DNA of 64,000 bases. Origin: Aquabacterium humicola (GTDB lineage: Bacteria; Pseudomonadota; Gammaproteobacteria; Burkholderiales; Burkholderiaceae_C). A model generated the notes under the pieces. The model did not search any database and had not been told where the DNA came from. It was given only the letters and a program-made list of their open reading frames with translations. The stretch is taken from assembly GCF_030167915.1 (NCBI RefSeq), contig NZ_JARGNB010000002.1, forward strand, positions 930,001 through 994,000, in the 5' to 3' direction. Position 1 is the stretch's first letter. The number at the start of each line of letters is the position of its first letter. Shown here one piece after another: positions 1 through 64,000 of this stretch. The position numbers were made by a program, and so were the translations under genes.

Positions 1-1
1 G

Positions 2-2803
2 CAGCAGGCGCTGCCGCCCGATGCCACGCTGGCCGATCGCGCGAAGGCGCTGAACGTGCGCGCGCGCACAGAGACCTACCTGGGGATGACCGAGGCGGCG
101 GCCCGGCATGCGGGCGAGGCCTTCGCGCTGGCGAGCCAGGCCCACGACCGTGTGGGCCAGGCCGAGTCGGACCTCGTGGTGGTGCTGAACTCGATCAACC
201 AGGGCCGGCTCGACGAGCTGGTGAAAGCCACGCAGCGTGCCGTCGTCACGCTGGAGGGCGTGACCGACCGGCCCGACCTGCTGGCGGAGGCGATGCTGCG
301 GCTGGCCGTGATGTACCGCCGCTTCGAGCAGATCGACGAGTCGGTCCAGGTGGCGATGCAGACGATGGAGATCGCCCGCCGCTCCGGGCATCCGATGGCC
401 CTGGTGCTTGCGCACCAGGGGCTGGCGCTGGCGTACGGGCAGAGCGGCCGGCAGGGTGAATCGTTGGACCACCTGGAGCAGGCGCGGCTGCAGGCGCGCA
501 AGGTGCCCACGCGCATGCTCGAGGCCTTCGCCACCGCCGGCATGGCGGGCGACCTGCGCAACCGCGGCGACCTCGAGCGCGCCGAGCAGCTGGCCCGCGA
601 GGCGCTGGCGATGCACCGCGAGGTCGGCGCGCCGTTCGCGATCAGCTTCGGCCTGTACGGCCTGGCGGACGTGCTGTCGGCCCGCGGCCGCCCGCAGGAG
701 GCGCTGCAGCTGCTCGACGAATCGGTGGGCATCTACGATCGCCACCCCAATCCGATCGGCCAGTGGTTCTCGCTGAACGCGCGCAGCGCGACGTACCAGG
801 CGCTGGGCGACCCGGCGCGCGCGCTGGCCGATGCACAACGCGGTTATGGTCTGGCGCAGCAGCTGGGGCACCCGGTCTATCTCAGCGGCAGCGCGAGCCG
901 GCTGTCCGCGCTTGCCGCGAAGGCGGGCGACTTCAAGCGCGCCTACGAGCTGGCGGTGGAGGCCGCGCAGATGACGAGCAAGGCGGTGCGCGACAAGGCC
1001 GGCGCCCGCATGCTGCAGCTGACCCAGCGCTACGAGAGCGAAAGCAAGCAGCGCGCGATCGACGAGCTGCGGCGGCAGACCGAACAGCAGCAGGCGCAGC
1101 TCCGGCAGCGCGAGCTGCAGCAGCGCTGGCTGTGGACGCTGCTGGCCGCGGTGGCGATGGCGCTGGCGGGCGCCGCGCTGCACGTGCGCCGGTCGCGCCA
1201 GGCGCAGCGCGCGCTGCAGGCGCTGAACGAGCAGCTGCAGGCGTCGGAGAACGCCGTGCGTGCGCTCAACACCGAGCTCGAGCAGCGCGTGAACCAGCGC
1301 ACCGATGCGCTGCGCCGCCAGGCCCGCTACCTGCGCACGCTGATCGACATGCTGCCGATGTGGACCTGGTTCAAGGACACCGGCAGCCGCTACCTGGTGA
1401 CCAACCGCGCCCACGCCCAGGCCCACCGGCGCGAGGTCGACGAGGTGATCGGCCGCACCGACGCCGAGCTCCAGGCCGACGGCGCGGCGCAGGCTTCGCT
1501 GGCCGACGATGCCGAGGTGATGGCCTCGGGCAGGCGCATGACCGTCGAGCAGGCGGTGGGCGAGGGCGACGCGACGCGCTGGATGGAGGTGTTCAAGGCG
1601 CCGGTCAGCGACGAGGACGGCACGTTGCTGGGCACCGTCGGCGTCGCGCGCGACATCAGTGCGCAGAAGGCCGCCGAGGCGGCGCGCGAATCGGCGCTGG
1701 CGGAGGCCGAACGCCTCGCGCAGCTGCGCAGCGACTTTCTCGCGCGCATGAGCCACGAGCTGCGCACGCCGCTGTCGGGCATCCTGGGCTTCGCCGAACT
1801 GCTGCGCACGGAGGCCCCGCTGGGCGAGCGCCAGGAACGCTGCGTGCGCATCATCCAGCAGAGCGGGCAGCACCTGCTGAACCTGATCAACGACCTGCTG
1901 GACATGTCGCGCATCGATGCCGGACGGCTGGAGCTGCATCCGACACCGGTGCGGCTGGCTGGCTTCGTGCACGCGGTCGGCGACATCGTGGCCGTCAAGG
2001 CCGAGCAGAAAGGGCTGCGGGTCGCGGTCGAGCTCGCGCCGGGCCTGCCCGAGGCGGTGCGCCTGGACGACCTGCGGCTGCGCCAGGTGCTGCTGAACCT
2101 GTTGTCGAACGCGGTGAAGTTCTGCGACGCCGGCCAGGTGACGCTGCGCGTCGGCCGCGCCGCCGCGCCCGGCGCGGCGTCGCGGCCCGGCGAAGCGCTG
2201 CGCTTCGAGGTCGAGGACAGCGGCATCGGCATGACGCCGCAGCAGCTGTCGAAGCTGTTCCAGCCCTTCGAGCAGGTGGCCGCCGACGGCGCGCGCCGGC
2301 AGGGCGGCACCGGCCTCGGACTGGCGATCAGCCGTCAGCTGGTGCGCCTGATGGGCGGCGACATCCAGGTCGACAGCGCACCGGGTGCCGGCAGCCGCTT
2401 CTGGTTCGAGCTGGTGCTCGCGCCCTGCGCAGCGCCCGAAGCGTCGGCGGCGCCGCCCGCGCCGGCCTCGGTTGCGATGGCGGATCCTGCCCTGGGCACG
2501 GCGCCGGCCCCGGCCCCGGCCGTCGCGGCGGCCGCTGGCCATGGCGCGGCCGTTCCGACCGACGAGCCGTTGCCGCTGCCCGCGCTGCCTCAGCTGCGCG
2601 AGCTGCAGCGCCTGGCGCGCATGGGCGACATGCGCCAGCTGCGCGAATACTCGCAGCAGCTGCAGCAGGCCGATCCCGGCCTGGCGGCCTTCGCGCAGCA
2701 CGTGCATGCGCTGGCGCAGGACTTCCGGTCGCAGGCGATCAGTGCCTTCGTCGACTTCCACGCCGACCGCGCGACGGCCGCGCAGTCCCGCACCGGGGGC
2801 TGA
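2..2803 (+). CDS. TPR-PAS sensor histidine kinase, 5' end outside window
   Basis: Membrane-associated sensor kinase. The frame is open to the first bases of the window, so the true start is probably upstream; a GTG at 56 would give 915 residues. Counting from that GTG, the N-terminal ~330 residues are helical TPR-like repeats, followed by a Gln/Arg-rich coiled coil, one membrane helix near 360-378, a second coiled coil, a PAS domain (~430-545), a HisKA domain with the phospho-acceptor in MSHELRTP (His567), and a HATPase domain with N box (LLNLLSNAVKF), G1 (DSGIGM) and G2 (GGTGLGLAI). After an Ala/Pro-rich linker comes a helical tail of ~65 residues; no receiver domain is present. The first helices may lie outside the membrane as a TPR sensor. 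No response regulator is adjacent downstream. Confidence 0.9.
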   Translation, partial: QQALPPDATLADRAKALNVRARTETYLGMTEAAARHAGEAFALASQAHDRVGQAESDLVVVLNSINQGRLDELVKATQRAVVTLEGVTDRPDLLAEAMLRLAVMYRRFEQIDESVQVAMQTMEIARRSGHPMALVLAHQGLALAYGQSGRQGESLDHLEQARLQARKVPTRMLEAFATAGMAGDLRNRGDLERAEQLAREALAMHREVGAPFAISFGLYGLADVLSARGRPQEALQLLDESVGIYDRHPNPIGQWFSLNARSATYQALGDPARALADAQRGYGLAQQLGHPVYLSGSASRLSALAAKAGDFKRAYELAVEAAQMTSKAVRDKAGARMLQLTQRYESESKQRAIDELRRQTEQQQAQLRQRELQQRWLWTLLAAVAMALAGAALHVRRSRQAQRALQALNEQLQASENAVRALNTELEQRVNQRTDALRRQARYLRTLIDMLPMWTWFKDTGSRYLVTNRAHAQAHRREVDEVIGRTDAELQADGAAQASLADDAEVMASGRRMTVEQAVGEGDATRWMEVFKAPVSDEDGTLLGTVGVARDISAQKAAEAARESALAEAERLAQLRSDFLARMSHELRTPLSGILGFAELLRTEAPLGERQERCVRIIQQSGQHLLNLINDLLDMSRIDAGRLELHPTPVRLAGFVHAVGDIVAVKAEQKGLRVAVELAPGLPEAVRLDDLRLRQVLLNLLSNAVKFCDAGQVTLRVGRAAAPGAASRPGEALRFEVEDSGIGMTPQQLSKLFQPFEQVAADGARRQGGTGLGLAISRQLVRLMGGDIQVDSAPGAGSRFWFELVLAPCAAPEASAAPPAPASVAMADPALGTAPAPAPAVAAAAGHGAAVPTDEPLPLPALPQLRELQRLARMGDMRQLREYSQQLQQADPGLAAFAQHVHALAQDFRSQAISAFVDFHADRATAAQSRTGG

Positions 2804-2807
2804 GCGT

Positions 2808-4034
2808 TCACTGCAGCTTCAGCACGTCGATCTCGTCCACCGCCGATGCGCGGTTGCCCCAGCTCTGGCGCACGTAGCTGGCCACCGCGGCCATGTCGCG
2901 CGTGTCGAGCCCGGCGTGCGGCATGCTGTAGGGCTGCGGATTCGCGGCGGTGGCCGGCGCGAAGCTGCCGTGGCGCATCAGCTGCACGAGGTTGCGCGCG
3001 CCGGGCTGCTGCACCGTCGCATTGCCGGCCAACGGCGGGTAGGCGCCGGCGCGGCCTTCGCCCCGCTGGCCGTGGCAGTCGGCGCAATGGCGGCCGTAGA
3101 GCTCGCCGCCGCGCAGCAGCTGGGCCGGGGAGGCGGGCTCGGGCGGGTCGTCCGCCGGCTGCGGCTGCAAGCGCGTCAAGTACGCGGCCACGGCCTGCAG
3201 GTCGGCGTCCTTCCAATGCTGCGTGCTGCGGAAGATCACGGCGGCCATCGGGCCGGTCGCGCTGTCGAGCGCATTGCGGCCGCTGCGCAGGAGCTGCACC
3301 AGCTCGTCGGCCGAGGCGCGGCGGCCGGCGGACGGGTGCAGCGACGGCGCGTACCAGGGCTGGCCCAGGATGTCGCCGCCGGCCGGCGCAGCGGACGAGG
3401 CGCCCAGCACGTTGCGCGGCGCATGGCAGGCGGCGCAGTGCCCGAGGCCGTTCACGAGGTAGGCGCCGCGCGCGACCGGATCGGCGTCGGCAGCGGCGGG
3501 CGGCGGCGTGCCCGGCGTGAAGAACAGCCATTGCCAGACGGCGATCGCCGCCGGCGTGTCGTAGGGAAAGCGCAGCGCATGCGCGGTGTTCGTCCGGTTC
3601 ACCGGCGGCAGGCTGCGCAGGTAGGCGAACAGCGCGTCGCTGTCCTCGCGCCGCACCTGGGTGAACGCGGTGTACGGGAAGGCCGGCAGCAGGCGGCGGC
3701 CGTCGCGCGAGCGGCCGTGGTGCAGCGCCCGCCAGAAGTCCTCGGCGCTCCAGCGGCCGAGGCCGGTCGCCGCATCGGGCGTCAGGTTGCCGGCGTAGAC
3801 CATGCCGAAGGGCGTCGCCAGCCCGCGGCCGCCGGCATAGGCCGCGCCGCCGGGCATGGTGTGGCAGCCGGCACAGTTGCCCAGCGTCGCGAGGTAGGCG
3901 CCGTGCGCGATCTGTTGCGGGGTTGCGGCGGGCGGCGTGGCCTGGGTCGGATCGTCGGCGCTTCGGCCACCGCCGCAGGCGGCGAGCAGCGACGCCAGCA
4001 GCGCGGCGAGCAGGGCGCGCAGGGCGCGGCTCAT
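2808..4034 (-). CDS. Tri-heme c-type cytochrome, lipoprotein
   Basis: Periplasmic electron carrier of 408 residues. The start at 4034 is chosen because it begins a lipoprotein signal (MSRALRALLAALLASLLAAC, Cys20) and overlaps the stop of the upstream cytochrome gene by ATGA. Three heme-binding CxxCH motifs are visible: CAGCH (54-58), CAACH (200-204) and CADCH (317-321), each in its own cytochrome c fold. The arrangement matches cytochrome subunits that serve membrane-bound PQQ or flavin dehydrogenases (alcohol or gluconate type). No dehydrogenase gene is adjacent, so its electron donor is unknown. It is transcribed with the di-heme cytochrome gene and converges on the histidine kinase gene with a 4-bp gap. 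Confidence 0.9.
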   Translation of the reverse strand: MSRALRALLAALLASLLAACGGGRSADDPTQATPPAATPQQIAHGAYLATLGNCAGCHTMPGGAAYAGGRGLATPFGMVYAGNLTPDAATGLGRWSAEDFWRALHHGRSRDGRRLLPAFPYTAFTQVRREDSDALFAYLRSLPPVNRTNTAHALRFPYDTPAAIAVWQWLFFTPGTPPPAAADADPVARGAYLVNGLGHCAACHAPRNVLGASSAAPAGGDILGQPWYAPSLHPSAGRRASADELVQLLRSGRNALDSATGPMAAVIFRSTQHWKDADLQAVAAYLTRLQPQPADDPPEPASPAQLLRGGELYGRHCADCHGQRGEGRAGAYPPLAGNATVQQPGARNLVQLMRHGSFAPATAANPQPYSMPHAGLDTRDMAAVASYVRQSWGNRASAVDEIDVLKLQ

Positions 4035-4741
4035 TTCGCAAGGATCCCGCAGTCCATCGGCGGCCAGGGCGCGGGCGGCGCCGAGGCCGCCGGCGTCGCG
4101 GGCACCGGCACCGGCTGCGCGGCCAGCCATTGCGCGATCTCGCTGACCGCGTCGGCCGGCAGGCGCCTGGCGATCTGCGCCATGCAGTCGGGTGCGCGGC
4201 CCTGGCGCACGCCGCTGCGCCACGCGCCGAGTTGCGCGGTCAGGTAGCCGGCCGGCAGGCCGACGAGGCCGGGCACCATCGGCGCGATGCCGGTCAGCGC
4301 CTCGCCGTGGCAGCGCACGCAGGCCGGCACGCCGCGCGCGGCGTCGCCCTGGCGCACCCAGGCGGCGCCGCGCTGCGCGGCCGCACCGGCGGGGGCCGCG
4401 GCCGGCGGCGGGTACGGGGCATGCTGATCCGCGAAGTGAGCGGCCAGCGCCCGCATCGACGCCTCGCTCTGGTTCTCCAGCAGCCGCGCCATCGCGTCGT
4501 TGCGGCGCCGGCCGTCGCGGAAGGCCTGCAGCTGCTCGTGCAGGTAGCCGGCAGGCTTGCCGGCGATGCGCGGGATGTAGCCCTCGCGCGTCGGCACGTC
4601 GGTCAGGCGGTGGCAGGCGGTGCAGGCCAGCGCGCGCTGGGCCGCCGTGTCCGGCACGCGCGCATCGCGCGCCGGCTGCGCGATCGCCGGCAGCGTGGCG
4701 GCGAGCAGCGCCATCAGGCAGGACAGGGGGCGCAGCGGCAT
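4031..4741 (-). CDS. Di-heme class I cytochrome c (c4-like)
   Basis: Secreted di-heme cytochrome of 236 residues. The start at 4741 gives a clean signal peptide (MPLRPLSCLMALLAATLPAIAQ); longer in-frame starts upstream add a non-signal N terminus. Two CxxCH motifs (CTACH and CVRCH) sit in two halves that resemble each other (both contain a GKPAGYLHEQL / GLPAGYLTAQL type segment), as in cytochrome c4. The C terminus is Pro/Ala-rich. Its stop overlaps the start of the tri-heme gene by 4 bp, so the two are probably translated together and may form one electron-transfer chain toward a terminal oxidase. Confidence 0.88.
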   Translation of the reverse strand: MPLRPLSCLMALLAATLPAIAQPARDARVPDTAAQRALACTACHRLTDVPTREGYIPRIAGKPAGYLHEQLQAFRDGRRRNDAMARLLENQSEASMRALAAHFADQHAPYPPPAAAPAGAAAQRGAAWVRQGDAARGVPACVRCHGEALTGIAPMVPGLVGLPAGYLTAQLGAWRSGVRQGRAPDCMAQIARRLPADAVSEIAQWLAAQPVPVPATPAASAPPAPWPPMDCGILAK

Positions 4742-4797
4742 GGACTCAGCAGGCGGCAAGGGCGGGTCGGCGGACGTCCGGCAGTCTGCGCCGAGCC

Positions 4798-4845
4798 ATC
4801 TGGTTTGAACAGGAGCAGAAATCCATCGGACCAACCGGATCAGAT
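4798..4845. promoter_or_regulatory. Possible MocR-type operator in divergent promoter
   Basis: The 163-bp gap between the cytochrome genes and the mocR-like gene holds ATCTGGTTTGAAC at 4798 and CCAACCGGATCAGAT ending at 4845, an imperfect inverted pair with a less G+C-rich middle. MocR proteins usually bind such sites next to their own gene. The match is weak and no clear -10/-35 pair stands out. Confidence 0.3.
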
Positions 4846-4904
4846 GGGCGGGAAATGCGCCGAACAGCCGTTGAGCCGGCCGCTGCTACGCAAGAATCGG
4901 TGCC

Positions 4905-6368
4905 ATGCAGACCGAGGCCGATCAGATGTCCCGCGACGCGGGTCCGCGCTACCGCCGCCTGGCCGACGAGCTGGGCGAGGCGATCCGCGCCGGCGTGCTG
5001 CGGCCGGGCGACCGGCTGCCCTCGGTGCGCGAGACCTGCCGCGCGCGCGGCGTCAGCCCGTCGACCGTGTTCCAGGCCTATGCGCTGCTGGAGACGCAGG
5101 GCCTCGTCGAGCCGCGCGAACGCTCGGGTTATTTCGTGCGCGCGCTGCGCCGGCCGCCCCGCGCCGCGCCGGCGGCCGCCGACGCCCGCGGCGACGCGAC
5201 GCCGGTGGCCGTCAGCGAGCTGGTGTTCGGGCTCGTCGGCTCGGCGGCCGATCCGGCACGGGTGCCGCTGGGCTCGGCCTTCCCGTCGGCGCGGCTGTTC
5301 CCGCTGGCCGAGCTGGCGCGCAGCGGCGCGCGCGCGATGCGCAAGCTCGATCCGGACCAGGTCACCGGCGCGCTGCTCGCCGGCGACCCCGCGCTGCTGC
5401 TGGCGCTGCGCCGGCGCTATGCGCTGCACGGCGTGGCACTGGCCGACGACGAGCTGGTGATCACCAACGGCGCGATGGAGGCGCTGAACCTGTGCCTGCA
5501 GGCGGTGACCCGGCCCGGCGACGTCGTGGCGATCGAGTCGCCGACCTTCTACGCGGCGCTGCAGGCGCTGGAGCGGCTGCAGCTGCGCGCGGTGGAGGTG
5601 CGCACCGATCCGCGCACGGGTGTCGACCTCGACGCGCTGGCCGCGCTGCTGCAGACGCAGCGCATCGCCGCCTGCTGGTTCATGACCAGCTTCCAGAACC
5701 CGCTGGGCGCGCTGATGCCCGATGCCCGCAAGCAGGCGCTCGTCGACCTGCTGGCCCGCCATGACGTGCCGCTGATCGAGGACGACGTCTATGCCGAGCT
5801 GCACGACGAGGGCCGCCGCCCGTTGCCGGCCAAGGCCTTCGACCGCGCCGGGCGCGTGCTGCACTGCTCGTCGTTCTCGAAGTGCCTGGCGCCGGGTTAC
5901 CGCATCGGCTGGGCCGCGGCGGGCCGGCAGGCGCAGGCGGTGCAGCGGCTGAAGACGATGAGCACGCTGGCCACCTCGCTGCCGCCGCAGCGCGCGCTGG
6001 CCGACTACCTGGCGCAGGGCGGCTACGACCGCCACCTGCGCCGGCTGCGCGCCGCGCTGGCCGGCGAGCGCCAGCGCGCCTCGCGGCTGATCGAACGGCA
6101 CTTTCCCGCTGGCACGCGAATGACGCGGCCATCGGGCGGCTATTTCGTCTGGCTGGAACTGCCGCCGCAGGTCGATGCGCTGGCGCTGCACCACCGCGCG
6201 ATGGCGCAGGGCATCAGCACCGCGCCTGGCGCGCTGTTCTCGGTCGACGGCCGCTTCGACCACCACCTGCGCCTGAACCTCGGGCACCCGGGCGATGCGC
6301 GCGTCGACCGGGCGCTGCGGCAGCTGGGCGAGCTGGCCGGCGCGATGGCCGCGGGGGAGGCGGCATGA
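4905..6368 (+). CDS. MocR-family transcriptional regulator (GntR HTH + aminotransferase fold)
   Basis: Regulator of 487 residues with an N-terminal GntR winged helix (~13-80, containing LRPGDRLPSVRETCRARGVS) and a C-terminal fold-type I aminotransferase domain. The pyridoxal-phosphate lysine is in SSFSKCLAPGYRIGW (Lys326 from this start), and the preceding ENPLGA- and D-type cofactor contacts are kept (FQNPLGALMP, IEDDVYAEL). MocR proteins use this domain to sense PLP or an amine rather than to catalyse transamination. A second ATG at 4926 is an alternative start. The stop overlaps the start of the EamA transporter gene by ATGA, so that transporter is the likely target. Confidence 0.9.
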   Translation: MQTEADQMSRDAGPRYRRLADELGEAIRAGVLRPGDRLPSVRETCRARGVSPSTVFQAYALLETQGLVEPRERSGYFVRALRRPPRAAPAAADARGDATPVAVSELVFGLVGSAADPARVPLGSAFPSARLFPLAELARSGARAMRKLDPDQVTGALLAGDPALLLALRRRYALHGVALADDELVITNGAMEALNLCLQAVTRPGDVVAIESPTFYAALQALERLQLRAVEVRTDPRTGVDLDALAALLQTQRIAACWFMTSFQNPLGALMPDARKQALVDLLARHDVPLIEDDVYAELHDEGRRPLPAKAFDRAGRVLHCSSFSKCLAPGYRIGWAAAGRQAQAVQRLKTMSTLATSLPPQRALADYLAQGGYDRHLRRLRAALAGERQRASRLIERHFPAGTRMTRPSGGYFVWLELPPQVDALALHHRAMAQGISTAPGALFSVDGRFDHHLRLNLGHPGDARVDRALRQLGELAGAMAAGEAA

Positions 6369-7249
6369 TGCGGCCGATGCGCCGCGCGATTCCCCTGCTG
6401 TTCGTCCTGCTCTGGTCCACCGGGTTCATCGGCGCGCGGCTCGGCCTGCCGCACGCGCCGCCGCTGCTCTTCCTGGTGCTGCGCTATGCGATCGTGATCG
6501 CGGTGATGACCGGCGTGGCGCTCGCGATGCGTGCGCCGTGGCCGCAGGGCCTGCGCGCCTGGGCCGCGATCGGCATCGCCGGGCTGCTGGTGCACGGCCT
6601 GTACCTGGGCGGCGTCTTCATCGCCATCGGCCAGGGCCTACCGGCGGGCGTCACCAGCCTGGTGGTCGGCCTGCAGCCGCTGCTGACCGCGGTGGTCGCG
6701 GCGGGCTGGATGGACGAGAAGCTCGACGGCCGGCGCTGGCTCGGCCTGGTGCTGGGCTTCGCCGGTGTCGGCCTGGTCGTCGTGCAGCGCTTCGGCGCCG
6801 GATTCGGCGGGCCTGACGAAACGGGCTTTGGCCCGCGTGGCCTGCCGGCGGCGGTGCTGGCGCTGCTGGCGATCACCGCGGGCACGCTGTTCCAGAAGCG
6901 CTGGTGCCCGTCCTTCGACTGGCGCACCGGGCTGGTGGTGCAGTTCATCCCGGCGACCATCGCCACCGCGATCGCCGCGCTGCTGACCGAGCCGCTGCGC
7001 ATCGAGTGGACCGGCGAGTTCGCCTTCGCGCTCGGCTGGCTGGTGTTCGTGCTGTCGCTGGGCGCGGTGAGCCTGCTGAACCACCTGATCCGCTCGGGCA
7101 GCGCCGTCGATGCGGCGAGCCTGTTCTACCTCGTGCCGCCGTCGACCGCGCTGATCGCATGGGCGCTGTTCGACGAGCGCCTGTCGGGGCTCGCGCTGGC
7201 CGGGCTGGTGCTGGCGGGCATCGGCGTGTGGCTGACGCGGCGGCGTTGA
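6365..7249 (+). CDS. EamA-family (DMT) exporter
   Basis: Inner-membrane transporter of 294 residues with about ten hydrophobic helices arranged as two EamA repeats (first repeat MRRAIPLLFVLLWSTGFIGA; second begins near residue 150). The start at 6365 overlaps the regulator stop by ATGA; an ATG at 6377 is also possible. DMT exporters next to MocR regulators commonly export amino acids, amines or related small metabolites; the substrate cannot be read from the sequence. The gene converges directly on the helicase gene, whose stop begins at 7250. Confidence 0.88.
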   Translation: MMRPMRRAIPLLFVLLWSTGFIGARLGLPHAPPLLFLVLRYAIVIAVMTGVALAMRAPWPQGLRAWAAIGIAGLLVHGLYLGGVFIAIGQGLPAGVTSLVVGLQPLLTAVVAAGWMDEKLDGRRWLGLVLGFAGVGLVVVQRFGAGFGGPDETGFGPRGLPAAVLALLAITAGTLFQKRWCPSFDWRTGLVVQFIPATIATAIAALLTEPLRIEWTGEFAFALGWLVFVLSLGAVSLLNHLIRSGSAVDAASLFYLVPPSTALIAWALFDERLSGLALAGLVLAGIGVWLTRRR

Positions 7250-9625
7250 TCACGCGGGACGCAGCACCTCGCACTGCCACCAGCCCGGCAGCAGCCGGCG
7301 CACGTCGGCGCGGCCGAAGCGGTCGTCGATCAGGTGCAGCGTGCCGGTGTCCTCGGGCGTGCGCACGACCCGGCCGGCGGCCTGCACCACCTTGCGCAGG
7401 CCGGGGTAGAGGTAGGCGTATTCGAAGCCCTGGCCGAAGCGCTGTTGCAGCCGCTCGCGCAGCGCCTCGTTCACCGGGTTCAGCTGCGGCAGCCCGAGGG
7501 TCGCGATGAACGCCCCGATCAGGCGCGTGCCGGGCAGGTCGACGCCTTCGGCGAACAGCCCGCCGAGCACCGCGAAGCCGATGCCGGCGCCGCCGGGCAC
7601 GAAGCGCGCAGTGAAGGCGGCGCGTTCGGCCTCGTCCATGCGGCGGGCCTGGCGCCAGGCGGGCACGTCGGGATAACGTTCGATGAACGCGTCCGCCACC
7701 TGCGCCAGGTAGTCGTGGCTGGCGAAGAAGGCCAGGTAGTTGCCGGGTTGGCGGGTGAACTGCTCGCCGATCAGCCGCACGATCGGCGCGACGCTGGCGG
7801 CGCGGTCGCGCCAGCGCGTCGACAGCGACGGCACCACTCGCACCGCGAGCTGCGCGGGCGAGAACGGCGAGTCGACCTCCAGCCACGCGGCCTCGTCCGG
7901 CAGGCCCAGCGTGTCGGCGTAGTAGGGCATCGGCGCCAGCGTCGCGGAGAACAGCACCGTCGCATGCATCGCGGCGAAACGCGGCTTCAGGAAGGGCGCG
8001 GGGATCACGTTGCGCAAGGTCAGCACCGGCAGCGCGGGCCGGCGGCGGCGGGGCGGGGCTTCACGCCCGGTGTCAGGAACCGGGTCGCGGACCGGGTCGC
8101 GAACCACGTCGCGAACCAGGTCGATCAACGAGTGGGACGCGTCGTAGGCCTCCAGCAGCCGCGCGAAGTGCAGCAGCACGAAGTACAGCGCCATCAGCGC
8201 CGGTTCCGGCGGTGCGCGCGGCGCTTCGGCCAGGTGCCCGCCGATGGCCTCGATCAGCGCCCGCATCGCCTTGTCCAGGCGCGCCGGCAGCGCGGGCAGC
8301 ACGCGGTAGGGCGCGACGTCTTCCTGCGCCAGTGCGCTCCAGGCGCGCCGCAGGCGGTCCAGCGGCTTGTGCAGCGACACCGGCGCGGCGGCCCGCGCGG
8401 CGCGCAGCTCGGCGGGATCGAGGCGGGCGCTGAAGTTGTCGCGCGAGCGCTCGATCAGGTTGTGCGCCTCGTCCACCAGCACGACGCTGCGCAGCCCGTC
8501 GGCCAGCGTCAGCCCGTGCAGCAGCGCGCCGTGGTCGAAGACATGGTTGTAGTCGCCGACCACCACGTCGGCCCAGCGCGCGAGCTCCTGCGAGAGGTAG
8601 TAGGGGCACACCGCGTGGTGGCGCGCGAGCTCGCGCAGCGCATCGCGCGTCAGCGGGGCATCGTGTGCGACAGCCTCGTCGCGCGCCGCGGGCAGGCGAT
8701 CGAAGAAGCCGCGCGCCAGCGGGCAGGCGTCGCCGTGGCAGGCCTTGTCCGGATGCTCGCAGGCCTTGTCGCGCGCGGTCAGCTCGACGATGCGCAGCGG
8801 CAGCGCGCCGTCGTCGCCACCGCCGCGCAGGGTCTGCAGCGCGTGCAGCGCCGCCGCGCGCCCCGAGCCCTTGGCGGTCAGAAAGAAGAGCTTGTCCACC
8901 GCCTGCTCGGGCATCGCCTTCAGCGCCGGGAACAGCGTGCCCAGCGTCTTGCCGATGCCGGTCGGCGCCTGCGCCAGCAGCAGGCGGCCGCGGCGCACAG
9001 CGACGAACACGCTCTCGGCGAGCTGGCGCTGGCCGTCGCGGAAGGCATGCACGAACGCCAGCGGCCTCAGCGCAGCGTCGCGCCGGGCGCGGTGCGCCAG
9101 CTCGCGGTCGGCCCAGGCCAGGTAGCGTTCGCACAGCGCCTCGAAGAACTGCTGCAGCTCGGCGGCGCTGTGGCGCGTGACGTCGGACGATTCCTCGTGG
9201 TCGCGGTCGATGTCGACATAGACCACCGCGACGTTGCACGCCGGCGCGCCGTGGTCGGCGCACCACAGCGCGGCATAGACCATCGCCTGCGCGCGGTGCA
9301 GGGCGCGCTGGTTCGGGGGAATGGCGGCCGCGTTGCCGCGGCAGGTCTTCACCTCCTCGATCAGCGCACGCGCCTCGTCGACCCCGTCGGCACGGCCGCG
9401 CACCCGCAGGTGGCGGTGGCGGCCTTCCAGCGGCACCTCGGCGCGCCAGCCGTCGCCGCGCCGGCGCGCGATCACCTGGTGGCCAGCGATCCCTTCATCG
9501 GCGCTCGGCACGGGCGTGAAGCGGTGGTCCAGGTCGCCCTGCCGGGCCGCGAACTCGCACAACGCGCGCACGGCGACGGTCGCACGCGGCGGGTCGTCGG
9601 AAGGTGACGCGGCGAGCAGGGACAA
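7250..9625 (-). CDS. PD-(D/E)XK nuclease-XPD/DinG-type helicase
   Basis: DNA repair enzyme of about 791 residues. From a TTG start at 9625, an N-terminal PD-(D/E)XK nuclease-like module shows D80 and E91-V-K93. The superfamily 2 helicase follows: Walker A APTGIGKT (220-227), four cysteines of an Fe-S domain (C289, C296, C301, C340), DEAH box (385-388), and C-terminal motifs including GLFAEGVDLPG and QAAGRVVR. This is the layout of XPD/DinG 5'-3' helicases with an added nuclease domain. The start is uncertain: GTG at 9571 also fits family N termini, and GTG at 9661 would place the LexA-like box inside the gene. The LexA-like box at 9639 lies just upstream of the chosen start and predicts damage induction. 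Confidence 0.9.
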   Translation of the reverse strand: MSLLAASPSDDPPRATVAVRALCEFAARQGDLDHRFTPVPSADEGIAGHQVIARRRGDGWRAEVPLEGRHRHLRVRGRADGVDEARALIEEVKTCRGNAAAIPPNQRALHRAQAMVYAALWCADHGAPACNVAVVYVDIDRDHEESSDVTRHSAAELQQFFEALCERYLAWADRELAHRARRDAALRPLAFVHAFRDGQRQLAESVFVAVRRGRLLLAQAPTGIGKTLGTLFPALKAMPEQAVDKLFFLTAKGSGRAAALHALQTLRGGGDDGALPLRIVELTARDKACEHPDKACHGDACPLARGFFDRLPAARDEAVAHDAPLTRDALRELARHHAVCPYYLSQELARWADVVVGDYNHVFDHGALLHGLTLADGLRSVVLVDEAHNLIERSRDNFSARLDPAELRAARAAAPVSLHKPLDRLRRAWSALAQEDVAPYRVLPALPARLDKAMRALIEAIGGHLAEAPRAPPEPALMALYFVLLHFARLLEAYDASHSLIDLVRDVVRDPVRDPVPDTGREAPPRRRRPALPVLTLRNVIPAPFLKPRFAAMHATVLFSATLAPMPYYADTLGLPDEAAWLEVDSPFSPAQLAVRVVPSLSTRWRDRAASVAPIVRLIGEQFTRQPGNYLAFFASHDYLAQVADAFIERYPDVPAWRQARRMDEAERAAFTARFVPGGAGIGFAVLGGLFAEGVDLPGTRLIGAFIATLGLPQLNPVNEALRERLQQRFGQGFEYAYLYPGLRKVVQAAGRVVRTPEDTGTLHLIDDRFGRADVRRLLPGWWQCEVLRPA

Positions 9626-9638
9626 GGTGACGAAACAG

Positions 9639-9654
9639 CTGGATGGGCATACAG
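9639..9654. promoter_or_regulatory. LexA (SOS) box in a bidirectional promoter
   Basis: CTGGATGGGCATACAG fits the CTG-N10-CAG LexA operator, and the flanking TA extends the CAG half to CATACAGTA. It lies 13 bp before the chosen helicase start on one side and 49 bp before the small gene at 9704 on the other. On the + strand GTGACG (9627-9632), 17 bp, TACAGT (9650-9655) makes a plausible promoter overlapped by the box, so LexA could block transcription in that direction and probably in both. Confidence 0.65.
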
Positions 9655-9703
9655 TATCCACCAGTTGCCATTCCCGGCTGCGCCTGTCGACCCGTTGTCC
9701 GCC

Positions 9704-9913
9704 ATGAACGCCCCGCTGTTGCCCCAGATCCTGCTGCGCCCCGCCGATCGAGAACCCGAGCTGCCGCTGTCCACCGAGGGCGTGCAGTGCTACGTGTGGC
9801 AGAGCCGTTTCGGCGAGATGCTGATCGAGGTGCACGACGGCGCGGCGTACGTCAACGGCCAGCGTGTCGAGCCGGTGGCCGAGACGCTGCGCCGCGACGA
9901 AGACCGCGGCTGA
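9704..9913 (+). CDS. Small conserved-looking protein under LexA-like control
   Basis: Protein of 69 residues, start ATG at 9704 (an in-frame TTG at 9665 would add 13). The sequence is well composed for a real soluble protein: LPQILLRPADREPELPLSTE, then a compact beta-rich stretch (VQCYVWQSRFGEMLIEV, GAAYVNGQRVEP). No enzyme motif, membrane helix or known domain is recognised. It is read divergently from the helicase gene across a LexA-like box and is followed 57 bp later by another tiny gene in the same direction. I infer a DNA-damage-linked role from context only. Confidence 0.6.
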   Translation: MNAPLLPQILLRPADREPELPLSTEGVQCYVWQSRFGEMLIEVHDGAAYVNGQRVEPVAETLRRDEDRG

Positions 9914-9970
9914 TGCCCGACCCCTGCGAACCGCCCGGACCGATCTCCCCCACCTTTCCGAAAGCGCCCC

Positions 9971-10093
9971 ATGACCCCCTGCATCCGCACCGACGCCCCG
10001 ACCCGCCTGGCCGCGCTGCACTGGCGCCAGCATTACCAGCCGCGCAAGGACCCCACGCCGCGCTGGGTGCGCCGGCTGTGGTTGTGGTTCTGA
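9971..10093 (+). CDS. Very small basic protein, 40 residues
   Basis: ATG at 9971 opens a 40-codon frame ending at TGA 10091-10093. The product is rich in Arg, Trp and His (LAALHWRQHYQPRKDP, then RWVRRLWLWF at the C terminus), giving a basic, aromatic tail that could bind nucleic acid or membrane. No domain is recognised. It sits 57 bp downstream of the 69-residue gene in the same direction, so the two may share the LexA-controlled transcript. Short length makes the call tentative. Confidence 0.45.
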   Translation: MTPCIRTDAPTRLAALHWRQHYQPRKDPTPRWVRRLWLWF

Positions 10094-10212
10094 AGCGGGC
10101 AGGTCGGTCGACCGCCGCGCGCTCCTAGCGGGCGAATTCAGCGGCCACCGCCAGCGGCCAGCCGCGACGCATCGAGGCCTCCGATGGTGGCCGGTGCGAT
10201 GATGGCGAGGCC

Positions 10213-10662
10213 ATGACCAACAATACCTTCGAGCACTTTCCCCAGCCGGAATGGAACGACGAGGACAGCGTCGCCGGCGCGCTCGACGCACTGCGCGACG
10301 CCCATGAAGAAGCGGCCGCCGACGACGCCACCGACCGCTTCCTGTGGGCGATCGGCAACAACCACGCCGGCACCTTCCATCCGGTCGTGCTGGCGGCGCT
10401 GCCGATGCTGGAGCAGTTGCTCGTCGACGGCAGCCCCTGGACGCAGCGCGCGGTCCTTGAGGCCCTGATCGACCTGGGCAGCACCTTCGTGCCCGAACCC
10501 GGGCACGAGACGTACCTCGGCGACGCGGTGCAGGACGCGGTGCGCGACTTCGTACGTTCGCTGCGTCCTCGTGTCGCACCGCTGGCCGACGCCGACGATG
10601 CGCGCGGCCGCAGCGCCGCCGAACTGCTCGAGTGGATCGATGACCTCGGGGACGCCGCATGA
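10213..10662 (+). CDS. HEAT-like helical protein of unknown function
   Basis: Soluble acidic protein of 149 residues, start ATG at 10213. The middle (LWAIGNNHAGTFHPVVLAALPMLEQLL and WTQRAVLEALIDLG) reads as paired helices like HEAT repeats, similar in style to HEAT-like immunity proteins of polymorphic toxin systems, though no toxin gene is next to it. The N-terminal 45 residues are strongly acidic. The stop overlaps the start of a 49-residue frame by ATGA, suggesting coupled translation. Family assignment is by pattern only. Confidence 0.6.
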   Translation: MTNNTFEHFPQPEWNDEDSVAGALDALRDAHEEAAADDATDRFLWAIGNNHAGTFHPVVLAALPMLEQLLVDGSPWTQRAVLEALIDLGSTFVPEPGHETYLGDAVQDAVRDFVRSLRPRVAPLADADDARGRSAAELLEWIDDLGDAA

Positions 10663-10808
10663 ACAGCGCCGACGACCTCGGAACCGCATCCGAAGACCCG
10701 TCTGGCCGCGAAGTGCAGTGCTGGCACACCGACATCTACCAGCAACAGTCCGGCACATGGCGGGCGGTATGGTCGCAGGCCACCGAGCTGCGCCCGCGAG
10801 CGGGCTGA
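10659..10808 (+). CDS. Small protein overlapping the HEAT-like gene
   Basis: A 49-codon frame whose ATG overlaps the previous stop as ATGA. The protein is polar with three Trp residues (CWHTDIYQQQSGTWRAVW) and no hydrophobic segment. It ends 5 bp before the ATG of the K+ channel gene. The coupled start and the closely following gene argue that it is translated, but the frame is short and I recognise no family. Confidence 0.4.
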   Translation: MNSADDLGTASEDPSGREVQCWHTDIYQQQSGTWRAVWSQATELRPRAG

Positions 10809-10813
10809 CCCGC

Positions 10814-11248
10814 ATGCCCTCCGTCATCGCCGCCTGCTGCCTGCTCGTCGTCGCGACCACGGTGCTGCACTACGAGGTGCTGCGCCTGGTCAACGCGCGG
10901 CTGCCCGCATTGCGCATGCCGGGCCGCGCCAAGCTGGTCGTCGTGATCCTCGCGGCCTTCGTCGCGCACGCGGCGGAGATCGGGTTGTACGGACTCGTGC
11001 TCGGCGCATTGGTCAACGGTCTCGGCGCGGGCACGCTGTCCGGCGCGGCCGAGCCGTCGATCTGGTCCTACATCTACTTCTCGGCCGAGACCTACACCTC
11101 GCTGGGTTTCGGCGACCTGACGCCCACCGGCCCGATCCGGCTGCTCGCGGGCGTCGAGGCGCTGAACGGGCTGCTGCTGATCGGCTGGTCGGCCTCGTTC
11201 ACCTACCTGGCGATGGAGCAGTTCTGGAAGCTCGGGCCGGACCGCTAG
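10814..11248 (+). CDS. Two-transmembrane potassium channel
   Basis: Inner-membrane ion channel subunit of 144 residues. An N-terminal helix (SVIAACCLLVVATTVLHYEV), a second hydrophobic helix at ~35-58, the pore loop with selectivity filter TSLGFGD (residues ~95-101), and a final helix (LLAGVEALNGLLLIGWSASF) are visible. The filter is the variant of TVGYGD found in the bacterial Ion_trans_2 family. There is no cytoplasmic RCK domain, so gating is unknown. The start at 10814 avoids a non-membrane N-terminal extension. It converges on the amino-acid dehydrogenase gene. Confidence 0.8.
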   Translation: MPSVIAACCLLVVATTVLHYEVLRLVNARLPALRMPGRAKLVVVILAAFVAHAAEIGLYGLVLGALVNGLGAGTLSGAAEPSIWSYIYFSAETYTSLGFGDLTPTGPIRLLAGVEALNGLLLIGWSASFTYLAMEQFWKLGPDR

Positions 11249-11285
11249 CGCGGCGCGCGCCCGGCGTGCCGGCGCGCCCGTCCGA

Positions 11286-12545
11286 TCACGCGGCGAAGCG
11301 CGCTGGCGAGAACGCCCCGGCGTCGACCAGGGGCGGCACGCCGTCGATCATGTCGGCGATCAGCCGGCCGCTGACCGGGCCCAGCGTGAAGCCCTGGTGC
11401 GCATGGCCGAAGTTGAACCACAGGCCCGGGTGCTTCGGTGCCGACCCGATCACCGGCTTCATGTCCGGCGTGCAGGGGCGGTTGCCGAGCCAGATCTCGT
11501 CGTCGACCGGCTCGCCCAGCGGCAGCAGCCCGCGGGCGGCCTGCAGCGCCCTCTGCAGCTGCACCGGCGAGGGCGGGGCGCCCAGGCGCGCGAACTCCGC
11601 ACCGGTGCTCAGGCGGATGCCGCGGGCCATCGGCGCCAGCACGTAGCCGCGCTCGGCGTCCAGCAGCGGCAGCTGCAGCGACGGCCGGTCGGCCGCGGCA
11701 CCGAAGTGGCGGTGATAGCCGCGCTTGACGAACAACGGCAGCCGGTAGCCCAGGCGCTGCGTCAGCGCGGCGGACCAGGGCCCGAGCGCGATCACCGCAT
11801 GGCGGGCCTTCAGCGCGCCGTGCGCGGTGCGCACGCGCCAGCCCGCCCCGTCGGGCTGCAGGCTCGTCGCGTCGCCCAGGTGCAGCTCGCCGCCCAGGCG
11901 CCGGAAGCGCTGCGCATAACGCCTCACCAGCTCGCCGGGATCGCTGACGGTCCACGGGTCCAGCCAGTGCAGTGCGCCGGCGAGGCCCGGCCGCAGCGCC
12001 GGTTCTGCGGATGCGAGCGCCGCGCCGTCCAGCACCGCATGGCGCACGCCGTAGCGGCGGGCGACGTCGTCCGCGTGGGCGACCGCCTCCGCCAGCGCCG
12101 CAGGCGTGCGGAAGACGATGCGAAAACCGTCGCGCCGCAGCAGCGGCTCGGCCTCGCTGTCGTGCAGCAGCGCGGCATGCTCGTCCTGGCAATGGGCGAT
12201 CAGGCGGGCGTAGTCGTCGGCGATGCGGCGGTGGCGGGCCGGTGCGGAGTGCCACCAATAGCGTGCCAAAGGCGCGGCCAGGCCGGGCAGCGCGCGCAGG
12301 TGCCAGTTCACCGCCGCACCGCGGCGCAGCGCGGCGTCGATCAGCGCCGGCCATTGCCGCGGAAAGGCATACGGCACCACCGCTTCGCGCTGGATGATGC
12401 CGGCATTGCCGTGCGAGGTTTCGCGGCCGGGCGCGCGGCGGTCGACCAGTGCGACCGCGTGGCCGCGCCGGGCCAGTTGCAGGGCGGTGGCGACGCCGAC
12501 GATGCCGGCCCCGAGCACCAGGATGTGAAAGCGCCCGGACGCCAT
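11286..12545 (-). CDS. FAD-dependent D-amino-acid dehydrogenase (DadA-like)
   Basis: Oxidoreductase of 419 residues in the DAO/glycine oxidase family. The start at 12545 puts the Rossmann dinucleotide motif near the N terminus (ILVLGAGIVG, with GxGxxG at 12-17), followed by VALVDRRAPGRETSHGNAG, the FAD-contact signature of DadA. The C terminus has CTPDMKPVIGSAPKHPGLW and FGHAHQGFTLGPVSGRLIAD, also typical. The family deaminates D-amino acids and passes electrons to the respiratory chain. It is read in the same direction as the downstream-numbered lysR gene (12657-13580), 111 bp away, so it may be in that regulon. Confidence 0.88.
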   Translation of the reverse strand: MASGRFHILVLGAGIVGVATALQLARRGHAVALVDRRAPGRETSHGNAGIIQREAVVPYAFPRQWPALIDAALRRGAAVNWHLRALPGLAAPLARYWWHSAPARHRRIADDYARLIAHCQDEHAALLHDSEAEPLLRRDGFRIVFRTPAALAEAVAHADDVARRYGVRHAVLDGAALASAEPALRPGLAGALHWLDPWTVSDPGELVRRYAQRFRRLGGELHLGDATSLQPDGAGWRVRTAHGALKARHAVIALGPWSAALTQRLGYRLPLFVKRGYHRHFGAAADRPSLQLPLLDAERGYVLAPMARGIRLSTGAEFARLGAPPSPVQLQRALQAARGLLPLGEPVDDEIWLGNRPCTPDMKPVIGSAPKHPGLWFNFGHAHQGFTLGPVSGRLIADMIDGVPPLVDAGAFSPARFAA

Positions 12546-12656
12546 GGTTGGGTACTGCTTGAAACCTTGGGTGGAACGGATTGTCGAGCCGCGCGCCGCC
12601 GCGCACGTGACAACTTTCACAAACTGTCGTTGCGTCGATCGCAACGCAACACGGGC

Positions 12657-13580
12657 TCACCAGTCGCGTTCCAGCACGCCGCGCAGGTGGTCCAGGAAAG
12701 CCTGCGCCGCCGCCGGCAGCGTGCGGCCGGCCAGCGTCTGCACCTCGAAGTGGCGCTCGTTCATCTCGCGGTCGCGCAGCGGCACGGCCACCAGCGTGCC
12801 GGCCTTCAGCCGCGAGCGGATCGCCGCCTCGCCGCACAGCGACAGCCCGCCGCCGGCGCTGACGAAGGCGACGATCGGCTCGAGCCGGTTGGTCTCCAGC
12901 ACCGCATCGACCTTCAAGCCCTGGCGCGCGCAGCTGATCTCGAGCAGCTGGCGCAGCGTGGAGTGCGGCGGCGGCAGCGCCAGCGGATGCGCCACCACCT
13001 GCGACAGCGCGAGCTGCCGTCGCGACGCCAGCGCGTGGTCCGGCGCCATCATCGCGAGGATAGGCGCCGGATGGCGCAGCGCGACGTCGATGTCGCGCTC
13101 GGAGCTCATGCCGAAGGTGATGCCGATGTCGACGTCGCCATGGCGCAGCGCCTGCGGAATCTCGGCCTGCAGCCGCACGTCGAGCTGGAAGCGGATGCCG
13201 CGGTACTCGCGCTGGAACTCGGCCACCAGCGCCGGCAGGAACTCGGACGCAAAACCATCGGTGCTGGCCAGCCGCACGGTGCCGGTGCGCAGGCCGCGCA
13301 GCGACTCGATCTCGGCGGCGACACGCTCGACGTCCTGCCACGCGCGCTTGGCATGCACCGCCAGCAGCTCGCCGGCGGAGTTCAGCCGCATGCCGCGCGC
13401 ACGGCGCTCGAACAGCAGCGTGTCCAGCGACTGCTCCAGCCGCGCGATGCTGCGGCTGACCGCCGACGGCGCGACATGCAGCCGTTCGGCGGCGGCGGTC
13501 ACCGAGCCGGTCTGCACCACTTCCAGGAAGTGGCGCAGCACCGGTTCCTGCAGGATGCGCTGGTCGATCTTGCGGGGCAT
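12657..13580 (-). CDS. LysR-type transcriptional regulator
   Basis: Regulator of 307 residues. The N-terminal winged HTH (~10-70: VLRHFLEVVQTGSVTAAAERL, then SRSIARLEQSLDTLLFERR) is followed by the periplasmic-binding-like effector domain (from ~95). The start at 13580 gives MPRKIDQRIL. It is divergent from the amidase-Bug pair, with a perfect 19-bp palindrome between them, so it most likely controls the amidase gene and itself. The effector is unknown; an amide or the acid it releases is a reasonable guess. Confidence 0.9.
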   Translation of the reverse strand: MPRKIDQRILQEPVLRHFLEVVQTGSVTAAAERLHVAPSAVSRSIARLEQSLDTLLFERRARGMRLNSAGELLAVHAKRAWQDVERVAAEIESLRGLRTGTVRLASTDGFASEFLPALVAEFQREYRGIRFQLDVRLQAEIPQALRHGDVDIGITFGMSSERDIDVALRHPAPILAMMAPDHALASRRQLALSQVVAHPLALPPPHSTLRQLLEISCARQGLKVDAVLETNRLEPIVAFVSAGGGLSLCGEAAIRSRLKAGTLVAVPLRDREMNERHFEVQTLAGRTLPAAAQAFLDHLRGVLERDW

Positions 13581-13658
13581 GGCGCGTCGGCAGGGTGGTG
13601 GTGGAAGAGGATTGCGCGAACAGCAACGATGGATTCTAGAGACGGCCGTTGATGACGG

Positions 13659-13677
13659 TGCTAGGGCTTCCCTAGCA
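13659..13677. promoter_or_regulatory. LysR operator, perfect inverted repeat
   Basis: TGCTAGGGCTTCCCTAGCA: two perfect 8-bp arms around CTT. It lies in the 147-bp gap between the divergent lysR and amidase genes, 51 bp before the amidase start and 79 bp before lysR. Position and dyad symmetry fit a LysR binding site. Confidence 0.6.
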
Positions 13678-13727
13678 TCGGCGTCGTCGAGGGGCCGTTC
13701 CTGGCGCCGGACGAGAGGACCGATGGC

Positions 13728-15263
13728 ATGACCGCATCCGCTGCGCCCACTTCCCTGGCCGAGTTCTCCGCGGTCGACCTGCGCCGCCTGATCGGCCGGC
13801 GCGAGATCTCGCCGGTCGACCTGCTCGAGGCCTGCATCGCGCGCATCGAGACGCTGAACCCGTACGTCAACGCGGTCACCGCGACCTGCTTCGAGCGCGC
13901 CCGCGTCGAAGCCCGTGACGCCGAACGCGCGGCGCGGCGCGGCGAGCCGCTCGGCCTGCTGCACGGCCTGCCGGTGGGCGTGAAGGACCTGGAGCCGACC
14001 GCCGGGCTGCTGACCACCTTCGGCTCGCCGAACTTCCGCGGCCATGTGCCGAGCGAGGACGTCGAGCTCGTCGCGCGCCTGCGCCGCGCCGGCGGCATCG
14101 TCGCCGCGAAGACCAACGTGCCCGAGCTCGGCGCCGGCGCGAATACGCGCAACCCGGTGTGGGGGGCGACCGGCAATCCGTTCGATCCCAACCTGAACGC
14201 GGGCGGGTCCTCGGGTGGTTCGGCCGCGGCGCTGGCGCTGGACCTGCTGCCGGTGTGCACCGGCTCCGACACTGGCGGCTCGCTGCGCATCCCGGCATCG
14301 AAGTGCGGCGTCGTCGGCTTCCGGCCGTCGCCCGGGCTGGTGCCGAATGCGCGGCGGCTGCTCGGCTGGTCGCCGATCTCGGTGGTCGGGCCGATGGGCC
14401 GCACGGTCGAGGACACCTGCCTGCAGCTGGCCGCCACCGCCGGCGTGTGTGCCGGCGATCCGCTGAGTTATCCGGTGGACGCGGCATCGTTCCTGTCCCT
14501 GCCGCCGGCGGAGCTCGGCCGCCTGCGCGTCGGCTGGACCACCGACTTCGGCTGCTGCGACGTCGATCCCGACATTCGCGCCGCGTTCGCCGGCAAGGTC
14601 GCCGCGATGCGGCACCTGTTCGCTTCCTGCGACGAGCTGCACTTCGAGCTCGGCGACGTGCACGGCACGTTCGACGTGCTGCGGGCGGAGGCCTTCGTCG
14701 CCGGCACGCGCGAGGCCTACGAGCGCGATCCGGACAGCCTGGGCCCCAACCCCCGCGCCAATTACGAGATAGGCGCGCGCATGAGCCTGCGCGACTGCGC
14801 CTGGGCGCAGGCCGAGCAGACGCGCATCCTGCAGCGCTGGCAGCGCCAGACGGCGGAGGTCGATCTGGTGCTCGCGCCGACGACGCCGGTGTCGCCCTTC
14901 CGCTGGACCGAGCCGCATGCGCTGCTGGTCGACGGCCGGCCGCAGGCCAACTACTACCGCTGGCTGGCGCTGACCTACGTCACCACGCTGACCACGCACC
15001 CGGCGATCACGCTGCCCTGCGGTACCGATGCGCTCGGCCTGCCGTTCGGGCTGCAGGTGGTCGGCGGCTTCCGCGGCGATGCGGCGCTGCTGTCGGCCGC
15101 GCTGGCGCTGGAGCGGGCCTTCGCCCAGGTTGCGGCGCTGCGGCGGCCGCGGCCCGACCTCCACGCGCTGCGCCATGCCGAACCGGCGCTGCATTCGATC
15201 GTCACCGCGCCGCCGCTGCCCGACGGTCGCCCGCTGCACACCGCCGCCACGTCCGTCGTCTGA
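13728..15263 (+). CDS. Amidase-signature hydrolase
   Basis: Cytoplasmic amidase of 511 residues. The Ser-cisSer-Lys triad can be placed: Lys86 in LPVGVKDLEP, cis-Ser161 in the Gly/Ser-rich loop AGGSSGGSAAAL, and nucleophile Ser185 in GSDTGGSLRIPAS. Spacing of 75 and 24 residues agrees with the family. It resembles GatA-like amidases acting on small aryl or alkyl amides; GatB/GatC partners are absent, so it is unlikely to be the tRNA amidotransferase. A Bug solute-binding gene follows 15 bp downstream and a LysR gene lies divergently, pointing to uptake and hydrolysis of one amide substrate. Confidence 0.9.
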   Translation: MTASAAPTSLAEFSAVDLRRLIGRREISPVDLLEACIARIETLNPYVNAVTATCFERARVEARDAERAARRGEPLGLLHGLPVGVKDLEPTAGLLTTFGSPNFRGHVPSEDVELVARLRRAGGIVAAKTNVPELGAGANTRNPVWGATGNPFDPNLNAGGSSGGSAAALALDLLPVCTGSDTGGSLRIPASKCGVVGFRPSPGLVPNARRLLGWSPISVVGPMGRTVEDTCLQLAATAGVCAGDPLSYPVDAASFLSLPPAELGRLRVGWTTDFGCCDVDPDIRAAFAGKVAAMRHLFASCDELHFELGDVHGTFDVLRAEAFVAGTREAYERDPDSLGPNPRANYEIGARMSLRDCAWAQAEQTRILQRWQRQTAEVDLVLAPTTPVSPFRWTEPHALLVDGRPQANYYRWLALTYVTTLTTHPAITLPCGTDALGLPFGLQVVGGFRGDAALLSAALALERAFAQVAALRRPRPDLHALRHAEPALHSIVTAPPLPDGRPLHTAATSVV

Positions 15264-15278
15264 CCGAGGAGAACCTGC

Positions 15279-16250
15279 ATGATGCGCCGCCTTGCCCTTG
15301 CCGCCGCCGCGGTCCTGATCGCCGGCGCCGCGCCGGTCTTCGCCGCCGAAGCCTGGCCCGCCAAGCCGATCACGCTGGTGGTGCCGTACAGCCCGGGCGG
15401 CGCCACCGACACCATCGCCCGCATCCTCGCCAGGCACATGGCCGAGAAGCTGCGCCAGCCGATGCTGGTCGACAACAAGCCCGGCGCCGGCACCGAGATC
15501 GGGGCCACGCTGGTCGCCCGGGCGCCGGCCGACGGCTACACGCTGCTGATCTCGTCGAACACCACCTTCACCGTCAACCCGGCGCTGAAGCCCAGGCTGC
15601 CGTACTCGCCGGAGAAGAGCTTCGAGTCGATCGGCATCATCGGCTCGTCGCCGCTGATGCTGCTGGCGAACCCGGGCTTCGCGGCCGGCGACATCAAGGG
15701 CCTGGTCGCGCAGGCCAAGGCACGGCCGGGCAAGATCAGCTACGCATCCTTCGGCGCCGGCACGACCTCGCACCTCGCTGGCGAGATGCTGAAGGTGATG
15801 GCCGGCATCGACATCCTGCACGTGCCGTACAAGGGCAGCTCGCCGGCGATGGCCGACCTGGTCGGCGGCCAGGTCGACCTGAGCGTCGATACGCTGGTGG
15901 CGGCGATCCCGATGCTGAAGGGCGGCAAGGTCAAGGCGCTGGCGATCACGTCGCCCAGGCGCTCGCCGCAGCTGCCGGACGTCCCGACGATCGCCGAGGC
16001 GGGCTACCCGGACTACGAGATGGTCGCGTGGATCACCGTCGTCGCGCCGCGCGGGCTGCCGGCGTCGGTGCAGCAGAAGCTGTCGTCGACACTGGCCCAG
16101 GTGGTGGCCGAGCCGGCCGCGCGTTCGGCGCTGGAGCAGGCCGGCATGGACCTGCAGTTCCAGCCCGGCAGCGCCTTCGACGCGCGTGTCGCGCGCGAGC
16201 TGCCGCTGCTGCGGGCCTACGTCAGCCGCGCGAGGATTTCACTCGACTGA
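15279..16250 (+). CDS. Bug-family (TctC) periplasmic solute-binding protein
   Basis: Secreted binding protein of 323 residues with a signal peptide (MMRRLALAAAAVLIAGAAPVFA). The family signature is clear: WPAKPITLVVPYSPGGATD, VDNKPGAGTEIGA, ADGYTLL, and VPYKGSSPAM. Bug proteins bind carboxylates or amides for TctAB-type permeases; no tctA/tctB is adjacent, which is usual in Burkholderiales. A GAGGAG ribosome site precedes the ATG. The last 29 bp overlap the convergent tetR gene. Confidence 0.93.
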   Translation: MMRRLALAAAAVLIAGAAPVFAAEAWPAKPITLVVPYSPGGATDTIARILARHMAEKLRQPMLVDNKPGAGTEIGATLVARAPADGYTLLISSNTTFTVNPALKPRLPYSPEKSFESIGIIGSSPLMLLANPGFAAGDIKGLVAQAKARPGKISYASFGAGTTSHLAGEMLKVMAGIDILHVPYKGSSPAMADLVGGQVDLSVDTLVAAIPMLKGGKVKALAITSPRRSPQLPDVPTIAEAGYPDYEMVAWITVVAPRGLPASVQQKLSSTLAQVVAEPAARSALEQAGMDLQFQPGSAFDARVARELPLLRAYVSRARISLD

Positions 16251-16920
16251 CCGCGCCCGGGCGGCGCACCGGCGCCGCATCGGCCCCATCGAGCTGACGC
16301 ACGATGTCGTCGAGCATGGCGTCGCGCAGCGTGCGCGGATCGCCCGTCGGCAAGCCGATGCCGACCGCCAGGAACAGGTAACCCAGCACCTTGCAGCGAC
16401 ACAGGTCGTGCGCGCTTCGGCTGGCGGCCGCACCGGCCGACGGCAAACACGCGTCGACCAGCGCTTGTGCATGCGCCCGGAACGCCGCCGCCGGGCCGCC
16501 GGCGAACACCTCGCCTTCGGCCGCGCCGCGCTGCACGTCGAACATCATGCGCCAGGCGTGCGGGTGCTCGAGCCAGTAGTCGATGTAGCCGGCGTAGAAC
16601 GCGCGCAACCGGGCCGGCGCGGCATCGCGCGGGCGAAGACGGGCCAGTGACGCCGCCAGCGCGTCGGCGAGCGCTTCGTCCCACGCGCCCATCACCAGCG
16701 CGCTCTTGTTCGAGAAGTAGCGGTAGAGCCCCATCGCCGAGAGGCCGACCGTGTCGGCCACCGCGCGCATCGTCACCGCGTCGTTGCCGCCCTCGAGGTG
16801 CAGCGTGCGCACGGCGGACAGGATGTCGCGGCGCAGCGCATCCTGCTCGGGGCCGGGGCGGCGGCGGGGCGTATGGAGATCGCTCAACGGAACGAAGCCG
16901 GGTCGTGCATTGCGACGCAT
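16222..16920 (-). CDS. TetR-family regulator
   Basis: Regulator of 232 residues. The N-terminal HTH (~28-75: ILSAVRTLHLEGGNDAVTMR and VGLSAMGLYRYFSNKSALV) is typical of TetR, and the helical C-terminal domain contains a TetR_C-like segment (YWLEHPHAWRMMFDVQRG). Its 3' end overlaps the convergent Bug gene by 29 bp. It is divergent from a diguanylate cyclase gene, with repeated GTACGCTA motifs between them, so the cyclase and itself are candidate targets. Confidence 0.88.
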   Translation of the reverse strand: MRRNARPGFVPLSDLHTPRRRPGPEQDALRRDILSAVRTLHLEGGNDAVTMRAVADTVGLSAMGLYRYFSNKSALVMGAWDEALADALAASLARLRPRDAAPARLRAFYAGYIDYWLEHPHAWRMMFDVQRGAAEGEVFAGGPAAAFRAHAQALVDACLPSAGAAASRSAHDLCRCKVLGYLFLAVGIGLPTGDPRTLRDAMLDDIVRQLDGADAAPVRRPGAVSRVKSSRG

Positions 16921-16969
16921 TGTCGCGTCGCAGGTGTCGCCGGTGCGCCAAAGACCCCTTGAGTTTACG

Positions 16970-16991
16970 GCGTACGCTACGATGTACGCTA
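16970..16991. promoter_or_regulatory. GTACGCTA repeats between tetR and the GGDEF gene
   Basis: Two direct copies of GTACGCTA at 16972-16979 and 16984-16991, 12 bp apart start to start; the first is part of the perfect palindrome GCGTACGC (16970-16977). The block lies in the only A+T-richer part of the 113-bp divergent gap. It is a candidate TetR operator. Confidence 0.4.
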
Positions 16992-17033
16992 AAACCGATC
17001 GATCGTGCAGAACGCATCTCGCCGAACGCGCTC

Positions 17034-18023
17034 ATGACGCCATCGTCCGCCATCCTGCCGGCCGGCGTGCCGGCCGCCGGCGAACCGCCGCCGGACGGTC
17101 CGGACGCCGGCCGTGCCGCGCTGGCCGACGCACTGCGCCGCCTGGCCGGCGTGATCGACAACGTCAGCGACGGCATCGTGACGATCGACGGCCGCGGCCG
17201 GGTCGAATCGTTCAACAAGGCGGCCTGCGCGATGTTCGGCTACGCGGCGCACGAGGTGATCGGGCGCAACGTCTCGATGCTGATGCCCTCGCCGCACCGC
17301 GAGGCCCATGATCGCTACATCAACGACTACCTGCGCACGCGCGAGCCGAAGGTGATCGGCATCGGGCGCCGGCTGACGGCCGTGCGCAAGGACGGCAGCG
17401 TCTTCCCGATCCGACTGTCGGTGTCGGTCGCGACGGGGCCGGACGATCCGGTGTTCGTCGGCCTGCTCAGCGACCTGAGCGGCGAAGAGCGCGAGCGTGC
17501 GTTCGAGCATGCCGCGTTGCACGATCCGCTGACCGGCCTGCCGAACCGCGCGCACTTTCTGGCCCGCCTCGAGGCGGCCTGCGCGGCGGCGCAGGACGGC
17601 CCGCCGTTCGCGCTGCTGTTCGTCGACCTCGACCGCTTCAAGCCGATCAACGACCTGCACGGGCACGGTGTCGGCGACCTCGTGCTGCGTGCGGTGGCCG
17701 CGCGCCTGCGCAACGCGGTGCAGCGCGACGATGCCGTCGCCCGTTTCGGCGGCGACGAGTTCGTCGTGCTGCTGTCCGGCGTGCGCGAACGCGACACCGC
17801 GGCGCGCATCGCCGCGCGTCTGGCCGCCGCCATCGGGCTGCCGCTGGAAGTCGGCGGCCATGCCCTGCACGTCGGTGCCAGCGTCGGCATGGCGATCTGG
17901 GGCGCCGATGGGCGTCTTCCCGCCGCGCTGATGGCGAGCGCCGATCGCGCGATGTACGCCGCCAAGCGCAGCGGCGCCGCGGCGTCCGCGTCCGCCGACG
18001 GCGGACTGTCCGATCTTCCCTGA
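17034..18023 (+). CDS. PAS-GGDEF diguanylate cyclase
   Basis: Soluble cyclic-di-GMP synthase of 329 residues. A PAS domain (~35-155; VIDNVSDGIVTIDGRGRVE, MPSPHREAHDRYINDYL as in FixL/redox PAS) is followed by a GGDEF domain with an intact GGDEF active site (residues 239-243) and DLDRFKPIND for metal binding. The RxxD inhibitory site is not obvious. The PAS resembles heme- or flavin-binding FixL types, so oxygen or redox sensing is possible. The chemoreceptor gene follows 12 bp later, giving a two-gene signalling unit. Confidence 0.92.
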   Translation: MTPSSAILPAGVPAAGEPPPDGPDAGRAALADALRRLAGVIDNVSDGIVTIDGRGRVESFNKAACAMFGYAAHEVIGRNVSMLMPSPHREAHDRYINDYLRTREPKVIGIGRRLTAVRKDGSVFPIRLSVSVATGPDDPVFVGLLSDLSGEERERAFEHAALHDPLTGLPNRAHFLARLEAACAAAQDGPPFALLFVDLDRFKPINDLHGHGVGDLVLRAVAARLRNAVQRDDAVARFGGDEFVVLLSGVRERDTAARIAARLAAAIGLPLEVGGHALHVGASVGMAIWGADGRLPAALMASADRAMYAAKRSGAAASASADGGLSDLP

Positions 18024-18035
18024 CCACGAAGGACC

Positions 18036-19619
18036 ATGAGCAACCTGAAGATCACCACCCGACTGCTGATCCTGCTGGCCGTGCTGTCGCTGCTGCTGAT
18101 GGGCATCGGCGCGCTGGGCCTGTCCGCGACCGCCCGCAGCAACGAGGCGCTGCGCTCGGTGTACCAGGACCGCGTGCTGCCGATGCAGCAGCTCGCCGAC
18201 GTGCAGGAGCGCCTGCTGCGCAACCGGCTGGCCATCGCGGTCACGCTGGTCACGCCGAGCGAGGAGGAGATCCGTCGCAACACCGCCGAGGTCGAGGCCA
18301 ACATCGAGGCCGTCGGCAAGGCCTGGCAGGCCTTCATGGCGACGGCGATGACGCCCGAGGAGGCCGCGCTCGCGCGGCAGTTCACCGACGACCGCCGGCG
18401 CTTCGTCGAGGACGGGCTGATGCCGGCCGTGCGCGCGCTGCGCGGCGGCGATATCGAGGGCGCGCGCCGGATCGTCACCGAGAAGGTGCGCCCGCTGTAC
18501 CAGCCGGTGGCGACCGGCATCGAGCAGTTGCAGGCGCTGCAGCTGCGCGAGGCGGAGGCGGCGTACACCGGGGCGGCCGAGCGCTACCGCACGATGCGCG
18601 CGGTCGAGGTCGGCGCCATCGTGGCCGGCGTCGGTTTTGCGCTGTGGCTGGGCCTGGCGCTGGTGCGCGGCATCACGCGCTCGTTGCGCCAGGCGATCGA
18701 GTTCGCCGAGACGGTCGCCGCCGGCGACCTGACGCGCGAGCTGAACCCGTCCGGCCAGGACGAGGTCGCGCAGCTGCTGCGGGCGCTGGGCGCGATGCGG
18801 CGCCGGCTCGCCGAGGTGGTGCAAGGCGTGCGCCAGAACGCCGAGGCCGTGGCGACGGCCAGCGCGCAGATCGCGCAGGGCAACCTCGACCTGAGCGCAC
18901 GCACCGAGGAGCAGGCCAGCGCGCTCGAAGAAACTGCCGCGTCGATGGAGCAGCTGTCGGGCACCGTCAGGCAGACCGCCGACAACGCACGCCAGGCCAA
19001 TGAGCTGGCGATCGGCGCGACACAGGTCGCCGGCGAGGGCGGGGCGGTGGTGGCGCGCGTCGTCGAGACGATGACCGGCATCGACGAGAGCGCGCGCCGC
19101 ATCGCCGACATCATCGGTGTGATCGACGGCATCGCGTTCCAGACCAACATCCTGGCGCTCAATGCGGCCGTCGAGGCCGCGCGCGCCGGCGAGGCCGGCC
19201 GCGGCTTCGCGGTGGTGGCCGCCGAGGTGCGCTCGCTGGCGCAGCGCTCGGCCGAGGCCGCACGCGACATCAAGTCGCTGATCGGCGGCAGCGTCGAGCG
19301 CGTCGAGCAGGGCATGGCGCTGGTCGGCCAGGCCCGCTCGACGATGGACGAGGTGGCGGCGGCGATCCGCCGCGTCACCGACCTGATGGGAGAGATCAGC
19401 GCGGCCTCGCACGAGCAGAGCACCGGCGTCGCGCAGGTCGGCGAGGCGGTCGGCCAGATGGACCAGGCGACGCAGCAGAACGCCGCGCTCGTCGAGCAGT
19501 CCGCCGCCGCGGCCGAGAGCCTGAAGCTGCAGGCCGAGCGGCTGGTGCAGGCGGTGGCGGTGTTCCGTCTGGCCGGCGCGGTCTCCGGCCCCTCGGCACC
19601 GGTGGAGGCCTCGAGCTGA
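18036..19619 (+). CDS. Methyl-accepting chemotaxis protein
   Basis: Membrane chemoreceptor of 527 residues. N-terminal helix (~9-31), a four-helix-bundle periplasmic sensor (~32-190), second helix (~194-214), HAMP domain, and the long cytoplasmic signalling bundle with the conserved hairpin tip ([20 protein letters not shown]). No C-terminal CheR-binding pentapeptide is present. A GAAGGA ribosome site precedes the ATG. The sensor type is the common 4HB_MCP, with no ligand evident. Its position 12 bp after the diguanylate cyclase gene suggests joint control of motility. Confidence 0.93.
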
Positions 19620-19756
19620 AGCTGGCGGCGCTTCGCTACGCGGCCGCCTGCCTGCAGTCGCCGGCCGGCGGCCTTGCCGCGCGCTCGTGGTGCCTGCAGC
19701 GCCTGGGTGCCCTGGCGCTGCTGGCGCTGGGCCTGCTGGCGAGCGCCGGCTGGTTG

Positions 19757-22700
19757 ATGCACGTGCCGATCCTGGTGCGGCTGCAGGAGGGCGTCGTGCC
19801 GATCGTGATGGCCGCCGCCCTCGGCTTCGCGCTGCTGGGCATCGCGCTGCTGGCCGACGCACGCGGGCGCACCCGGCGCGGCGGTGCGCTGGCGGTCCTG
19901 GCGATCGCGGTGGCCGGCGCCACGCCGCTGCTGGGCGGGCCGTCGCTGGGCATCGACCTGCCGGCGCTGCATGCCTGGCTCGGCGACGGCGATCCGCATC
20001 CGGGCCGGCTCGGACTGAACCAGGCGCTGGGCTTCGCGCTGGCCGCGCTGATCGTGCTGCTGAACCGCCCGCAGGCCGGTGCGGCGGCGCGGCGGGCGGT
20101 GCTGGCGCTGATCTTCGGGCTGCTCGGAGTGGGCCTGGCCGGCATCGTCGGCCATGGGCTCGACCTGCACCTGCTCGACCCCGATTTCGCGGTGGTGCGC
20201 ATGTCGTTGCCGACGGCTGCGGGCTTCGTCGTCGTCGCGCTGTGCTGCGGCCTCGAGTGGTCGGTGCATGCGCAGCGCGCCGATCCCGATGCGCGCGACA
20301 GCGAGCGCCAGATCCTGCTGGCCGGCGGCGCGCTGGTGGCGCTGGCGGCGATGAGCGCGGGCCTCGCCGGCATCGCGTCGCAGCAGCGCACGCTCGCCGC
20401 GATGCTCGAGAGCGGCGTGCAGGCCGCGCTGGACAGCCGCATCGCGCTGTTCGACACGATGCTGCGCACGGCGCTGCAGCGCGCCGAGGCCACGGCGCGC
20501 GAACCGGAGCTGCTGCGGCTGGTGGCGCTGCACGCGGCCGCGCCGCCGACGCGCCCGGCCGTCGACGCGCTGGACCGCGCGCTGCGCCGGCTGGTGGCCA
20601 CCGGGTACACCGGCGTGCGCATCGACGATGCCGATGGCCGGCTGCTGGGCAGTGCGGGGCGGCTCGCCGGCTCGGCCGCCTTCGCCGCGCCGCTGCGCTC
20701 CGCGCTGCCGGCCGAGCTGGTCTGGCGCGAGCAACTGCTGCTGCGCCTGCACGTGCCGCTGGTCGACAGCGACGTGCCGCTCGGCACGCTGCTGCTCGAG
20801 ACGGACCTCGGCCGCTTCGACGAGGACTTCTTCGACACCCGCGGCTACGGCAGCACCGGCGAGGTGCTGCTGTGCCGCGCCGCGATCGCCCGCAACGAAT
20901 GTTTCCCCGGGCCGGCACGCGCGCAGCCGTTCACGATCGACAGCCACACGCAGGACGGACGCGCGCTGCCGGTGTCGCGCGCGCTGGCCGGCCAGCGCGG
21001 CGTGGTGCGCATGCGCGACTACCGTGGCCAGCATGTGCTGGCCGCACACGCGCCGCTGGCGCCGGGGCTCGGCGTGGTGCTGAAGCAGGACGCCGCCGAG
21101 CTGTTCCAGCCGGTGCGGCGCGCGCTGGTTGCCGCGCTGCCGTGGCTGCTGGTGCTGGTGGCCGTCGGCGTCTACGCGCTGCGCTGGCACCTCAGGCCGA
21201 TGGTGCGCAGCCTGGGCGATACGCTGCGCCATGTGGCCGAGCAGGAAGCGCGCGTCAGCGCGGTGGTCGACAACGTCGGCGACGGCATCCTGTCGATGGA
21301 CGAGCGCGGCACCGTGCTGAGCTGCAACGCCGCCGCCTGCGCGATCTTCGACCGGCCCGCCGGGCAGATCGTCGGTACGTCGATCACCTCGCTGATGCCG
21401 ATGCGCTACCGCGACGCGCACAGCGCCGACAAGCTGCTGCCGGGCATCTCGCGCATCGTCGGCCACGGCACGGTCGAACTGGTGGGCCTGCGCGGGCCGG
21501 GCCGCGAGTTTCCGCTCGAGCTGCGCGTCACCGAGACCACCACCGCCGACGGCCGCGTGCTGGTGGCGGTGCTGCGCGACATCAGCGAGCGCAAGGAAGC
21601 GCAGCGCCGGCTGGTGGGCATGGCCGAGCAGATGAGCCACCAGGCGATGCATGACGCGCTGACCGGGCTGGCCAACCGCACGGCGCTGGAACAGCGCCTG
21701 GACGCGCTGCTGGCCGAGAGCGGCGCCGGTGCGCAGCACACGCTGCTGTTCATGGACCTCGACCAGTTCAAGCTGGTCAACGACACCAGCGGCCATGCCG
21801 CCGGCGACGAGCTGCTGCGCCGGCTGGCCACCGTGCTGCGCGGCGCGCTGCGCGCGAGCGACCTGCTGGCGCGCATCGGCGGCGACGAGTTCGCCGTCGT
21901 GCTGGCCGGTTGCGATGCCGAGGCGGCGATGCGCATCGCCGAGGCGCTGCGCGCGCGCGTGCGCGACTTCCAGTTCGTCTGGCAGGAGCGCGCGTTCCGC
22001 ATCGGCGTGAGCATCGGCGCGGTGCCGTTCGCGGCGGGCCAGCTCGACCGCCACGAGCTGCTGCGCTGCGCCGACTCGGCCTGCTACGTCGCGAAGGAGC
22101 GCGGTCGCAACCGCGTGCACCTCTGGCACCCCGACGATGCCGACCTGGTGCGCCGGGCCGGCGAGATGAACTGGGTCGCGCGGCTGCAGTCGGCGCTGGC
22201 GCAGGACCGCTTCGTGCTGTACCGGCAGCGCATCGCGCCGGTGGCCAGCGACGGCCGCGAGCCGCCGCGCTACGAGCTGCTGCTGCGGCTGCGCGACGAG
22301 GCCGGCGAACTGGTGCCGCCGATGGCCTTCGTTCCGGCGGCCGAGCGCTACGGGCTGATGGCCTCGATCGACCAGTGGGTCGTCGACCGCGCGCTGGCGG
22401 CGATGCGCGCCGGCGGCGACGACGCGCACTACGCGATCAACCTTTCCGGCGCCTCGCTGAACGATCCGGCGATGCTGCCCTTCATCCTCGAGGCGATTCA
22501 ACGCCACGGCATCGCGCCGCGGCGCCTGTGCTTCGAGGTCACCGAGACCGCGGCGGTCGCCAACCTCGACGTCGCCATCACGATGATGGGCGCGCTGCGC
22601 GAGCGCGGCTGCCAGTTCGCGCTGGACGACTTCGGCGCCGGCATGTCCTCCTTCGCCTACCTGCAGAAGCTGCCGGTCGACTACCTGAAGATCGACGGCC

Positions 22701-22954
22701 GCTTCGTGCGCGACATCGCCGACGACACCGCCGACCTCGCGATGGTCGAGGCCATCAATACGCTGGGCCACCGGCTGCGCCTGAGCACGGTGGCCGAGTT
22801 CGTCGAGGACGAGCGCATCCTCGCGCTGCTGCGCACGCTGGGCGTGGACTATGCGCAGGGTTACGGCATCGCACGGCCGGAGCCGATGCCCCTGGACGCG
22901 GCCGGTGCCGCGGCCGCCTCGCCGATCCAGCGCGCCGGCCAGTCGCCGCGCTGA
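19757..22954 (+). CDS. Membrane PAS-GGDEF-EAL protein
   Basis: Large c-di-GMP turnover protein of ~1065 residues. Several N-terminal membrane helices, an extracytoplasmic sensor segment (~205-450), a further helix (~455-475), PAS (~500-615), GGDEF with intact GGDEF (~708) and EAL. In the EAL domain the signature is ELL instead of EAL (YELLLRLR), but the other catalytic residues are kept: N in NLSGAS, FEVTET, LDDFGAG, K in YLKIDG, and AQGYGIARP. It may be bifunctional. The frame continues upstream of the ATG through a further hydrophobic stretch without ATG, GTG or TTG, so an unusual start could lie upstream. The end overlaps the convergent lysR gene by 94 bp. Confidence 0.88.
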   Translation: MHVPILVRLQEGVVPIVMAAALGFALLGIALLADARGRTRRGGALAVLAIAVAGATPLLGGPSLGIDLPALHAWLGDGDPHPGRLGLNQALGFALAALIVLLNRPQAGAAARRAVLALIFGLLGVGLAGIVGHGLDLHLLDPDFAVVRMSLPTAAGFVVVALCCGLEWSVHAQRADPDARDSERQILLAGGALVALAAMSAGLAGIASQQRTLAAMLESGVQAALDSRIALFDTMLRTALQRAEATAREPELLRLVALHAAAPPTRPAVDALDRALRRLVATGYTGVRIDDADGRLLGSAGRLAGSAAFAAPLRSALPAELVWREQLLLRLHVPLVDSDVPLGTLLLETDLGRFDEDFFDTRGYGSTGEVLLCRAAIARNECFPGPARAQPFTIDSHTQDGRALPVSRALAGQRGVVRMRDYRGQHVLAAHAPLAPGLGVVLKQDAAELFQPVRRALVAALPWLLVLVAVGVYALRWHLRPMVRSLGDTLRHVAEQEARVSAVVDNVGDGILSMDERGTVLSCNAAACAIFDRPAGQIVGTSITSLMPMRYRDAHSADKLLPGISRIVGHGTVELVGLRGPGREFPLELRVTETTTADGRVLVAVLRDISERKEAQRRLVGMAEQMSHQAMHDALTGLANRTALEQRLDALLAESGAGAQHTLLFMDLDQFKLVNDTSGHAAGDELLRRLATVLRGALRASDLLARIGGDEFAVVLAGCDAEAAMRIAEALRARVRDFQFVWQERAFRIGVSIGAVPFAAGQLDRHELLRCADSACYVAKERGRNRVHLWHPDDADLVRRAGEMNWVARLQSALAQDRFVLYRQRIAPVASDGREPPRYELLLRLRDEAGELVPPMAFVPAAERYGLMASIDQWVVDRALAAMRAGGDDAHYAINLSGASLNDPAMLPFILEAIQRHGIAPRRLCFEVTETAAVANLDVAITMMGALRERGCQFALDDFGAGMSSFAYLQKLPVDYLKIDGRFVRDIADDTADLAMVEAINTLGHRLRLSTVAEFVEDERILALLRTLGVDYAQGYGIARPEPMPLDAAGAAAASPIQRAGQSPR

Positions 22955-23841
22955 ACCATCTCGCGCAGCACGCCGGTCACCAGCGTGATGACGGCCGCGC
23001 TGGCGGCGGTCAGCGGGCGCGTCAGGTTGGTCGCGCAGACGACGCGCCGCGACATGCCCTCGCTGGCGATGACCGCCGCACGCAACTGCCCGGCGGCGAC
23101 CTCGGGCTTCACCGAGCCGAGCGACAGGATGGTGCTGCCCAGCCCCTGCTCGACCGCGCGCTTCACGCTGGTCAGCGATTCGACCTCGGTGACGACGTTC
23201 AGCACGAGGCCGTGCGCGGCGCAGGCTTCGTCGATGATGCGGCGCAGCCCGTGCTCGCGGCCCGGCAGGATCAGCGGGTGCCGCGCGACGGCGGCCAGCG
23301 ACACCCGCCGGGGCAGCCGGCGCGGCTGCGGGCCCGCGACGAAGGCCAGTTGCTCCTCGAGCAGGGGTTGGGTCGCGAGCCCCGGTTCCGGCGCGCCGCC
23401 GAACAGCAGCGCGAAGTCGAGCCGGCCCGAATGCAGCCACTCGCGCAGGAAGCCGCTGTAGGCCTCGACCACCTTCAGCCGCACCTGCGGCACGTGTTCG
23501 TGGCAGGCCTGCAGGATCGGCACCGTGGCCGCCAGCGCCACGGTGGTGGGCAGTCCGACCACGACCTCGCCGGACGGCACGGCGGTGGATTCGCGCACCG
23601 CGAGCCGCGCGCGCTCGACGTCGGCGAGCACCACCTTGGCATGTTCCAGGAAGATCTTGCCGGCCTCGGTCAGCGCCATGCCGCGGCTGGAGCGTTCGAA
23701 GAGCTTCGCGCCGACTTCGTGCTCCAGCCCGGCGATCTGCGCACCGAGCGCCGGCTGCGCGACATGCAGGCGCGTCGAGGCCTTCAGCAGGCTGCCGGCC
23801 TCGGCGACGCCGGCGAAATAGCGCAGTTGCCGCAGTTCCAT
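22861..23841 (-). CDS. LysR-type transcriptional regulator
   Basis: Regulator of 326 residues with the winged HTH at the N terminus (MELRQLRYFAGVAEAGSLLK, RLHVAQPALGAQIAGLEHEV) and an effector domain (EVVVGLPTTVALAATVPIL onward) resembling the Nac/Cyn branch. It is divergent from the MaoC-type hydratase gene, 102 bp away, and is the likely activator of the acyl-CoA locus. The C terminus (after ~300) is Ala-rich and runs 94 bp into the opposite end of the GGDEF-EAL gene. Confidence 0.9.
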   Translation of the reverse strand: MELRQLRYFAGVAEAGSLLKASTRLHVAQPALGAQIAGLEHEVGAKLFERSSRGMALTEAGKIFLEHAKVVLADVERARLAVRESTAVPSGEVVVGLPTTVALAATVPILQACHEHVPQVRLKVVEAYSGFLREWLHSGRLDFALLFGGAPEPGLATQPLLEEQLAFVAGPQPRRLPRRVSLAAVARHPLILPGREHGLRRIIDEACAAHGLVLNVVTEVESLTSVKRAVEQGLGSTILSLGSVKPEVAAGQLRAAVIASEGMSRRVVCATNLTRPLTAASAAVITLVTGVLREMVQRGDWPARWIGEAAAAPAASRGIGSGRAMP

Positions 23842-23943
23842 GGGGGGTCGGTGGCTATACGTCCGGTGTCTATCGTGTAGGTCGAATAAGTATTTTACGG
23901 ATAGCCCGGGACTGCCCAGAATCGGCCGATCCCAGGAGCCTGC

Positions 23944-24792
23944 ATGAGCCTCGACATCGACCACCTGCGCAGCTGGATCGGCCGCACCGACGTGTCGGAC
24001 GACGTCGTGACGCCGGTGCCGGTGCGCGCCTTGAGCGCGACCCTGGACCGCGACGATGCCCCCGGTCCCGGCGAGGCGATTCCGCCGTGCTGGCACTGGC
24101 TGTACTTCCTGCCGCTGCACCGGCAATCGAGCATCGGGCCCGACGGTCACCCGCAGCGCGGCGGCTTTCTGCCACCGGTGCCGCTGCCGCGCCGCATGTG
24201 GGCCGGCAGCCGCATCCAGTTCGCCGCGCCGCTGAAGGTGGGGCAGTCGATCACCCGGCGCTCGCGCATCGAGGACGTGGCGTTGAAGGACGGCCGCACC
24301 GGGCCGCTGGTCTTCGTCAAGGTGCAGCACGAGGTGAGCGCCGACGGCGTGCTGGTGATCGACGAGCGCCATGACATCGTCTACCGCGGGATGTCGCAGC
24401 CCGGCGAACCGGCGCCTGCGGGCACGCCCGCACCAACCGATGCCGCCTGGACCCGCCACATCGTGCCCGACGACGTGCTGCTGTTCCGCTATTCCGCGCT
24501 GACCTTCAACGGCCACCGCATCCACTACGACCGCAAGTACGTCACCGAGGTCGAGGGCTACCCCGGCCTGATCGTGCACGGCCCGCTGATCGCCACGCTG
24601 CTGCTGGACCTGCTGCGCCGCGAGCTGCCGGCGCGCCGCGTCACCGGCTTCCAGTTCCGGGCGATGAAGCCGCTGTTCGACATCGCGCCCTTCGAGGTCT
24701 GCGGCCGGCTGGATGGCGAGCACGCCGTCAAGCTGTGGGCCCGCACGCCCGAAGGCCACCTGGCCATGGAAGCGAGCGCGACGCTCGCCTGA
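23944..24792 (+). CDS. MaoC-type hydratase (mesaconyl-C4-CoA / 3-methylfumaryl-CoA hydratase-like)
   Basis: Cytoplasmic hydratase of 282 residues with two hot-dog halves. The N-terminal FAS1-dehydratase-like half carries WHWLYFLP and RRMWAGSRIQF; the C-terminal half carries the hydratase motif region FNGHRIHYDRKYV and YPGLIVHGPLIATLLLDLL, as in mesaconyl-C4-CoA hydratase (Meh) of the 3-hydroxypropionate bicycle. That enzyme interconverts mesaconyl-C4-CoA and citramalyl-CoA. The neighbours (CoA transferase, CitE-like lyase, Bug protein) support this role, but the exact substrate is inferred. It begins the operon, with the acyl-CoA dehydrogenase 17 bp downstream. Confidence 0.8.
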   Translation: MSLDIDHLRSWIGRTDVSDDVVTPVPVRALSATLDRDDAPGPGEAIPPCWHWLYFLPLHRQSSIGPDGHPQRGGFLPPVPLPRRMWAGSRIQFAAPLKVGQSITRRSRIEDVALKDGRTGPLVFVKVQHEVSADGVLVIDERHDIVYRGMSQPGEPAPAGTPAPTDAAWTRHIVPDDVLLFRYSALTFNGHRIHYDRKYVTEVEGYPGLIVHGPLIATLLLDLLRRELPARRVTGFQFRAMKPLFDIAPFEVCGRLDGEHAVKLWARTPEGHLAMEASATLA

Positions 24793-24809
24793 AAGAGGAC
24801 ACCGACACC

Positions 24810-25970
24810 ATGTTCAACGAACCCGACGAGCACCAGGAAATCCGCGACGCGGTGCGCCAGCTGTGCCGGCAGTTTCCGGACGAGTACTTCCGGCGCGTCG
24901 ACGAGAAGCGCGCCTATCCCGAGGAATTCGTCGATGCGCTGATGAAGGCCGGCTGGCTGGCCGCGATGATCCCCGAGGAATATGGTGGCACCGGCCTCGG
25001 CCTGACTGCCGCGACGGTGATCATGGAGGAGATCAACCGCTCCGGCGGCAATGCCGGCGCGGTGCATGGCCAGATGTACAACATGGGCACCTTGCTGCGC
25101 AACGGCAGCCCGGCGCAGAAGGACAAGTACCTGCCGCGCATCGCCGCCGGCGAGCTGCGCATCCAGTCGATGGCGGTGACCGAGCCGACCACCGGCACCG
25201 ACACCACCAAGATCAAGACCACCGCGGTGAAGCGGGGTGACCGCTACGTCGTCAACGGCCAGAAGGTGTGGATCTCGCGCGTGCAGCACTCGGACCTGAT
25301 GATCCTGCTGGCGCGCACGACGCCGCTGGCCGAGGTGAAGAAGAAGTCCGAGGGCATGTCCATCTTCATCGTCGACCTGCACGACGCGATCGGCAACGGA
25401 CTGACGGTGCGCCCGATCCCGAACCTGGTGAACCACGAGACCAACGAGCTGTTCTTCGACAAGCTCGAGATCCCCGAGGAGAACCTGATCGGCGTCGAGG
25501 GCCAGGGCTTCAAGTACATCCTCGACGGGCTCAACGCCGAGCGCACGCTGATCGCCGCCGAGTGCATCGGCGACGGCTACTGGTTCATCGAGCGCGCGCG
25601 CAAGTACGCGAACGAGCGCATCGTCTTCGACCGGCCGATCGGCCAGAACCAGGGCGTGCAGTTCCCGATCGCCGATGCCTTCATCGAGGTCGAGGCCGCG
25701 AACCTGATGCGCTTCGAGGCGGCGCGCCGCTTCGATGCCCACGAAGCCTGCGGTGCGCAGGCCAACATGGCCAAGTACCTCGCGGCCAAGGCCTCGTGGG
25801 AGGCGGCCAATGTCTGCATGCAGACGCACGGCGGCTTCGGCTTCGCGAACGAGTACGACATCGAGCGCAAGTTCCGCGAGACCCGGCTGTACCAGGTGGC
25901 GCCGATCTCGACGAACCTGATCTACGCGTACGTCGCCGAGCACGTCCTCGGACTGCCGCGGAGCTTCTGA
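24810..25970 (+). CDS. Acyl-CoA dehydrogenase
   Basis: FAD flavoenzyme of 386 residues. FAD and substrate motifs are present: MAVTEPTTGTDTT (121-133), GQKVWIS (150-156) and the C-terminal QTHGGFGFANEYDIERKFRE. The start at 24810 has a GAAAGAGGA ribosome site. At the place where medium-chain enzymes carry the catalytic Glu (YEGT) this protein reads QVAPIST; Glu244 in LNAERT aligns with the G-helix base used by isovaleryl-CoA dehydrogenase, so that residue probably serves instead. Context suggests oxidation of a branched acyl-CoA such as methylsuccinyl-CoA, feeding the adjacent hydratase; this is inference. Confidence 0.92.
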   Translation: MFNEPDEHQEIRDAVRQLCRQFPDEYFRRVDEKRAYPEEFVDALMKAGWLAAMIPEEYGGTGLGLTAATVIMEEINRSGGNAGAVHGQMYNMGTLLRNGSPAQKDKYLPRIAAGELRIQSMAVTEPTTGTDTTKIKTTAVKRGDRYVVNGQKVWISRVQHSDLMILLARTTPLAEVKKKSEGMSIFIVDLHDAIGNGLTVRPIPNLVNHETNELFFDKLEIPEENLIGVEGQGFKYILDGLNAERTLIAAECIGDGYWFIERARKYANERIVFDRPIGQNQGVQFPIADAFIEVEAANLMRFEAARRFDAHEACGAQANMAKYLAAKASWEAANVCMQTHGGFGFANEYDIERKFRETRLYQVAPISTNLIYAYVAEHVLGLPRSF

Positions 25971-26103
25971 CGTGCGATCTGCAGGCTCGACGACGGTGAT
26001 CGGCCCGTTGCGGACGGTCGCGGTTCTGCGCTGCATGCCCACACCGCACAAGATCAGGCCGGCAGGGCGCACGCGGGGACTGTGCATGCCGGCACCGAGC
26101 GCG

Positions 26104-26228
26104 CCAAGGCCACTGGGTGCCCGGCTCCGCTCATGTCCCCCGGGCCGTGCGCCGCTGATACGTCCCAGGCTGGATACCGGCCGGCCCTCCTCCTTGACTT
26201 CGCTACGCCGGGCACCCAGCGCCCTTGG
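26104..26228. repeat. Hairpin unit B of copy 1
   Basis: A 125-bp unit with 22-bp inverted arms at 26104-26125 and 26207-26228 (20 of 22 paired; outer ends CCAAGG/CCTTGG, inner ends GCCCGGC/GCCGGGC). Between them lies the shared core that starts CCGCTCATGTCCCCCGGGCC and ends CTCCTCCTTGACTTCGCT. Confidence 0.8.
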
Positions 26229-26272
26229 CTGTGGCGACACCGTGGCATGCGCTCCCCTGCCAGGGCGGTGCG

Positions 26273-26400
26273 GATCAGGACGGCGGGGCGCTCTGTGGAG
26301 CGAAGTCAAGGAGGAGGGCCGGCCGAGCGCCACCCGGGGCGTCACAGCGCAGCCCGGCCCGGGGGACATGAGCGGAACAGAGCGCCCCGCCGGCCTGATC
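26273..26400. repeat. Hairpin unit A of copy 1
   Basis: A 128-bp unit with 23-bp inverted arms at 26273-26295 and 26378-26400 (22 of 23 paired; ends GATCAGG/CCTGATC, inner GCGCTCTG/CAGAGCGC). Its interior is the same core as in unit B, here reversed, with AGCGAAGTCAAGGAGGAGG on the + strand, although the arms are unrelated to those of unit B. Confidence 0.8.
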
Positions 26401-26418
26401 TATTGCAGACCGAAGCAC

Positions 26419-26432
26419 GCAACGGCCGTTGC
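26419..26432. promoter_or_regulatory. Perfect 14-bp palindrome before the CoA transferase gene
   Basis: GCAACGGCCGTTGC, 47 bp upstream of the CoA transferase start and just outside repeat copy 1. It could be an operator for a local promoter; no matching site occurs upstream of the hydratase gene. Confidence 0.3.
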
Positions 26433-26479
26433 CCGTTGGATGCGTCACAGGGCGCTCAACACAAGATGGAGCCATTGAC

Positions 26480-27673
26480 ATGACGCGTCCTTTGGATGGC
26501 ATCACCGTCGTCACGCTGGAACACGCGATCGCCGCGCCGTTCTGCACCCGCCAGCTCGCCGACCTGGGCGCGCGGGTGATCAAGGTCGAGCGCCCCGGCA
26601 GCGGTGACTTCGCGCGCGCCTACGATGAGCGTGTCAAGGGCCTGGCCTCGCACTTCGTGTGGACCAACCGTTCGAAGGAGAGCGTGACGCTGGACGTCAA
26701 GCATCCCGACGCGCAGGCCGTGCTCGCGAAGCTGCTCGAAAGTGCCGACGTGCTGGTGCAGAACCTCGCGCCCGGCGCCGCGGCGCGGCTCGGGCTGTCG
26801 TTCGAGGCACTGCACGAGAAACATCCGCGGCTGATCGTCTGCGACATCTCGGGTTATGGCGATGACCCGACACAACCCGGCCCCTACCGCGACAAGAAGG
26901 CCTACGACCTGCTGATCCAGAGCGAGTCGGGTTTCCTGTCGGTCACCGGCACGCCGGACGAACCGGCCAAGGCCGGCTGCTCGATCGCCGACATCTCGGC
27001 CGGCATGTACGCCTACTCCAGCATCCTGGCCGCCCTGCTGCAGCGCGGGAAGACGGGGAAGGGCTCACGCATCGACGTCTCGATGCTCGAGAGCATGGTC
27101 GAGTGGATGAACTACCCGCTGTACTACGCGTTCGATGGCGCGACGCCGCCGTCGCGCGCCGGTGCCGCGCACGCGACGATCTATCCCTACGGGCCGTTTC
27201 CGGCCGGTGATGGCCGTACCGTGATGCTGGGCCTGCAGAACGAGCGCGAATGGGGGGTGTTCTGCCGCCAGGTGCTGAAGCAGCCGGCGCTGGAGAGCGA
27301 CGAGCGCTTCTCGGCCAACTCGAAGCGCGCGGCCAACCGCGATGCCTTGCGCGCCCTCATCATCGAGGCCTTCGGCGCCTTGACCGCCGAGCAGGTGATG
27401 CAGCGCCTGGACGAGGCGCAGATCGCCAACGCCCGCGTCAACGACATGCACGACGTCTGGCAGCACCCACAGCTGCAGGCGCGCCAGCGCTGGACCGAGG
27501 TGGCCACGCCCCGCGGCGCGATTCCCGCGCTGCTGCCGCCGGGCCGCAACGACGCCTACACGCCGCGGATGGACGCGGTGCCCGGCCTGGGGCAGCACAC
27601 CGACGCGATCCTCGGCGAGCTCGGCTTCAGCGTCGAGCGCATCGCCGCGATGCGTCGCGACGGCGCCCTCTGA
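26480..27673 (+). CDS. Class III CoA transferase (CaiB/BaiF; mesaconyl-CoA transferase-like)
   Basis: Cytoplasmic CoA transferase of 397 residues. Family motifs: PLDGITVVTLEHAIAAPFCT, LADLGARVIKVERPGSGDFAR, and the catalytic Asp region SVTLDVKHPDAQAVL / ADVLVQNLAPGAAARLGL, with YGDDP and PYRDKKAYDLLIQSESGF. The start at 26480 gives MTRPLDGI. Class III enzymes move CoA between carboxylates; in the 3-hydroxypropionate bicycle one shifts CoA from C1 to C4 of mesaconate. With the hydratase and CitE-like lyase around it, activation of a C5 dicarboxylate is the best guess. Bug and lyase genes follow closely. Confidence 0.9.
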   Translation: MTRPLDGITVVTLEHAIAAPFCTRQLADLGARVIKVERPGSGDFARAYDERVKGLASHFVWTNRSKESVTLDVKHPDAQAVLAKLLESADVLVQNLAPGAAARLGLSFEALHEKHPRLIVCDISGYGDDPTQPGPYRDKKAYDLLIQSESGFLSVTGTPDEPAKAGCSIADISAGMYAYSSILAALLQRGKTGKGSRIDVSMLESMVEWMNYPLYYAFDGATPPSRAGAAHATIYPYGPFPAGDGRTVMLGLQNEREWGVFCRQVLKQPALESDERFSANSKRAANRDALRALIIEAFGALTAEQVMQRLDEAQIANARVNDMHDVWQHPQLQARQRWTEVATPRGAIPALLPPGRNDAYTPRMDAVPGLGQHTDAILGELGFSVERIAAMRRDGAL

Positions 27674-27704
27674 GATTCCACGACGACGACAAAGGAGACA
27701 TCGC

Positions 27705-28688
27705 ATGCCGTTCCACCGTTCCCCGCTGCGCACATTGACCGCGCTCGGCGCCGCGCTGTTCACGACGCTGGCCGGCGCGCAGGGCTGGCCCAGCAAGCCG
27801 ATCACGCTGGTCGTGCCCTTTGCGGCCGGCGGCCCGACGGATGTCGTCGCGCGTCTGCTCGGCGGCGCGATGACGACGTCGCTGAAGCAGACGGTGGTGA
27901 TCGAGAACAAGACCGGTGCCGGCGGCACCATCGCCGCGGGCGCCGTGGCGCGCGCGGCGCCGGACGGCTACACCTTCCTGATCCACCACAACGGCATGGG
28001 CACCGCGCCATCGCTGTACCGCAAGCTGACCTACAACCCGCTGACCGACTTCGAGTACGTCACGCAGGTCGTCGACGTGCCGATGACCCTGCTGGGCCGC
28101 AAGGACCTGCCGGCGAAGGACTTCAAGGAACTGCTGGCCTACCTCAAGGCCAACGCGGCCAAGGTGAACCTTGCCCATGCCGGCCTCGGTGCCGTCTCGC
28201 ACCTGTGCGGCATGCTGTTCCGCCAGGCCATCGGCGTCGAGCTGACGACCGTGCCCTACCAGGGCACCGGCCCGGCGATGAACGCGCTGCTGGCCGGCCA
28301 GGTCGACCTGCTGTGCGACCAGACCACGCAGACAACGCAGCACATCAAGGCCGGCTCGGTGAAGCTGTACGGCGTGACGACGCTGCAGCGGCTGAAGACG
28401 CTGCCCGATGCGCCGACCTTGGCCGAGCAGGGCCTGCCCGGCTTCCAGGTCGTCGTCTGGCACGGCATCTACGCGCCCAAGGGCACGCCGAAGGAGGCGC
28501 TCGACAAGTTCGGTGCGGCGATCAAGGCCGCCCTGAAGGACCCGGCCGTCGGGCCGAAGCTCGCCGAGCTGGGCGCGATCACGGTCTCCGACGACAAGCT
28601 GACGCCGGCCGGCCTGCAGACCTGGCTGCAGGCGGAAACGCAGCGCTACGCACCGGTGATCAAGGCCGCGGGCCAGTTCGCCGACTGA
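27705..28688 (+). CDS. Bug-family (TctC) periplasmic solute-binding protein
   Basis: Secreted binding protein of 327 residues, with a signal peptide ending near TTLAGAQG and the signatures GWPSKPITLVVPFAAGGPTD, ENKTGAGGTIAAG, PDGYTFL and VPYQGTGPAMNALLAGQVDL. AAAGGAGA precedes the start. Lying inside the catabolic operon between a CoA transferase and a lyase, it probably binds the pathway substrate (a carboxylate) outside the inner membrane. No permease gene is adjacent. Confidence 0.93.
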   Translation: MPFHRSPLRTLTALGAALFTTLAGAQGWPSKPITLVVPFAAGGPTDVVARLLGGAMTTSLKQTVVIENKTGAGGTIAAGAVARAAPDGYTFLIHHNGMGTAPSLYRKLTYNPLTDFEYVTQVVDVPMTLLGRKDLPAKDFKELLAYLKANAAKVNLAHAGLGAVSHLCGMLFRQAIGVELTTVPYQGTGPAMNALLAGQVDLLCDQTTQTTQHIKAGSVKLYGVTTLQRLKTLPDAPTLAEQGLPGFQVVVWHGIYAPKGTPKEALDKFGAAIKAALKDPAVGPKLAELGAITVSDDKLTPAGLQTWLQAETQRYAPVIKAAGQFAD

Positions 28689-28709
28689 CCATCGCCACCG
28701 GGGCCGACG

Positions 28710-29579
28710 ATGACGACGACGCCTGACCTCGACGCGCCGCTCGCGCGCGCGCGCACGCTGCTGTTCGTGCCGGGCAACCGGCCCGAGCGCTTCATGAAGG
28801 CGCTGGCCAGTGGCGCCGATGCGGTGGTGCTGGACCTGGAGGATGCGGTGCCCGCCGATGCCAAGGTCGCGGCGCGCGAGGCGATCGCCGCCGCGTGGCA
28901 GGAGGTTCGCAGGGCGGGGCTGCCGCTGGTCGTGCGCATCAGCGCGCCGGCCAGCGAGGCCGGCATCGCCGACCTCGCCTGGCTCGCCCGTCTGCAGCCC
29001 GCGCCCGATGCCGTGATGGTGCCGAAAGCCGATGGCGTCGACGCCTTGCAGGCCGTCGTGCAGGCCGCGCCCGGCGTGCCACTGCTGCCGCTGATCGAGA
29101 GCGCTGCCGGCTGGGACGCGCTGCCGGTGATCGCGTCGACGCCCGGCGTGCTGCGCCTCGTGATCGGCCACATCGACTTCGTCGCCGACACCGGCCTGCT
29201 GTGCAGCGACGACGAGCGCGAGCTGGTGCCGTTGCGTTTCGCGGTGGCGATGCACACGCGGCTGCAGCAGCTGGCGCCGGCGATCGACGGCGTCACCGCC
29301 GCCTTCGACGACGATGCGCGGTTGCGCGCCGACACGCAGCGCGCGCTGCGCTTCGGCTTCGGCGCCAAGCTGTGCATCCACCCGCGTCAGGTGGCGGTCG
29401 TGCACGACGCGCTGGCACCGAGTGCCGACGAACGGGCCTGGGCCGAACGCGTGCTGGCCGCCGACGCGGCGTCGGGCGGCGCCGCGGTGCAACTCGACGG
29501 CCGCATGGTCGACCTGCCGGTCGTGCTGCAGGCGCGGCGTACGCTCGCGCGTTCACGTCCACCGGAAGACCGCCGATGA
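28710..29579 (+). CDS. CitE-like acyl-CoA lyase (HpcH/HpaI family)
   Basis: Lyase of 289 residues with a TIM-barrel. Motifs: LFVPGNRPERFMKALASGAD, VVLDLEDAVP, LPLIESAAG (Glu130) and IGHIDFVADTG (Asp156); these acidic residues bind Mg2+ in malyl-, citramalyl- and citrate-CoA lyases. With a Meh-like hydratase upstream, cleavage of citramalyl-CoA to pyruvate and acetyl-CoA is the likely reaction, though malyl-type substrates cannot be excluded. The full citrate lyase partners (CitD, CitF) are absent. The stop overlaps the VOC gene start by ATGA. Confidence 0.87.
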   Translation: MTTTPDLDAPLARARTLLFVPGNRPERFMKALASGADAVVLDLEDAVPADAKVAAREAIAAAWQEVRRAGLPLVVRISAPASEAGIADLAWLARLQPAPDAVMVPKADGVDALQAVVQAAPGVPLLPLIESAAGWDALPVIASTPGVLRLVIGHIDFVADTGLLCSDDERELVPLRFAVAMHTRLQQLAPAIDGVTAAFDDDARLRADTQRALRFGFGAKLCIHPRQVAVVHDALAPSADERAWAERVLAADAASGGAAVQLDGRMVDLPVVLQARRTLARSRPPEDRR

Positions 29580-29971
29580 TCGATCACCTCGACCACCTCG
29601 TGCTGACCACCGCGCACGAGGCCGACTGCATCCGCTTCTACACCGAGGTGCTCGGCATGAAGCTCGAGACCTTCGTCGGCGGCACGCCGCCGGTGGAGCG
29701 CCGCGCCTTCGTCTTCGGCGCGCAGAAGATCAACCTGCACGTCAAGGGCCGCGAGTTCGACCCCAAGGCCCACACGCCGGTGCCCGGTGCGCTGGACCTG
29801 TGCTTCATCGCCGCCGTGCCGCTGCAGCAGGTGATCGATCGCCTGGTCGCCGCCAACGTGCGCATCGTCGAAGGCCCGGTGCTGCGCACCGGTGCGACCG
29901 GCCGCATCCGCTCGGTTTATGTGCGCGATCCGGACCTCAACCTGATCGAGCTGTCGGAGCCGGCGAGTTGA
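29576..29971 (+). CDS. VOC/glyoxalase-fold protein
   Basis: Small metalloenzyme-type protein of 131 residues with two VOC half-folds. Likely metal ligands are His5 or His8 in MIDHLDHLVLT, and Glu near the end in DLNLIELSEP; the middle (RRAFVFGAQKINLHVKGRE) supplies another His. Translationally coupled to the CitE-like gene (ATGA overlap). VOC members near acyl-CoA pathways include methylmalonyl-CoA epimerases and dioxygenases or lyases; at this size an epimerase or glyoxalase-like isomerase of a pathway intermediate is plausible, unproven. Confidence 0.85.
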   Translation: MIDHLDHLVLTTAHEADCIRFYTEVLGMKLETFVGGTPPVERRAFVFGAQKINLHVKGREFDPKAHTPVPGALDLCFIAAVPLQQVIDRLVAANVRIVEGPVLRTGATGRIRSVYVRDPDLNLIELSEPAS

Positions 29972-30048
29972 TTTCGGCAGGGCGCGTTGCTCGTGACGGC
30001 TGGCGGCTCGTTGCGGATGTTCGTCGTCGCGTGCGAAGGTCTGCGCAA

Positions 30049-30176
30049 GATCAGGCCGGCGGGGCGCTCTGTTCCGCTCATGTCCCCCGGGCCGGGCTGC
30101 GCTGTGACGCAAAGGCGGAATTCCGGCCGGCCCTCCTCCTTGACTTCGCTCCACAGAGCGCCCCGCCGTCCTGATC
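30049..30176. repeat. Hairpin unit A of copy 2
   Basis: 128 bp with 23-bp inverted arms at 30049-30071 and 30154-30176 (one mismatch). The core reads in the direction opposite to unit A of copy 1: CCGCTCATGTCCCCCGGGCC comes first and TCCTCCTTGACTTCGCT last. Confidence 0.8.
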
Positions 30177-30219
30177 GCACCGCCCTGGCAAGGGATCGCA
30201 CGCCACGGTGTCGCGTGAG

Positions 30220-30344
30220 CCAAGGGCGCTGGGTGCCCGGCGTAGCGAAGTCAAGGAGAAGGGCCGGCCGAGATTCAGCCTGAGGCGTATCAGCGGCGCA
30301 CGGCCCGGGGGACATGAGCGGAGCCGGGCACCCAGTGGCCTTGG
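30220..30344. repeat. Hairpin unit B of copy 2
   Basis: 125 bp with 22-bp inverted arms at 30220-30241 and 30323-30344, carrying the same two unpaired positions as unit B of copy 1. The core is in the AGCGAAGTCAAGGAG direction on the + strand. Confidence 0.8.
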
Positions 30345-30414
30345 CGTGCTCGGTGCCAGCATGCGCCCCGTCCCCATCGTGCGCAGATCGCCGCGAACAG
30401 AGGGCAGGCCTCGG

Positions 30415-30444
30415 TTGACAACCGACCGGCTGGACGGTTAGTCT
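30415..30444 (+). promoter_or_regulatory. tetR promoter with embedded TetR operator
   Basis: TTGACA (30415-30420) serves as -35; the next 18 bp, ACCGACCGGCTGGACGGT (30421-30438), form an imperfect palindrome that fills the spacer; a weak -10 (TTAGTC or TAGTCT) follows. The operator is identical to 32117-32134 before the efflux operon. The predicted transcript would start within a few bases of the tetR ATG, so it may be leaderless. Confidence 0.7.
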
Positions 30445-30451
30445 GCCGACC

Positions 30452-31186
30452 ATGTCCGCACCGACCACCTTCGCCGGCCCGCTCGTCGCACCGGCCAGTC
30501 CCGAAGCCGGCGCCTCGCGCGTCGACGTGCTGCTCGATGCCGCCGAGGCGGTGATCGTGCGCGACGGCATCGCCAGCCTGACGCTGGACGCGGTCGCGGC
30601 AGAAGCCAAGGTCAGCAAGGGCGGGCTGCTGCACCACTTCCCGAGCAAGGACCGGCTGGTCGAGTCGCTGGTCAAGCGCACCGCGGGCAACATCCGCCAG
30701 CACAACGCCGAGGCCTTCGACCAGGTGCCCGATGGTCCGGGCCGCATGGCGCGCGGGCTGCTGGCCGCCAACCTGCGCGACATGGACGAATGGTGCGCCA
30801 GTTGCCAGCGCGGCTCGGCGGCAACCTTCTCGGCGCTGGCGCACAAGCCCGAACTGCTGGGGCCGATGCGCGAGGCTTATGCCGAGTTGCACCGCCGCGT
30901 CGCCGAGGACGGCCTGCCCGAAGGCATCGGCGATGTCGTCGTCGCCGCGGTCGACGGGCTGTGGCTGTACTGGGTGCTCGGCCTGGTGCCGGTCGACCAG
31001 GCCATGATCGTGCGCGTACGCACCGCGCTGGAGAAGATCCTCGAGGATGCGAAGGCCGCACCTGCCGGCCGCGCGAAGGCGTCGCCTGGGGCGTCGGCGA
31101 AGGCGCCGGCAGCCCGCGCGAAGGCGACGGCGGCGTCCCGCAAGACCGCGCCCGCGAAGAAGGCACCGGCCGCCCGGCGTCGCTGA
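30452..31186 (+). CDS. TetR-family repressor of the RND efflux operon
   Basis: Regulator of 244 residues. The HTH lies at ~25-70 (VLLDAAEAVIVRDGIASLTL, EAKVSKGGLLHHFPSKDRLV), followed by a helical ligand domain to ~200. The last ~45 residues are an Ala/Lys/Arg-rich tail (PARAKATAASRKTAP-like repeats) as in histone H1-like proteins; it is unusual for TetR and could add non-specific DNA binding. Its own promoter and the efflux operon promoter share an identical operator, which makes autorepression and repression of the pump likely. Confidence 0.9.
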   Translation: MSAPTTFAGPLVAPASPEAGASRVDVLLDAAEAVIVRDGIASLTLDAVAAEAKVSKGGLLHHFPSKDRLVESLVKRTAGNIRQHNAEAFDQVPDGPGRMARGLLAANLRDMDEWCASCQRGSAATFSALAHKPELLGPMREAYAELHRRVAEDGLPEGIGDVVVAAVDGLWLYWVLGLVPVDQAMIVRVRTALEKILEDAKAAPAGRAKASPGASAKAPAARAKATAASRKTAPAKKAPAARRR

Positions 31187-31341
31187 TGCGCCACAGCGGC
31201 GCACGGAAGAGTCGCTGACGCGCCGTGCCCGCGTAGGCCGCTGCCGCACGCGCATGTAGGACCGCCGCGCGAGAGGCGATGCGGTGCCGCACTCGGGAAT
31301 CACGATTGCCGCGTTGCAAGCCCCCACCCAAGGAGCTTGTG

Positions 31342-31944
31342 ATGAATGCAAAGACTGGGCTGACTGCCGTCGCCGTCGCGCTGGGTGCGCTGGCGGCCGG
31401 TTGCACGACGACGGCCAATGTGACGACGGCTTCGACGCCGAGTGCAGCGGTCGGGCTGGCACCGCTGTCTGCCGAACAGCGGCGTGACCTCGCCGAGGGC
31501 TACAGCGACACGCTGCGCCGCCTGTACGCCACGGCGCCGAGCAGCCGCGAGCTGGTGAAGGACGCCGCCGGCGTGCTGATCTTCCCGCGCGCGATGTCGG
31601 CCGGCCTGATGGTCGGCGGCGAGATCGGCAACGGTGAGCTGCGCGCCAACGGCAAGCACGCGGGCTACTACCGCACGACCAGCCTGTCGGTCGGCCTGCA
31701 GGCCGGTGCGCAGTCGAAGGCGCTGATCTTCCTGTTCATGAGCGACGACGCGCTGCGCCGCTTCCAGGACAGCAAGGGCTGGTCGGTCGGCGCCGACGCG
31801 TCGGTGGCGCTGCTGAAGATCGGTGCCAACGGCGAGATCGACGTCAACTCCGCGCGTGCGCCGGTGGTGGCCTTCGCGCTGACCAACATGGGCCTGATGG
31901 CCAACCTCTCGGTCGAGGGCACGAAGATCACCCGCATCGGCTGA
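31342..31944 (+). CDS. SYLF-domain (YSC84-like) lipoprotein
   Basis: Envelope lipoprotein of 200 residues. The signal ends with lipobox GALAAGC, and the SYLF domain covers ~55-200 (AAGVLIFPRAMSAGLMVGGE, GYYRTTSLSVGLQAGAQSKA, LIFLFMSDDALRRFQ). SYLF domains bind phosphoinositides or other lipids in eukaryotes; the bacterial role is unclear, possibly envelope stress. AAGGAG precedes the ATG at 31342. A strong terminator 72 bp downstream separates it from the efflux operon. Confidence 0.88.
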   Translation: MNAKTGLTAVAVALGALAAGCTTTANVTTASTPSAAVGLAPLSAEQRRDLAEGYSDTLRRLYATAPSSRELVKDAAGVLIFPRAMSAGLMVGGEIGNGELRANGKHAGYYRTTSLSVGLQAGAQSKALIFLFMSDDALRRFQDSKGWSVGADASVALLKIGANGEIDVNSARAPVVAFALTNMGLMANLSVEGTKITRIG

Positions 31945-32015
31945 CGTCCGATGTGAGCGGGTCGGTCGCCGGCGGACCTGCTGCCGGACCTGCTGCCCAC
32001 TGCTGACACCGTGCC

Positions 32016-32045
32016 AGCGCCGCGCCTTCCAGCGCGGCGCTTTTT
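32016..32045 (+). terminator. Rho-independent terminator
   Basis: Perfect 10-bp stem AGCGCCGCGC / GCGCGGCGCT (32016-32025, 32032-32041), 6-base loop, then a T run (TTTTTCTT). It ends the SYLF gene transcript. Confidence 0.85.
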
Positions 32046-32050
32046 CTTGT

Positions 32051-32073
32051 CTGCTGACAGCTTCTGTCAGCAG
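32051..32073. promoter_or_regulatory. Perfect hairpin upstream of the efflux promoter
   Basis: CTGCTGACAG-CTT-CTGTCAGCAG, a perfect 10-bp inverted repeat with 3-base loop, without a T run. It lies 38 bp before the -35 of the efflux operon. It could be an additional operator for an activator; it does not fit the LexA spacing. Confidence 0.4.
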
Positions 32074-32095
32074 TCTTCATCGAATCGCTAAAAAC

Positions 32096-32139
32096 AGACC
32101 GTCTGGTCGGTTGACGACCGACCGGCTGGACGGTATTGT
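32096..32139 (+). promoter_or_regulatory. RND efflux promoter with two TetR operators
   Basis: TTGACG (32111-32116) and TATTGT (32134-32139) are spaced 17 bp; the 18-bp operator ACCGACCGGCTGGACGGT (32117-32134) occupies the spacer and is identical to that before tetR. A second related site AGACCGTCTGGTCGGT (32096-32111) overlaps the -35. This is classic repression geometry. Confidence 0.75.
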
Positions 32140-32174
32140 TCCGTCCCATCCCTCCCAACAACAAGGAACAACCC

Positions 32175-33323
32175 GTGAATGGCGTCATCAAGTCGGCCGT
32201 GCTGCTCACGGCCCTGACAGGCATCGGCGGCGCGCTGGCCGCCTGGAAACTCAACGCGATGGAAGCTTCGCAGGCGGCGGCCGCGGGCTACCCGGAACCG
32301 GCGGAAAGCGTCACCGCCGCCACCGCGGCCGCGCGCGAACACCGCACCGCGACCACCGCGATCGGCACCGTGCTCGCGCTGCGCTCGGTGACGCTGCGCA
32401 ACGAGCTGGCGGGCACCGTGCGTCAGGCCAATCTGCAGCCGGGCGCGATCGTCGAGGCCGGCACCGTGCTGGTGGCGCTGGACGTGTCGGTCGAGCAGGC
32501 GGACCTGCAGGCGCAGCAGGCGCAGCTGGCGCTGGCCAATACCATCCTGCAGCGGCAGGAGCGCCTGCGCGAGCACAACGCCACCTCGGAGATCGAGGTC
32601 GACAGGGCGCGCGCCGAGCGCGACGTCGCCGCGGCGCAGATCGCGCGCACGCAGGCAGTGATCGCCCGCAAGACCATCCGCGTGCCCTTCCGCGCGCGCA
32701 TCGGCTTGGCCGACGTGCACCCGGGCCAGTACCTCAACGAAGGCACGGCGATCACCACGCTGCAGAGCGTCGATGACGCGCTGCATGTCGATTTCGCGGT
32801 GCCGCAGGCGGTGGCCGCGGCGCTGAAGGCGGGCGACCGGATCGATGTCTTCACGGGCGCCGACGGCCATGCCGCGGCGCTGGCGGCCAAGGTCGCGGCG
32901 GTCGACGCCCGCGTCGATCCGGCCACCCGCAACAGCACTGTGCGCGCCCGTCTCCAACTGCCGAAGGACGCGGCCGGCGACGTGGCCACGCTGGCGCCGG
33001 GTTCATCCGTGCGCGTCAGCGTCGGCGTCGGCAGCACCACGCCGGCGGTCGCCATCCCTGCGACCGCGGTGCGCAAGGGTCCGGCCGGCGACCACGTCTT
33101 CGTGCTCGCGTCGGCGCCCGACAACAAGCTGCGCGCACAACTGCGCAGCGTGCAGGTCGGCACCGCGCTCGGCGACGAGGTGCTGATCGTCAAGGGCCTG
33201 AAGGCCGGCGAGCAGGTGGCGACGTCGGGCTCGTTCAAGCTGCGCGACGCGGCGCTGGTGGCGGTCAGCAAGAACACGGCCACGGCCACGTCGGCGCGCG
33301 CCACCGCGGCCACCGGCGGCTGA
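32175..33323 (+). CDS. RND efflux periplasmic adaptor (MFP)
   Basis: Membrane fusion protein of 382 residues, anchored by an N-terminal helix (IKSAVLLTALTGIGGALAAW). Lipoyl-like half-motifs (GTVRQANLQPGAIVEAGTVL and PFRARIGLADVHPGQYL) flank a helical hairpin, followed by beta-barrel and membrane-proximal domains. The GTG at 32175 is chosen because it has AAGGAAC upstream and lies after the predicted transcription start; an earlier TTG at 32136 would sit in the promoter. First gene of a three-gene pump operon. Confidence 0.92.
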   Translation: MNGVIKSAVLLTALTGIGGALAAWKLNAMEASQAAAAGYPEPAESVTAATAAAREHRTATTAIGTVLALRSVTLRNELAGTVRQANLQPGAIVEAGTVLVALDVSVEQADLQAQQAQLALANTILQRQERLREHNATSEIEVDRARAERDVAAAQIARTQAVIARKTIRVPFRARIGLADVHPGQYLNEGTAITTLQSVDDALHVDFAVPQAVAAALKAGDRIDVFTGADGHAAALAAKVAAVDARVDPATRNSTVRARLQLPKDAAGDVATLAPGSSVRVSVGVGSTTPAVAIPATAVRKGPAGDHVFVLASAPDNKLRAQLRSVQVGTALGDEVLIVKGLKAGEQVATSGSFKLRDAALVAVSKNTATATSARATAATGG

Positions 33324-33336
33324 TCGGGAGTCGACG

Positions 33337-36300
33337 ATGAAATCCATCACCGATCTCTTCATCCGCCACCCCGTGCTCGCCGTGGTGGTGAACCTGGTGA
33401 TCGCGCTGGTCGGCTGGCGCGCGCTGTCGACGCTGCCGGTGCAGCAGTATCCGAACCTCGAGAGCTCGTCGATCGTCATCACCACCGTCTACACCGGCGC
33501 CGGCGCCGAGACCGTGCGCGGCTTCCTGACGACGCCGATCGAACGCGCGGTGTCGGCGATCGGCGGCGTCGACCATGTCGAGTCGAGCAGCCGCGCCGGC
33601 GTCAGCACGGTCACGGTGCGGCTGAAGCTGAACCACAGCTCGACCGCCGCGCTGGCCGAGGTGACAGCGCGGCTGCAGCAGGTGCGCTCCGAGCTGCCCG
33701 GCGACGCCGAGCCACCCGCCGTGGAAGTGCAACGCGCCGACCGCCCCTACGGCACCTTCTACCTGAGCTTCAGCTCGGAAGAGCGCACCGTCTCGGCGAT
33801 CACCGACTACCTGTTGCGCAACGTGCAGCCGCGGCTGGCGACGATCGCCGGCGTGCAGCGCGTCACCAACAACGAGGGCGGCCGCAACCTCGCGATGCGC
33901 GTGTGGATCGACCCCGATCGCCTCGCCGCGCTGAACCTGACTCCGGGCGACGTGCAGGCCGCCCTGCAGCGCAACAACTACCTGGCCGCCGTCGGCCAGA
34001 CACGCAACGACCAGGTGCAGGTCAACGTGCTCGCGAACACCGACCTGCGTTCGGTCGACGAGTTCAAGCAGCTGATCGTCGCCGAGCGGCGCGGCGCGGT
34101 CGTGCGCCTGGCTGACGTCGCGCGCGTCGAGCTCGGCGCCGAAGAAGCGCAGCTCGCCGCGAAGTACAACGCGCAGGAAGCCGTCTACCTCGGCATCTGG
34201 CCGGTGCCCGGTGCCAACGAGCTCGATGTCGCCGATGGCCTGCGCGCCAAGATGGCCGAGATCGCACCGAGCCTGCCGAAGGACATCCAGATGCGCCTGG
34301 TCTGGGACGGCACGATGTTCATGCGCGATGCGCTGAAGGAGATCAGCAAGACGCTGGCCGAGACGGTGGGCATCGTCGCGCTGGTGGTGTTCCTGTTCCT
34401 CGGCTCGGCGCGCACCGCGCTCGTGCCGCTGGTGGCGATGCCGGTGTCGCTGATCGGCGCCGGCGCGGTGATGTTCGCCTTCGGCTTCAGCCTCAACCTG
34501 CTGACGATCCTGGCGATCGTGCTGTCGGTGGGCCTCGTGGTCGACGATGCGATCGTCGTCGTCGAGAACATCGAGCGCCATGTGCGCGAGGGCAAGACCC
34601 GGCTCGACGCCGCGCTGACCGGCGCCCGCGAGCTGTTCGGCCCGATCGTCGCGATGACCATCACGCTGGCCGCGGTGTATGCGCCGATCGGCGTGCAGAG
34701 CGGGCTGACCGGCGCCTTGTTCCTCGAGTTCGCGATCACCTTGGCGGCCGCGGTCGTCGTCTCGGGCATCGTCGCGGTGACCCTGTCGCCGGTGATGAGC
34801 GCGCACTTCGTGCATGAAGGCGGCAAGCAGACGCGGCTGACGCGCTGGGTCAACAAGCAGTTCGACCACGTGCGCAATGCCTACGCCCGCGTGCTGGACG
34901 TGGCACTGGGCCTGCGCGGCGCCATCGTCATCGGCGCGCTGCTGGTCACGGCCGCGGCTTATCCGCTTTATGTGTTCTCGCGCCAGGAGCTGGCGCCGGT
35001 CGAGGACCAGCGCCACATCAGCCTGTTCTACCTGGCCTCGCCGGACTCGTCGCTCGCCGCGACCACCCGCGATCACCTCGATGTCGTGAAGGCGGTGCGC
35101 GCCTTCCCGGAAACCGAGTTCACCTGGTCGCTGACGGCCAACTGGGGCGGCTTCGGCGGCATCGTCGTCAAGGACTGGACGCAGCGCGATCGTTCGACCG
35201 AGCAGATGTACGGCGAGGTCTACGGCGCGCTGTCGCAGGTGCCGGGGCTGCGCGTCTTCCCGCGCCTCGATCCGCCGCTGCCGACGCCGGGCCAGTACGA
35301 CGTCGAGCTGGTGCTGCAGAGCGACGAAGCGCTGGAACAGCAGCTGGCGATCGTCGGACAGGTGATCGAAGCGGGCATGAAGAGCGGCAAGTTCCTCTAC
35401 GTCGACACCGACCTGAAGCTGGACCTGCCCGAAGCGCGTGTCGTGCTCGACCGCGAGCGCATCGCCGACCTGGGGCTGGACCTGGCCAGCGTCGGCCGCG
35501 AACTCGGCACGCTGCTCGGCGGCAACCACGTCAACCGCTTCAACTGGTTCGACCGCAGCTACAAGGTGATCCCGCAGATCGGCGACGACGGCCGCGCGTC
35601 GATCGCGCCGCTGCTGGATCTCAAGATCCGCACGCCCGGCGGCGCGCTGGTGCCGGTGTCGACCTTCGCGCGCGTCGAGACCAGCACCGCACCGCGCACG
35701 CTGAACCGCTTCCAGCAGCGCAATGCGCTGCGGGTGTTCGGCGGCGTGGCGCCCGGCGTCACGAAGGAAGAGGGCCTGCGCGTGCTGGAGGATGCGGCGC
35801 GCACGGCCGGCGGCAACCGCGTGGTGCTGGACCATGCGGGCGAATCGCGCCAGATCCGCCACGAAGGCTCGGCGCTGGCGGTCACGCTGGGTTTCAGCCT
35901 GGTGCTGATCTACCTGGTGCTGGCCGCGCAGTTCAGGAGCTTCCGCGATCCGCTGATCGTGCTGCTGGGCTCGGTGCCGCTGGCGATCTCGGGTGCGCTG
36001 GTCTTCAGCTTTCTCGACCTGACGACGATCAACATCTACTCGCAGGTCGGGCTGATCACGCTGGTCGGGCTGATCGCGAAGAACGGCATCCTGATCGTCG
36101 AGTTCGCCAACACGCTGCAGGAGCGCGGGCTTCAGAAGCTGGCGGCGCTGAAGGAAGCGGCACTGACGCGGCTGCGCCCGGTGCTGATGACCTCGGCCGC
36201 CACCGTGTTCGGCCACCTGCCGCTGGTGCTGGTGTCCGGCCCGGGCGCCGAGGCTCGCAACAGCATCGGCACGGTGCTGGTGTCCGGCATGGTCATCGGC

Positions 36301-36417
36301 ACGGTGTTCACGCTGGTGGTGGTGCCGGTGTTCTACATGTTGATCGCGAAGGAGCGGCGCGGCCATGCCGACGCCTCCGCCGATGCGGCACCGGAAGCCG
36401 TCGCGCTGCCGGCCTGA
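33337..36417 (+). CDS. RND efflux inner-membrane transporter
   Basis: Proton-driven efflux pump of 1026 residues (AcrB/MexF/MdtB type, HAE1-like). N-terminal FIRHPVLAVVVNLVIALVGW, two large periplasmic loops, and the proton-relay residues: Asp-Asp in SVGLVVDDAIVVVEN (TM4) and Lys in VGLIAKNGILIVEFAN (TM10). Length is normal for the family. Preceded by the adaptor (13-bp gap) and followed by the outer-membrane channel (14-bp gap). Substrates are unknown; TetR control suggests induction by a xenobiotic. Confidence 0.96.
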   Translation: MKSITDLFIRHPVLAVVVNLVIALVGWRALSTLPVQQYPNLESSSIVITTVYTGAGAETVRGFLTTPIERAVSAIGGVDHVESSSRAGVSTVTVRLKLNHSSTAALAEVTARLQQVRSELPGDAEPPAVEVQRADRPYGTFYLSFSSEERTVSAITDYLLRNVQPRLATIAGVQRVTNNEGGRNLAMRVWIDPDRLAALNLTPGDVQAALQRNNYLAAVGQTRNDQVQVNVLANTDLRSVDEFKQLIVAERRGAVVRLADVARVELGAEEAQLAAKYNAQEAVYLGIWPVPGANELDVADGLRAKMAEIAPSLPKDIQMRLVWDGTMFMRDALKEISKTLAETVGIVALVVFLFLGSARTALVPLVAMPVSLIGAGAVMFAFGFSLNLLTILAIVLSVGLVVDDAIVVVENIERHVREGKTRLDAALTGARELFGPIVAMTITLAAVYAPIGVQSGLTGALFLEFAITLAAAVVVSGIVAVTLSPVMSAHFVHEGGKQTRLTRWVNKQFDHVRNAYARVLDVALGLRGAIVIGALLVTAAAYPLYVFSRQELAPVEDQRHISLFYLASPDSSLAATTRDHLDVVKAVRAFPETEFTWSLTANWGGFGGIVVKDWTQRDRSTEQMYGEVYGALSQVPGLRVFPRLDPPLPTPGQYDVELVLQSDEALEQQLAIVGQVIEAGMKSGKFLYVDTDLKLDLPEARVVLDRERIADLGLDLASVGRELGTLLGGNHVNRFNWFDRSYKVIPQIGDDGRASIAPLLDLKIRTPGGALVPVSTFARVETSTAPRTLNRFQQRNALRVFGGVAPGVTKEEGLRVLEDAARTAGGNRVVLDHAGESRQIRHEGSALAVTLGFSLVLIYLVLAAQFRSFRDPLIVLLGSVPLAISGALVFSFLDLTTINIYSQVGLITLVGLIAKNGILIVEFANTLQERGLQKLAALKEAALTRLRPVLMTSAATVFGHLPLVLVSGPGAEARNSIGTVLVSGMVIGTVFTLVVVPVFYMLIAKERRGHADASADAAPEAVALPA

Positions 36418-36431
36418 GAAAGGAATCCCTC

Positions 36432-37832
36432 ATGAAGACCCTGACCTTGCTGGTCGCTGCCCTGGTGATGGCCGGCTGCACCAGCCTGGCGCCGGACTAC
36501 CGGCGTCCCGATGCGCCGGTGCCCGGCGCCTGGCCGGCGCTGGGTGCGCAGCCGATCGCGCGGGCCGCCAGCGCCGCCGCCGATCGCCCGTGGCAGCAGT
36601 TCTTCACCGACGAACGGCTGCGCACGCTGATCGGCCAGGCGCTGGCGCACAACCGCGACCTGCGCGTGGCCGCGTTGAACATCGACCGCGCGCGGGCGAT
36701 CTACCGCGTGCAGCAGGCGGACCGCTGGCCGACGCTCAACGCCGGCGCGACCTCGACGGTCCAGCGCACGCCGGCCGGCCTGTCCGGCAGCGGCCGCGCC
36801 GAGACGAGCCGCCGCCACGACCTGGCCATCGGCATCGCCAGTTACGAGATCGACTTCTTCGGCCGCGTGCGCAGCATGGACGACGCGTCGCTGCAGCTGT
36901 ACCTGGCCACCGAGCAGGCCCGGCGCAGCGCGCAGATCAGCCTGGTGGCCGAGGTCGCGAACGCCTGGCTCGCGCTGGCGGCCGACCGCGAGCGCCTGCT
37001 GCTCGCCCAGGAGACGCTGGACACGCAGCGCAGCGCGTTCGGCCTGATCCGCGCGCGCGTCGATGCCGGCGTCGCGTCGCAGATTGACCTGCACCGCGCG
37101 CAGACCACGGTCGACGCGGCGCGCGCCGACCTCGCGCGCTATTCGACGCAGGTGGCGCAGGACGAACACGCGCTGGCGCTGCTGGTCGGCACGCGGCTCG
37201 CGCCCGAGCTGATGCCCGACGCGCTGGTGCCGGTGGCGACGCTCGACATGCTGCCGGCCGGCCTGCCGTCCGACGTGCTGCAGCGCCGGCCCGACATCCT
37301 GCAGGCCGAGCACCGGCTGCAGGCGGCGAACGCGCACATCGGGGCGGCGCGCGCGGCCTTCTTCCCGAGCGTCACCTTGACGGCGGGTGGCGGCCTGGCG
37401 AGCCGTGCGCTGTCGGATCTGTTCCAGGGCGGCGCGGGCGCGTGGACCTTCGTGCCGCAGATCGTGCTGCCGATCTTCGACGGCGGACGCCGGCGCGCCG
37501 GGCTCGAGGCCGCGCAGGCGGAGCGCGACATCGCGGTGGCCGAGTACGAAGGCGCGATCCAGCGCGCCTTCCGCGAGGTGGCGGACGTGCTGGCGCAGCG
37601 CGGCACGCTGGGCGAGCAGCTCGATGCGCAGCTCTCGCTGGTGGCGGCGACCAGCGATGCGCACCGGTTGTCGGACGTGCGCTTCCGCCAGGGCGCGCAC
37701 GGCTACCTGGAGGTGCTGGATGCGCAGCGCGAGATGGTGGCAGCCAAGCAGGCGCTGATCGGCGCACGCTTCACGCGCCTGTCGAACCAGGTCACGCTGT
37801 ACAAGGCGCTCGGCGGCGGCTGGCAGTCCTGA
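36432..37832 (+). CDS. RND outer-membrane channel lipoprotein (OprM/NodT type)
   Basis: Outer-membrane factor of 466 residues. Lipobox MAGC (Cys16), then LAPDYRRPDAPVPGAW, typical of NodT-family channels, and two OEP repeats (e.g. SYEIDFFGRVRSMDDASLQL, GLPSDVLQRRPDILQAEHRL). It completes the tripartite pump as last gene of the operon. The end converges on a Ser/Thr-rich lipoprotein gene, 28 bp away. Confidence 0.95.
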   Translation: MKTLTLLVAALVMAGCTSLAPDYRRPDAPVPGAWPALGAQPIARAASAAADRPWQQFFTDERLRTLIGQALAHNRDLRVAALNIDRARAIYRVQQADRWPTLNAGATSTVQRTPAGLSGSGRAETSRRHDLAIGIASYEIDFFGRVRSMDDASLQLYLATEQARRSAQISLVAEVANAWLALAADRERLLLAQETLDTQRSAFGLIRARVDAGVASQIDLHRAQTTVDAARADLARYSTQVAQDEHALALLVGTRLAPELMPDALVPVATLDMLPAGLPSDVLQRRPDILQAEHRLQAANAHIGAARAAFFPSVTLTAGGGLASRALSDLFQGGAGAWTFVPQIVLPIFDGGRRRAGLEAAQAERDIAVAEYEGAIQRAFREVADVLAQRGTLGEQLDAQLSLVAATSDAHRLSDVRFRQGAHGYLEVLDAQREMVAAKQALIGARFTRLSNQVTLYKALGGGWQS

Positions 37833-37860
37833 TGAGCCGCCGCCGCGGCCCCGGGCGGCG

Positions 37861-38340
37861 TCAGTTGCGGTCCGCGCGCGGCGCCGGCATCGAGCTGTCG
37901 GTGCTCGTCGTCGTGTCGGTGCTGCTGCTGCTCGTCGAGGGCGACGGGCTGCTGTAGGTGCTCGACGACGTCGACGGGCTGGTGTCCGTGGTGCTCGACG
38001 TGGTCGACGGGCTGCTGTAGGTGCTCGACGAGGTCGACGGGCTCGCCGCGGTGCTCGGCGCCGTCGACGTGCTGCTGTCGACGGTGGTCGAGCTCGAGGT
38101 CGAGGGCATCGTCGACGACGAGGTCGTGCCGTAGGTCGTGCTCGCCGGCGCGGTCGTGCTGCTGCTGGCCGTCGTCGTGTCGCTCGGCATCGTCGAGGTG
38201 GTCGAGCTGGTGGTGGGGGTGGTGGTCGACGCCGAGGTGTCGACTTCCGCGGTGGTGCGCTTCTGCGCGCAGCCCAGCATCGCCAACGATGCGATGCAAG
38301 CGGCGGTGATGGCCGTGAGGCCGGAGGTCCGTCTGTTCAT
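37861..38340 (-). CDS. Ser/Thr-rich lipoprotein
   Basis: Predicted lipoprotein of 159 residues. The start at 38340 has AAGGAG upstream and gives a signal with lipobox AMLGC. After ~20 residues the protein is almost entirely Ser, Thr, Pro and Ala, with repeats such as STSSSTYSSPS occurring twice. The DNA is correspondingly repetitive (blocks of GTCGACGGGCTGCTGTAGG type on the + strand). Such tails are disordered and may span peptidoglycan or be glycosylated. No enzyme domain is present. The low-complexity sequence is prone to length variation. Confidence 0.7.
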   Translation of the reverse strand: MNRRTSGLTAITAACIASLAMLGCAQKRTTAEVDTSASTTTPTTSSTTSTMPSDTTTASSSTTAPASTTYGTTSSSTMPSTSSSTTVDSSTSTAPSTAASPSTSSSTYSSPSTTSSTTDTSPSTSSSTYSSPSPSTSSSSTDTTTSTDSSMPAPRADRN

Positions 38341-38480
38341 GCTGTGCTCCTTGAACTGAATCTGACCGCCTGCAGCGGCCCTCGCCGACGTGTACTTGCG
38401 GCGCAAGAGCTATGCAGCAAGCCACATTCCCACGATCAGCGGGCGCGGTGATTGCTCCGGAGGGCTTTCGCGACGACCTG

Positions 38481-38510
38481 CACTCAGGCGCACTCAGGCG
38501 CACTCAGGCG
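38481..38510. repeat. Three tandem 10-bp repeats
   Basis: CACTCAGGCG occurs three times in a row; the stop codon of the araC gene lies inside the third unit. Expansion or contraction within the frame would alter only the C-terminal end of the AraC protein or its stop. Confidence 0.75.
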
Positions 38511-39394
38511 GCGACGCGTCTGGCCGCGTCGTTCGCGCGGCAGCCGTCGTGATTCGTCGGCGTGACGCCGAAGATGCGGCGGAACCAGCGCGCGAAGTGC
38601 GCCTGATCCGCGAAGCCGCTGGCCGCGGCCGCCTCGGCCAGCGATGCGCCGTCGCGCAGCAGGTGCCTGGCCGCGTGCAGCCGCGCGCAGCGCGCGTACT
38701 CCCCGGGCGTCAGGCCGACCTCCTTGCGGAACAGGCGTTGCAGGTGCTCGCGCGACACCTGCAGCCGTGCAGCCATCGCCGCCATGTCCAGCCGCTCGGC
38801 ATCGGGGTCGCCGAGCGCGTTGGCCAGGGCCTGGACACGGGGGTCGCGCGCTTCGGGTGGCTGCAGCGCCATCATCGGTCCGTCGGCCGCGCGGCGCAGC
38901 GCCTGGGCGGCGGCTTCGGCCAGCGCCGGGGCATCGGCCAGCAGTGCGGCCCGGGACAGGGCGTCGCCGAGCTCCGGATCGTGCCGCACCACCTGCACCC
39001 GGGCCGGCCGCTGCCCTGCCGGCCAGGCGCAGGCCGAGGCCACCCAGTCCGGCGGCAGGTACAGCATGGTCATGCCGAAGCGATGCAGGCTGACGCCGGC
39101 CGCGTGCATGCTGCCCGGCGCCATCACGATCAGGTCGCCGGCCTCGGCCAGCAGGCGCGCGCCGTCGCACACGAAGCCGCAGTGGCCGGCCACGATCGTG
39201 CCGACGCTCCACGCGTCGTGCCAGTGCATCGCGAAGCGGCGATCGGGCTCGCGGGCGATGAAGATGTCGGCCGTGCTCGTGCCCATGCTCGCGTCCGCGC
39301 CCGTGCCGACCCGGCCGGGCAGCGCGAGCGTGTGGATGCGCGAGGCAGGGGCGGGCGGGGGCGACCGGCGCGACATGGGCCGCGATGATGTCAC
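38504..39394 (-). CDS. AraC-family regulator with cupin domain
   Basis: Regulator of 296 residues. N-terminal AraC-binding cupin (~35-125; MHWHDAWSVGTIVAGHCGFV, AGDLIVMAPGSMHAAG) and C-terminal double HTH (~200-290; LDMAAMAARLQVSREHLQRL, AAAASGFADQAHFARWFRRI). The target is probably the divergent DUF3291 gene 44 bp away or a distant metabolic gene. An internal ATG at 39376 is another possible start. Confidence 0.9.
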   Translation of the reverse strand: MTSSRPMSRRSPPPAPASRIHTLALPGRVGTGADASMGTSTADIFIAREPDRRFAMHWHDAWSVGTIVAGHCGFVCDGARLLAEAGDLIVMAPGSMHAAGVSLHRFGMTMLYLPPDWVASACAWPAGQRPARVQVVRHDPELGDALSRAALLADAPALAEAAAQALRRAADGPMMALQPPEARDPRVQALANALGDPDAERLDMAAMAARLQVSREHLQRLFRKEVGLTPGEYARCARLHAARHLLRDGASLAEAAAASGFADQAHFARWFRRIFGVTPTNHDGCRANDAARRVAA

Positions 39395-39438
39395 GCGCGT
39401 ACAAGACCGCGCGGCATGGTCGACCTACGCTGCCGCCC

Positions 39439-40074
39439 ATGAACGACCCCACCCGCTTCCTCCTCGCCCAGGTCAACGTCGCCCAGCTGCGGGCGCCGCT
39501 GGACAGTCCGCAACTCGCCGGTTTCGTCGCCCGGCTCGACGAGATCAACGCACTCGCCGACGGCAGTCCCGGCTTCGTCTGGCGGCTGCAGACCGAGGCC
39601 GGCGACGCGACCGCGCTGCGCGTGTTCGACGACGATCGCCTGCTCGTGAACCTGTCGGTCTGGACCTCGGTGAAGGTGCTGCACGACTACGTCTACCGCA
39701 GCCGCCACGTGGAGCTGATCCGCGACCGCAAGCCGTGGTTCGAGGCGCTGGGCCGCGCCCACTATGCGCTGTGGTGGATCCCCGCCGGCACGCTGCCGAC
39801 GGTGGCCGACGCGGTGCAGCGCCTGGCCCACCTGCAGGCCCACGGGCCGACGCCGGTGGCGTTCGACTTCCAGCGGCCCTGTGCGCCGACCGGGGGTGAC
39901 CCGACCGCCCGTGCCGATCAGGTCGACCGCGCCGACAGCGCCGACATCCAGCCCAGCCCGTCGCTGGTGGCGCCTGCCGCCGCGCCGCGCGCGGGGCGGT
40001 ACTCGCAGCCCAGCCAGCCGGTCCAGCCGTGTGCCGCGGAGAGTTCGTCGATCACGCCGAAGAGGTACGCGTAG
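39439..40074 (+). CDS. DUF3291 protein with antisense-overlapping tail
   Basis: Protein of 211 residues. The first ~150 match the DUF3291 fold ([56 protein letters not shown]), a dimeric alpha-beta barrel family of unknown activity related to monooxygenases. The usual length is about 150, but here the frame continues ~59 residues of low-quality Pro/Ala/Ser sequence, overlapping the opposite hydroxypyruvate-isomerase-like gene by 157 bp. Loss of an original stop is the likely cause. Confidence 0.8.
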
Positions 40075-40739
40075 TTCAGCTCGCCGGTGTCGGGCTCGTG
40101 GCGCTCGGGCACGCCGGCGATCTGCAGGTGGCCGACCCGGCCGGTCGGCAGGTACTGGCGCAGCTTCGTCGCGACGTCGCCCTCGACGATCTGGCAGTGG
40201 TACAGGTCCATCTGCACCTTCAGGTTCGGGGCGCTGATGCGCTGCACGATCGCATGCGCATCGGCCTGGCGGTTCAGCAGGTAGCCGGGCATGTCGCGCG
40301 GGTTGATCGGCTCGATCAGCACCTCGCGCCCGGCGCTGGCTGCCTGCGCCGCCGCCCAGGCCAGGTTCGTTTCGTAGGCCGCCATCAGCGGGGCGCGATC
40401 TGTCGCCGCGGGGGCGAGGCCCGCCATCACGTGGATGCGCGGGCAGCCCAGGCGCTCGGCATAGGCCAGCGCCCGTTCGAAGGCTGCGCGGAAGTCCGCC
40501 TCGCGGCCGGGCAGGCCCGCAAGGCCGCGCTCGCCGGCCTCGAAGTCGCCCGGCGGTGCGTTGAACAGCACCGCCTGCAGGCCGTGGTCGCGCAGGCGCG
40601 CCGCCAGCTCGGCGGCCGGGTAGGCGTAGGGGAACAGGATCTCGACCGCGCGGAAGCCGTCGCGCGCGGCAGCGGCGAAGCGGTCGAGGAAGGGGTGCTC
40701 GTTGTAGAGCAGCGTGAGGTTGGCGGCGAAGCGGGGCAT
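39918..40739 (-). CDS. Hydroxypyruvate isomerase-like (Hyi/OtnI) enzyme
   Basis: TIM-barrel sugar-phosphate-isomerase-like enzyme of 273 residues. Starts [20 protein letters not shown] as in Hyi proteins, with later family segments [30 protein letters not shown] and [20 protein letters not shown] containing the metal-binding Glu, Asp, His and Glu. The Hyi/OtnI group isomerises hydroxypyruvate or 2-oxo-tetronate. It stands alone without glyoxylate carboligase or tartronate genes, so the substrate is uncertain. Confidence 0.9.
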
Positions 40740-40849
40740 GGCGGCGGCGTCAGGCGAGGGTGCGGCACCGAGGTTATCGCGCGCGGCGGCGGTGCGCCCC
40801 GCACGCTGTGGCAAGCTCGCCGCTTTCCAGATTTGCCCGCTCCCTGCGC

Positions 40850-41200
40850 ATGTCCGACTCCATCCCTGAACGCTGGCACATCGACGCCGGCCCGGCCGAC
40901 ATCGCGGTGCTCGACGTGCCGCCGGCGCTGGGCCGCACGCGGCGCTTCGACATCGACGTGGCCTTCGTCGTGCGCCGGCCCGCCGAGGGCCTCAGCGCCT
41001 GGCACGAGCTGGCCGTCGAGCTGGACGGCCGCCGCCAGTGGACGCGCCGCATTGATACCAGCAACCCCGGCCAGACCGACGGCCTGGACTACCACGTGCG
41101 CATCGACGTGCCCGCCGGCGCGCCGCTGCGCGTGCGCGCGCTGACCCGGGTGTCCGGCGCCGCGCGGGTGCGCTTGCAGATCGAGGCGGTGGAAGGCTGA
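40850..41200 (+). CDS. Hypothetical protein, beta-rich
   Basis: Protein of 116 residues, start ATG at 40850. The composition suggests a beta-sandwich ([60 protein letters not shown]) without signal peptide. I do not recognise the family. The GNAT gene begins 4 bp after its stop, so the two are probably co-transcribed. Confidence 0.7.
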
Positions 41201-41204
41201 AGCG

Positions 41205-41798
41205 ATGAGCGACTTCCCGATCCTCGAGACCGATCGCCTGCTGCTGCGCGAGATCGTCGCCTCCGACGCGCCGGCGCTGTTCGCGATCCACGGCGATGCC
41301 GAGGCGATGAAGTGGTTCGGCACCGATCCGCTGACCGAGCTGGCGCAGGCCGAGAAGCTGGTCGAGACCTTCGCCGGCTGGCGTCAGCTGGCGAACCCCG
41401 GGGTGCGCTGGGGCCTGCAGACCCGCGACGACGGCCGCCTCGTCGGCACCTGCGGCCTCTTCAAGTGGAACCGCGGCTGGCGCAGCTGCACGCTGGGCTA
41501 CGAGCTGGGCCGCGAGGCCTGGGGACGCGGCCTGATGGGCGAGGCACTGGCCGCGGCGCTGGCCTGGGGCTTCGAGCAGATGGCGCTGCACCGCGTCGAG
41601 GCGCAGATCCATCCACAGAACGCGGCGTCGATCCGCCTCGCGCGCAGCCTGGGCTTCGTGCAGGAAGGCCACCTGCGCGACTGCGGCTTCTGGCAGGGCC
41701 GGCATCACGACCTGCTGCAGTTCGGGCTGCTGCGGCCGGAGTTCGTGGCGCCGGCGCGGCGGGGTCCGCTCACCGTAGCCGCTCCGATCGGAAGTTAG
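41205..41798 (+). CDS. GNAT acetyltransferase (RimJ/RimL type)
   Basis: Acetyl-CoA-dependent N-acetyltransferase of 197 residues. LETDRLLLREIVASDAPALF at the N terminus and the acetyl-CoA loop ELGREAWGRGLMGEALAAAL, then VEAQIHPQNAASIRLARSLG and FVQEGHLRD, are diagnostic of the Acetyltransf_3 branch that acetylates ribosomal protein or small-molecule amines. The last ~20 residues look non-family. Confidence 0.9.
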   Translation: MSDFPILETDRLLLREIVASDAPALFAIHGDAEAMKWFGTDPLTELAQAEKLVETFAGWRQLANPGVRWGLQTRDDGRLVGTCGLFKWNRGWRSCTLGYELGREAWGRGLMGEALAAALAWGFEQMALHRVEAQIHPQNAASIRLARSLGFVQEGHLRDCGFWQGRHHDLLQFGLLRPEFVAPARRGPLTVAAPIGS

Positions 41799-41904
41799 CG
41801 TTCCGGTGCTGCCGGGTGGGGTGCCTGAGGCGCTTCGCCGTCGCCCACCATGCGCGGCCGCGCGGCCGGCCGCCGGTCATCGGCGAAGTTGATGAGGCCG
41901 CCGG

Positions 41905-42450
41905 TCACTTCGGCGCGCGGGCAGGGCGCTCGAGGATGGCGAGCGCCTCGGCGAGGAACTCGACCCAGTGCCGCTCGAAGCGGATGCCGGCCTGCAGCAC
42001 CAGGTGCTGCAGCGCGGCCTCGCGGTCGGCGGGCGGCTCGGGAAAGTCGCGCGCCTCGATCTGCCGGTAGAGCGCCAGCTTCTCCTCGTGCTGCGCCTGG
42101 CGGCGCCGGATCTCGCGGTCCAGCCCGGTCGGGCCGATCACCGCTTCGGCGCGCAGCCGCACCATCAGCTCGTCGCGCAGCGGCGTCGGCTCGTCGCCCT
42201 GCGCGACCCAGCGCTTGAGCTCCTTGCGGCCCGCCGGCAGGATGCGGTAGGCGCGTTTGCGGCCGCGGGTGGATTCCTCGGGCAGTGACTCGATCAGCCC
42301 GCCTTCTTCCAGCCGCGCGAGCTCGCGGTAGATCTGCTGGTGCGTCGCCTGCCAGAAGTAGCCGATGGACTTGTCGAAGCGCGCGGCCAGCTCCGAGCCG
42401 GAGCAGGGACGTTCGACCAGCGAGGTGAGCAGGGCGTGGGGCAGGGACAT
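41905..42450 (-). CDS. PadR-family regulator
   Basis: Regulator of 181 residues: N-terminal PadR winged helix (ALLTSLVERPCSGSELAARF, THQQIYRELARLEEGGLI, RAYRILPAGRKELKRWV) and a C-terminal Vir-type helical dimer domain. The start at 42450 gives MSLPHALL. It is divergent from the dienoyl-CoA-reductase-like gene, and two identical palindromes lie between them, making that gene its probable target. Confidence 0.92.
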   Translation of the reverse strand: MSLPHALLTSLVERPCSGSELAARFDKSIGYFWQATHQQIYRELARLEEGGLIESLPEESTRGRKRAYRILPAGRKELKRWVAQGDEPTPLRDELMVRLRAEAVIGPTGLDREIRRRQAQHEEKLALYRQIEARDFPEPPADREAALQHLVLQAGIRFERHWVEFLAEALAILERPARAPK

Positions 42451-42465
42451 GGCGCGCGAGGTTAA

Positions 42466-44619
<2,154 letters not shown>

Positions 44620-44653
44620 CCCCCCACCCATTCATGTTCGAAGGAAGCTCGCG

Positions 44654-45094
44654 ATGATGCCCGCCCCCTCCCACCTGCACCCCGCAGTCGCGAAGTCGCT
44701 CGCCGCCTGGCATGAACTGGTCGAGCGCAAGGACTTCGCCGCGCTCGAGGCCATCGTGCATCCCGAGGCGACGTTCCGTTCACCGATGGCCTTCAATGCC
44801 TACGGCCCGGCGCCGGCACTGCTGCTGGCGCTGCGCACGGTGATCACGATCTTCCAGGACTTCACCTACCACCGGCAGCTCGCCAGCGACGACGGCCTGA
44901 ACGTGGTGCTGGAGTTCAGCGCCCGGGTCGAGGACAAGCAGCTCAAGGGCATCGACCTGATCCGCTTCGACGAGCAGGGCCGCATCGTCGAGTTCGAGGT
45001 GATGATCCGCCCGTTCAACGCGCTGCAGGCGCTGGGCGCCGCGATGGGCGCGCGGCTGGGCCAGCAGCTGCCGGCGTTCAAGCAGAAGGGCTGA
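44654..45094 (+). CDS. SnoaL-like (NTF2-fold) protein
   Basis: Protein of 146 residues with the NTF2 cone fold pattern: helix VAKSLAAWHELVERKDFAAL, EAIVHPEATFRSPM, and beta strands VVLEFSARVEDKQLKGIDLI, RFDEQGRIVEFEVMIRP. GAAGGA precedes the start; a second ATG at 44657 is equivalent. Probably in the FadH-like operon under PadR control. NTF2 members may be isomerases, hydrolases or binding proteins; no catalytic set is certain. Confidence 0.8.
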   Translation: MMPAPSHLHPAVAKSLAAWHELVERKDFAALEAIVHPEATFRSPMAFNAYGPAPALLLALRTVITIFQDFTYHRQLASDDGLNVVLEFSARVEDKQLKGIDLIRFDEQGRIVEFEVMIRPFNALQALGAAMGARLGQQLPAFKQKG

Positions 45095-45136
45095 TCACGC
45101 TCGCGGCGACTGGCCGCGCCGCGCGGGCGCGCGGTT

Positions 45137-45985
45137 TCAGCGCGTCGGCAGCAGCGACGCCAGCGGCGTGCCGTCGCGCAGCCGCGTGCCGTCGACCAGC
45201 CAGCGGCCGTCGATGCGCCGCAGCAGCAGCGTGACCTGCCAGCGCGCGGGGCCGGGGCCGCTGTAGCGCACCGGCACCTCGGCGCGGTCGCCGCGCACCT
45301 GAGCCGGCAGCAGCGTGAAGGCCTCGGGCGCTTCCTGGCTGTCGGTGAACGGATCGCCGTCGAACGCCGGCGGCTCGTCGGCACGGCCGGCCTCGTCCAG
45401 CCACAGTCGCAGCCGGTCCGTGAAGGCGCGGGCCAGCCACGGCGAGCGAGCGTCGATCGCCGCCGGCGTCCAGGCCATGTTGCCGGCGAAGTGCTGCAGC
45501 AGCAGCGCCTGCACGCTGGCTTCGGGCGTCGCCGCGACGGTGTCGCGCTGCCACACCAGCACGCGGCCGTCGAGGCCCAGCCAGGCGCGGCCGGCGCCGT
45601 CGTGGTGCAGGTCGAAGCTGCCGTTGGCGCAGGTGATGCGCTGCGTGATGCCGCCGCCCGCGGGCAGGCCCAGGCCGGCCGCCGCTGCCGCGGCCGGGGC
45701 CGGCAGGCGGCCCTCGAACAGGCCTTCGGCCGGCTGGCGGATGAACTGGTGGCGCGCGCCGGTGCAGCGCAGCGGCGCGGGGCCGTCGACCGACCGGGCC
45801 GCGAGGTGCAGGCGCGCGCCGGCTGGCAGGCCGGTGCCGAGCGGCGCACCCCAGGGCGACGGCAGCGCGGCCTGCAGCCGCCAGGTTTCGGTGGCGGCTG
45901 TTTGCGCGGGTGCAGCGAGCGCCGACGCGAGCAGGGCGGCCGCGACGGCGGCGTGGCGGAGGCAGGCGAGGGTCGGCAGGCGCAT
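45137..45985 (-). CDS. Secreted hypothetical protein
   Basis: Exported protein of 282 residues with a signal peptide (LACLRHAAVAAALLASALAAPAQ). The second half (VQALLLQHFAGNMAWTPAAI, FTDSQEAPEAFTLLPAQVRG, ARWQVTLLLRRIDGRWLVDG) resembles small secreted DUF3828/NTF2-like domains; four cysteines could form disulfides. Function unknown. It is divergent from a short gene at 46175. Confidence 0.7.
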   Translation of the reverse strand: MRLPTLACLRHAAVAAALLASALAAPAQTAATETWRLQAALPSPWGAPLGTGLPAGARLHLAARSVDGPAPLRCTGARHQFIRQPAEGLFEGRLPAPAAAAAAGLGLPAGGGITQRITCANGSFDLHHDGAGRAWLGLDGRVLVWQRDTVAATPEASVQALLLQHFAGNMAWTPAAIDARSPWLARAFTDRLRLWLDEAGRADEPPAFDGDPFTDSQEAPEAFTLLPAQVRGDRAEVPVRYSGPGPARWQVTLLLRRIDGRWLVDGTRLRDGTPLASLLPTR

Positions 45986-46174
45986 GGCGGCAAACGGGGC
46001 AGGGCGACGACCACGGCATGGTCCGCCGCGGGCGTTGCAGTGCCGTTTCCGGGCGCTTACCGACGTGTTGCGTGCGTTCACGCAGTGTTGCCGATCGCGT
46101 TCGACCGGTTGCCCGCCGGTGTTCGGCGGTTGACATGGCCGGCCGAAGCTGTGGCCAACGAACAAGGAGCCGCC

Positions 46175-46384
46175 ATGAACCCGCTGCCCGCGACCGCTGC
46201 CTACGAGCTTCGTTTCACGTCGCTGTTCGTCGAGGGCCGCGGCCTGGCCTTCCCCTGCGACCGCGAAGGCCACGTGCCGCTGGATGCGCTGAGCGAACGC
46301 GCGCGCCTGAACTACTTCTTCGCCCGCAAGGCCATCGGTCGCGAATTCGCGGTGCCGGCGGTGCGGCCCGCGGCGCTGCACTGA
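46175..46384 (+). CDS. Small conserved-looking protein
   Basis: Protein of 69 residues with a strong ribosome site (AAGGAGC, 6 bp before the ATG). Sequence: YELRFTSLFVEGRGLAFPCD then a basic helix (RARLNYFFARKAIGREF). No membrane segment or known domain. The divergent 189-bp upstream gap contains TTGACA at 46130 but no clear -10. A perfect GC hairpin follows the stop. Confidence 0.65.
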   Translation: MNPLPATAAYELRFTSLFVEGRGLAFPCDREGHVPLDALSERARLNYFFARKAIGREFAVPAVRPAALH

Positions 46385-46385
46385 T

Positions 46386-46409
46386 CACCGGGCGGATGAA
46401 CGCCCGGTG
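46386..46409. terminator. Hairpin between convergent genes
   Basis: Perfect 9-bp stem CACCGGGCG / CGCCCGGTG with a 6-base loop, directly after the stop of the 69-residue gene and 25 bp before the end of the yqjK-like gene. It has no T tract, so it may stop transcription weakly or protect 3' ends. Confidence 0.45.
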
Positions 46410-46433
46410 CACGTCCGGTGGCCGGCCGGCCGG

Positions 46434-46646
46434 TCAGCGGGGCGCGCCGCGCCGCAGCCGCCGCCACAACGCCAGCAGCGCCGGTGCCAGCGTGAAGGCG
46501 CCGTGCAGCGGGGCGTACCACGGCGCCTGGCGCCAGGCCAGCCGCAGCTCGGCGCGCTGCAGCTGCGCGGTGGCGACGAGCAGTTCGCGCCGCTGCGCCA
46601 GCTGACGGGCGCCGGGCCTCATGCCGGGCCTCATGCCGGTGTTCAT
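46434..46646 (-). CDS. YqjK-like small protein
   Basis: Basic protein of 70 residues: helix RRELLVATAQLQRAELRLAW, then hydrophobic stretch PLHGAFTLAPALLALWRR. The start overlaps the preceding stop by ATGA. Third gene of an operon resembling E. coli yqjD-yqjE-yqjK, of which YqjK is the least studied. The N terminus repeats MRPG twice, encoded by tandem 12-bp repeats. Confidence 0.65.
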   Translation of the reverse strand: MNTGMRPGMRPGARQLAQRRELLVATAQLQRAELRLAWRQAPWYAPLHGAFTLAPALLALWRRLRRGAPR

Positions 46647-47017
46647 GCCGGCGCGCGCGGCCGCAGCACGGCGCAGTCCTTGCGCAGCTCGTCGATCGTC
46701 GCTCCCAGCAGCGCCGGCCGGCGGGTCGCACGGCGGTGCCAGGCCAGCGCGCACAGCGCCGCCACGGCCAGGCTGCCGGCGGCCACGCAGGCCAGCCGCA
46801 GCGGCCGCTCGGGGGGTGGCGCCAGCAGCACCCAGGCCAGCGCCCCGCACACCACGCCCAGCGCCGCGAAGAACAGCGCGCCGGCGAGGGCCAGGGCCTG
46901 CTGCGCGAGCAGCAGCCGCGCCTCCTCGAGCTCGGTCGCGGCCAGCGCCAGCCGGGTCTGCCCGATGTCCAGCAGCGTGGCGGCGACGCCGCGCGCGGAC
47001 GACGCCCAGCCGTCCAT
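46643..47017 (-). CDS. YqjE/phage-holin-family membrane protein
   Basis: Protein of 124 residues: an N-terminal amphipathic helix (TRLALAATELEEARLLLAQQ), two transmembrane helices (~40-65 and ~76-92), and a C-terminal soluble helix. Second gene of a yqj-like operon; overlaps its neighbours by 1 bp (TGATG) and 4 bp (ATGA). Family members are inner-membrane proteins of stationary phase with unknown activity. Confidence 0.8.
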   Translation of the reverse strand: MDGWASSARGVAATLLDIGQTRLALAATELEEARLLLAQQALALAGALFFAALGVVCGALAWVLLAPPPERPLRLACVAAGSLAVAALCALAWHRRATRRPALLGATIDELRKDCAVLRPRAPA

Positions 47018-47328
47018 CAGCGCCGCGCCACCAGGAAGCCGATCAGCAGCCCGGCGGCCGCGGCCAGGCCGATCGCGCCGTAGGGATGCGCGCGCACGGC
47101 CTGGTCGGTGGCGCGGGCCGCCTCGCGTGCGCGGTCGGCCGCGCCGGCCTCGAGGTCACCGAGGCGGTTGCGCAGGTGGCGCAGCTGCGTCTCCAGGCGC
47201 AGCCGCAACTCGGCCAGGCCGTCGTCGCCGCTGCGGGCGGCCGACTTCAGCAGCTGCTCGGTGTCGTGCACGAGGCTGCGCAGGTCGTGCTCGAGTTCGG
47301 CCTTCAGGCCATCGGCGGTGGTGGTCAT
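47017..47328 (-). CDS. DUF883 (YqjD/ElaB-like) membrane-anchored protein
   Basis: Protein of 103 residues: amphipathic helices (ELEHDLRSLVHDTEQLLKSA, LRLRLETQLRHLRNRLGDLE) followed by VRAHPYGAIGLAAAAGLLIGFLV, the single C-terminal membrane anchor of the DUF883 family. E. coli YqjD and ElaB tether ribosomes to the inner membrane in stationary phase. First gene of the three-gene operon; AAGGAGCTCC lies before the start at 47328. Confidence 0.88.
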   Translation of the reverse strand: MTTTADGLKAELEHDLRSLVHDTEQLLKSAARSGDDGLAELRLRLETQLRHLRNRLGDLEAGAADRAREAARATDQAVRAHPYGAIGLAAAAGLLIGFLVARR

Positions 47329-47427
47329 GGGAGCTCCTTCAGGCGGTGGCGGGCCGCCGCGCGGCCCTGTCGATGCGATGCTAGGCATGCCGCGCCGCAC
47401 CGGATTGCGCAACGTCAACCGCCGCGG

Positions 47428-48681
47428 TCAGCGCCAGGCCAGCAGCGCGATGCCGGCGGCTGCGGCGCCCGCGCCGGCATACCCTGCGGCGATCGCCCGG
47501 CCGAATGCCGGGCCGCCGGCCGCACGCGCCATCGCCGCCTTGGCGACGAGGTTCGACAGCAGCGCCGCGCCGATCGCCAGCAGCGCCGTCGAGGCCGGCG
47601 TGCCGCCCGCGGCCTGCAGCCGCGCCAGCGAGATCGTGATGGCGTCGACGTCGGCCAGCCCGGCGACCAGCGCCGAGCCGACGAGGCCGGCGCTGCCGAG
47701 GTGGTCGCGCGCCAGCGCCACCAGCACCGTGACCAGCGCCAGGTAGGCGCCGAAGCCGAGCGCGGTGCCGAGCTCGAACGGGGGCAGGTCGCTGCCATGG
47801 TCCTCGGGGGCGTCGCCCCGGCGGCGCCAGCGCCGCAGGCCGGCCACCAGCAGCAGCGCTGCAGCGGCCAGCAGCGGGCCGATCAGTTGCGCCGCCAGGG
47901 CCGGTGCCACCGACAGCAGCAGGAGCGCGACGCGCACGAACATCACGGCGCAGGCGCACAGCGCGCCCGCGCTGGCGGCCTCGCGCAGCGCCGGATCGGC
48001 GCGCTGGCGTCGCGCCAGTGCCAGCGTCGCGGCCGTCGACGAGGCCAGGCCGCCGAGCAGCCCGGTCCACAGCAGGCCATGCTGCGCGCCGGTCGCCCGC
48101 ATCGCCACGTGGCCGCACAGCGACAGTCCCGCCACCAGCACGACGGCCCACCACAGGCGGTAGGGATTGAGCCCCTCGATCGGCCCGAAGCTGCGGTCCG
48201 GCAGCAGCGGCAGCACCACCAGCGACAGCACCAGCATCTGCAGCGCCGCATTGAGCTCGCGTTGCTCGATCTGCCGCAGCCAGCGGTGCAGCGTCGAGCG
48301 CAGGTCCAGCAGTGCCGCTGCCACCACCGCGCAGGCCACCGCCGCCACCGGCTGGCCCAGCGTGGCCAGCGCGCCCAGCGCGAGGGTCAGCATCTGGGCC
48401 ACCGCCGTCGTCGCGCTGAGGCTGCCGCTGGCGCGCACCGACTCGCGGTAGGCCGCCACGTTCAGCGCCGCCAGCGCCAGCACCCCGGCGGCCAGCGGCC
48501 AGGCGCCCGCGGGGCCGACCAGCGCCCCCAGCACGCCGCCGAGCAGGCCGACCAGCGCGAAGGTGCGCAGCCCCGCGACTCGGCCACCGGCGGCGAGCTC
48601 GCGGCCGCGCCAGCCGCGTTCGAGGCCGATGATCAGGCCGACGGCGAGGGCGGCGAGCAGGGCGAGCGAAGCGTCGATCAT
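47428..48681 (-). CDS. MgtC/SapB-like, DUF4010 membrane protein
   Basis: Inner-membrane protein of 417 residues with an N-terminal MgtC-like module (ALLAALAVGLIIGLERGWRG, RTFALVGLLGG) and a C-terminal DUF4010 module (about ten helices in total). MgtC proteins affect Mg2+ homeostasis and F-ATPase; DUF4010 members are uncharacterised. Divergent from the MgtE-like gene across 107 bp, so the two may share a Mg2+-responsive promoter. Confidence 0.85.
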   Translation of the reverse strand: MIDASLALLAALAVGLIIGLERGWRGRELAAGGRVAGLRTFALVGLLGGVLGALVGPAGAWPLAAGVLALAALNVAAYRESVRASGSLSATTAVAQMLTLALGALATLGQPVAAVACAVVAAALLDLRSTLHRWLRQIEQRELNAALQMLVLSLVVLPLLPDRSFGPIEGLNPYRLWWAVVLVAGLSLCGHVAMRATGAQHGLLWTGLLGGLASSTAATLALARRQRADPALREAASAGALCACAVMFVRVALLLLSVAPALAAQLIGPLLAAAALLLVAGLRRWRRRGDAPEDHGSDLPPFELGTALGFGAYLALVTVLVALARDHLGSAGLVGSALVAGLADVDAITISLARLQAAGGTPASTALLAIGAALLSNLVAKAAMARAAGGPAFGRAIAAGYAGAGAAAAGIALLAWR

Positions 48682-48788
48682 TCGTTGGCAGGTCGGCGTC
48701 GGATGGACCGCATTGGGCCGGTCGGTGCCGCCGGCGGCCTTGACGGCGCGCAAGCCGGTCGCTCACATCGCTTCCTAGACTCCCGGCG

Positions 48789-49814
48789 ATGGATGCAGCA
48801 CGGCCCGCCTGGCTGCGCGCGGGTGCCGCGCCGGCGCCACCGCACGACGACAGCGCCGGCGCGCACATGCGCCGCGATGTGCCGCTGGCGCGGGCCGGAG
48901 AACTGGCCGGCGCCGTGCGCGCGCGCCTGCGGGGTGCCCCTGTTGGCGACCGCCACGGCACGGCCGCCGAGTTCGTCTGCCTGGTCGACGACGCGCTGCG
49001 TCCGCTGGGCATCGTCACCGCCGCGGCGCTGCTGCGCCTGGACGACGGGCAGCCCGTCGGCGACGCGGCGATCCGCGACCTGCCTCGGATCCATCCGCAC
49101 ACCGACCAGGAGCGTGTCGCGTCGCTGGCCTTGCACCACGACCTCCCGGCGTTGCCGGTGACCGGCGCCGACGGCCGCCTGCTCGGCGTGGTCGGCACGC
49201 CCGAGCTCTTGCGCATCCTGCGCGAAGAGCATGTCGAAGATCTGCACCGGCTGGCGGGCATCAGCCGCGAGACACGCCGCGCCCGCGAGGCGATCGATGC
49301 GCCGCCGCTGCGCCGCGCGCGCCACCGGCTGCCGTGGCTGATCGTCGGGCTGCTCGGCAGCATCGTCGCCACCTGGGTGATGTCGCGCTTCGAGGCCGAG
49401 CTGGCGCACCGGCCGGCGATCGGCTTCTTCGTGCCGGCGCTGGTCTACCTGGCCGACGCGATCGGCACGCAGAGCGAAGCGGTGGCGGTGCGCGGCCTGT
49501 CGCTCAGCCACGCCGGGCTCGCCCGGCTGCTCGGCGGCGAGATCCGCACCGGCGCGCTGATCGGGGCGACGCTGGCGGCCATCACCTGGCCGCTGGTCGG
49601 CTTCACCTTCGGCGACTGGTCGCTCGCGACGGCGGTGGCCGGCGCCCTGGGCGCCGCGAGCGCGCTGGCCACCGGCATCGGCATCGGGCTGCCCTGGCTG
49701 CTCGGCCGCGTGGGGCTCGACCCCGCCTACGGCAGCGGGCCGCTGGCCACGGTGATCCAGGACGTGCTGACGCTGCTGGTCTACTTCGGCGCGGTGTCGG
49801 TGGCCCTGCGCTGA
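48789..49814 (+). CDS. Short MgtE-like Mg2+ transporter/channel
   Basis: Membrane protein of 341 residues: CBS-pair-like N-terminal domain (VCLVDDALRPLGIVTAAALL, DGRLLGVVGTPELLRIL), a linker helix and five MgtE membrane helices. Signature segments FFVPALVYLADAIGTQSEAV and GSGPLATVIQDVLTLLVYFG match MgtE. The usual N-terminal MgtE_N domain is missing, so the Mg2+ sensor is reduced to the CBS domain. A universal stress gene follows 83 bp later. Confidence 0.85.
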   Translation: MDAARPAWLRAGAAPAPPHDDSAGAHMRRDVPLARAGELAGAVRARLRGAPVGDRHGTAAEFVCLVDDALRPLGIVTAAALLRLDDGQPVGDAAIRDLPRIHPHTDQERVASLALHHDLPALPVTGADGRLLGVVGTPELLRILREEHVEDLHRLAGISRETRRAREAIDAPPLRRARHRLPWLIVGLLGSIVATWVMSRFEAELAHRPAIGFFVPALVYLADAIGTQSEAVAVRGLSLSHAGLARLLGGEIRTGALIGATLAAITWPLVGFTFGDWSLATAVAGALGAASALATGIGIGLPWLLGRVGLDPAYGSGPLATVIQDVLTLLVYFGAVSVALR

Positions 49815-49897
49815 CCCGCGCGGGTGCGCTTGACGCGCCGCAAGCGCCCTCCGCCGGCGCGCGGCGAGACTGGGTCGCATCTCGACAAGGAGGACTC

Positions 49898-50356
49898 ATG
49901 TACCAACGCATCCTGGTGCCGGTGGACGGCAGCGCGCCGTCGAACCGCGGCCTCGACGAGGCGATCCGCCTCGCGAAACTCACCGGCGGCTCGCTGCGCC
50001 TGCTGCACGTGGTCGACGAGCTGTCGGTCGCCCTCGGCGGCGCGAGCGCGTTCGCGGGCGCCTCGCCGGATACCTTCAAGCTGCTTCGCGACGGCGGCGA
50101 GCAGATCCTCGCCGCCGGCCAGGCGCGCGCCGCCGCGGCGGGCGTGGCCGTGGACACGGTGCTCGACGACACGCTGGGCGGCCGCGTCTGCGACCGCGTC
50201 GTCGAGCAGGCGGCCGCCTGGCCCGCGGAGCTGGTGGTCATCGGCACGCACGGCCGCCGCGGCGTCGGCCGGCTGCTGATGGGCAGCGACGCGGAACAGG
50301 TGCTGCGCCTCGCGCCGGTGCCGGTGCTGCTGGTGCGCGCCGCCGAGGGCGGCTGA
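49898..50356 (+). CDS. Universal stress protein (UspA family)
   Basis: Cytoplasmic protein of 152 residues with the ATP-binding UspA signature: MYQRILVPVDGS at the start and VIGTHGRRGVGRLLMGSDAE (G-2x-G-9x-G-S) near the C terminus. ATP-binding members form dimers and support survival in stationary phase or stress. AAGGAGG lies 7 bp before the ATG. Confidence 0.93.
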   Translation: MYQRILVPVDGSAPSNRGLDEAIRLAKLTGGSLRLLHVVDELSVALGGASAFAGASPDTFKLLRDGGEQILAAGQARAAAAGVAVDTVLDDTLGGRVCDRVVEQAAAWPAELVVIGTHGRRGVGRLLMGSDAEQVLRLAPVPVLLVRAAEGG

Positions 50357-50449
50357 TGAGCACCGCAGCCGGCTGAAGTTCGCTGCGGCGGCTGATGACT
50401 GCCGCGGCTGGCTGGTGATCGCCGCGGCCGGCTGACGACCGCCGCGCCC
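50351..50449. repeat. Imperfect 20-bp tandem repeats after the usp gene
   Basis: Five units of about 20 bp of the form GGCTGATGACCGCCGCGGCC, starting at 50351, 50371, 50390, 50410 and 50430. The first contains the usp stop codon, so the array probably grew from the 3' end of the gene. Confidence 0.65.
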
Positions 50450-50517
50450 GGCGGCGAGCCGCCGATCCCGCTGGAAGACCGTGCCGCCGACAGGGTGGCC
50501 ATGGTCCGGGCCGATAC

Positions 50518-50535
50518 GTGCATATGCACTATATT
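50518..50535 (+). promoter_or_regulatory. MarR operator and -10 element
   Basis: The perfect palindrome GTGCATATGCAC (50518-50529) is followed at once by a strong -10 TATATT (50530-50535). The predicted transcript starts at about the ATG 50542. A MarR dimer on the palindrome would cover the promoter, giving autorepression. Confidence 0.5.
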
Positions 50536-50541
50536 CGCCCG

Positions 50542-51042
50542 ATGCCTGCCGACCCCACCCGCGCGATACCCGCATCCGGTGCCGCGCCGACGACGCCCCC
50601 CGGGGGGTGCACCTGCGCCAAGCTGCGCCGGCTGTCGCGCCGCGTCACCGCGGTGTACGACCGCTCGCTGGCCGCGGCCGGGCTGCGCGTCACGCAGTAC
50701 TCGATGCTGTCGGTGATGCAGCGCGAGGGCGGCGCCGACGGTCTGCCGCTGACCGTGCTGGCCGACCGGCTCGACATGGACCGCACGACGCTGACGCGCA
50801 ACCTGAAGCCGCTGATCGCGCAGGGCTGGGTGGCGCTGGCGCCGTCGCCCGCCGATACCCGCGTGCGGCTGGCGCGTGTCACCGCCGACGGCGCGGCCGC
50901 CTGGCAGGCCGCACGCCCGCACTGGAAGCGAGCGCAGCTCGAGGTCAACCGCACGCTGGGCGACACCACCGTCGCCGGCCTGCATGCCTGGCTGGACCAG
51001 GTGACGCCGCTGTTCCGTCCGGCGCCGGCCGACAGCGGCTGA
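50542..51042 (+). CDS. MarR-family regulator
   Basis: Regulator of about 166 residues with a MarR winged helix: CAKLRRLSRRVTAVYDRSLA, LRVTQYSMLSVMQREGGADG, LTVLADRLDMDRTTLTRNLK and the wing ADTRVRLARVTADG. Starts at 50518 (GTG) and 50524 (ATG) are possible in frame, but the palindromic operator and -10 element overlap them, so 50542 is preferred (leaderless). The Cys pair near the start (GGCTCAKL) could be a redox sensor. The MFS gene 76 bp downstream is a likely target. Confidence 0.85.
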   Translation: MPADPTRAIPASGAAPTTPPGGCTCAKLRRLSRRVTAVYDRSLAAAGLRVTQYSMLSVMQREGGADGLPLTVLADRLDMDRTTLTRNLKPLIAQGWVALAPSPADTRVRLARVTADGAAAWQAARPHWKRAQLEVNRTLGDTTVAGLHAWLDQVTPLFRPAPADSG

Positions 51043-51117
51043 CGCCTCCGGCTCCTGATGACGCGCGAAAGACGCGTCCACGCCTGCCGTTCCGACATCC
51101 GATTCAGAAAGCCGCGC

Positions 51118-52416
51118 ATGTCCGCCCAGCCTGCCCAGCCGACCGCTTCCGCCACCGCCGCCACCGCTGCCACCGCCCCGCCCGCCGCTGCCCAGACGGG
51201 CGGCCAGGTCTGGCTCTTCATGCTCGTCGCCGCGGCCATCCTGATGATCACGATGGGCGCGCGCCAGTCGCTCGGCCTGTTCGTGTCGCCGCTGAACACC
51301 AGCACCGGCCTGGGCATCGCGACGATCAGCTTCGCGATGGCCATCGGCCAGTTCGTCTGGGGCGCCTCGCAGCCGGTCTTCGGCGCGGTGGCCGACCGCT
51401 ACGGCCCCGGCCGCGTCATCGTGGTCGGCGCCGTGCTGCTGGCGCTGGGCACGGTGCTGACGACGATGGTGAAAAGCGAGTGGGGCCTGATCCTCGCGCT
51501 CGGCGTGCTGAGCGCCGCCGGCGCCGGGGCCGGCAGCTTCTCGATCCTGATCGGCGCGACGGCCCAACATCTGCCGCCGGAACGCCGTGCCTTCGCCAGC
51601 GGCTTCATCAACGCCGGCGGCAGCTTCGGGCAGTTCGTGTTCGCACCGCTGAACCAGGCGGTGCTGCAGGCCTTCGGCTGGATGCAGGCGATGTGGATGA
51701 TGGCCGTCGCCGCGCTGGCCACCGCACCACTCGGGCTGTGGCTGGGCGGCACGAAGAAGCCCGCGCCTGCCGCGACCGCCGCCGGCGCCGCCGCGCCGGC
51801 CGAGACGGGCCTGCGCGAGCAGGTGCGCATCGCGCTGCGCGACCGCAGCTACTGGTGCCTGCATGCGGGCTTCTTCACCTGCGGCTTCCACATCGCCTTC
51901 CTCGTCACCCACCTGCCGGGCGAAGTGGGGCTGTGCGGGCTGAGTGCCGGCGTCGCGTCGACCTCGCTGGCGATCATCGGCCTGGCCAACATCGCGGGCA
52001 GCCTGACGGTCGGCCACCTGGGCAACATCTACCGCATGAAGTGGCTGCTGTTCTGGATGTACTTCACGCGCGCCATCGCGGTGCTGGTCTACCTGGCCGC
52101 GCCGAAGACGCCGATGACCTTCTACGTCTTCGCCGCGGTGCTCGGCGCGACCTGGCTGGCCACCGTGCCGCCGACGGCCGGGCTGACCGCCAAGCTCTTC
52201 GGCACACGCTACCTCGCGACGCTGTTCGGCCTGACCTTGTTGAGCCACCAGATCGGCGGCTTCTTCGGCGCGTGGCTCGGCGGGCTGGCGGTGGTCAACA
52301 CCGGCAACTACACGTGGATGTGGTGGGCCGACGCCGCGCTGGCGCTGCTCGCGGCGCTGGTGAACCTGCCGATCCGCGAGGCGCCGCTGAAGCGGCCGGC
52401 GCTCGCGGCGGCCTGA
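51118..52416 (+). CDS. MFS transporter (oxalate/formate antiporter-like)
   Basis: Twelve-helix inner-membrane carrier of 432 residues. Motif A-like GAVADRYGPGRVIVVGAVLL, family segment SAAGAGAGSFSILIGATAQH and FASGFINAGGSFGQFVFAPL, as in the monocarboxylate/oxalate-formate group common in Burkholderiales. A Pro/Ala-rich cytosolic loop separates the halves. The substrate is not evident; a small carboxylate is likely. Regulated probably by the upstream MarR protein. Confidence 0.92.
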   Translation: MSAQPAQPTASATAATAATAPPAAAQTGGQVWLFMLVAAAILMITMGARQSLGLFVSPLNTSTGLGIATISFAMAIGQFVWGASQPVFGAVADRYGPGRVIVVGAVLLALGTVLTTMVKSEWGLILALGVLSAAGAGAGSFSILIGATAQHLPPERRAFASGFINAGGSFGQFVFAPLNQAVLQAFGWMQAMWMMAVAALATAPLGLWLGGTKKPAPAATAAGAAAPAETGLREQVRIALRDRSYWCLHAGFFTCGFHIAFLVTHLPGEVGLCGLSAGVASTSLAIIGLANIAGSLTVGHLGNIYRMKWLLFWMYFTRAIAVLVYLAAPKTPMTFYVFAAVLGATWLATVPPTAGLTAKLFGTRYLATLFGLTLLSHQIGGFFGAWLGGLAVVNTGNYTWMWWADAALALLAALVNLPIREAPLKRPALAAA

Positions 52417-52686
52417 GGGCACGCGGCGCGCACGGCGTCAAGCCAATCCGGCAACGCATGCATGGCCTCTGCGCGCGGGCCGCACGACTTCGGCCGTGCA
52501 CCCTTAGCATGCCGAGCCATGAACCGCTTGCTGCATCCATGGCCACACCGGGCCGCACTTCCCTGAGCCCGGCGATCCGACCCTGACCCCTTCGCGCAAC
52601 CATTCGATCGCCGGGCCCTCGCTGCCCGCGCATCCGGCGTGCCCGCGTCATCGCGGCGCCCGCCGACCGATCGAAAGGCATGCACG

Positions 52687-53115
52687 ATGTCGATGCAGAC
52701 CCTCGTCCCGCTCGAGCGCACGCTCACCGAGCTGGACCACACCCGACTGACCCACCTGCTGCGCGGCAACGGCGCGTCGCCGCAGGAAGCCGGCATCGCC
52801 GCGCTGAGCGCGGCGCTCGATGCGGCCGACATCGTGCCCTCGCGTGCGGTGGCGCCCGACGTCGTCACGATGTACTCGCGCGCCGAGCTCGAGGACCCGG
52901 GCACCGGCCGCCGCCAGGTGCTGACCGTCTGCTACCCGGAGGACGCCGAGCCGGCGGCCGGCTTCGTCTCGGTGCTGTCGCCGGTGGGCGCCGGCCTGCT
53001 CGGCCTGCGCGTGGGCATGCAGGCGCAGTGGCACACGCCGGGCGGCCGGGCGGCGCAGGCGCAGGTGCGCGCGCTGCTGTTCCAGCCCGAAGCCAGCGGC
53101 GACTTCACGCTGTAG
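52687..53115 (+). CDS. Rnk-like GreA/GreB C-terminal-domain protein
   Basis: Protein of 142 residues: a short N-terminal helical hairpin replaced by LTELDHTRLTHLLRGNGASP and the GreA/B C-terminal domain (VTMYSRAELEDPGTGRRQVL, TVCYPEDAEPAAGFVSVLSP, GAGLLGLRVGMQAQWHTPGG). Rnk binds RNA polymerase near the secondary channel. The upstream 270-bp gap holds nothing I can identify. The two-domain Usp gene starts 4 bp after its stop, so both belong to one stress operon. Confidence 0.88.
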   Translation: MSMQTLVPLERTLTELDHTRLTHLLRGNGASPQEAGIAALSAALDAADIVPSRAVAPDVVTMYSRAELEDPGTGRRQVLTVCYPEDAEPAAGFVSVLSPVGAGLLGLRVGMQAQWHTPGGRAAQAQVRALLFQPEASGDFTL

Positions 53116-53119
53116 CGCC

Positions 53120-54052
53120 ATGCCGAACCTTCACTCGATCCTGCTCGTCACCGACCTCGGCGACGACGCGCTGCCGGCCCTGCAGCGTGCGGTGCAGCTG
53201 GCGTCCGAGCAGCAGGCCGGCCTCACGGTGCTCACCGCGCCCGCCGCCGGGCCCGTGCATCCCTGGCGCACCGGCCGCGACGCCTTCGGCGCCGGCGAGT
53301 TCGCGCTGCAGCGCACGCGGCGGTTGCTGCGGCGCCTGTCACGCGAAGTGAGCGACCCGTGCGAGCTGCGCCTGATGGCCGGGGGTGGCGAGGCCGACGC
53401 GCTAATGCGGATCGGCGAGGCCGCCGGGCGCGCCGACCTGCTGGTGCTGGCCGCCGGCCGCGCGAACCCGCTGCGCGCCTGGCTGCTGGGGTCGCCGGCG
53501 GAGCGCGTGCTGCGGATCGCCGCGCGGCCGGTGCTGGTGGTCAAGCAGGCGCCGCCGCTGCCGGGCGCGCCGTACCGCCGCGCGCTGGTGCCGGTCGACC
53601 TCGACGACGGCGCGCTGCCGGCGTTGCGCCTCGCGGCGCGGGTCGCACCGGACGCGGCCCTGCACCTGCTGCACGCGATGAACGAGTCGCTGCCATCGCC
53701 GCTGCGTCTCGCCGGCACGCCGGCGGATGTGCTGCAGGCCGCGCGCAACCGCCACCGCGCGGCCTGCCTGCACCGGCTGTGGGGCCTGGCCGCCTCGCTG
53801 CCGCGCCAGCGCGTGTTCGCGACGGTCGGCGACGGCCGCGCGGGCTGGCTGACGCTGCAGAAGGCGCAGCAGGTCGCGGCGGACCTCGTCGTCGTCGGCC
53901 GGCAGGGCCGTTCGCGGCTCGGCGAATTCCTGCTCGGCAGCACGGCCCGCACGCTGCTCGCCGAGGTGCCGGCCGACGTGCTGGTGCTGCCGCGCGCGCC
54001 GCGGGCGCGGGCGGGCATGCCGATTGCCACTGCCACGGTTCGCCCGATGTAG
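53120..54052 (+). CDS. Tandem-domain universal stress protein
   Basis: Protein of 310 residues with two UspA domains: first (~1-150; ILLVTDLGDDALPALQRAVQ, LLVLAAGRANPLRAWLLGSP) and second (~155-298; RRALVPVDLDDGALPALRLA, LVVVGRQGRSRLGEFLLGST). The second half keeps the G-2x-G-9x-G-S ATP motif, the first is degenerate. Co-transcribed with the Rnk-like gene; the hybrid kinase gene follows 39 bp later. Confidence 0.92.
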   Translation: MPNLHSILLVTDLGDDALPALQRAVQLASEQQAGLTVLTAPAAGPVHPWRTGRDAFGAGEFALQRTRRLLRRLSREVSDPCELRLMAGGGEADALMRIGEAAGRADLLVLAAGRANPLRAWLLGSPAERVLRIAARPVLVVKQAPPLPGAPYRRALVPVDLDDGALPALRLAARVAPDAALHLLHAMNESLPSPLRLAGTPADVLQAARNRHRAACLHRLWGLAASLPRQRVFATVGDGRAGWLTLQKAQQVAADLVVVGRQGRSRLGEFLLGSTARTLLAEVPADVLVLPRAPRARAGMPIATATVRPM

Positions 54053-54091
54053 GGCCACAATGCGGCACGTTCCGGACCCAGGAGGCTTCGC

Positions 54092-55684
54092 GTGCGTGAG
54101 ACCTTCGATGGCGATGGAGCAGGGGAATCGGTGGAGGCGCGGCATCGCCAGGCGCTCGAAGCAGCGCTGAGCCGCAGCCTCGCCGAACAGCAGCGCCAGC
54201 AGCGGCTGTACGCGGCCATCCTGGACAACACGCCCGACCTGGCTTACGTGTTCGACCTCGACCACCGCTTCGTCTACGCGAACGCTGCGCTGCTGGGCAT
54301 GTGGGGCAAGACCTGGGACGAGGCGATCGGCCGCAACTGCCTCGAGCTGGGCTACGAGCCCTGGCATGCCGAGATGCACGACCGCGAGATCGAGCAGGTG
54401 GTGGCAACGCGCCTGCCGATCCGCGGCGAAGTGCCGTTCCACGGCACCTACGGCCTGCGCACCTACGACTACATCTTCGTGCCGGTGATCGCGCCGGACG
54501 GCAGCATCGAGGCCGTCGCCGGCACCACGCGCGACGTCACCGAGTACCGCGAGAACCAGCGCCGGCGCGACGAGTTCCTCGCGATGCTGTCGCACGAGCT
54601 GCGCAACCCGCTGGCGCCGCTGAGCCAGGGCGTGCAACTGCTGGCCGGACGCGAGGACCTCGGCGCGCGGCCGCTGATCGAGATGATGGACCGCCAGGTG
54701 CGCCACCTCGTGCGGCTGGTCGACGACTTGCTCGACGTGTCGCGCGTGACGCGCGGCACGCTGGAGCTGCGCCAGGACCGCATCGAGCTGGGCCAGGTCG
54801 CGCGCAGTGCGCTCGAGGCCAGCGCCGGCGTGATCGATGCGCGCGGTCACGCGGTCGAGATGCAGCTGCCGCCCGAGCCGGTGTGGATGAACGGCGACGC
54901 CGTGCGGCTGGCGCAGGTGCTGTCGAACCTGCTGATCAACGCCGCGCACTACACGCCGCCGGGCGGCCGCATCGAGCTGACGCTCGAGCTGACGGGTGAC
55001 GAGGCCGCGTTCCATGTGCGCGACAACGGCGACGGCATCGCGGCACCGGACCTGGCGGCGATCTTCGAGATGTTCCGCCGCGGCGCACAGGCGGGCGACC
55101 GCGCGCCGTGGGGCCTCGGCGTGGGCCTGGCGCTGGCGCAGCGCCTGGCCGCGCTGCACGGCGGCCGCATCGAGGCCTCCAGCCCCGGCCCCGGCCGCGG
55201 CAGCGAGTTCGTCGTGCGCCTGCCCCGGGGTGCACCCTCGTCGGCCGCACCGGCGGGGCCGGCCGCGCCGAAGGTCGTCTCCGCGGTCCCGGGTCATGCG
55301 AAGCCGGCGCCGCTGGACCGGCTGCGCGTGCTGATCGCCGACGACAACGTCGACGCGGCCGACAGCCTGGCGGCACTGCTGGGCCTGATGGGCGCCGTGG
55401 CGCAGGTGGTTCACGACGGCCCGGCCGCGCTCGAGGCGAGCCGCGGCTTCGCGCCCGATGCGGTGCTGCTCGACATCGGCATGCCGCACATGGACGGCTA
55501 CGAGGTTGCGCGCCGCATGCGCGCCGAGGCGCCGGACGGCCCGCTGCTGATCGCGCTGACCGGCTGGGGCCAGGCGCAGGACCGCGAACAGGCGCTCGCC
55601 GCCGGCTTCGACCTGCACCTGGTCAAGCCGGTCGATGTCGACGCGTTGTGCGCGGCGCTGCGCGCGTTGCGGCCGGCGGGCTGA
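54092..55684 (+). CDS. PAS hybrid histidine kinase with receiver domain
   Basis: Soluble hybrid kinase of 530 residues. GTG start with CAGGAGG upstream. PAS (~35-150; LDNTPDLAYVFDLDHRFVYA), HisKA with His168 in MLSHELRNPLAPLS, HATPase (NLLINAAHYTPPGG, DNGDGI, GLGVGLALAQ) and a C-terminal receiver (LRVLIADDNVDAADSLAALL, phospho-acceptor Asp461 in VLLDIGMPHMDGYE, Lys in LVKPVD). No membrane helix, so it senses an internal signal. Lies downstream of stress genes. Confidence 0.95.
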   Translation: MRETFDGDGAGESVEARHRQALEAALSRSLAEQQRQQRLYAAILDNTPDLAYVFDLDHRFVYANAALLGMWGKTWDEAIGRNCLELGYEPWHAEMHDREIEQVVATRLPIRGEVPFHGTYGLRTYDYIFVPVIAPDGSIEAVAGTTRDVTEYRENQRRRDEFLAMLSHELRNPLAPLSQGVQLLAGREDLGARPLIEMMDRQVRHLVRLVDDLLDVSRVTRGTLELRQDRIELGQVARSALEASAGVIDARGHAVEMQLPPEPVWMNGDAVRLAQVLSNLLINAAHYTPPGGRIELTLELTGDEAAFHVRDNGDGIAAPDLAAIFEMFRRGAQAGDRAPWGLGVGLALAQRLAALHGGRIEASSPGPGRGSEFVVRLPRGAPSSAAPAGPAAPKVVSAVPGHAKPAPLDRLRVLIADDNVDAADSLAALLGLMGAVAQVVHDGPAALEASRGFAPDAVLLDIGMPHMDGYEVARRMRAEAPDGPLLIALTGWGQAQDREQALAAGFDLHLVKPVDVDALCAALRALRPAG

Positions 55685-55734
55685 ATTGCACCGCCCGCAC
55701 CGCGGGCTGAACGGCAGCGCGCGCGCCGCGGGTG

Positions 55735-56901
55735 CTACATCCGCTCGATCGCCACCGCGGTCGCTTCGCCGCCGCCGATGCACAGGGTCGCGATGCCGCG
55801 GCGGCCGCCGTGCGCGCGCAGCGCACCGAGCAGCGTGACGAGGATGCGCGCACCCGAGGCGCCGATCGGGTGGCCGATCGCACACGCCCCGCCGTGCACG
55901 TTGACCCGCTCGTGCGGCAGGCCGTGTTCTTCCATCAGCGCCATCGGCACCGCCGCGAACGCTTCGTTGACCTCCCACAGGTCGACGTCCGCGGTGCGCC
56001 AGCCGGTGCGCGCCAGCAGCTTGCGCACCGCGCCGACGGGCGCGGTGGTGAACCAGGCCGGGTCCTGCGCGTGCACCGCATGCCCGGCGATGCGCGCCAG
56101 CGGCGTCACGCCCAGGCGCCGCGCCGCCGATTCGCGCATCAGCACCAGCGCGGCCGCGCCATCGGCATTGGCCGACGAACTGGCCGCGGTGATCACACCG
56201 TCGGCCTTGAACGCCGGCTTCAGCGACGTCACCTTCTCGGGCTTCAACTTCGGCGGGCGCTCGTCGCGCGACAGCGTCGCCGCCGGCGTGGCGACCGGCG
56301 CCAGCTCCCAATCGAAGCGACCGTCGTCGGCAGCCGCGCGGGCCCGTTCGATCGAGGCGATCGCGAAGCGGTCCAGCACCTCGCGCCGCAGCCCGTACTT
56401 CGCCGCGCACTGTTCGCCGAACAGGCCCATCGGTTTGCCGGGCTCGTAGGCGTCCTCCAGCCCGTCGAGGGTCATGTGGTCGAACAGCGTCGTCGCGCCG
56501 GCCTTCACGCCTGCGCGCACCGCGGCCAGGTGCGGCGCACGGCTCATGCTTTCCATGCCGCCGGCCACCAGCAGCTCGGCGCTGCCGGCGGCCAGCATGT
56601 CGTGCGCCAGCATCACCGCGCGCATGCCGCTGCCGCAGACCTTGTTCAGCGTGACGGCGCCGGTGGCGTCGGGCAGCCCGGCATGGCGTGCCGCCTGGCG
56701 CGCCGGCGCCTGGCCCTGGCCGGCGGTCAGCACATTGCCCATCAGCACCTCGTCGATCGCGTCGCGCGGCACGCCGGCGCGCTGCACCGCGGCGGCAATG
56801 GCGGTGGCGCCCAGCTGCCAGGCGGGCAGCGCGGACAGCTCGCCGAGCAGGGCGCCCACGGGCGTGCGGGCGGCGGAGACGATGACGACAGGATCGGACA
56901 T
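55735..56901 (-). CDS. Acetyl-CoA C-acyltransferase (thiolase)
   Basis: Thiolase of 388 residues with the complete catalytic set: Cys89 in LNKVCGSGM, His344 in GGACAIGHPIGASGARI and Cys374 in TLCIGGGEA. It condenses or cleaves acetoacetyl-CoA or 3-ketoacyl-CoA. No hydroxyacyl-CoA dehydrogenase or phaB gene is adjacent, so the direction cannot be told. Divergent from the GATase-AraC regulator, 94 bp away. Confidence 0.94.
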   Translation of the reverse strand: MSDPVVIVSAARTPVGALLGELSALPAWQLGATAIAAAVQRAGVPRDAIDEVLMGNVLTAGQGQAPARQAARHAGLPDATGAVTLNKVCGSGMRAVMLAHDMLAAGSAELLVAGGMESMSRAPHLAAVRAGVKAGATTLFDHMTLDGLEDAYEPGKPMGLFGEQCAAKYGLRREVLDRFAIASIERARAAADDGRFDWELAPVATPAATLSRDERPPKLKPEKVTSLKPAFKADGVITAASSSANADGAAALVLMRESAARRLGVTPLARIAGHAVHAQDPAWFTTAPVGAVRKLLARTGWRTADVDLWEVNEAFAAVPMALMEEHGLPHERVNVHGGACAIGHPIGASGARILVTLLGALRAHGGRRGIATLCIGGGEATAVAIERM

Positions 56902-56995
56902 GGCGCGGGCGACGGGCGTGGACGATGCACCATTGGAAGGTCTGGCGCCGCCGCGCTAAAGTGTCCGTTCCGTCATCTTTCAGGCGATATCGGAC

Positions 56996-58021
56996 ATGGA
57001 CGACTTCATCGTGCTGGTGCTGCCCGGCACCCAGGCGATCAGCGCGGCCGCGACGCTGGACCTGCTGTCCGCCGCCGCGCTGCTGGCGCCGCGCCACGGC
57101 CTGCCGGCGCCGCGCTGGCGGGTGGTGTCGCCGGTGCCGGGTCCGGTGCGCCTGAGCAGCGGCCTGGTGCTCGAGGCCTTGCCGCTGCCGCGGCGCCTGC
57201 CCGCCGGCCGGCCGACCTGGATCGTGCCCGGCATCGGCGTGACGAACGGCCGCCGCGGCCGGGCGCTGCTGGCCGAGCCGCCGGCGCAGGCGGCGATGCA
57301 GTGGCTGCGGCGGGCCGAGGCGCAGGGCGCCTGCGTCGCGGCGTCGTGCTCGGGCGTGCTGCTGCTGGCCGGCGCCGGGCTGCTGGCCGGCCGCCGCGCG
57401 ACGACCGCCTGGTGGCTGGCGTCGCTGCTGCGTGAACTGGCGCCGGCGTGCAGCGTCGACGAGGCGCGCATGGTGATCGAGGACGGCAACCTGCTGACCG
57501 CCGGCGCGGCGCTGGCGCAGGTCGACCTGATGCTGTGGCTGCTGCGCCGCCGCTTCGGCCAGCCGCTGGCCGAGGCGCTGGCGCGCGTGATGCTGATCGA
57601 CGGCCGCCAGCACCAGAGCCCGTACATCGAGCCCGCGATCCTGCACGCCGGCCATGCGCTGCTGGCGCGCATCGAGGCCGAGGTGCGCGCGCGCCTGCCC
57701 CAGCCGACCAGCGTGCAGGCGCTGGCCGAGGCGCTGGCGATGACGCCGCGCACGCTGGCGCGCCAGGTGCGCGCGGCCAGCGGCCGTTCGCCGCTGGCGC
57801 TGATCCAGTCGGTGCGCGTGGCCCATGCGCGGGCGATGCTGGAGGGCAGCGGCTTGTCGGTCGAGGAGGTCGCTCACCGCGTCGGTTATGGCGACGCGAC
57901 CGCGCTGCGCCGCTTGATGAAGCGATCGTTCGGCGCGACGCCGCGCCAGGTGCGGGGCATCGCCGGCCGCGATGCCCCCCGTGCCGAGCGGGCACTGGCG
58001 CCGACGCGGCGCGGCGCCTAG
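56996..58021 (+). CDS. GATase1-like/AraC fusion regulator (FtrA/GlxA type)
   Basis: Regulator of 341 residues. The N-terminal DJ-1/PfpI (GATase1-like) domain (~5-175) has the Cys118 elbow (AASCSGVLLLAGAGL); the C-terminal AraC double HTH lies at ~235-330 (VQALAEALAMTPRTLARQVR, GLSVEEVAHRVGYGDATALR). Such proteins sense small amines or metabolites without catalysis. The aconitase-family gene begins 9 bp after its stop, an unusual tight coupling of regulator and enzyme. Confidence 0.92.
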   Translation: MDDFIVLVLPGTQAISAAATLDLLSAAALLAPRHGLPAPRWRVVSPVPGPVRLSSGLVLEALPLPRRLPAGRPTWIVPGIGVTNGRRGRALLAEPPAQAAMQWLRRAEAQGACVAASCSGVLLLAGAGLLAGRRATTAWWLASLLRELAPACSVDEARMVIEDGNLLTAGAALAQVDLMLWLLRRRFGQPLAEALARVMLIDGRQHQSPYIEPAILHAGHALLARIEAEVRARLPQPTSVQALAEALAMTPRTLARQVRAASGRSPLALIQSVRVAHARAMLEGSGLSVEEVAHRVGYGDATALRRLMKRSFGATPRQVRGIAGRDAPRAERALAPTRRGA

Positions 58022-58030
58022 ATTGGGCGC

Positions 58031-60001
58031 ATGGCGAAGCTCGACCTTTCCGGCCGCATCCTCTTCCTCTGCGAGGACCCCGCGAAGGTGCAGGCGCAGC
58101 TGGCGGGCGAGCGCCTGTCGCGCGACGAGGCCGGCCGCCTGCGCGACGACGTGTCGACCGACGAGATTACGCCGGTCCCGATCCTCACGCACTACGACGA
58201 GACGCTCGGCCGCTTCCCGTACACCGGCTTCAAGGCCGGCGACCGACGACCCATCGGCGCCGGCGACGTGCGCGCGGGCGGCTTCTGCGTCACCGTGGCC
58301 GGCCGGCGCTACGGCAAGGGCTCGTCGCGCGAGCACAGTCCCACCGCCGAGAAGCTGGCCGGCATCCGCCTGGTGATCGCCGAGAGCTTCGAACGCATCT
58401 ACCGCCAGAACGCCGACAACATCGGCCTCTTCACCTCGACCGACTTCGGGCTCGTCGACCGCATCCAGCGCGGCGAGGCGATCGACATCGACGACCTGGT
58501 GGCCGGCCGCGATGCACTCGCCGCCGCGATCCTGCGCGAAGGCGGGCTGCTGCACTTCGGCCGGCGTTTCATGCGCGACGTGCGGCCGGCCGGCAGCGTG
58601 TCGGATCACGGCCCGCGCACGCTGTTCGAGAAGATCGTCGCGCGCCGTGCGCTGTCGACAGCCCTCACCAGCGCCTCGCCGCGGCCCGGCGACGGCGCCT
58701 TCGTGCGCGCCGACCTGCGCTTCATCCACGAGTACTACACCGGCATGTGCGCGCACATGCTGCATGCCACCTTCGGGCGGCCGCTGGCGTTGCACGCGCC
58801 CGCGTCCATCGTCGTCTTCGAGGACCACACGTCCTACGTCGAACAGAGCCCGGTGCACCTGCGCGGCGGCCTGGTGGCCAACGTCGCGGCGATGTGCCGC
58901 GCGCAGCGCGACTTCGTCGACGCCTACGGCCTGCGCGCGCACCGCACGCTGACCGAGCACGAGGCCGCGCACGACGACGGCCGCAACGTGGCCGGCATCT
59001 CGCATGCGATGGTCGCGGAGCACTACGCGCTGCCGGGCCAGGTGGTCGTCGGCACCGATTCGCACACGCCGCACAGCGGCGCGCTCGGCTGCGTCGCCTT
59101 CGGCGTCGGCACCACCGACATGGCCAATGCCTTCGTCACCGGCGCGGTGCGGCTGACGGTGCCGCAGACCCTGCGCGTGCAGCTCGACGGCGTGCTGGCG
59201 CCCGGCGTCACCGCGAAGGACGTCGTGCTGCACCTGCTGGCGCTGCCGGCGATCCGCGCCGGCGCCGGTGTCGGCAAGGTGTTCGAGTTCGGCGGTGACG
59301 TGGTGCGCTCGCTGGCCACCGACGAACGCGCGACGCTGACCAACATGAGCGCCGAGCTGGGCGGCTTCACCGGCCTGGTGGAGCCGGACGACGAGACCGT
59401 GCGCTTCCTGAAGCAGCGCCGCGGCGTGGACTTCACGCTCGAGCCGTGGATGCGCAGCGACGCGGGCGCGGCCTATGCGGACACCCTGCGCGTCGACTGC
59501 CGCACGCTGACGCCGATGGTGGCCCGCCCCGGCGACCCGGGCAACGGCCTGCCGCTCGTCGACGTGGCCGAGCGTCCGCGCATTCACATCGCCTACGGCG
59601 GCTCGTGCACCGCCGGCAAGCGCGAGGACTTCGACCACTATCACGCGGTGCTGGCCTGGGCCGCGCAGCGGGGCCTGCGCACCGCGCCGGGTGTCGAGCT
59701 CTACCTGCAGTTCGGCACGACGGCCGTGCGCGACCACTGCATAGCGCGCGGTTACCTCGCGGCCTTCGAGGCCGTCGGCGCGCGTTTGCTGCAGCCTTCG
59801 TGCGGCGCCTGCGCGAACTGCGGCCCGGGCTCGTCGACCGACGCGGCCCAGGTGACCGTCAGCGCGATCAACCGCAACTTCCCCGGCCGATCCGGCCCCG
59901 GCCAGGTGTGGCTGGCCAGTCCGCCGACGGTGGCGGCCAGTGCGATCGCCGGCCGGCTGGTGTCGTTCGACGAACTGCAGGCGGGCGCACGGCCCGGTTG
60001 A
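58031..60001 (+). CDS. Aconitase-family hydratase with N-terminal swivel domain
   Basis: Single-chain hydro-lyase of 656 residues. The first ~170 residues are the swivel (LeuD-like) domain (GKGSSREHSPTAEKLAGIRL, SFERIYRQNADNIGLF), and the rest is the LeuC-like catalytic part (TLFEKIVARRA, DHTSYVEQSP, VVGTDSHTPHSGALGCVAFG, TLTNMSAELGGFTGLVEPD). Likely Fe-S cysteines: Cys526 in GGSCTAGK and the C591-x2-C594-x2-C597 run. This domain order resembles AcnB lacking its HEAT-like domain, the reverse of AcnA. Substrate (isopropylmalate, homoaconitate, methylcitrate or another) is not decidable from sequence. Confidence 0.85.
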   Translation: MAKLDLSGRILFLCEDPAKVQAQLAGERLSRDEAGRLRDDVSTDEITPVPILTHYDETLGRFPYTGFKAGDRRPIGAGDVRAGGFCVTVAGRRYGKGSSREHSPTAEKLAGIRLVIAESFERIYRQNADNIGLFTSTDFGLVDRIQRGEAIDIDDLVAGRDALAAAILREGGLLHFGRRFMRDVRPAGSVSDHGPRTLFEKIVARRALSTALTSASPRPGDGAFVRADLRFIHEYYTGMCAHMLHATFGRPLALHAPASIVVFEDHTSYVEQSPVHLRGGLVANVAAMCRAQRDFVDAYGLRAHRTLTEHEAAHDDGRNVAGISHAMVAEHYALPGQVVVGTDSHTPHSGALGCVAFGVGTTDMANAFVTGAVRLTVPQTLRVQLDGVLAPGVTAKDVVLHLLALPAIRAGAGVGKVFEFGGDVVRSLATDERATLTNMSAELGGFTGLVEPDDETVRFLKQRRGVDFTLEPWMRSDAGAAYADTLRVDCRTLTPMVARPGDPGNGLPLVDVAERPRIHIAYGGSCTAGKREDFDHYHAVLAWAAQRGLRTAPGVELYLQFGTTAVRDHCIARGYLAAFEAVGARLLQPSCGACANCGPGSSTDAAQVTVSAINRNFPGRSGPGQVWLASPPTVAASAIAGRLVSFDELQAGARPG

Positions 60002-60137
60002 TCCCGTCCGCGGCGCCGCGCACCTGCGCGCCGACTCACGCGCGCACTTCGTGAGGAAGATGTGATCGTTGGCGGATCGGCGCGTGAAGTGGCGCGCCGA
60101 GAGTGACAGGCCTGTCCAACCCCTGCCTGCCCTCGCC

Positions 60138-61361
60138 ATGAACACCGCCTTCTTCCGCCGTGCCACCCGTCCGACCCTCAGCGCGCTGGCCGTCGCGGCG
60201 CTGCTCGCCGCCTGCGGCGGTGGCGGTGACGACGACACCGCCGCCCCGGCTTCGCCCACGCCGATGGTCGCCGCGGCCAACCAGCTCTACACCCAGACCA
60301 ACGACAGCACGAACGCGATCGTGCAGTTCAACCGCGGCGCCGACGGCCGGCTGACGCGCGCGGCGAGCGTGCCCACCGGCGGCACCGGCACCAACGGCAT
60401 CCGCATCAACGGCTCGTCCGGTCCGAACACGCTGGGCAGCCAGTTCAGCGTCGTCGCGGTCGCTTCGGAGCGTCTGCTGATCGCCGCCAATGGCGGCGAC
60501 AACTCGCTGTCGGTGTTCTCGCTGGACACGGCGACCGGCCGGCCCACGCTGCTGCGCAACACCCGAACCGCGGGCCTGCGGCCGAACAGCCTGGCGGTCA
60601 ACGGCCCCGTCGTCTATTCGAGCTTCCTGGGCGGCACGCTGCAGCTGGGCGCCTACCGCATGGCGGCCGATGGCTCGCTGGCGCAGATCGGCCTGTACAA
60701 CGTCGCGCAGATGAGCGGCCTGAACCCCGCGCAGGTGGCGCCCACGCAGATCCTGCTGTCGCCGGACCGGCGCTTCCTGATGGTCAGCCCCGGCACCGCG
60801 AGCAACGCGGTGCTGAGCTTCCCGATCAATGCCGACGGCACGCTGGGCAACCCGGTGGCCAACACCACCGACCTGACGACGCCCTTCGCCGGGCAGTTCG
60901 TGCGCACCACCGGCGGCAGCACCGTGTACCTGTCGACCGGCATCAGCGGCGTCTCGCTGACGGCCTACGACCTGTCGTCGACCGGGCGCCTCAGCCAGCG
61001 CAGCCAGGCCGCGGCCACCGGCGTCGGCGCGCCGTGCTGGCTGGTGGTGACGCCGGACGGCCGCTACGCCTACGTCGGCAATGGCAGCGGCTCGATCTCG
61101 TCGTACGCGATCGGCGCCGACGGCACGCTGACGCTGCTGCGCGCGATCGCCGCGGAAGAGCCCTCGGTGCTGATGGGCGTGAACAGCGTCGCCGGCGATT
61201 CGTGGGTCAGCGGCGACGGCCGCTACCTCTACAGCACCTACCTCGGCGCGGACAAGGTGGTGACCTATGCCATCGCCGCCGACGGGTCCTTGAGCAAGAT
61301 CGACGACGACGCGGTGGGCACCGCGTCGCGCCTGGGCCTGCAGGGGCTCGCCGGAACCTGA
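60138..61361 (+). CDS. Beta-propeller lipoprotein (lactonase-like)
   Basis: Exported protein of 407 residues. Lipobox LLAAC (Cys near 24) is followed by a disordered Gly/Asp/Pro linker and repeated blades with the pattern GNDxxSxxxFxxxxxGxLT (NQLYTQTNDSTNAIVQFNRG, NGSGSISSYAIGADGTLTLL, GADKVVTYAIAADGSLSKID), as in 7-bladed lactonase/YncE propellers. The catalytic residues of 6-phosphogluconolactonase are not evident, so a binding role is as likely. The upstream 136-bp gap shows no clear promoter. Confidence 0.85.
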   Translation: MNTAFFRRATRPTLSALAVAALLAACGGGGDDDTAAPASPTPMVAAANQLYTQTNDSTNAIVQFNRGADGRLTRAASVPTGGTGTNGIRINGSSGPNTLGSQFSVVAVASERLLIAANGGDNSLSVFSLDTATGRPTLLRNTRTAGLRPNSLAVNGPVVYSSFLGGTLQLGAYRMAADGSLAQIGLYNVAQMSGLNPAQVAPTQILLSPDRRFLMVSPGTASNAVLSFPINADGTLGNPVANTTDLTTPFAGQFVRTTGGSTVYLSTGISGVSLTAYDLSSTGRLSQRSQAAATGVGAPCWLVVTPDGRYAYVGNGSGSISSYAIGADGTLTLLRAIAAEEPSVLMGVNSVAGDSWVSGDGRYLYSTYLGADKVVTYAIAADGSLSKIDDDAVGTASRLGLQGLAGT

Positions 61362-61407
61362 GGTCAGGGCCGGCGGGCGCAGCGGCGCCCGCCGGCGACG
61401 CCGGGCG

Positions 61408-62454
61408 CTACTTGCGGGCTTCGAGGATCAGGTTGAACGGCGTCTCGGTGGCGCGCCGGAAGTGCGCGAAGCCGGCCTTCATGAAGACATCGCGCAGGCG
61501 CTTCTCGCCGGCCTGCGCGCCCAGCCCCAGCCCCACTTCCTGGGACAGCGAGTTGGGCGTGCAGATGCAGGTGGACGCGGCATAGAACAGCCGCCCGACC
61601 GGGTTGAGGTTGTCTTCCAGGCGGTCGTTCGCGAAGGGTTCCACCAGCAGCACGGTGCCCCCGGGCTTCAGCGCCGCGTGCGCCCGCCGCGCGGCACCGA
61701 CCGGGTCGCCCATGTCGTGCAGGCAGTCGAAGAAGCAGACGAGGTCGAAGTCGCTGCCCGGGAACTCTGCGGCGCGTGCCTGCGTGAAGACGGCGCGGTC
61801 CGAGACGCCCGCCTGCGCCGCCCGCTGCCGCGCCTGCTCGATCGACGCGCCATGGAAGTCGAAGCCGTGGATCGTCGAGCGCGGGAAGGCCTGCGCGAGG
61901 ATGACCGACGAGGCGCCATGCCCGCAGCCCACGTCCGCCACCTTCGCGCCGGCCTGCAACTGTTCCGTCACGCCCTCCAGCGCCGGCAGCCACTCGCTGA
62001 CGAGGTGGGCCCGGTAGCCGGGCCGGAAGAAGCGCTCGGTGCCCGAGAACAGGCAGGGATGGTGGTCGCCCCAGGACAGCGCGCCGTCGCCGCGCATCGC
62101 GGTGGCGATCTTGTCCTTGTCGAGGTACATGCTGGCCAGCACCACGGCGCCGCCCGCGACGTAGACCGGCGAGTTCTCGTCGGCCAGCGCCATCGCCTGC
62201 TCGGGCGGCAGGCGGAATCGCCCGTCCTCGTGCTCGACGTAGCCGCTGGCCGCCTGCGCGCTCAGCCACTCGCGCAGCAGCCGGGCATGGCAGCCGGTGC
62301 GCTCGGCCAGTTGCTCCGGGGTCAGGAGCGCGCCGTCGGCCATCGCCCGGTACAGGCCCAGTTCCTCGCCGAGGATCACGTTGGCCATCACGGCGGCGCC
62401 GCCCATGTCGGCCACCAGTCGTCCCATGAAGTCGTTCAGCTTGGCCTCGTCCAT
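61408..62454 (-). CDS. SAM-dependent methyltransferase
   Basis: Methyltransferase of 348 residues in the small-molecule O-methyltransferase style: N-terminal winged-helix dimerisation domain (~1-90) and class I SAM domain with motif I VADVGCGHG (172-180), then FDFHGASIEQAR, DFDLVCFFDCLHDMGDPVGA and LKPGGTVLLVEPFANDRL. Substrate unknown. No biosynthetic cluster is next to it. Confidence 0.88.
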   Translation of the reverse strand: MDEAKLNDFMGRLVADMGGAAVMANVILGEELGLYRAMADGALLTPEQLAERTGCHARLLREWLSAQAASGYVEHEDGRFRLPPEQAMALADENSPVYVAGGAVVLASMYLDKDKIATAMRGDGALSWGDHHPCLFSGTERFFRPGYRAHLVSEWLPALEGVTEQLQAGAKVADVGCGHGASSVILAQAFPRSTIHGFDFHGASIEQARQRAAQAGVSDRAVFTQARAAEFPGSDFDLVCFFDCLHDMGDPVGAARRAHAALKPGGTVLLVEPFANDRLEDNLNPVGRLFYAASTCICTPNSLSQEVGLGLGAQAGEKRLRDVFMKAGFAHFRRATETPFNLILEARK

Positions 62455-62617
62455 AGTCCGGTTCCCTTTCCTGATCGGTTGCGGACCGACAGCGCATCGG
62501 GCGGGACGGTCCGCGTTCCCGCCGACGAACTCGGGCGCCGCCGGCCCGACGACCGGCTCGACGCCTGGCGCTTCAGTCGCCGCAATGGCGCGCGGACTTA
62601 CAGCGGCGCCGCCAGGT

Positions 62618-63670
62618 TCAGGCGGCCAGCGCCGCTGCGTCGAGGCGCTTCAGCGCCTGGTCCAGCTCGATCTCGACGCCGGCGCGGGCGGTGAAGATGC
62701 GGTAGACCGACTCCAGCAGCACGTCGTCGCCGGCCAGCGGCCGGCCGTGCACGAACGCGAGGTGGCCGATGACGCGGCCCTCGCGGCCGACGATCGGCAG
62801 GCCGAGGTAACCCTCCTGGCCGGCTTCGCGCTCGAAGGCGCGGCCGAGGCCGCTGGGGTGGAAGCAGGTGCGGCCCTCGCGGATCACGCGCTCGCACGGC
62901 GTGCCGGCGAGCTCGTACTCGAAGTTGGCATCGAAGTCGCCGTCGCGCCAGTGGGCCAGCGTGCGCACGCGCGTCGGCGGCCGGTCGGCGCATTCGGTGA
63001 TGAAGGCCACGTCGACATGCAGCGCCCGCGCGAAGTGCATCACCAGCGCCTGGAAGAAGGGCGCGCCGGAGCGCGCGGCGGTGCCTTCGGCGATGGCCTC
63101 GATGATGGTCTCGGCGCGCTTGATGCGCGTGATGTCGGTGTCGATGCCGATCACCCGGTAGGGGCTGCCGGCGGCGCGGCGGATCGCGCTGGCCCGCGAC
63201 AGCACCCAGCGGTGGCGCCCGTCGGCATGCAGCACGCGGTGCGCGTGTTCGTAGCGTTCGCTGGCACCGGCCAGGTGCGCGCGCAGCGCCTGCAGCGCGC
63301 CATCGCGGTCGTCGGGGTGCAGGCGTTCGCTCCACTCGGCGACGCTCATCGTGTCCGGGTCCGGCCCGAGGCCGAACATGTGCTGCCAGCGCGGCGACAG
63401 GCTCACGCGCTCGCGCTCGAGGTCCCATTCCCACAGCCCGTCGGTCGAGCCGCGCAGCGCCAGCGCATAACGCTCCTCGCTCGCGCTCAAGGCGGCCTGG
63501 GCTGCGCGCGCTTGCTGCTCGGCGGCGGCCAACGCCTGGGCCTGCTGCGCGGCGCTCGACTGCAGCGCCTCGAGCTCGCGCTGCAACGCCTGCCGCGCCT
63601 CGGTGTCGCGGTGGCGGGCGGCCGCGGGCGAGCTCAGGCCGGGAAGGCGCAGCTTGAAGCGGATGGACAT
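62618..63670 (-). CDS. PAS-GAF sensor protein
   Basis: Soluble sensor of 350 residues without an output domain. N-terminal coiled coil (~25-85), PAS_3-type domain (~85-205; LRGSTDGLWEWDLERERVSL, RWQHMFGLG, HPDDRDGAL), then GAF (~210-345; HFARALHVDVAFITECADRP, EGYLGLPIVGREGRVIGHLA). It overlaps the upstream histidine kinase gene by 37 bp and probably works with it as a signal-input subunit. The start at 63670 gives MSIRFKLRLP. Confidence 0.85.
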   Translation of the reverse strand: MSIRFKLRLPGLSSPAAARHRDTEARQALQRELEALQSSAAQQAQALAAAEQQARAAQAALSASEERYALALRGSTDGLWEWDLERERVSLSPRWQHMFGLGPDPDTMSVAEWSERLHPDDRDGALQALRAHLAGASERYEHAHRVLHADGRHRWVLSRASAIRRAAGSPYRVIGIDTDITRIKRAETIIEAIAEGTAARSGAPFFQALVMHFARALHVDVAFITECADRPPTRVRTLAHWRDGDFDANFEYELAGTPCERVIREGRTCFHPSGLGRAFEREAGQEGYLGLPIVGREGRVIGHLAFVHGRPLAGDDVLLESVYRIFTARAGVEIELDQALKRLDAAALAA

Positions 63671-64000
63671 GGAGGACGCTCCTCGGGGTGTTCGGCCGGC
63701 GGTGGGGCGCACAGCGGCAGCTCGAGGCTGAACACCGTGCCGACGCCGAGCGCGCTGGCGACGCGGATCTCGCCGCCGTGCAGCGCGACGATGCGCTTGG
63801 TGATCGCCAGGCCGAGGCCCGCGTTGGTGCGGCCGGGCCGCTCGTCGACGCGCGGCGCCTGGAAATAACGCTCGAAGACGTGCGGCAGGTGTTCGCTGGG
63901 AATGCCGCTGCCGGAGTCGCGCACGTTGACCCGTGCGCGTCCGGCGTCGCTGGCCACCTCGATGCAGACCTCGCCGCCGCCCGGCGTGTGGCGCAGCGCG
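63634..64000 (-). CDS. Histidine kinase C terminus, partial
   Basis: The last ~120 residues of a sensor kinase whose 5' part lies beyond the window. HATPase segments visible: ALRHTPGGGEV (N box), VRDSGSGIPSEHLPHVFERY (G1 and F box) and AGLGLAITKRIVALHGGEI (G2). The stop is at 63634, inside the PAS-GAF gene. Confidence 0.9.
   Translation of the reverse strand, partial: ALRHTPGGGEVCIEVASDAGRARVNVRDSGSGIPSEHLPHVFERYFQAPRVDERPGRTNAGLGLAITKRIVALHGGEIRVASALGVGTVFSLELPLCAPPPAEHPEERPPCPSASSCAFPA

Follow-up and report, generated by a model that had tools for sequence, protein, structure and literature searches.

Twin-hairpin repeats of Aquabacterium and other Burkholderiales look like a new family of non-autonomous REPIN/MITE-like elements

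Introduction

Integron attC sites carry conserved 1R/2R integrase boxes at the base of the hairpin, and NEMIS is counted with the bacterial MITEs. REPs are 20-40 bp long and bear a GTAG or CGTC tag (PMC3733652), and recognition as folded single strands has been proposed for REPINs, BIMEs and REP doublets (PMC3116915, PMC3733652). The Burkholderiales-1 candidate RNA motif was listed in 2010 with a '?' as structured RNA, the table giving no Rfam accession (PMC2864571).

Here we describe a twin-hairpin element found in a stretch of 64,000 nucleotides of the Aquabacterium humicola genome (the window). It belongs to a repeat family that we did not find in the catalogues within reach and that combines strong covariation with signs of recent movement.

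Results

Two inverted copies in the window

As claimed in the first-pass annotation, the window holds two mutually inverted copies of a double-hairpin element. Their repeat arms lie at 26084-26272 and 30176-30364 (93% complementary), with further arms at 26273-26325 and 30124-30176 (100%) and at 26339-26424 and 30025-30110 (92%). Each copy also has internal hairpin arms of 24 bp (26273/26377 in copy 1, 30049/30153 in copy 2) and 23 bp (26103/26207 and 30219/30323, respectively). Two core motifs occur four times each in the window with 0 mismatches, compared to four matches in 0 of 100 shuffles (means 0.00 and 0.09). The four units score 101.7-112 bits with covariance model R1, which was built partly from these same units. 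The features are as follows.

25971..26479, no strand: copy 1, 509 bp, from the acyl-CoA dehydrogenase stop codon to the CoA-transferase ATG; empty in five relatives (G143, G406, G413, G411, G409)
25995..26013, + strand: TIR-like outer end of copy 1 (GGTGATCGGCCCGTTGCGG)
26096..26235, - strand: beta hairpin unit of copy 1 (arms GCCAAGG..GGGTGCCCGGC); model R1, 101.7 bits
26128..26146, + strand: conserved loop motif M1 of beta, copy 1; pattern M1 as typed
26179..26200, - strand: conserved loop motif M2 of beta, copy 1; pattern match
26268..26406, + strand: alpha hairpin unit of copy 1 (arms GATCAGG..GGGGCGCTCTGT); model R1, 107.1 bits
26303..26324, + strand: conserved loop motif M2 of alpha, copy 1; pattern match
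26356..26374, - strand: conserved loop motif M1 of alpha, copy 1; pattern M1 as typed
29998..30016, + strand: TIR-like outer end of copy 2 (GGCTGGCGGCTCGTTGCGG)
30043..30181, - strand: alpha hairpin unit of copy 2; model R1, 112.0 bits
30125..30146, - strand: conserved loop motif M2 of alpha, copy 2; pattern match
30213..30352, + strand: beta hairpin unit of copy 2; model R1, 103.1 bits
30248..30269, + strand: conserved loop motif M2 of beta, copy 2; pattern match

Copy 1 had been placed at 26052-26400; these limits are too short, as no part of the interval 25971-26479 has a visible counterpart in the five relatives, and TIR-like ends lie outside the hairpins. Its opposite outer end (about 26419-26438) is too degenerate for placement. 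The alpha unit of copy 1 folds as RNA at -80.7 kcal/mol (z -4.25), and a promoter and terminator scan of 25900-26500 gave no result.

The window has no Rfam match at the gathering cut-off. At a loose threshold MIR918 came up on both strands, with E-values of 7.5e-08 and 3.3e-07; its scores of 50.5 and 47.5 bits fall short of the gathering score, 268, and we take the match for an artefact of GC-rich hairpins. We found no title or abstract opening describing a twin-hairpin element, and two variants of the core string, searched on both strands, have no occurrence in the article main texts covered. The earlier remark that no named element has such an arrangement thus agrees with the catalogues and literature within reach, which gave no match to a named family.

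Neighbouring genes

The genes between the copies encode, as previously named, a CoA-transferase III, a TctC/Bug protein, an HpcH/CitE-like protein and a glyoxalase/VOC protein, with an acyl-CoA dehydrogenase upstream and a TetR gene downstream. The copies are mutually inverted and flank this 3.6-kb segment, for which transposition as a cassette or inversion had been proposed, and the congener Aquabacterium terrae (G143) does have its VOC and TetR genes, which lie on the copy 2 side here, at other places. Yet four A. terrae genes, those for acyl-CoA dehydrogenase, CoA transferase, Bug and the CitE-like protein, share a contig and keep their order and strand, although no element stands between the first two; no inversion of the between-copy segment was seen in this comparison, and 14 more loci occur elsewhere in the A. 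humicola genome. The cassette idea is already contradicted, and we give the proposal as a whole practically no credence.

The acyl-CoA dehydrogenase and CoA transferase genes also adjoin without the element in G406, G413, G411 and G409, the gap in the five relatives being at most a few tens of bp. Accordingly, copy 1 was most simply inserted singly between pre-existing neighbours. Around copy 2 the gene arrangement differs from species to species, as shown by the CitE-like gene preceding the Bug gene in G409 and by the displaced VOC and TetR genes of A. terrae. The gap from Bug to the CitE-like gene is about 0.66 kb in A. terrae compared to 60 bp in A. humicola.

Covarying stems and a fixed loop

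In each copy two hairpin units of roughly 110-140 nt, alpha and beta, form an inverted twin. A unit consists of an outer stem of about 23 bp, a large, nearly fixed two-sided internal loop and a short apical stem. The stems tolerate almost any sequence provided that pairing is kept: 96.1% of stem cells pair in a cross-genus alignment, and 23 of the 29 stem pairs change on both sides across genera. Cells changed on both sides number 222; shuffles give 63.4 and slid arrangements no more than 57. Apical stems pair at 94.7% against 62.8% with tails reassigned.

The loop is nearly fixed. Within the A. humicola genome, nucleotide diversity (pi) is 0-0.006 in M1 and M2 compared to 0.235-0.350 in the apical part, 0.107-0.306 in the inner spacer and 0.187-0.421 in the outer flank; these values cover 29 of its 31 units, the remaining two having an interrupted M1. 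A scan of this genome allowing up to 3 mismatches found no unit with a diverged M2. The bases preceding the core vary (GTAG, GGAG, GCAG, ACAG, GAAG).

The geometry of twins is narrow. A pattern search with a 1,200-bp cut-off gave 68 distinct twins, whose M2-to-M2 distance has a median of 122 bp (interquartile range 115-132), with 54 of them within 98-133 bp. The idea that apical loops are matched within elements by kissing or copy correction was tried and rejected, since matching was better inside elements in G005 alone (0.83 inside versus 0.69; 0.74 versus 0.79 in A. humicola, 0.65 versus 0.65 in G276).

An optional module X comes after the same GGGGA-type loop sequence in 13/13 copies told apart. 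By eye, module X contains a second hairpin that covaries.

Distribution

The element is multi-copy. Instead of the two copies first reported, the 7.39-Mb A. humicola genome has 31 units at 16 loci, and the search for relatives suggested at that time turned up related units in other Burkholderiales. By covariance model the unit is present in 21 of 60 genomes, A. humicola included, with a highest count of 43 units in one genome; it occurs in many, not most, of the Burkholderiales genomes tested. Across 21 genomes of the genus, drafts included, counts range from 0 to 31, and five have no unit (E 0.001, strict filters). Solo units exist besides twins: for 19 units no partner was found in flanking stretches of at most about 12 kb.

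Among 36 loci, 23 lie between co-directional, 7 between convergent and 5 between divergent genes, with 1 unclassified and none inside a gene, as judged by a crude gene caller that misjudged at least one locus (L009).

BLAST with the window element found no match in plasmids and phages. For a unit from another locus (L040) there was no phage match and a single partial one, covering 49% of the query, at a place with no annotated feature on a Variovorax replicon of 1.24 Mb. Exact searches of IMG/VR with three unit patterns gave 0 matches, while part of module X matched twice, both in unrelated sequence without a unit; one module X copy had no match in plasmids and phages.

Empty sites and movement

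Orthologous sites differ in the presence of the element. Nine sites could be resolved in A. terrae, and 7 of them, among these the site of window copy 1, lack the element; from this we conclude that it has moved. The net insertion is 418-533 bp at six measured sites; for copy 1 it may reach about 509 bp. Emptiness in further relatives (the four others for copy 1, G409 for L012 and G411 for L006) favours insertion over loss at these three sites. At L003, L005, L008, L010 and L011, known to be empty in A. terrae only, loss in that species may account for the difference. At two orthologous sites both species have an element, whose subtype is that of the respective genome, so that concerted evolution or re-insertion is needed; one element (L002/L191) has the opposite orientation at the orthologous site in A. 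terrae.

These data bear on whether the unit is a structured RNA kept for a host function, such as RNase processing, mRNA stabilisation or protein binding, with mobility secondary. Both stems covary, the loop is near-invariant in every A. humicola copy, the location is mostly between co-directional genes and module X adds its hairpin at a constant place, all of which this explanation would account for. The empty sites in A. terrae and the five genus genomes without a unit nevertheless mean that no site is essential. In addition, inverted twins give each strand one sense and one antisense unit, and no Rfam family reaches its gathering score in the window. We therefore consider a primary host function quite unlikely.

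Outer ends and target sites

TIR-like ends (GGCTNTCGGCCCGTTGCGG) stand outside the hairpins at 9 of the 16 A. humicola loci (up to 2 mismatches), and similar ends flank most of 11 A. terrae copies. The A. humicola genome has 26 such sites, 10 beside known twins and 16 others, 10 of which run into contig ends; at sites away from twins at most about 330-560 bases were read inward. GGCTNTCGGCCCGTTGCGG also begins another, longer hairpin family in this genome, both inverted ends of which are seen in L211.

Such ends, shared by two hairpin families, would fit a MITE of an ordinary DDE insertion sequence, whose transposase acts on the outer TIRs with the hairpin units as passengers. However, no conserved outer ends were seen in nine aligned twins of G276 and G103, in which the units are conserved, and the strongest conservation lies inside the hairpins and not at the ends. 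Eight junction comparisons, with flanks that differ too much, gave no clean target duplication and one doubtful 8-bp overlap, at L003. On balance, we regard the DDE explanation as rather unlikely.

Candidate enzymes and enclosed genes

Inverted doublets able to fold as hairpins, intergenic and in many copies, recall the REPINs (PMC3116915) and would suggest movement by the REP-associated Y1 transposase (RAYT). A PF01797 search for this enzyme gave 0 matches in the A. humicola genome; of 14 controls 5 were positive, E. coli being one of these. Moreover, the units measure about 110-140 nt where a REP has 20-40 bp, and they have no conserved GTAG or CGTC tag. The RAYT reading is already disfavoured, and we hold it to be very improbable.

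Some pairs of units enclose genes. Two units in G005, which look alike and are not alpha plus beta, enclose an ORC/CDC6-like ATPase and a 290-aa protein with an R-x4-H motif in 2.8 kb, and a 184-aa reading frame lies in the 0.9 kb between units in G103. The ATPase of L075 matches ORC-CDC6-like (PF24389, E 3.9e-10) and AAA_16 above cut-off and a zinc ribbon below it, has two weak padloc matches and has no relative in the PDB; the other three of the four between-unit proteins have no accepted Pfam family and no padloc match. In G449, where 18.6 kb separate two units, a possible large composite was rejected, the reading frames between looking chromosomal by composition.

Tentatively, the family could be a class of Burkholderiales mobile elements with hairpin ends that has gone unrecognised, in which paired units are the ends, read as folded single strands by an enzyme of a kind unlinked to them so far. 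The usual form would be empty, the units being some tens of bp apart, and the ends could enclose genes as in G005 and G103. We consider this broader view doubtful.

Discussion

Compared with the catalogues within reach, the element looks like a new family of non-autonomous REPIN/MITE-like elements. We lean towards a non-autonomous mobile element that is made of twin inverted hairpin units and recognised in folded, single-stranded form. Provided in trans, an enzyme would recognise the unit in this form, as ssDNA or RNA, via the internal loop; the pair of units would serve as the two ends of the element, which the enzyme would copy or move. Once inserted, the element would place two very stable hairpins between genes, often co-directional, and may affect mRNA processing. 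The conservation of the loop could also reflect a host function of each copy instead of transposition.

The family offers a clean case in which to ask how hairpins spread over a whole genome are copied without the transposase known for REPINs. It also raises the question whether long hairpins between adjacent genes alter their expression.

Comparison with known systems

In attC sites the conserved bases are at the base of the hairpin, whereas here they are inside it. Burkholderiales-1 comes from the same order of bacteria and might be the same thing as the twin-hairpin unit (PMC2864571).

With Correia, ERIC and QMITE elements (PMC10969869) our element shares the lack of coding capacity, a stable hairpin if transcribed and intergenic insertion, and in this genus TIR-like ends as well. 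Unlike these MITEs, it has no known parent IS and no clean target duplication, its core is a GC-rich compound of twin hairpins, and its internal loop stays conserved even in genera in which we see no TIRs.

The REPINs, BIMEs and REP doublets (PMC3116915, PMC3733652) are likewise short, non-coding, intergenic, inverted palindromic pairs with a spacer of tens of bp and many copies, and the 68 distinct twins have this arrangement of two inverted palindromic units and a short spacer. The twins differ from REPINs in that no Y1 transposase was found in the same genome, in that each unit is a 110-140-nt succession of stem, conserved internal loop and stem instead of a tagged REP, and in that the fixed sequence lies in the loop, the stem is free and two unit types pair.

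Copies in the genome and in related genomes

The first-pass annotation had reported two inverted copies of a non-coding double-hairpin element in the window, and a repeat comparison within the window bears out their existence, their inverted orientation and their high similarity. Their core motifs (M1 and M2, from the internal loop of each hairpin) occur in the window far above chance expectation. A whole-genome search of Aquabacterium humicola (7,386,564 bases, 44 contigs) raises the two copies to 16 loci. With up to three mismatches allowed, M2 is found at 31 places, all without mismatch (one carries an A permitted at an ambiguous base). M1 is likewise found at 31 places, 29 of them exact; the other two lie within a unit (one mismatch) and outside all units (two mismatches). 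A covariance model, R1, built partly from window units, identifies 31 units, each unit being one hairpin: 15 loci hold two units each and L015 holds one complete unit. At L013 and L014, one M1 each is split by a 69-base module.

The element also occurs in related Burkholderiales, as the first-pass annotation had proposed to check: the family-wide search for the core (up to three mismatches) is positive in 40 of 399 genomes, and the reversed-pattern control gives 0 among the matches listed. Among GTDB genomes, the exact core is found in 14 stretches carrying the label Hydrogenophaga, Aquabacterium, Rhizobacter, Albitalea or Burkholderiales, and in two contigs from one MAG labelled Gammaproteobacteria. 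At E 0.001, model R1 finds units in 21 of 60 genomes (16/21 in the genus, A. humicola included, 4/15 in the rest of the family and 1/24 in other families of the order). Class-wide, at E 1e-6, under strict filters and with scoring limited to 11 candidates per genome, 3 of 274 genomes are positive, A. humicola included. The highest copy number is 43 units, in genome G276. Using our queries and exact patterns, we found one partial match in plasmids and none in phages and viral contigs.

A covarying hairpin with a fixed loop

We aligned 32 units, taken from several genera, on sequence only and then folded them. They share one layout: 23 pairs form the outer stem, a large two-sided internal loop follows (5′ side AGCGAAGTmAAGGAGGAG, 3′ side GGGGGACATGAGCG), and at the top is an apical stem whose sequence is free and whose length varies. 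Of the stem cells, 96.1% pair, and 23 of 29 stem pairs show two-sided changes; 222 cells are altered on both sides, compared to 63.4 in shuffles and 15–57 with the partner slid. The outer four positions of the apical stem are 94.7% paired, compared to 62.8% after tail reassignment, in 199 of 202 distinct pattern-found units (three with an apical part below 11 bases were left out); because many are close relatives, these are not 199 independent events. Loop positions are the best-conserved part of a 150-unit model-fitted alignment, which is biased toward the model.

Units are arranged as inverted twins. The loop motifs lie 98–133 bp apart in 54 of 68 distinct twins, as counted by a pattern that misses units with interrupted M1. 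Compared by eye, a twin usually has one alpha unit (arm tip yTCTGC/GCAGAG) and one beta unit (CCGRC/GYCGG), with L031 and L036 as exceptions. The twin can also fold into a single long hairpin.

Within A. humicola, diversity was measured in 29 units, setting aside from the 31 the two whose M1 is interrupted. It is 0–0.005 in M2, 0–0.006 in M1 and 0.021–0.063 in the arms, and reaches 0.235–0.350 in the apical part, 0.107–0.306 in the inner spacer and 0.187–0.421 outside. This set was selected by motif, and mismatch-tolerant scans show that no unit was lost through the selection. Compensated arm changes are present at L011 and L016. It is therefore the loop that is held fixed and not the whole element, either in place or within lineages that multiply.

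Empty and filled sites between species

The site of copy 1 is empty in G143 (Aquabacterium terrae S2, with coordinates identical to G709, the genome of L034). From the acyl-CoA dehydrogenase stop to the CoA-transferase start there are 509 bp in the window; in the relatives compared (G143, G406, G413, G411 and G409) the gap does not exceed a few tens of bp. Nine further loci (L003, L005–L008, L010–L013) were tested by a single joined-flank query and two (L002, L004) by local comparison with G143. The G143 sites are empty for L003, L005, L008, L010, L011 and L012, with net insertions of 418–533 bp, and those of L002 and L004 are occupied by G143's own subtype. Counting copy 1, 7 of 9 resolvable sites are thus empty in G143, a count that leaves out L006, L007, L013, window copy 2, L014, L015 and L016. 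The L006 site is empty in G411, and the L012 site also in G409. For five sites emptiness is known from G143 alone, so loss in G143 is possible there. The flanks of empty and filled sites are too diverged for a target duplication to be read.

The orthologous sites L004/L189 and L002/L191 are filled in both species by different subtypes, in the same orientation at L004/L189 and in opposite orientation at L002/L191. This points either to replacement of older copies by the type of the respective genome (concerted evolution) or to insertion at the site more than once.

Outer ends and a second hairpin family

Many copies in A. humicola and G143 have a TIR-like sequence, GGCTNTCGGCCCGTTGCGG, about 50 bp beyond the hairpins. 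With up to two mismatches it has 26 sites in A. humicola, compared to 2 for the reversed control: 10 adjoin twin loci (nine of the 16), a further 13 open a second, longer hairpin family (10 of these truncated by contig ends) and 3 lie elsewhere, two of them resembling chance matches within genes. No conserved outer ends were seen in nine twins from G276 and G103. We therefore retain a MITE of the DDE type, with a transposase acting on the outer ends, as the main rival explanation.

A core of its own, AGCGAAGCTAAATGGACGG, characterises the second family, which opens with the TIR-like sequence of the twin elements.

Second hairpin family (core AGCGAAGCTAAATGGACGG)
L211: inverted core pair, 311 bp apart
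L212: inverted core pair, 313 bp apart
L213: single core found
L201–L210: ten contig-end stretches of A. humicola, all running into the family

A third repeat-like stretch (L215 near 635; C40:255134 in A. humicola) has a AAAGAAAGAAG-type palindrome and a similar TIR-like start. Adjoining solo units at L097, L098, L100 and L101 are further hairpins, GAGCAGCGCAGCGAAGTCGGC...GCCGACCGCCACAGTCGGAGC, with a different loop; they appear to be distantly related to the unit.

An optional module and DNA between units

Module X, an optional part of the unit, consists of GYRAGCCYGGACACAAACAGTCC-loop-GGACTGTTTGTGCCTGGCG and a second hairpin. It contains a conserved ACAAACAGTCC/GGACTGTTTGT hairpin, and the second hairpin varies and, judged by eye, covaries. 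The module follows the same GGGGA-type internal-loop sequence in 13 of 13 distinguishable copies (GAAGGA at L102) and measures 68–70 bases up to CAyGA in 10 copies; L091, L191 and L163 have altered bases after it. The stretches examined were mostly chosen for holding units, and module X may also occur elsewhere.

Module X carriers (nine genomes)
L013, L014, L042, L091, L102, L116, L117, L119, L128, L130, L132, L163, L191

Some unit pairs are widely spaced, and three of them enclose reading frames.

Widely spaced unit pairs and intervening DNA
L075 (2281-5107): 2,825 bp; reading frames enclosed
L105 (595-1472): 876 bp; reading frame enclosed
L076 (972-1742): 769 bp; reading frame enclosed
L132: 727 bp, plus a further unit remnant
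L077: 301 bp

The two L075 units are both of one type in place of the usual alpha and beta. Between them are encoded a 290-aa protein and, beside it, an ORC-CDC6-like ATPase that also matches a zinc ribbon weakly. The 290-aa protein matched no family; from its sequence, we read its RHCFVH motif as putatively HEPN-like. The L105 and L076 frames gave no accepted family. Plasmid-borne relatives exist for the L075 ATPase and for the L105 frame. In these five cases the intervening DNA may be cargo or a later insertion into a twin.

Proposed mechanism and comparison with known systems

From covarying stems together with a fixed two-sided loop we conclude that a unit functions as a single strand in folded form. 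The geometry of the twins is narrow, which suggests joint action of their two units, and the site differences between species imply that the twin moves or gets copied. The simplest joint account would be a non-autonomous element whose ends are the folded units, as DNA or RNA strand, and would be recognised in trans.

In the work on REPINs, recognition as folded units in trans has been proposed (PMC3116915), and REP tags are described for REP units (PMC3733652). The twin elements would share with REPINs the proposed folded ends recognised in trans. Unlike REPINs, they have different units, and no Y1 transposase match was found in the A. humicola genome. The table row for Burkholderiales-1, a candidate motif of 2010, gives no Rfam accession and a '?' as structured RNA (PMC2864571); the twin-hairpin sequence may have been noticed earlier under that name.
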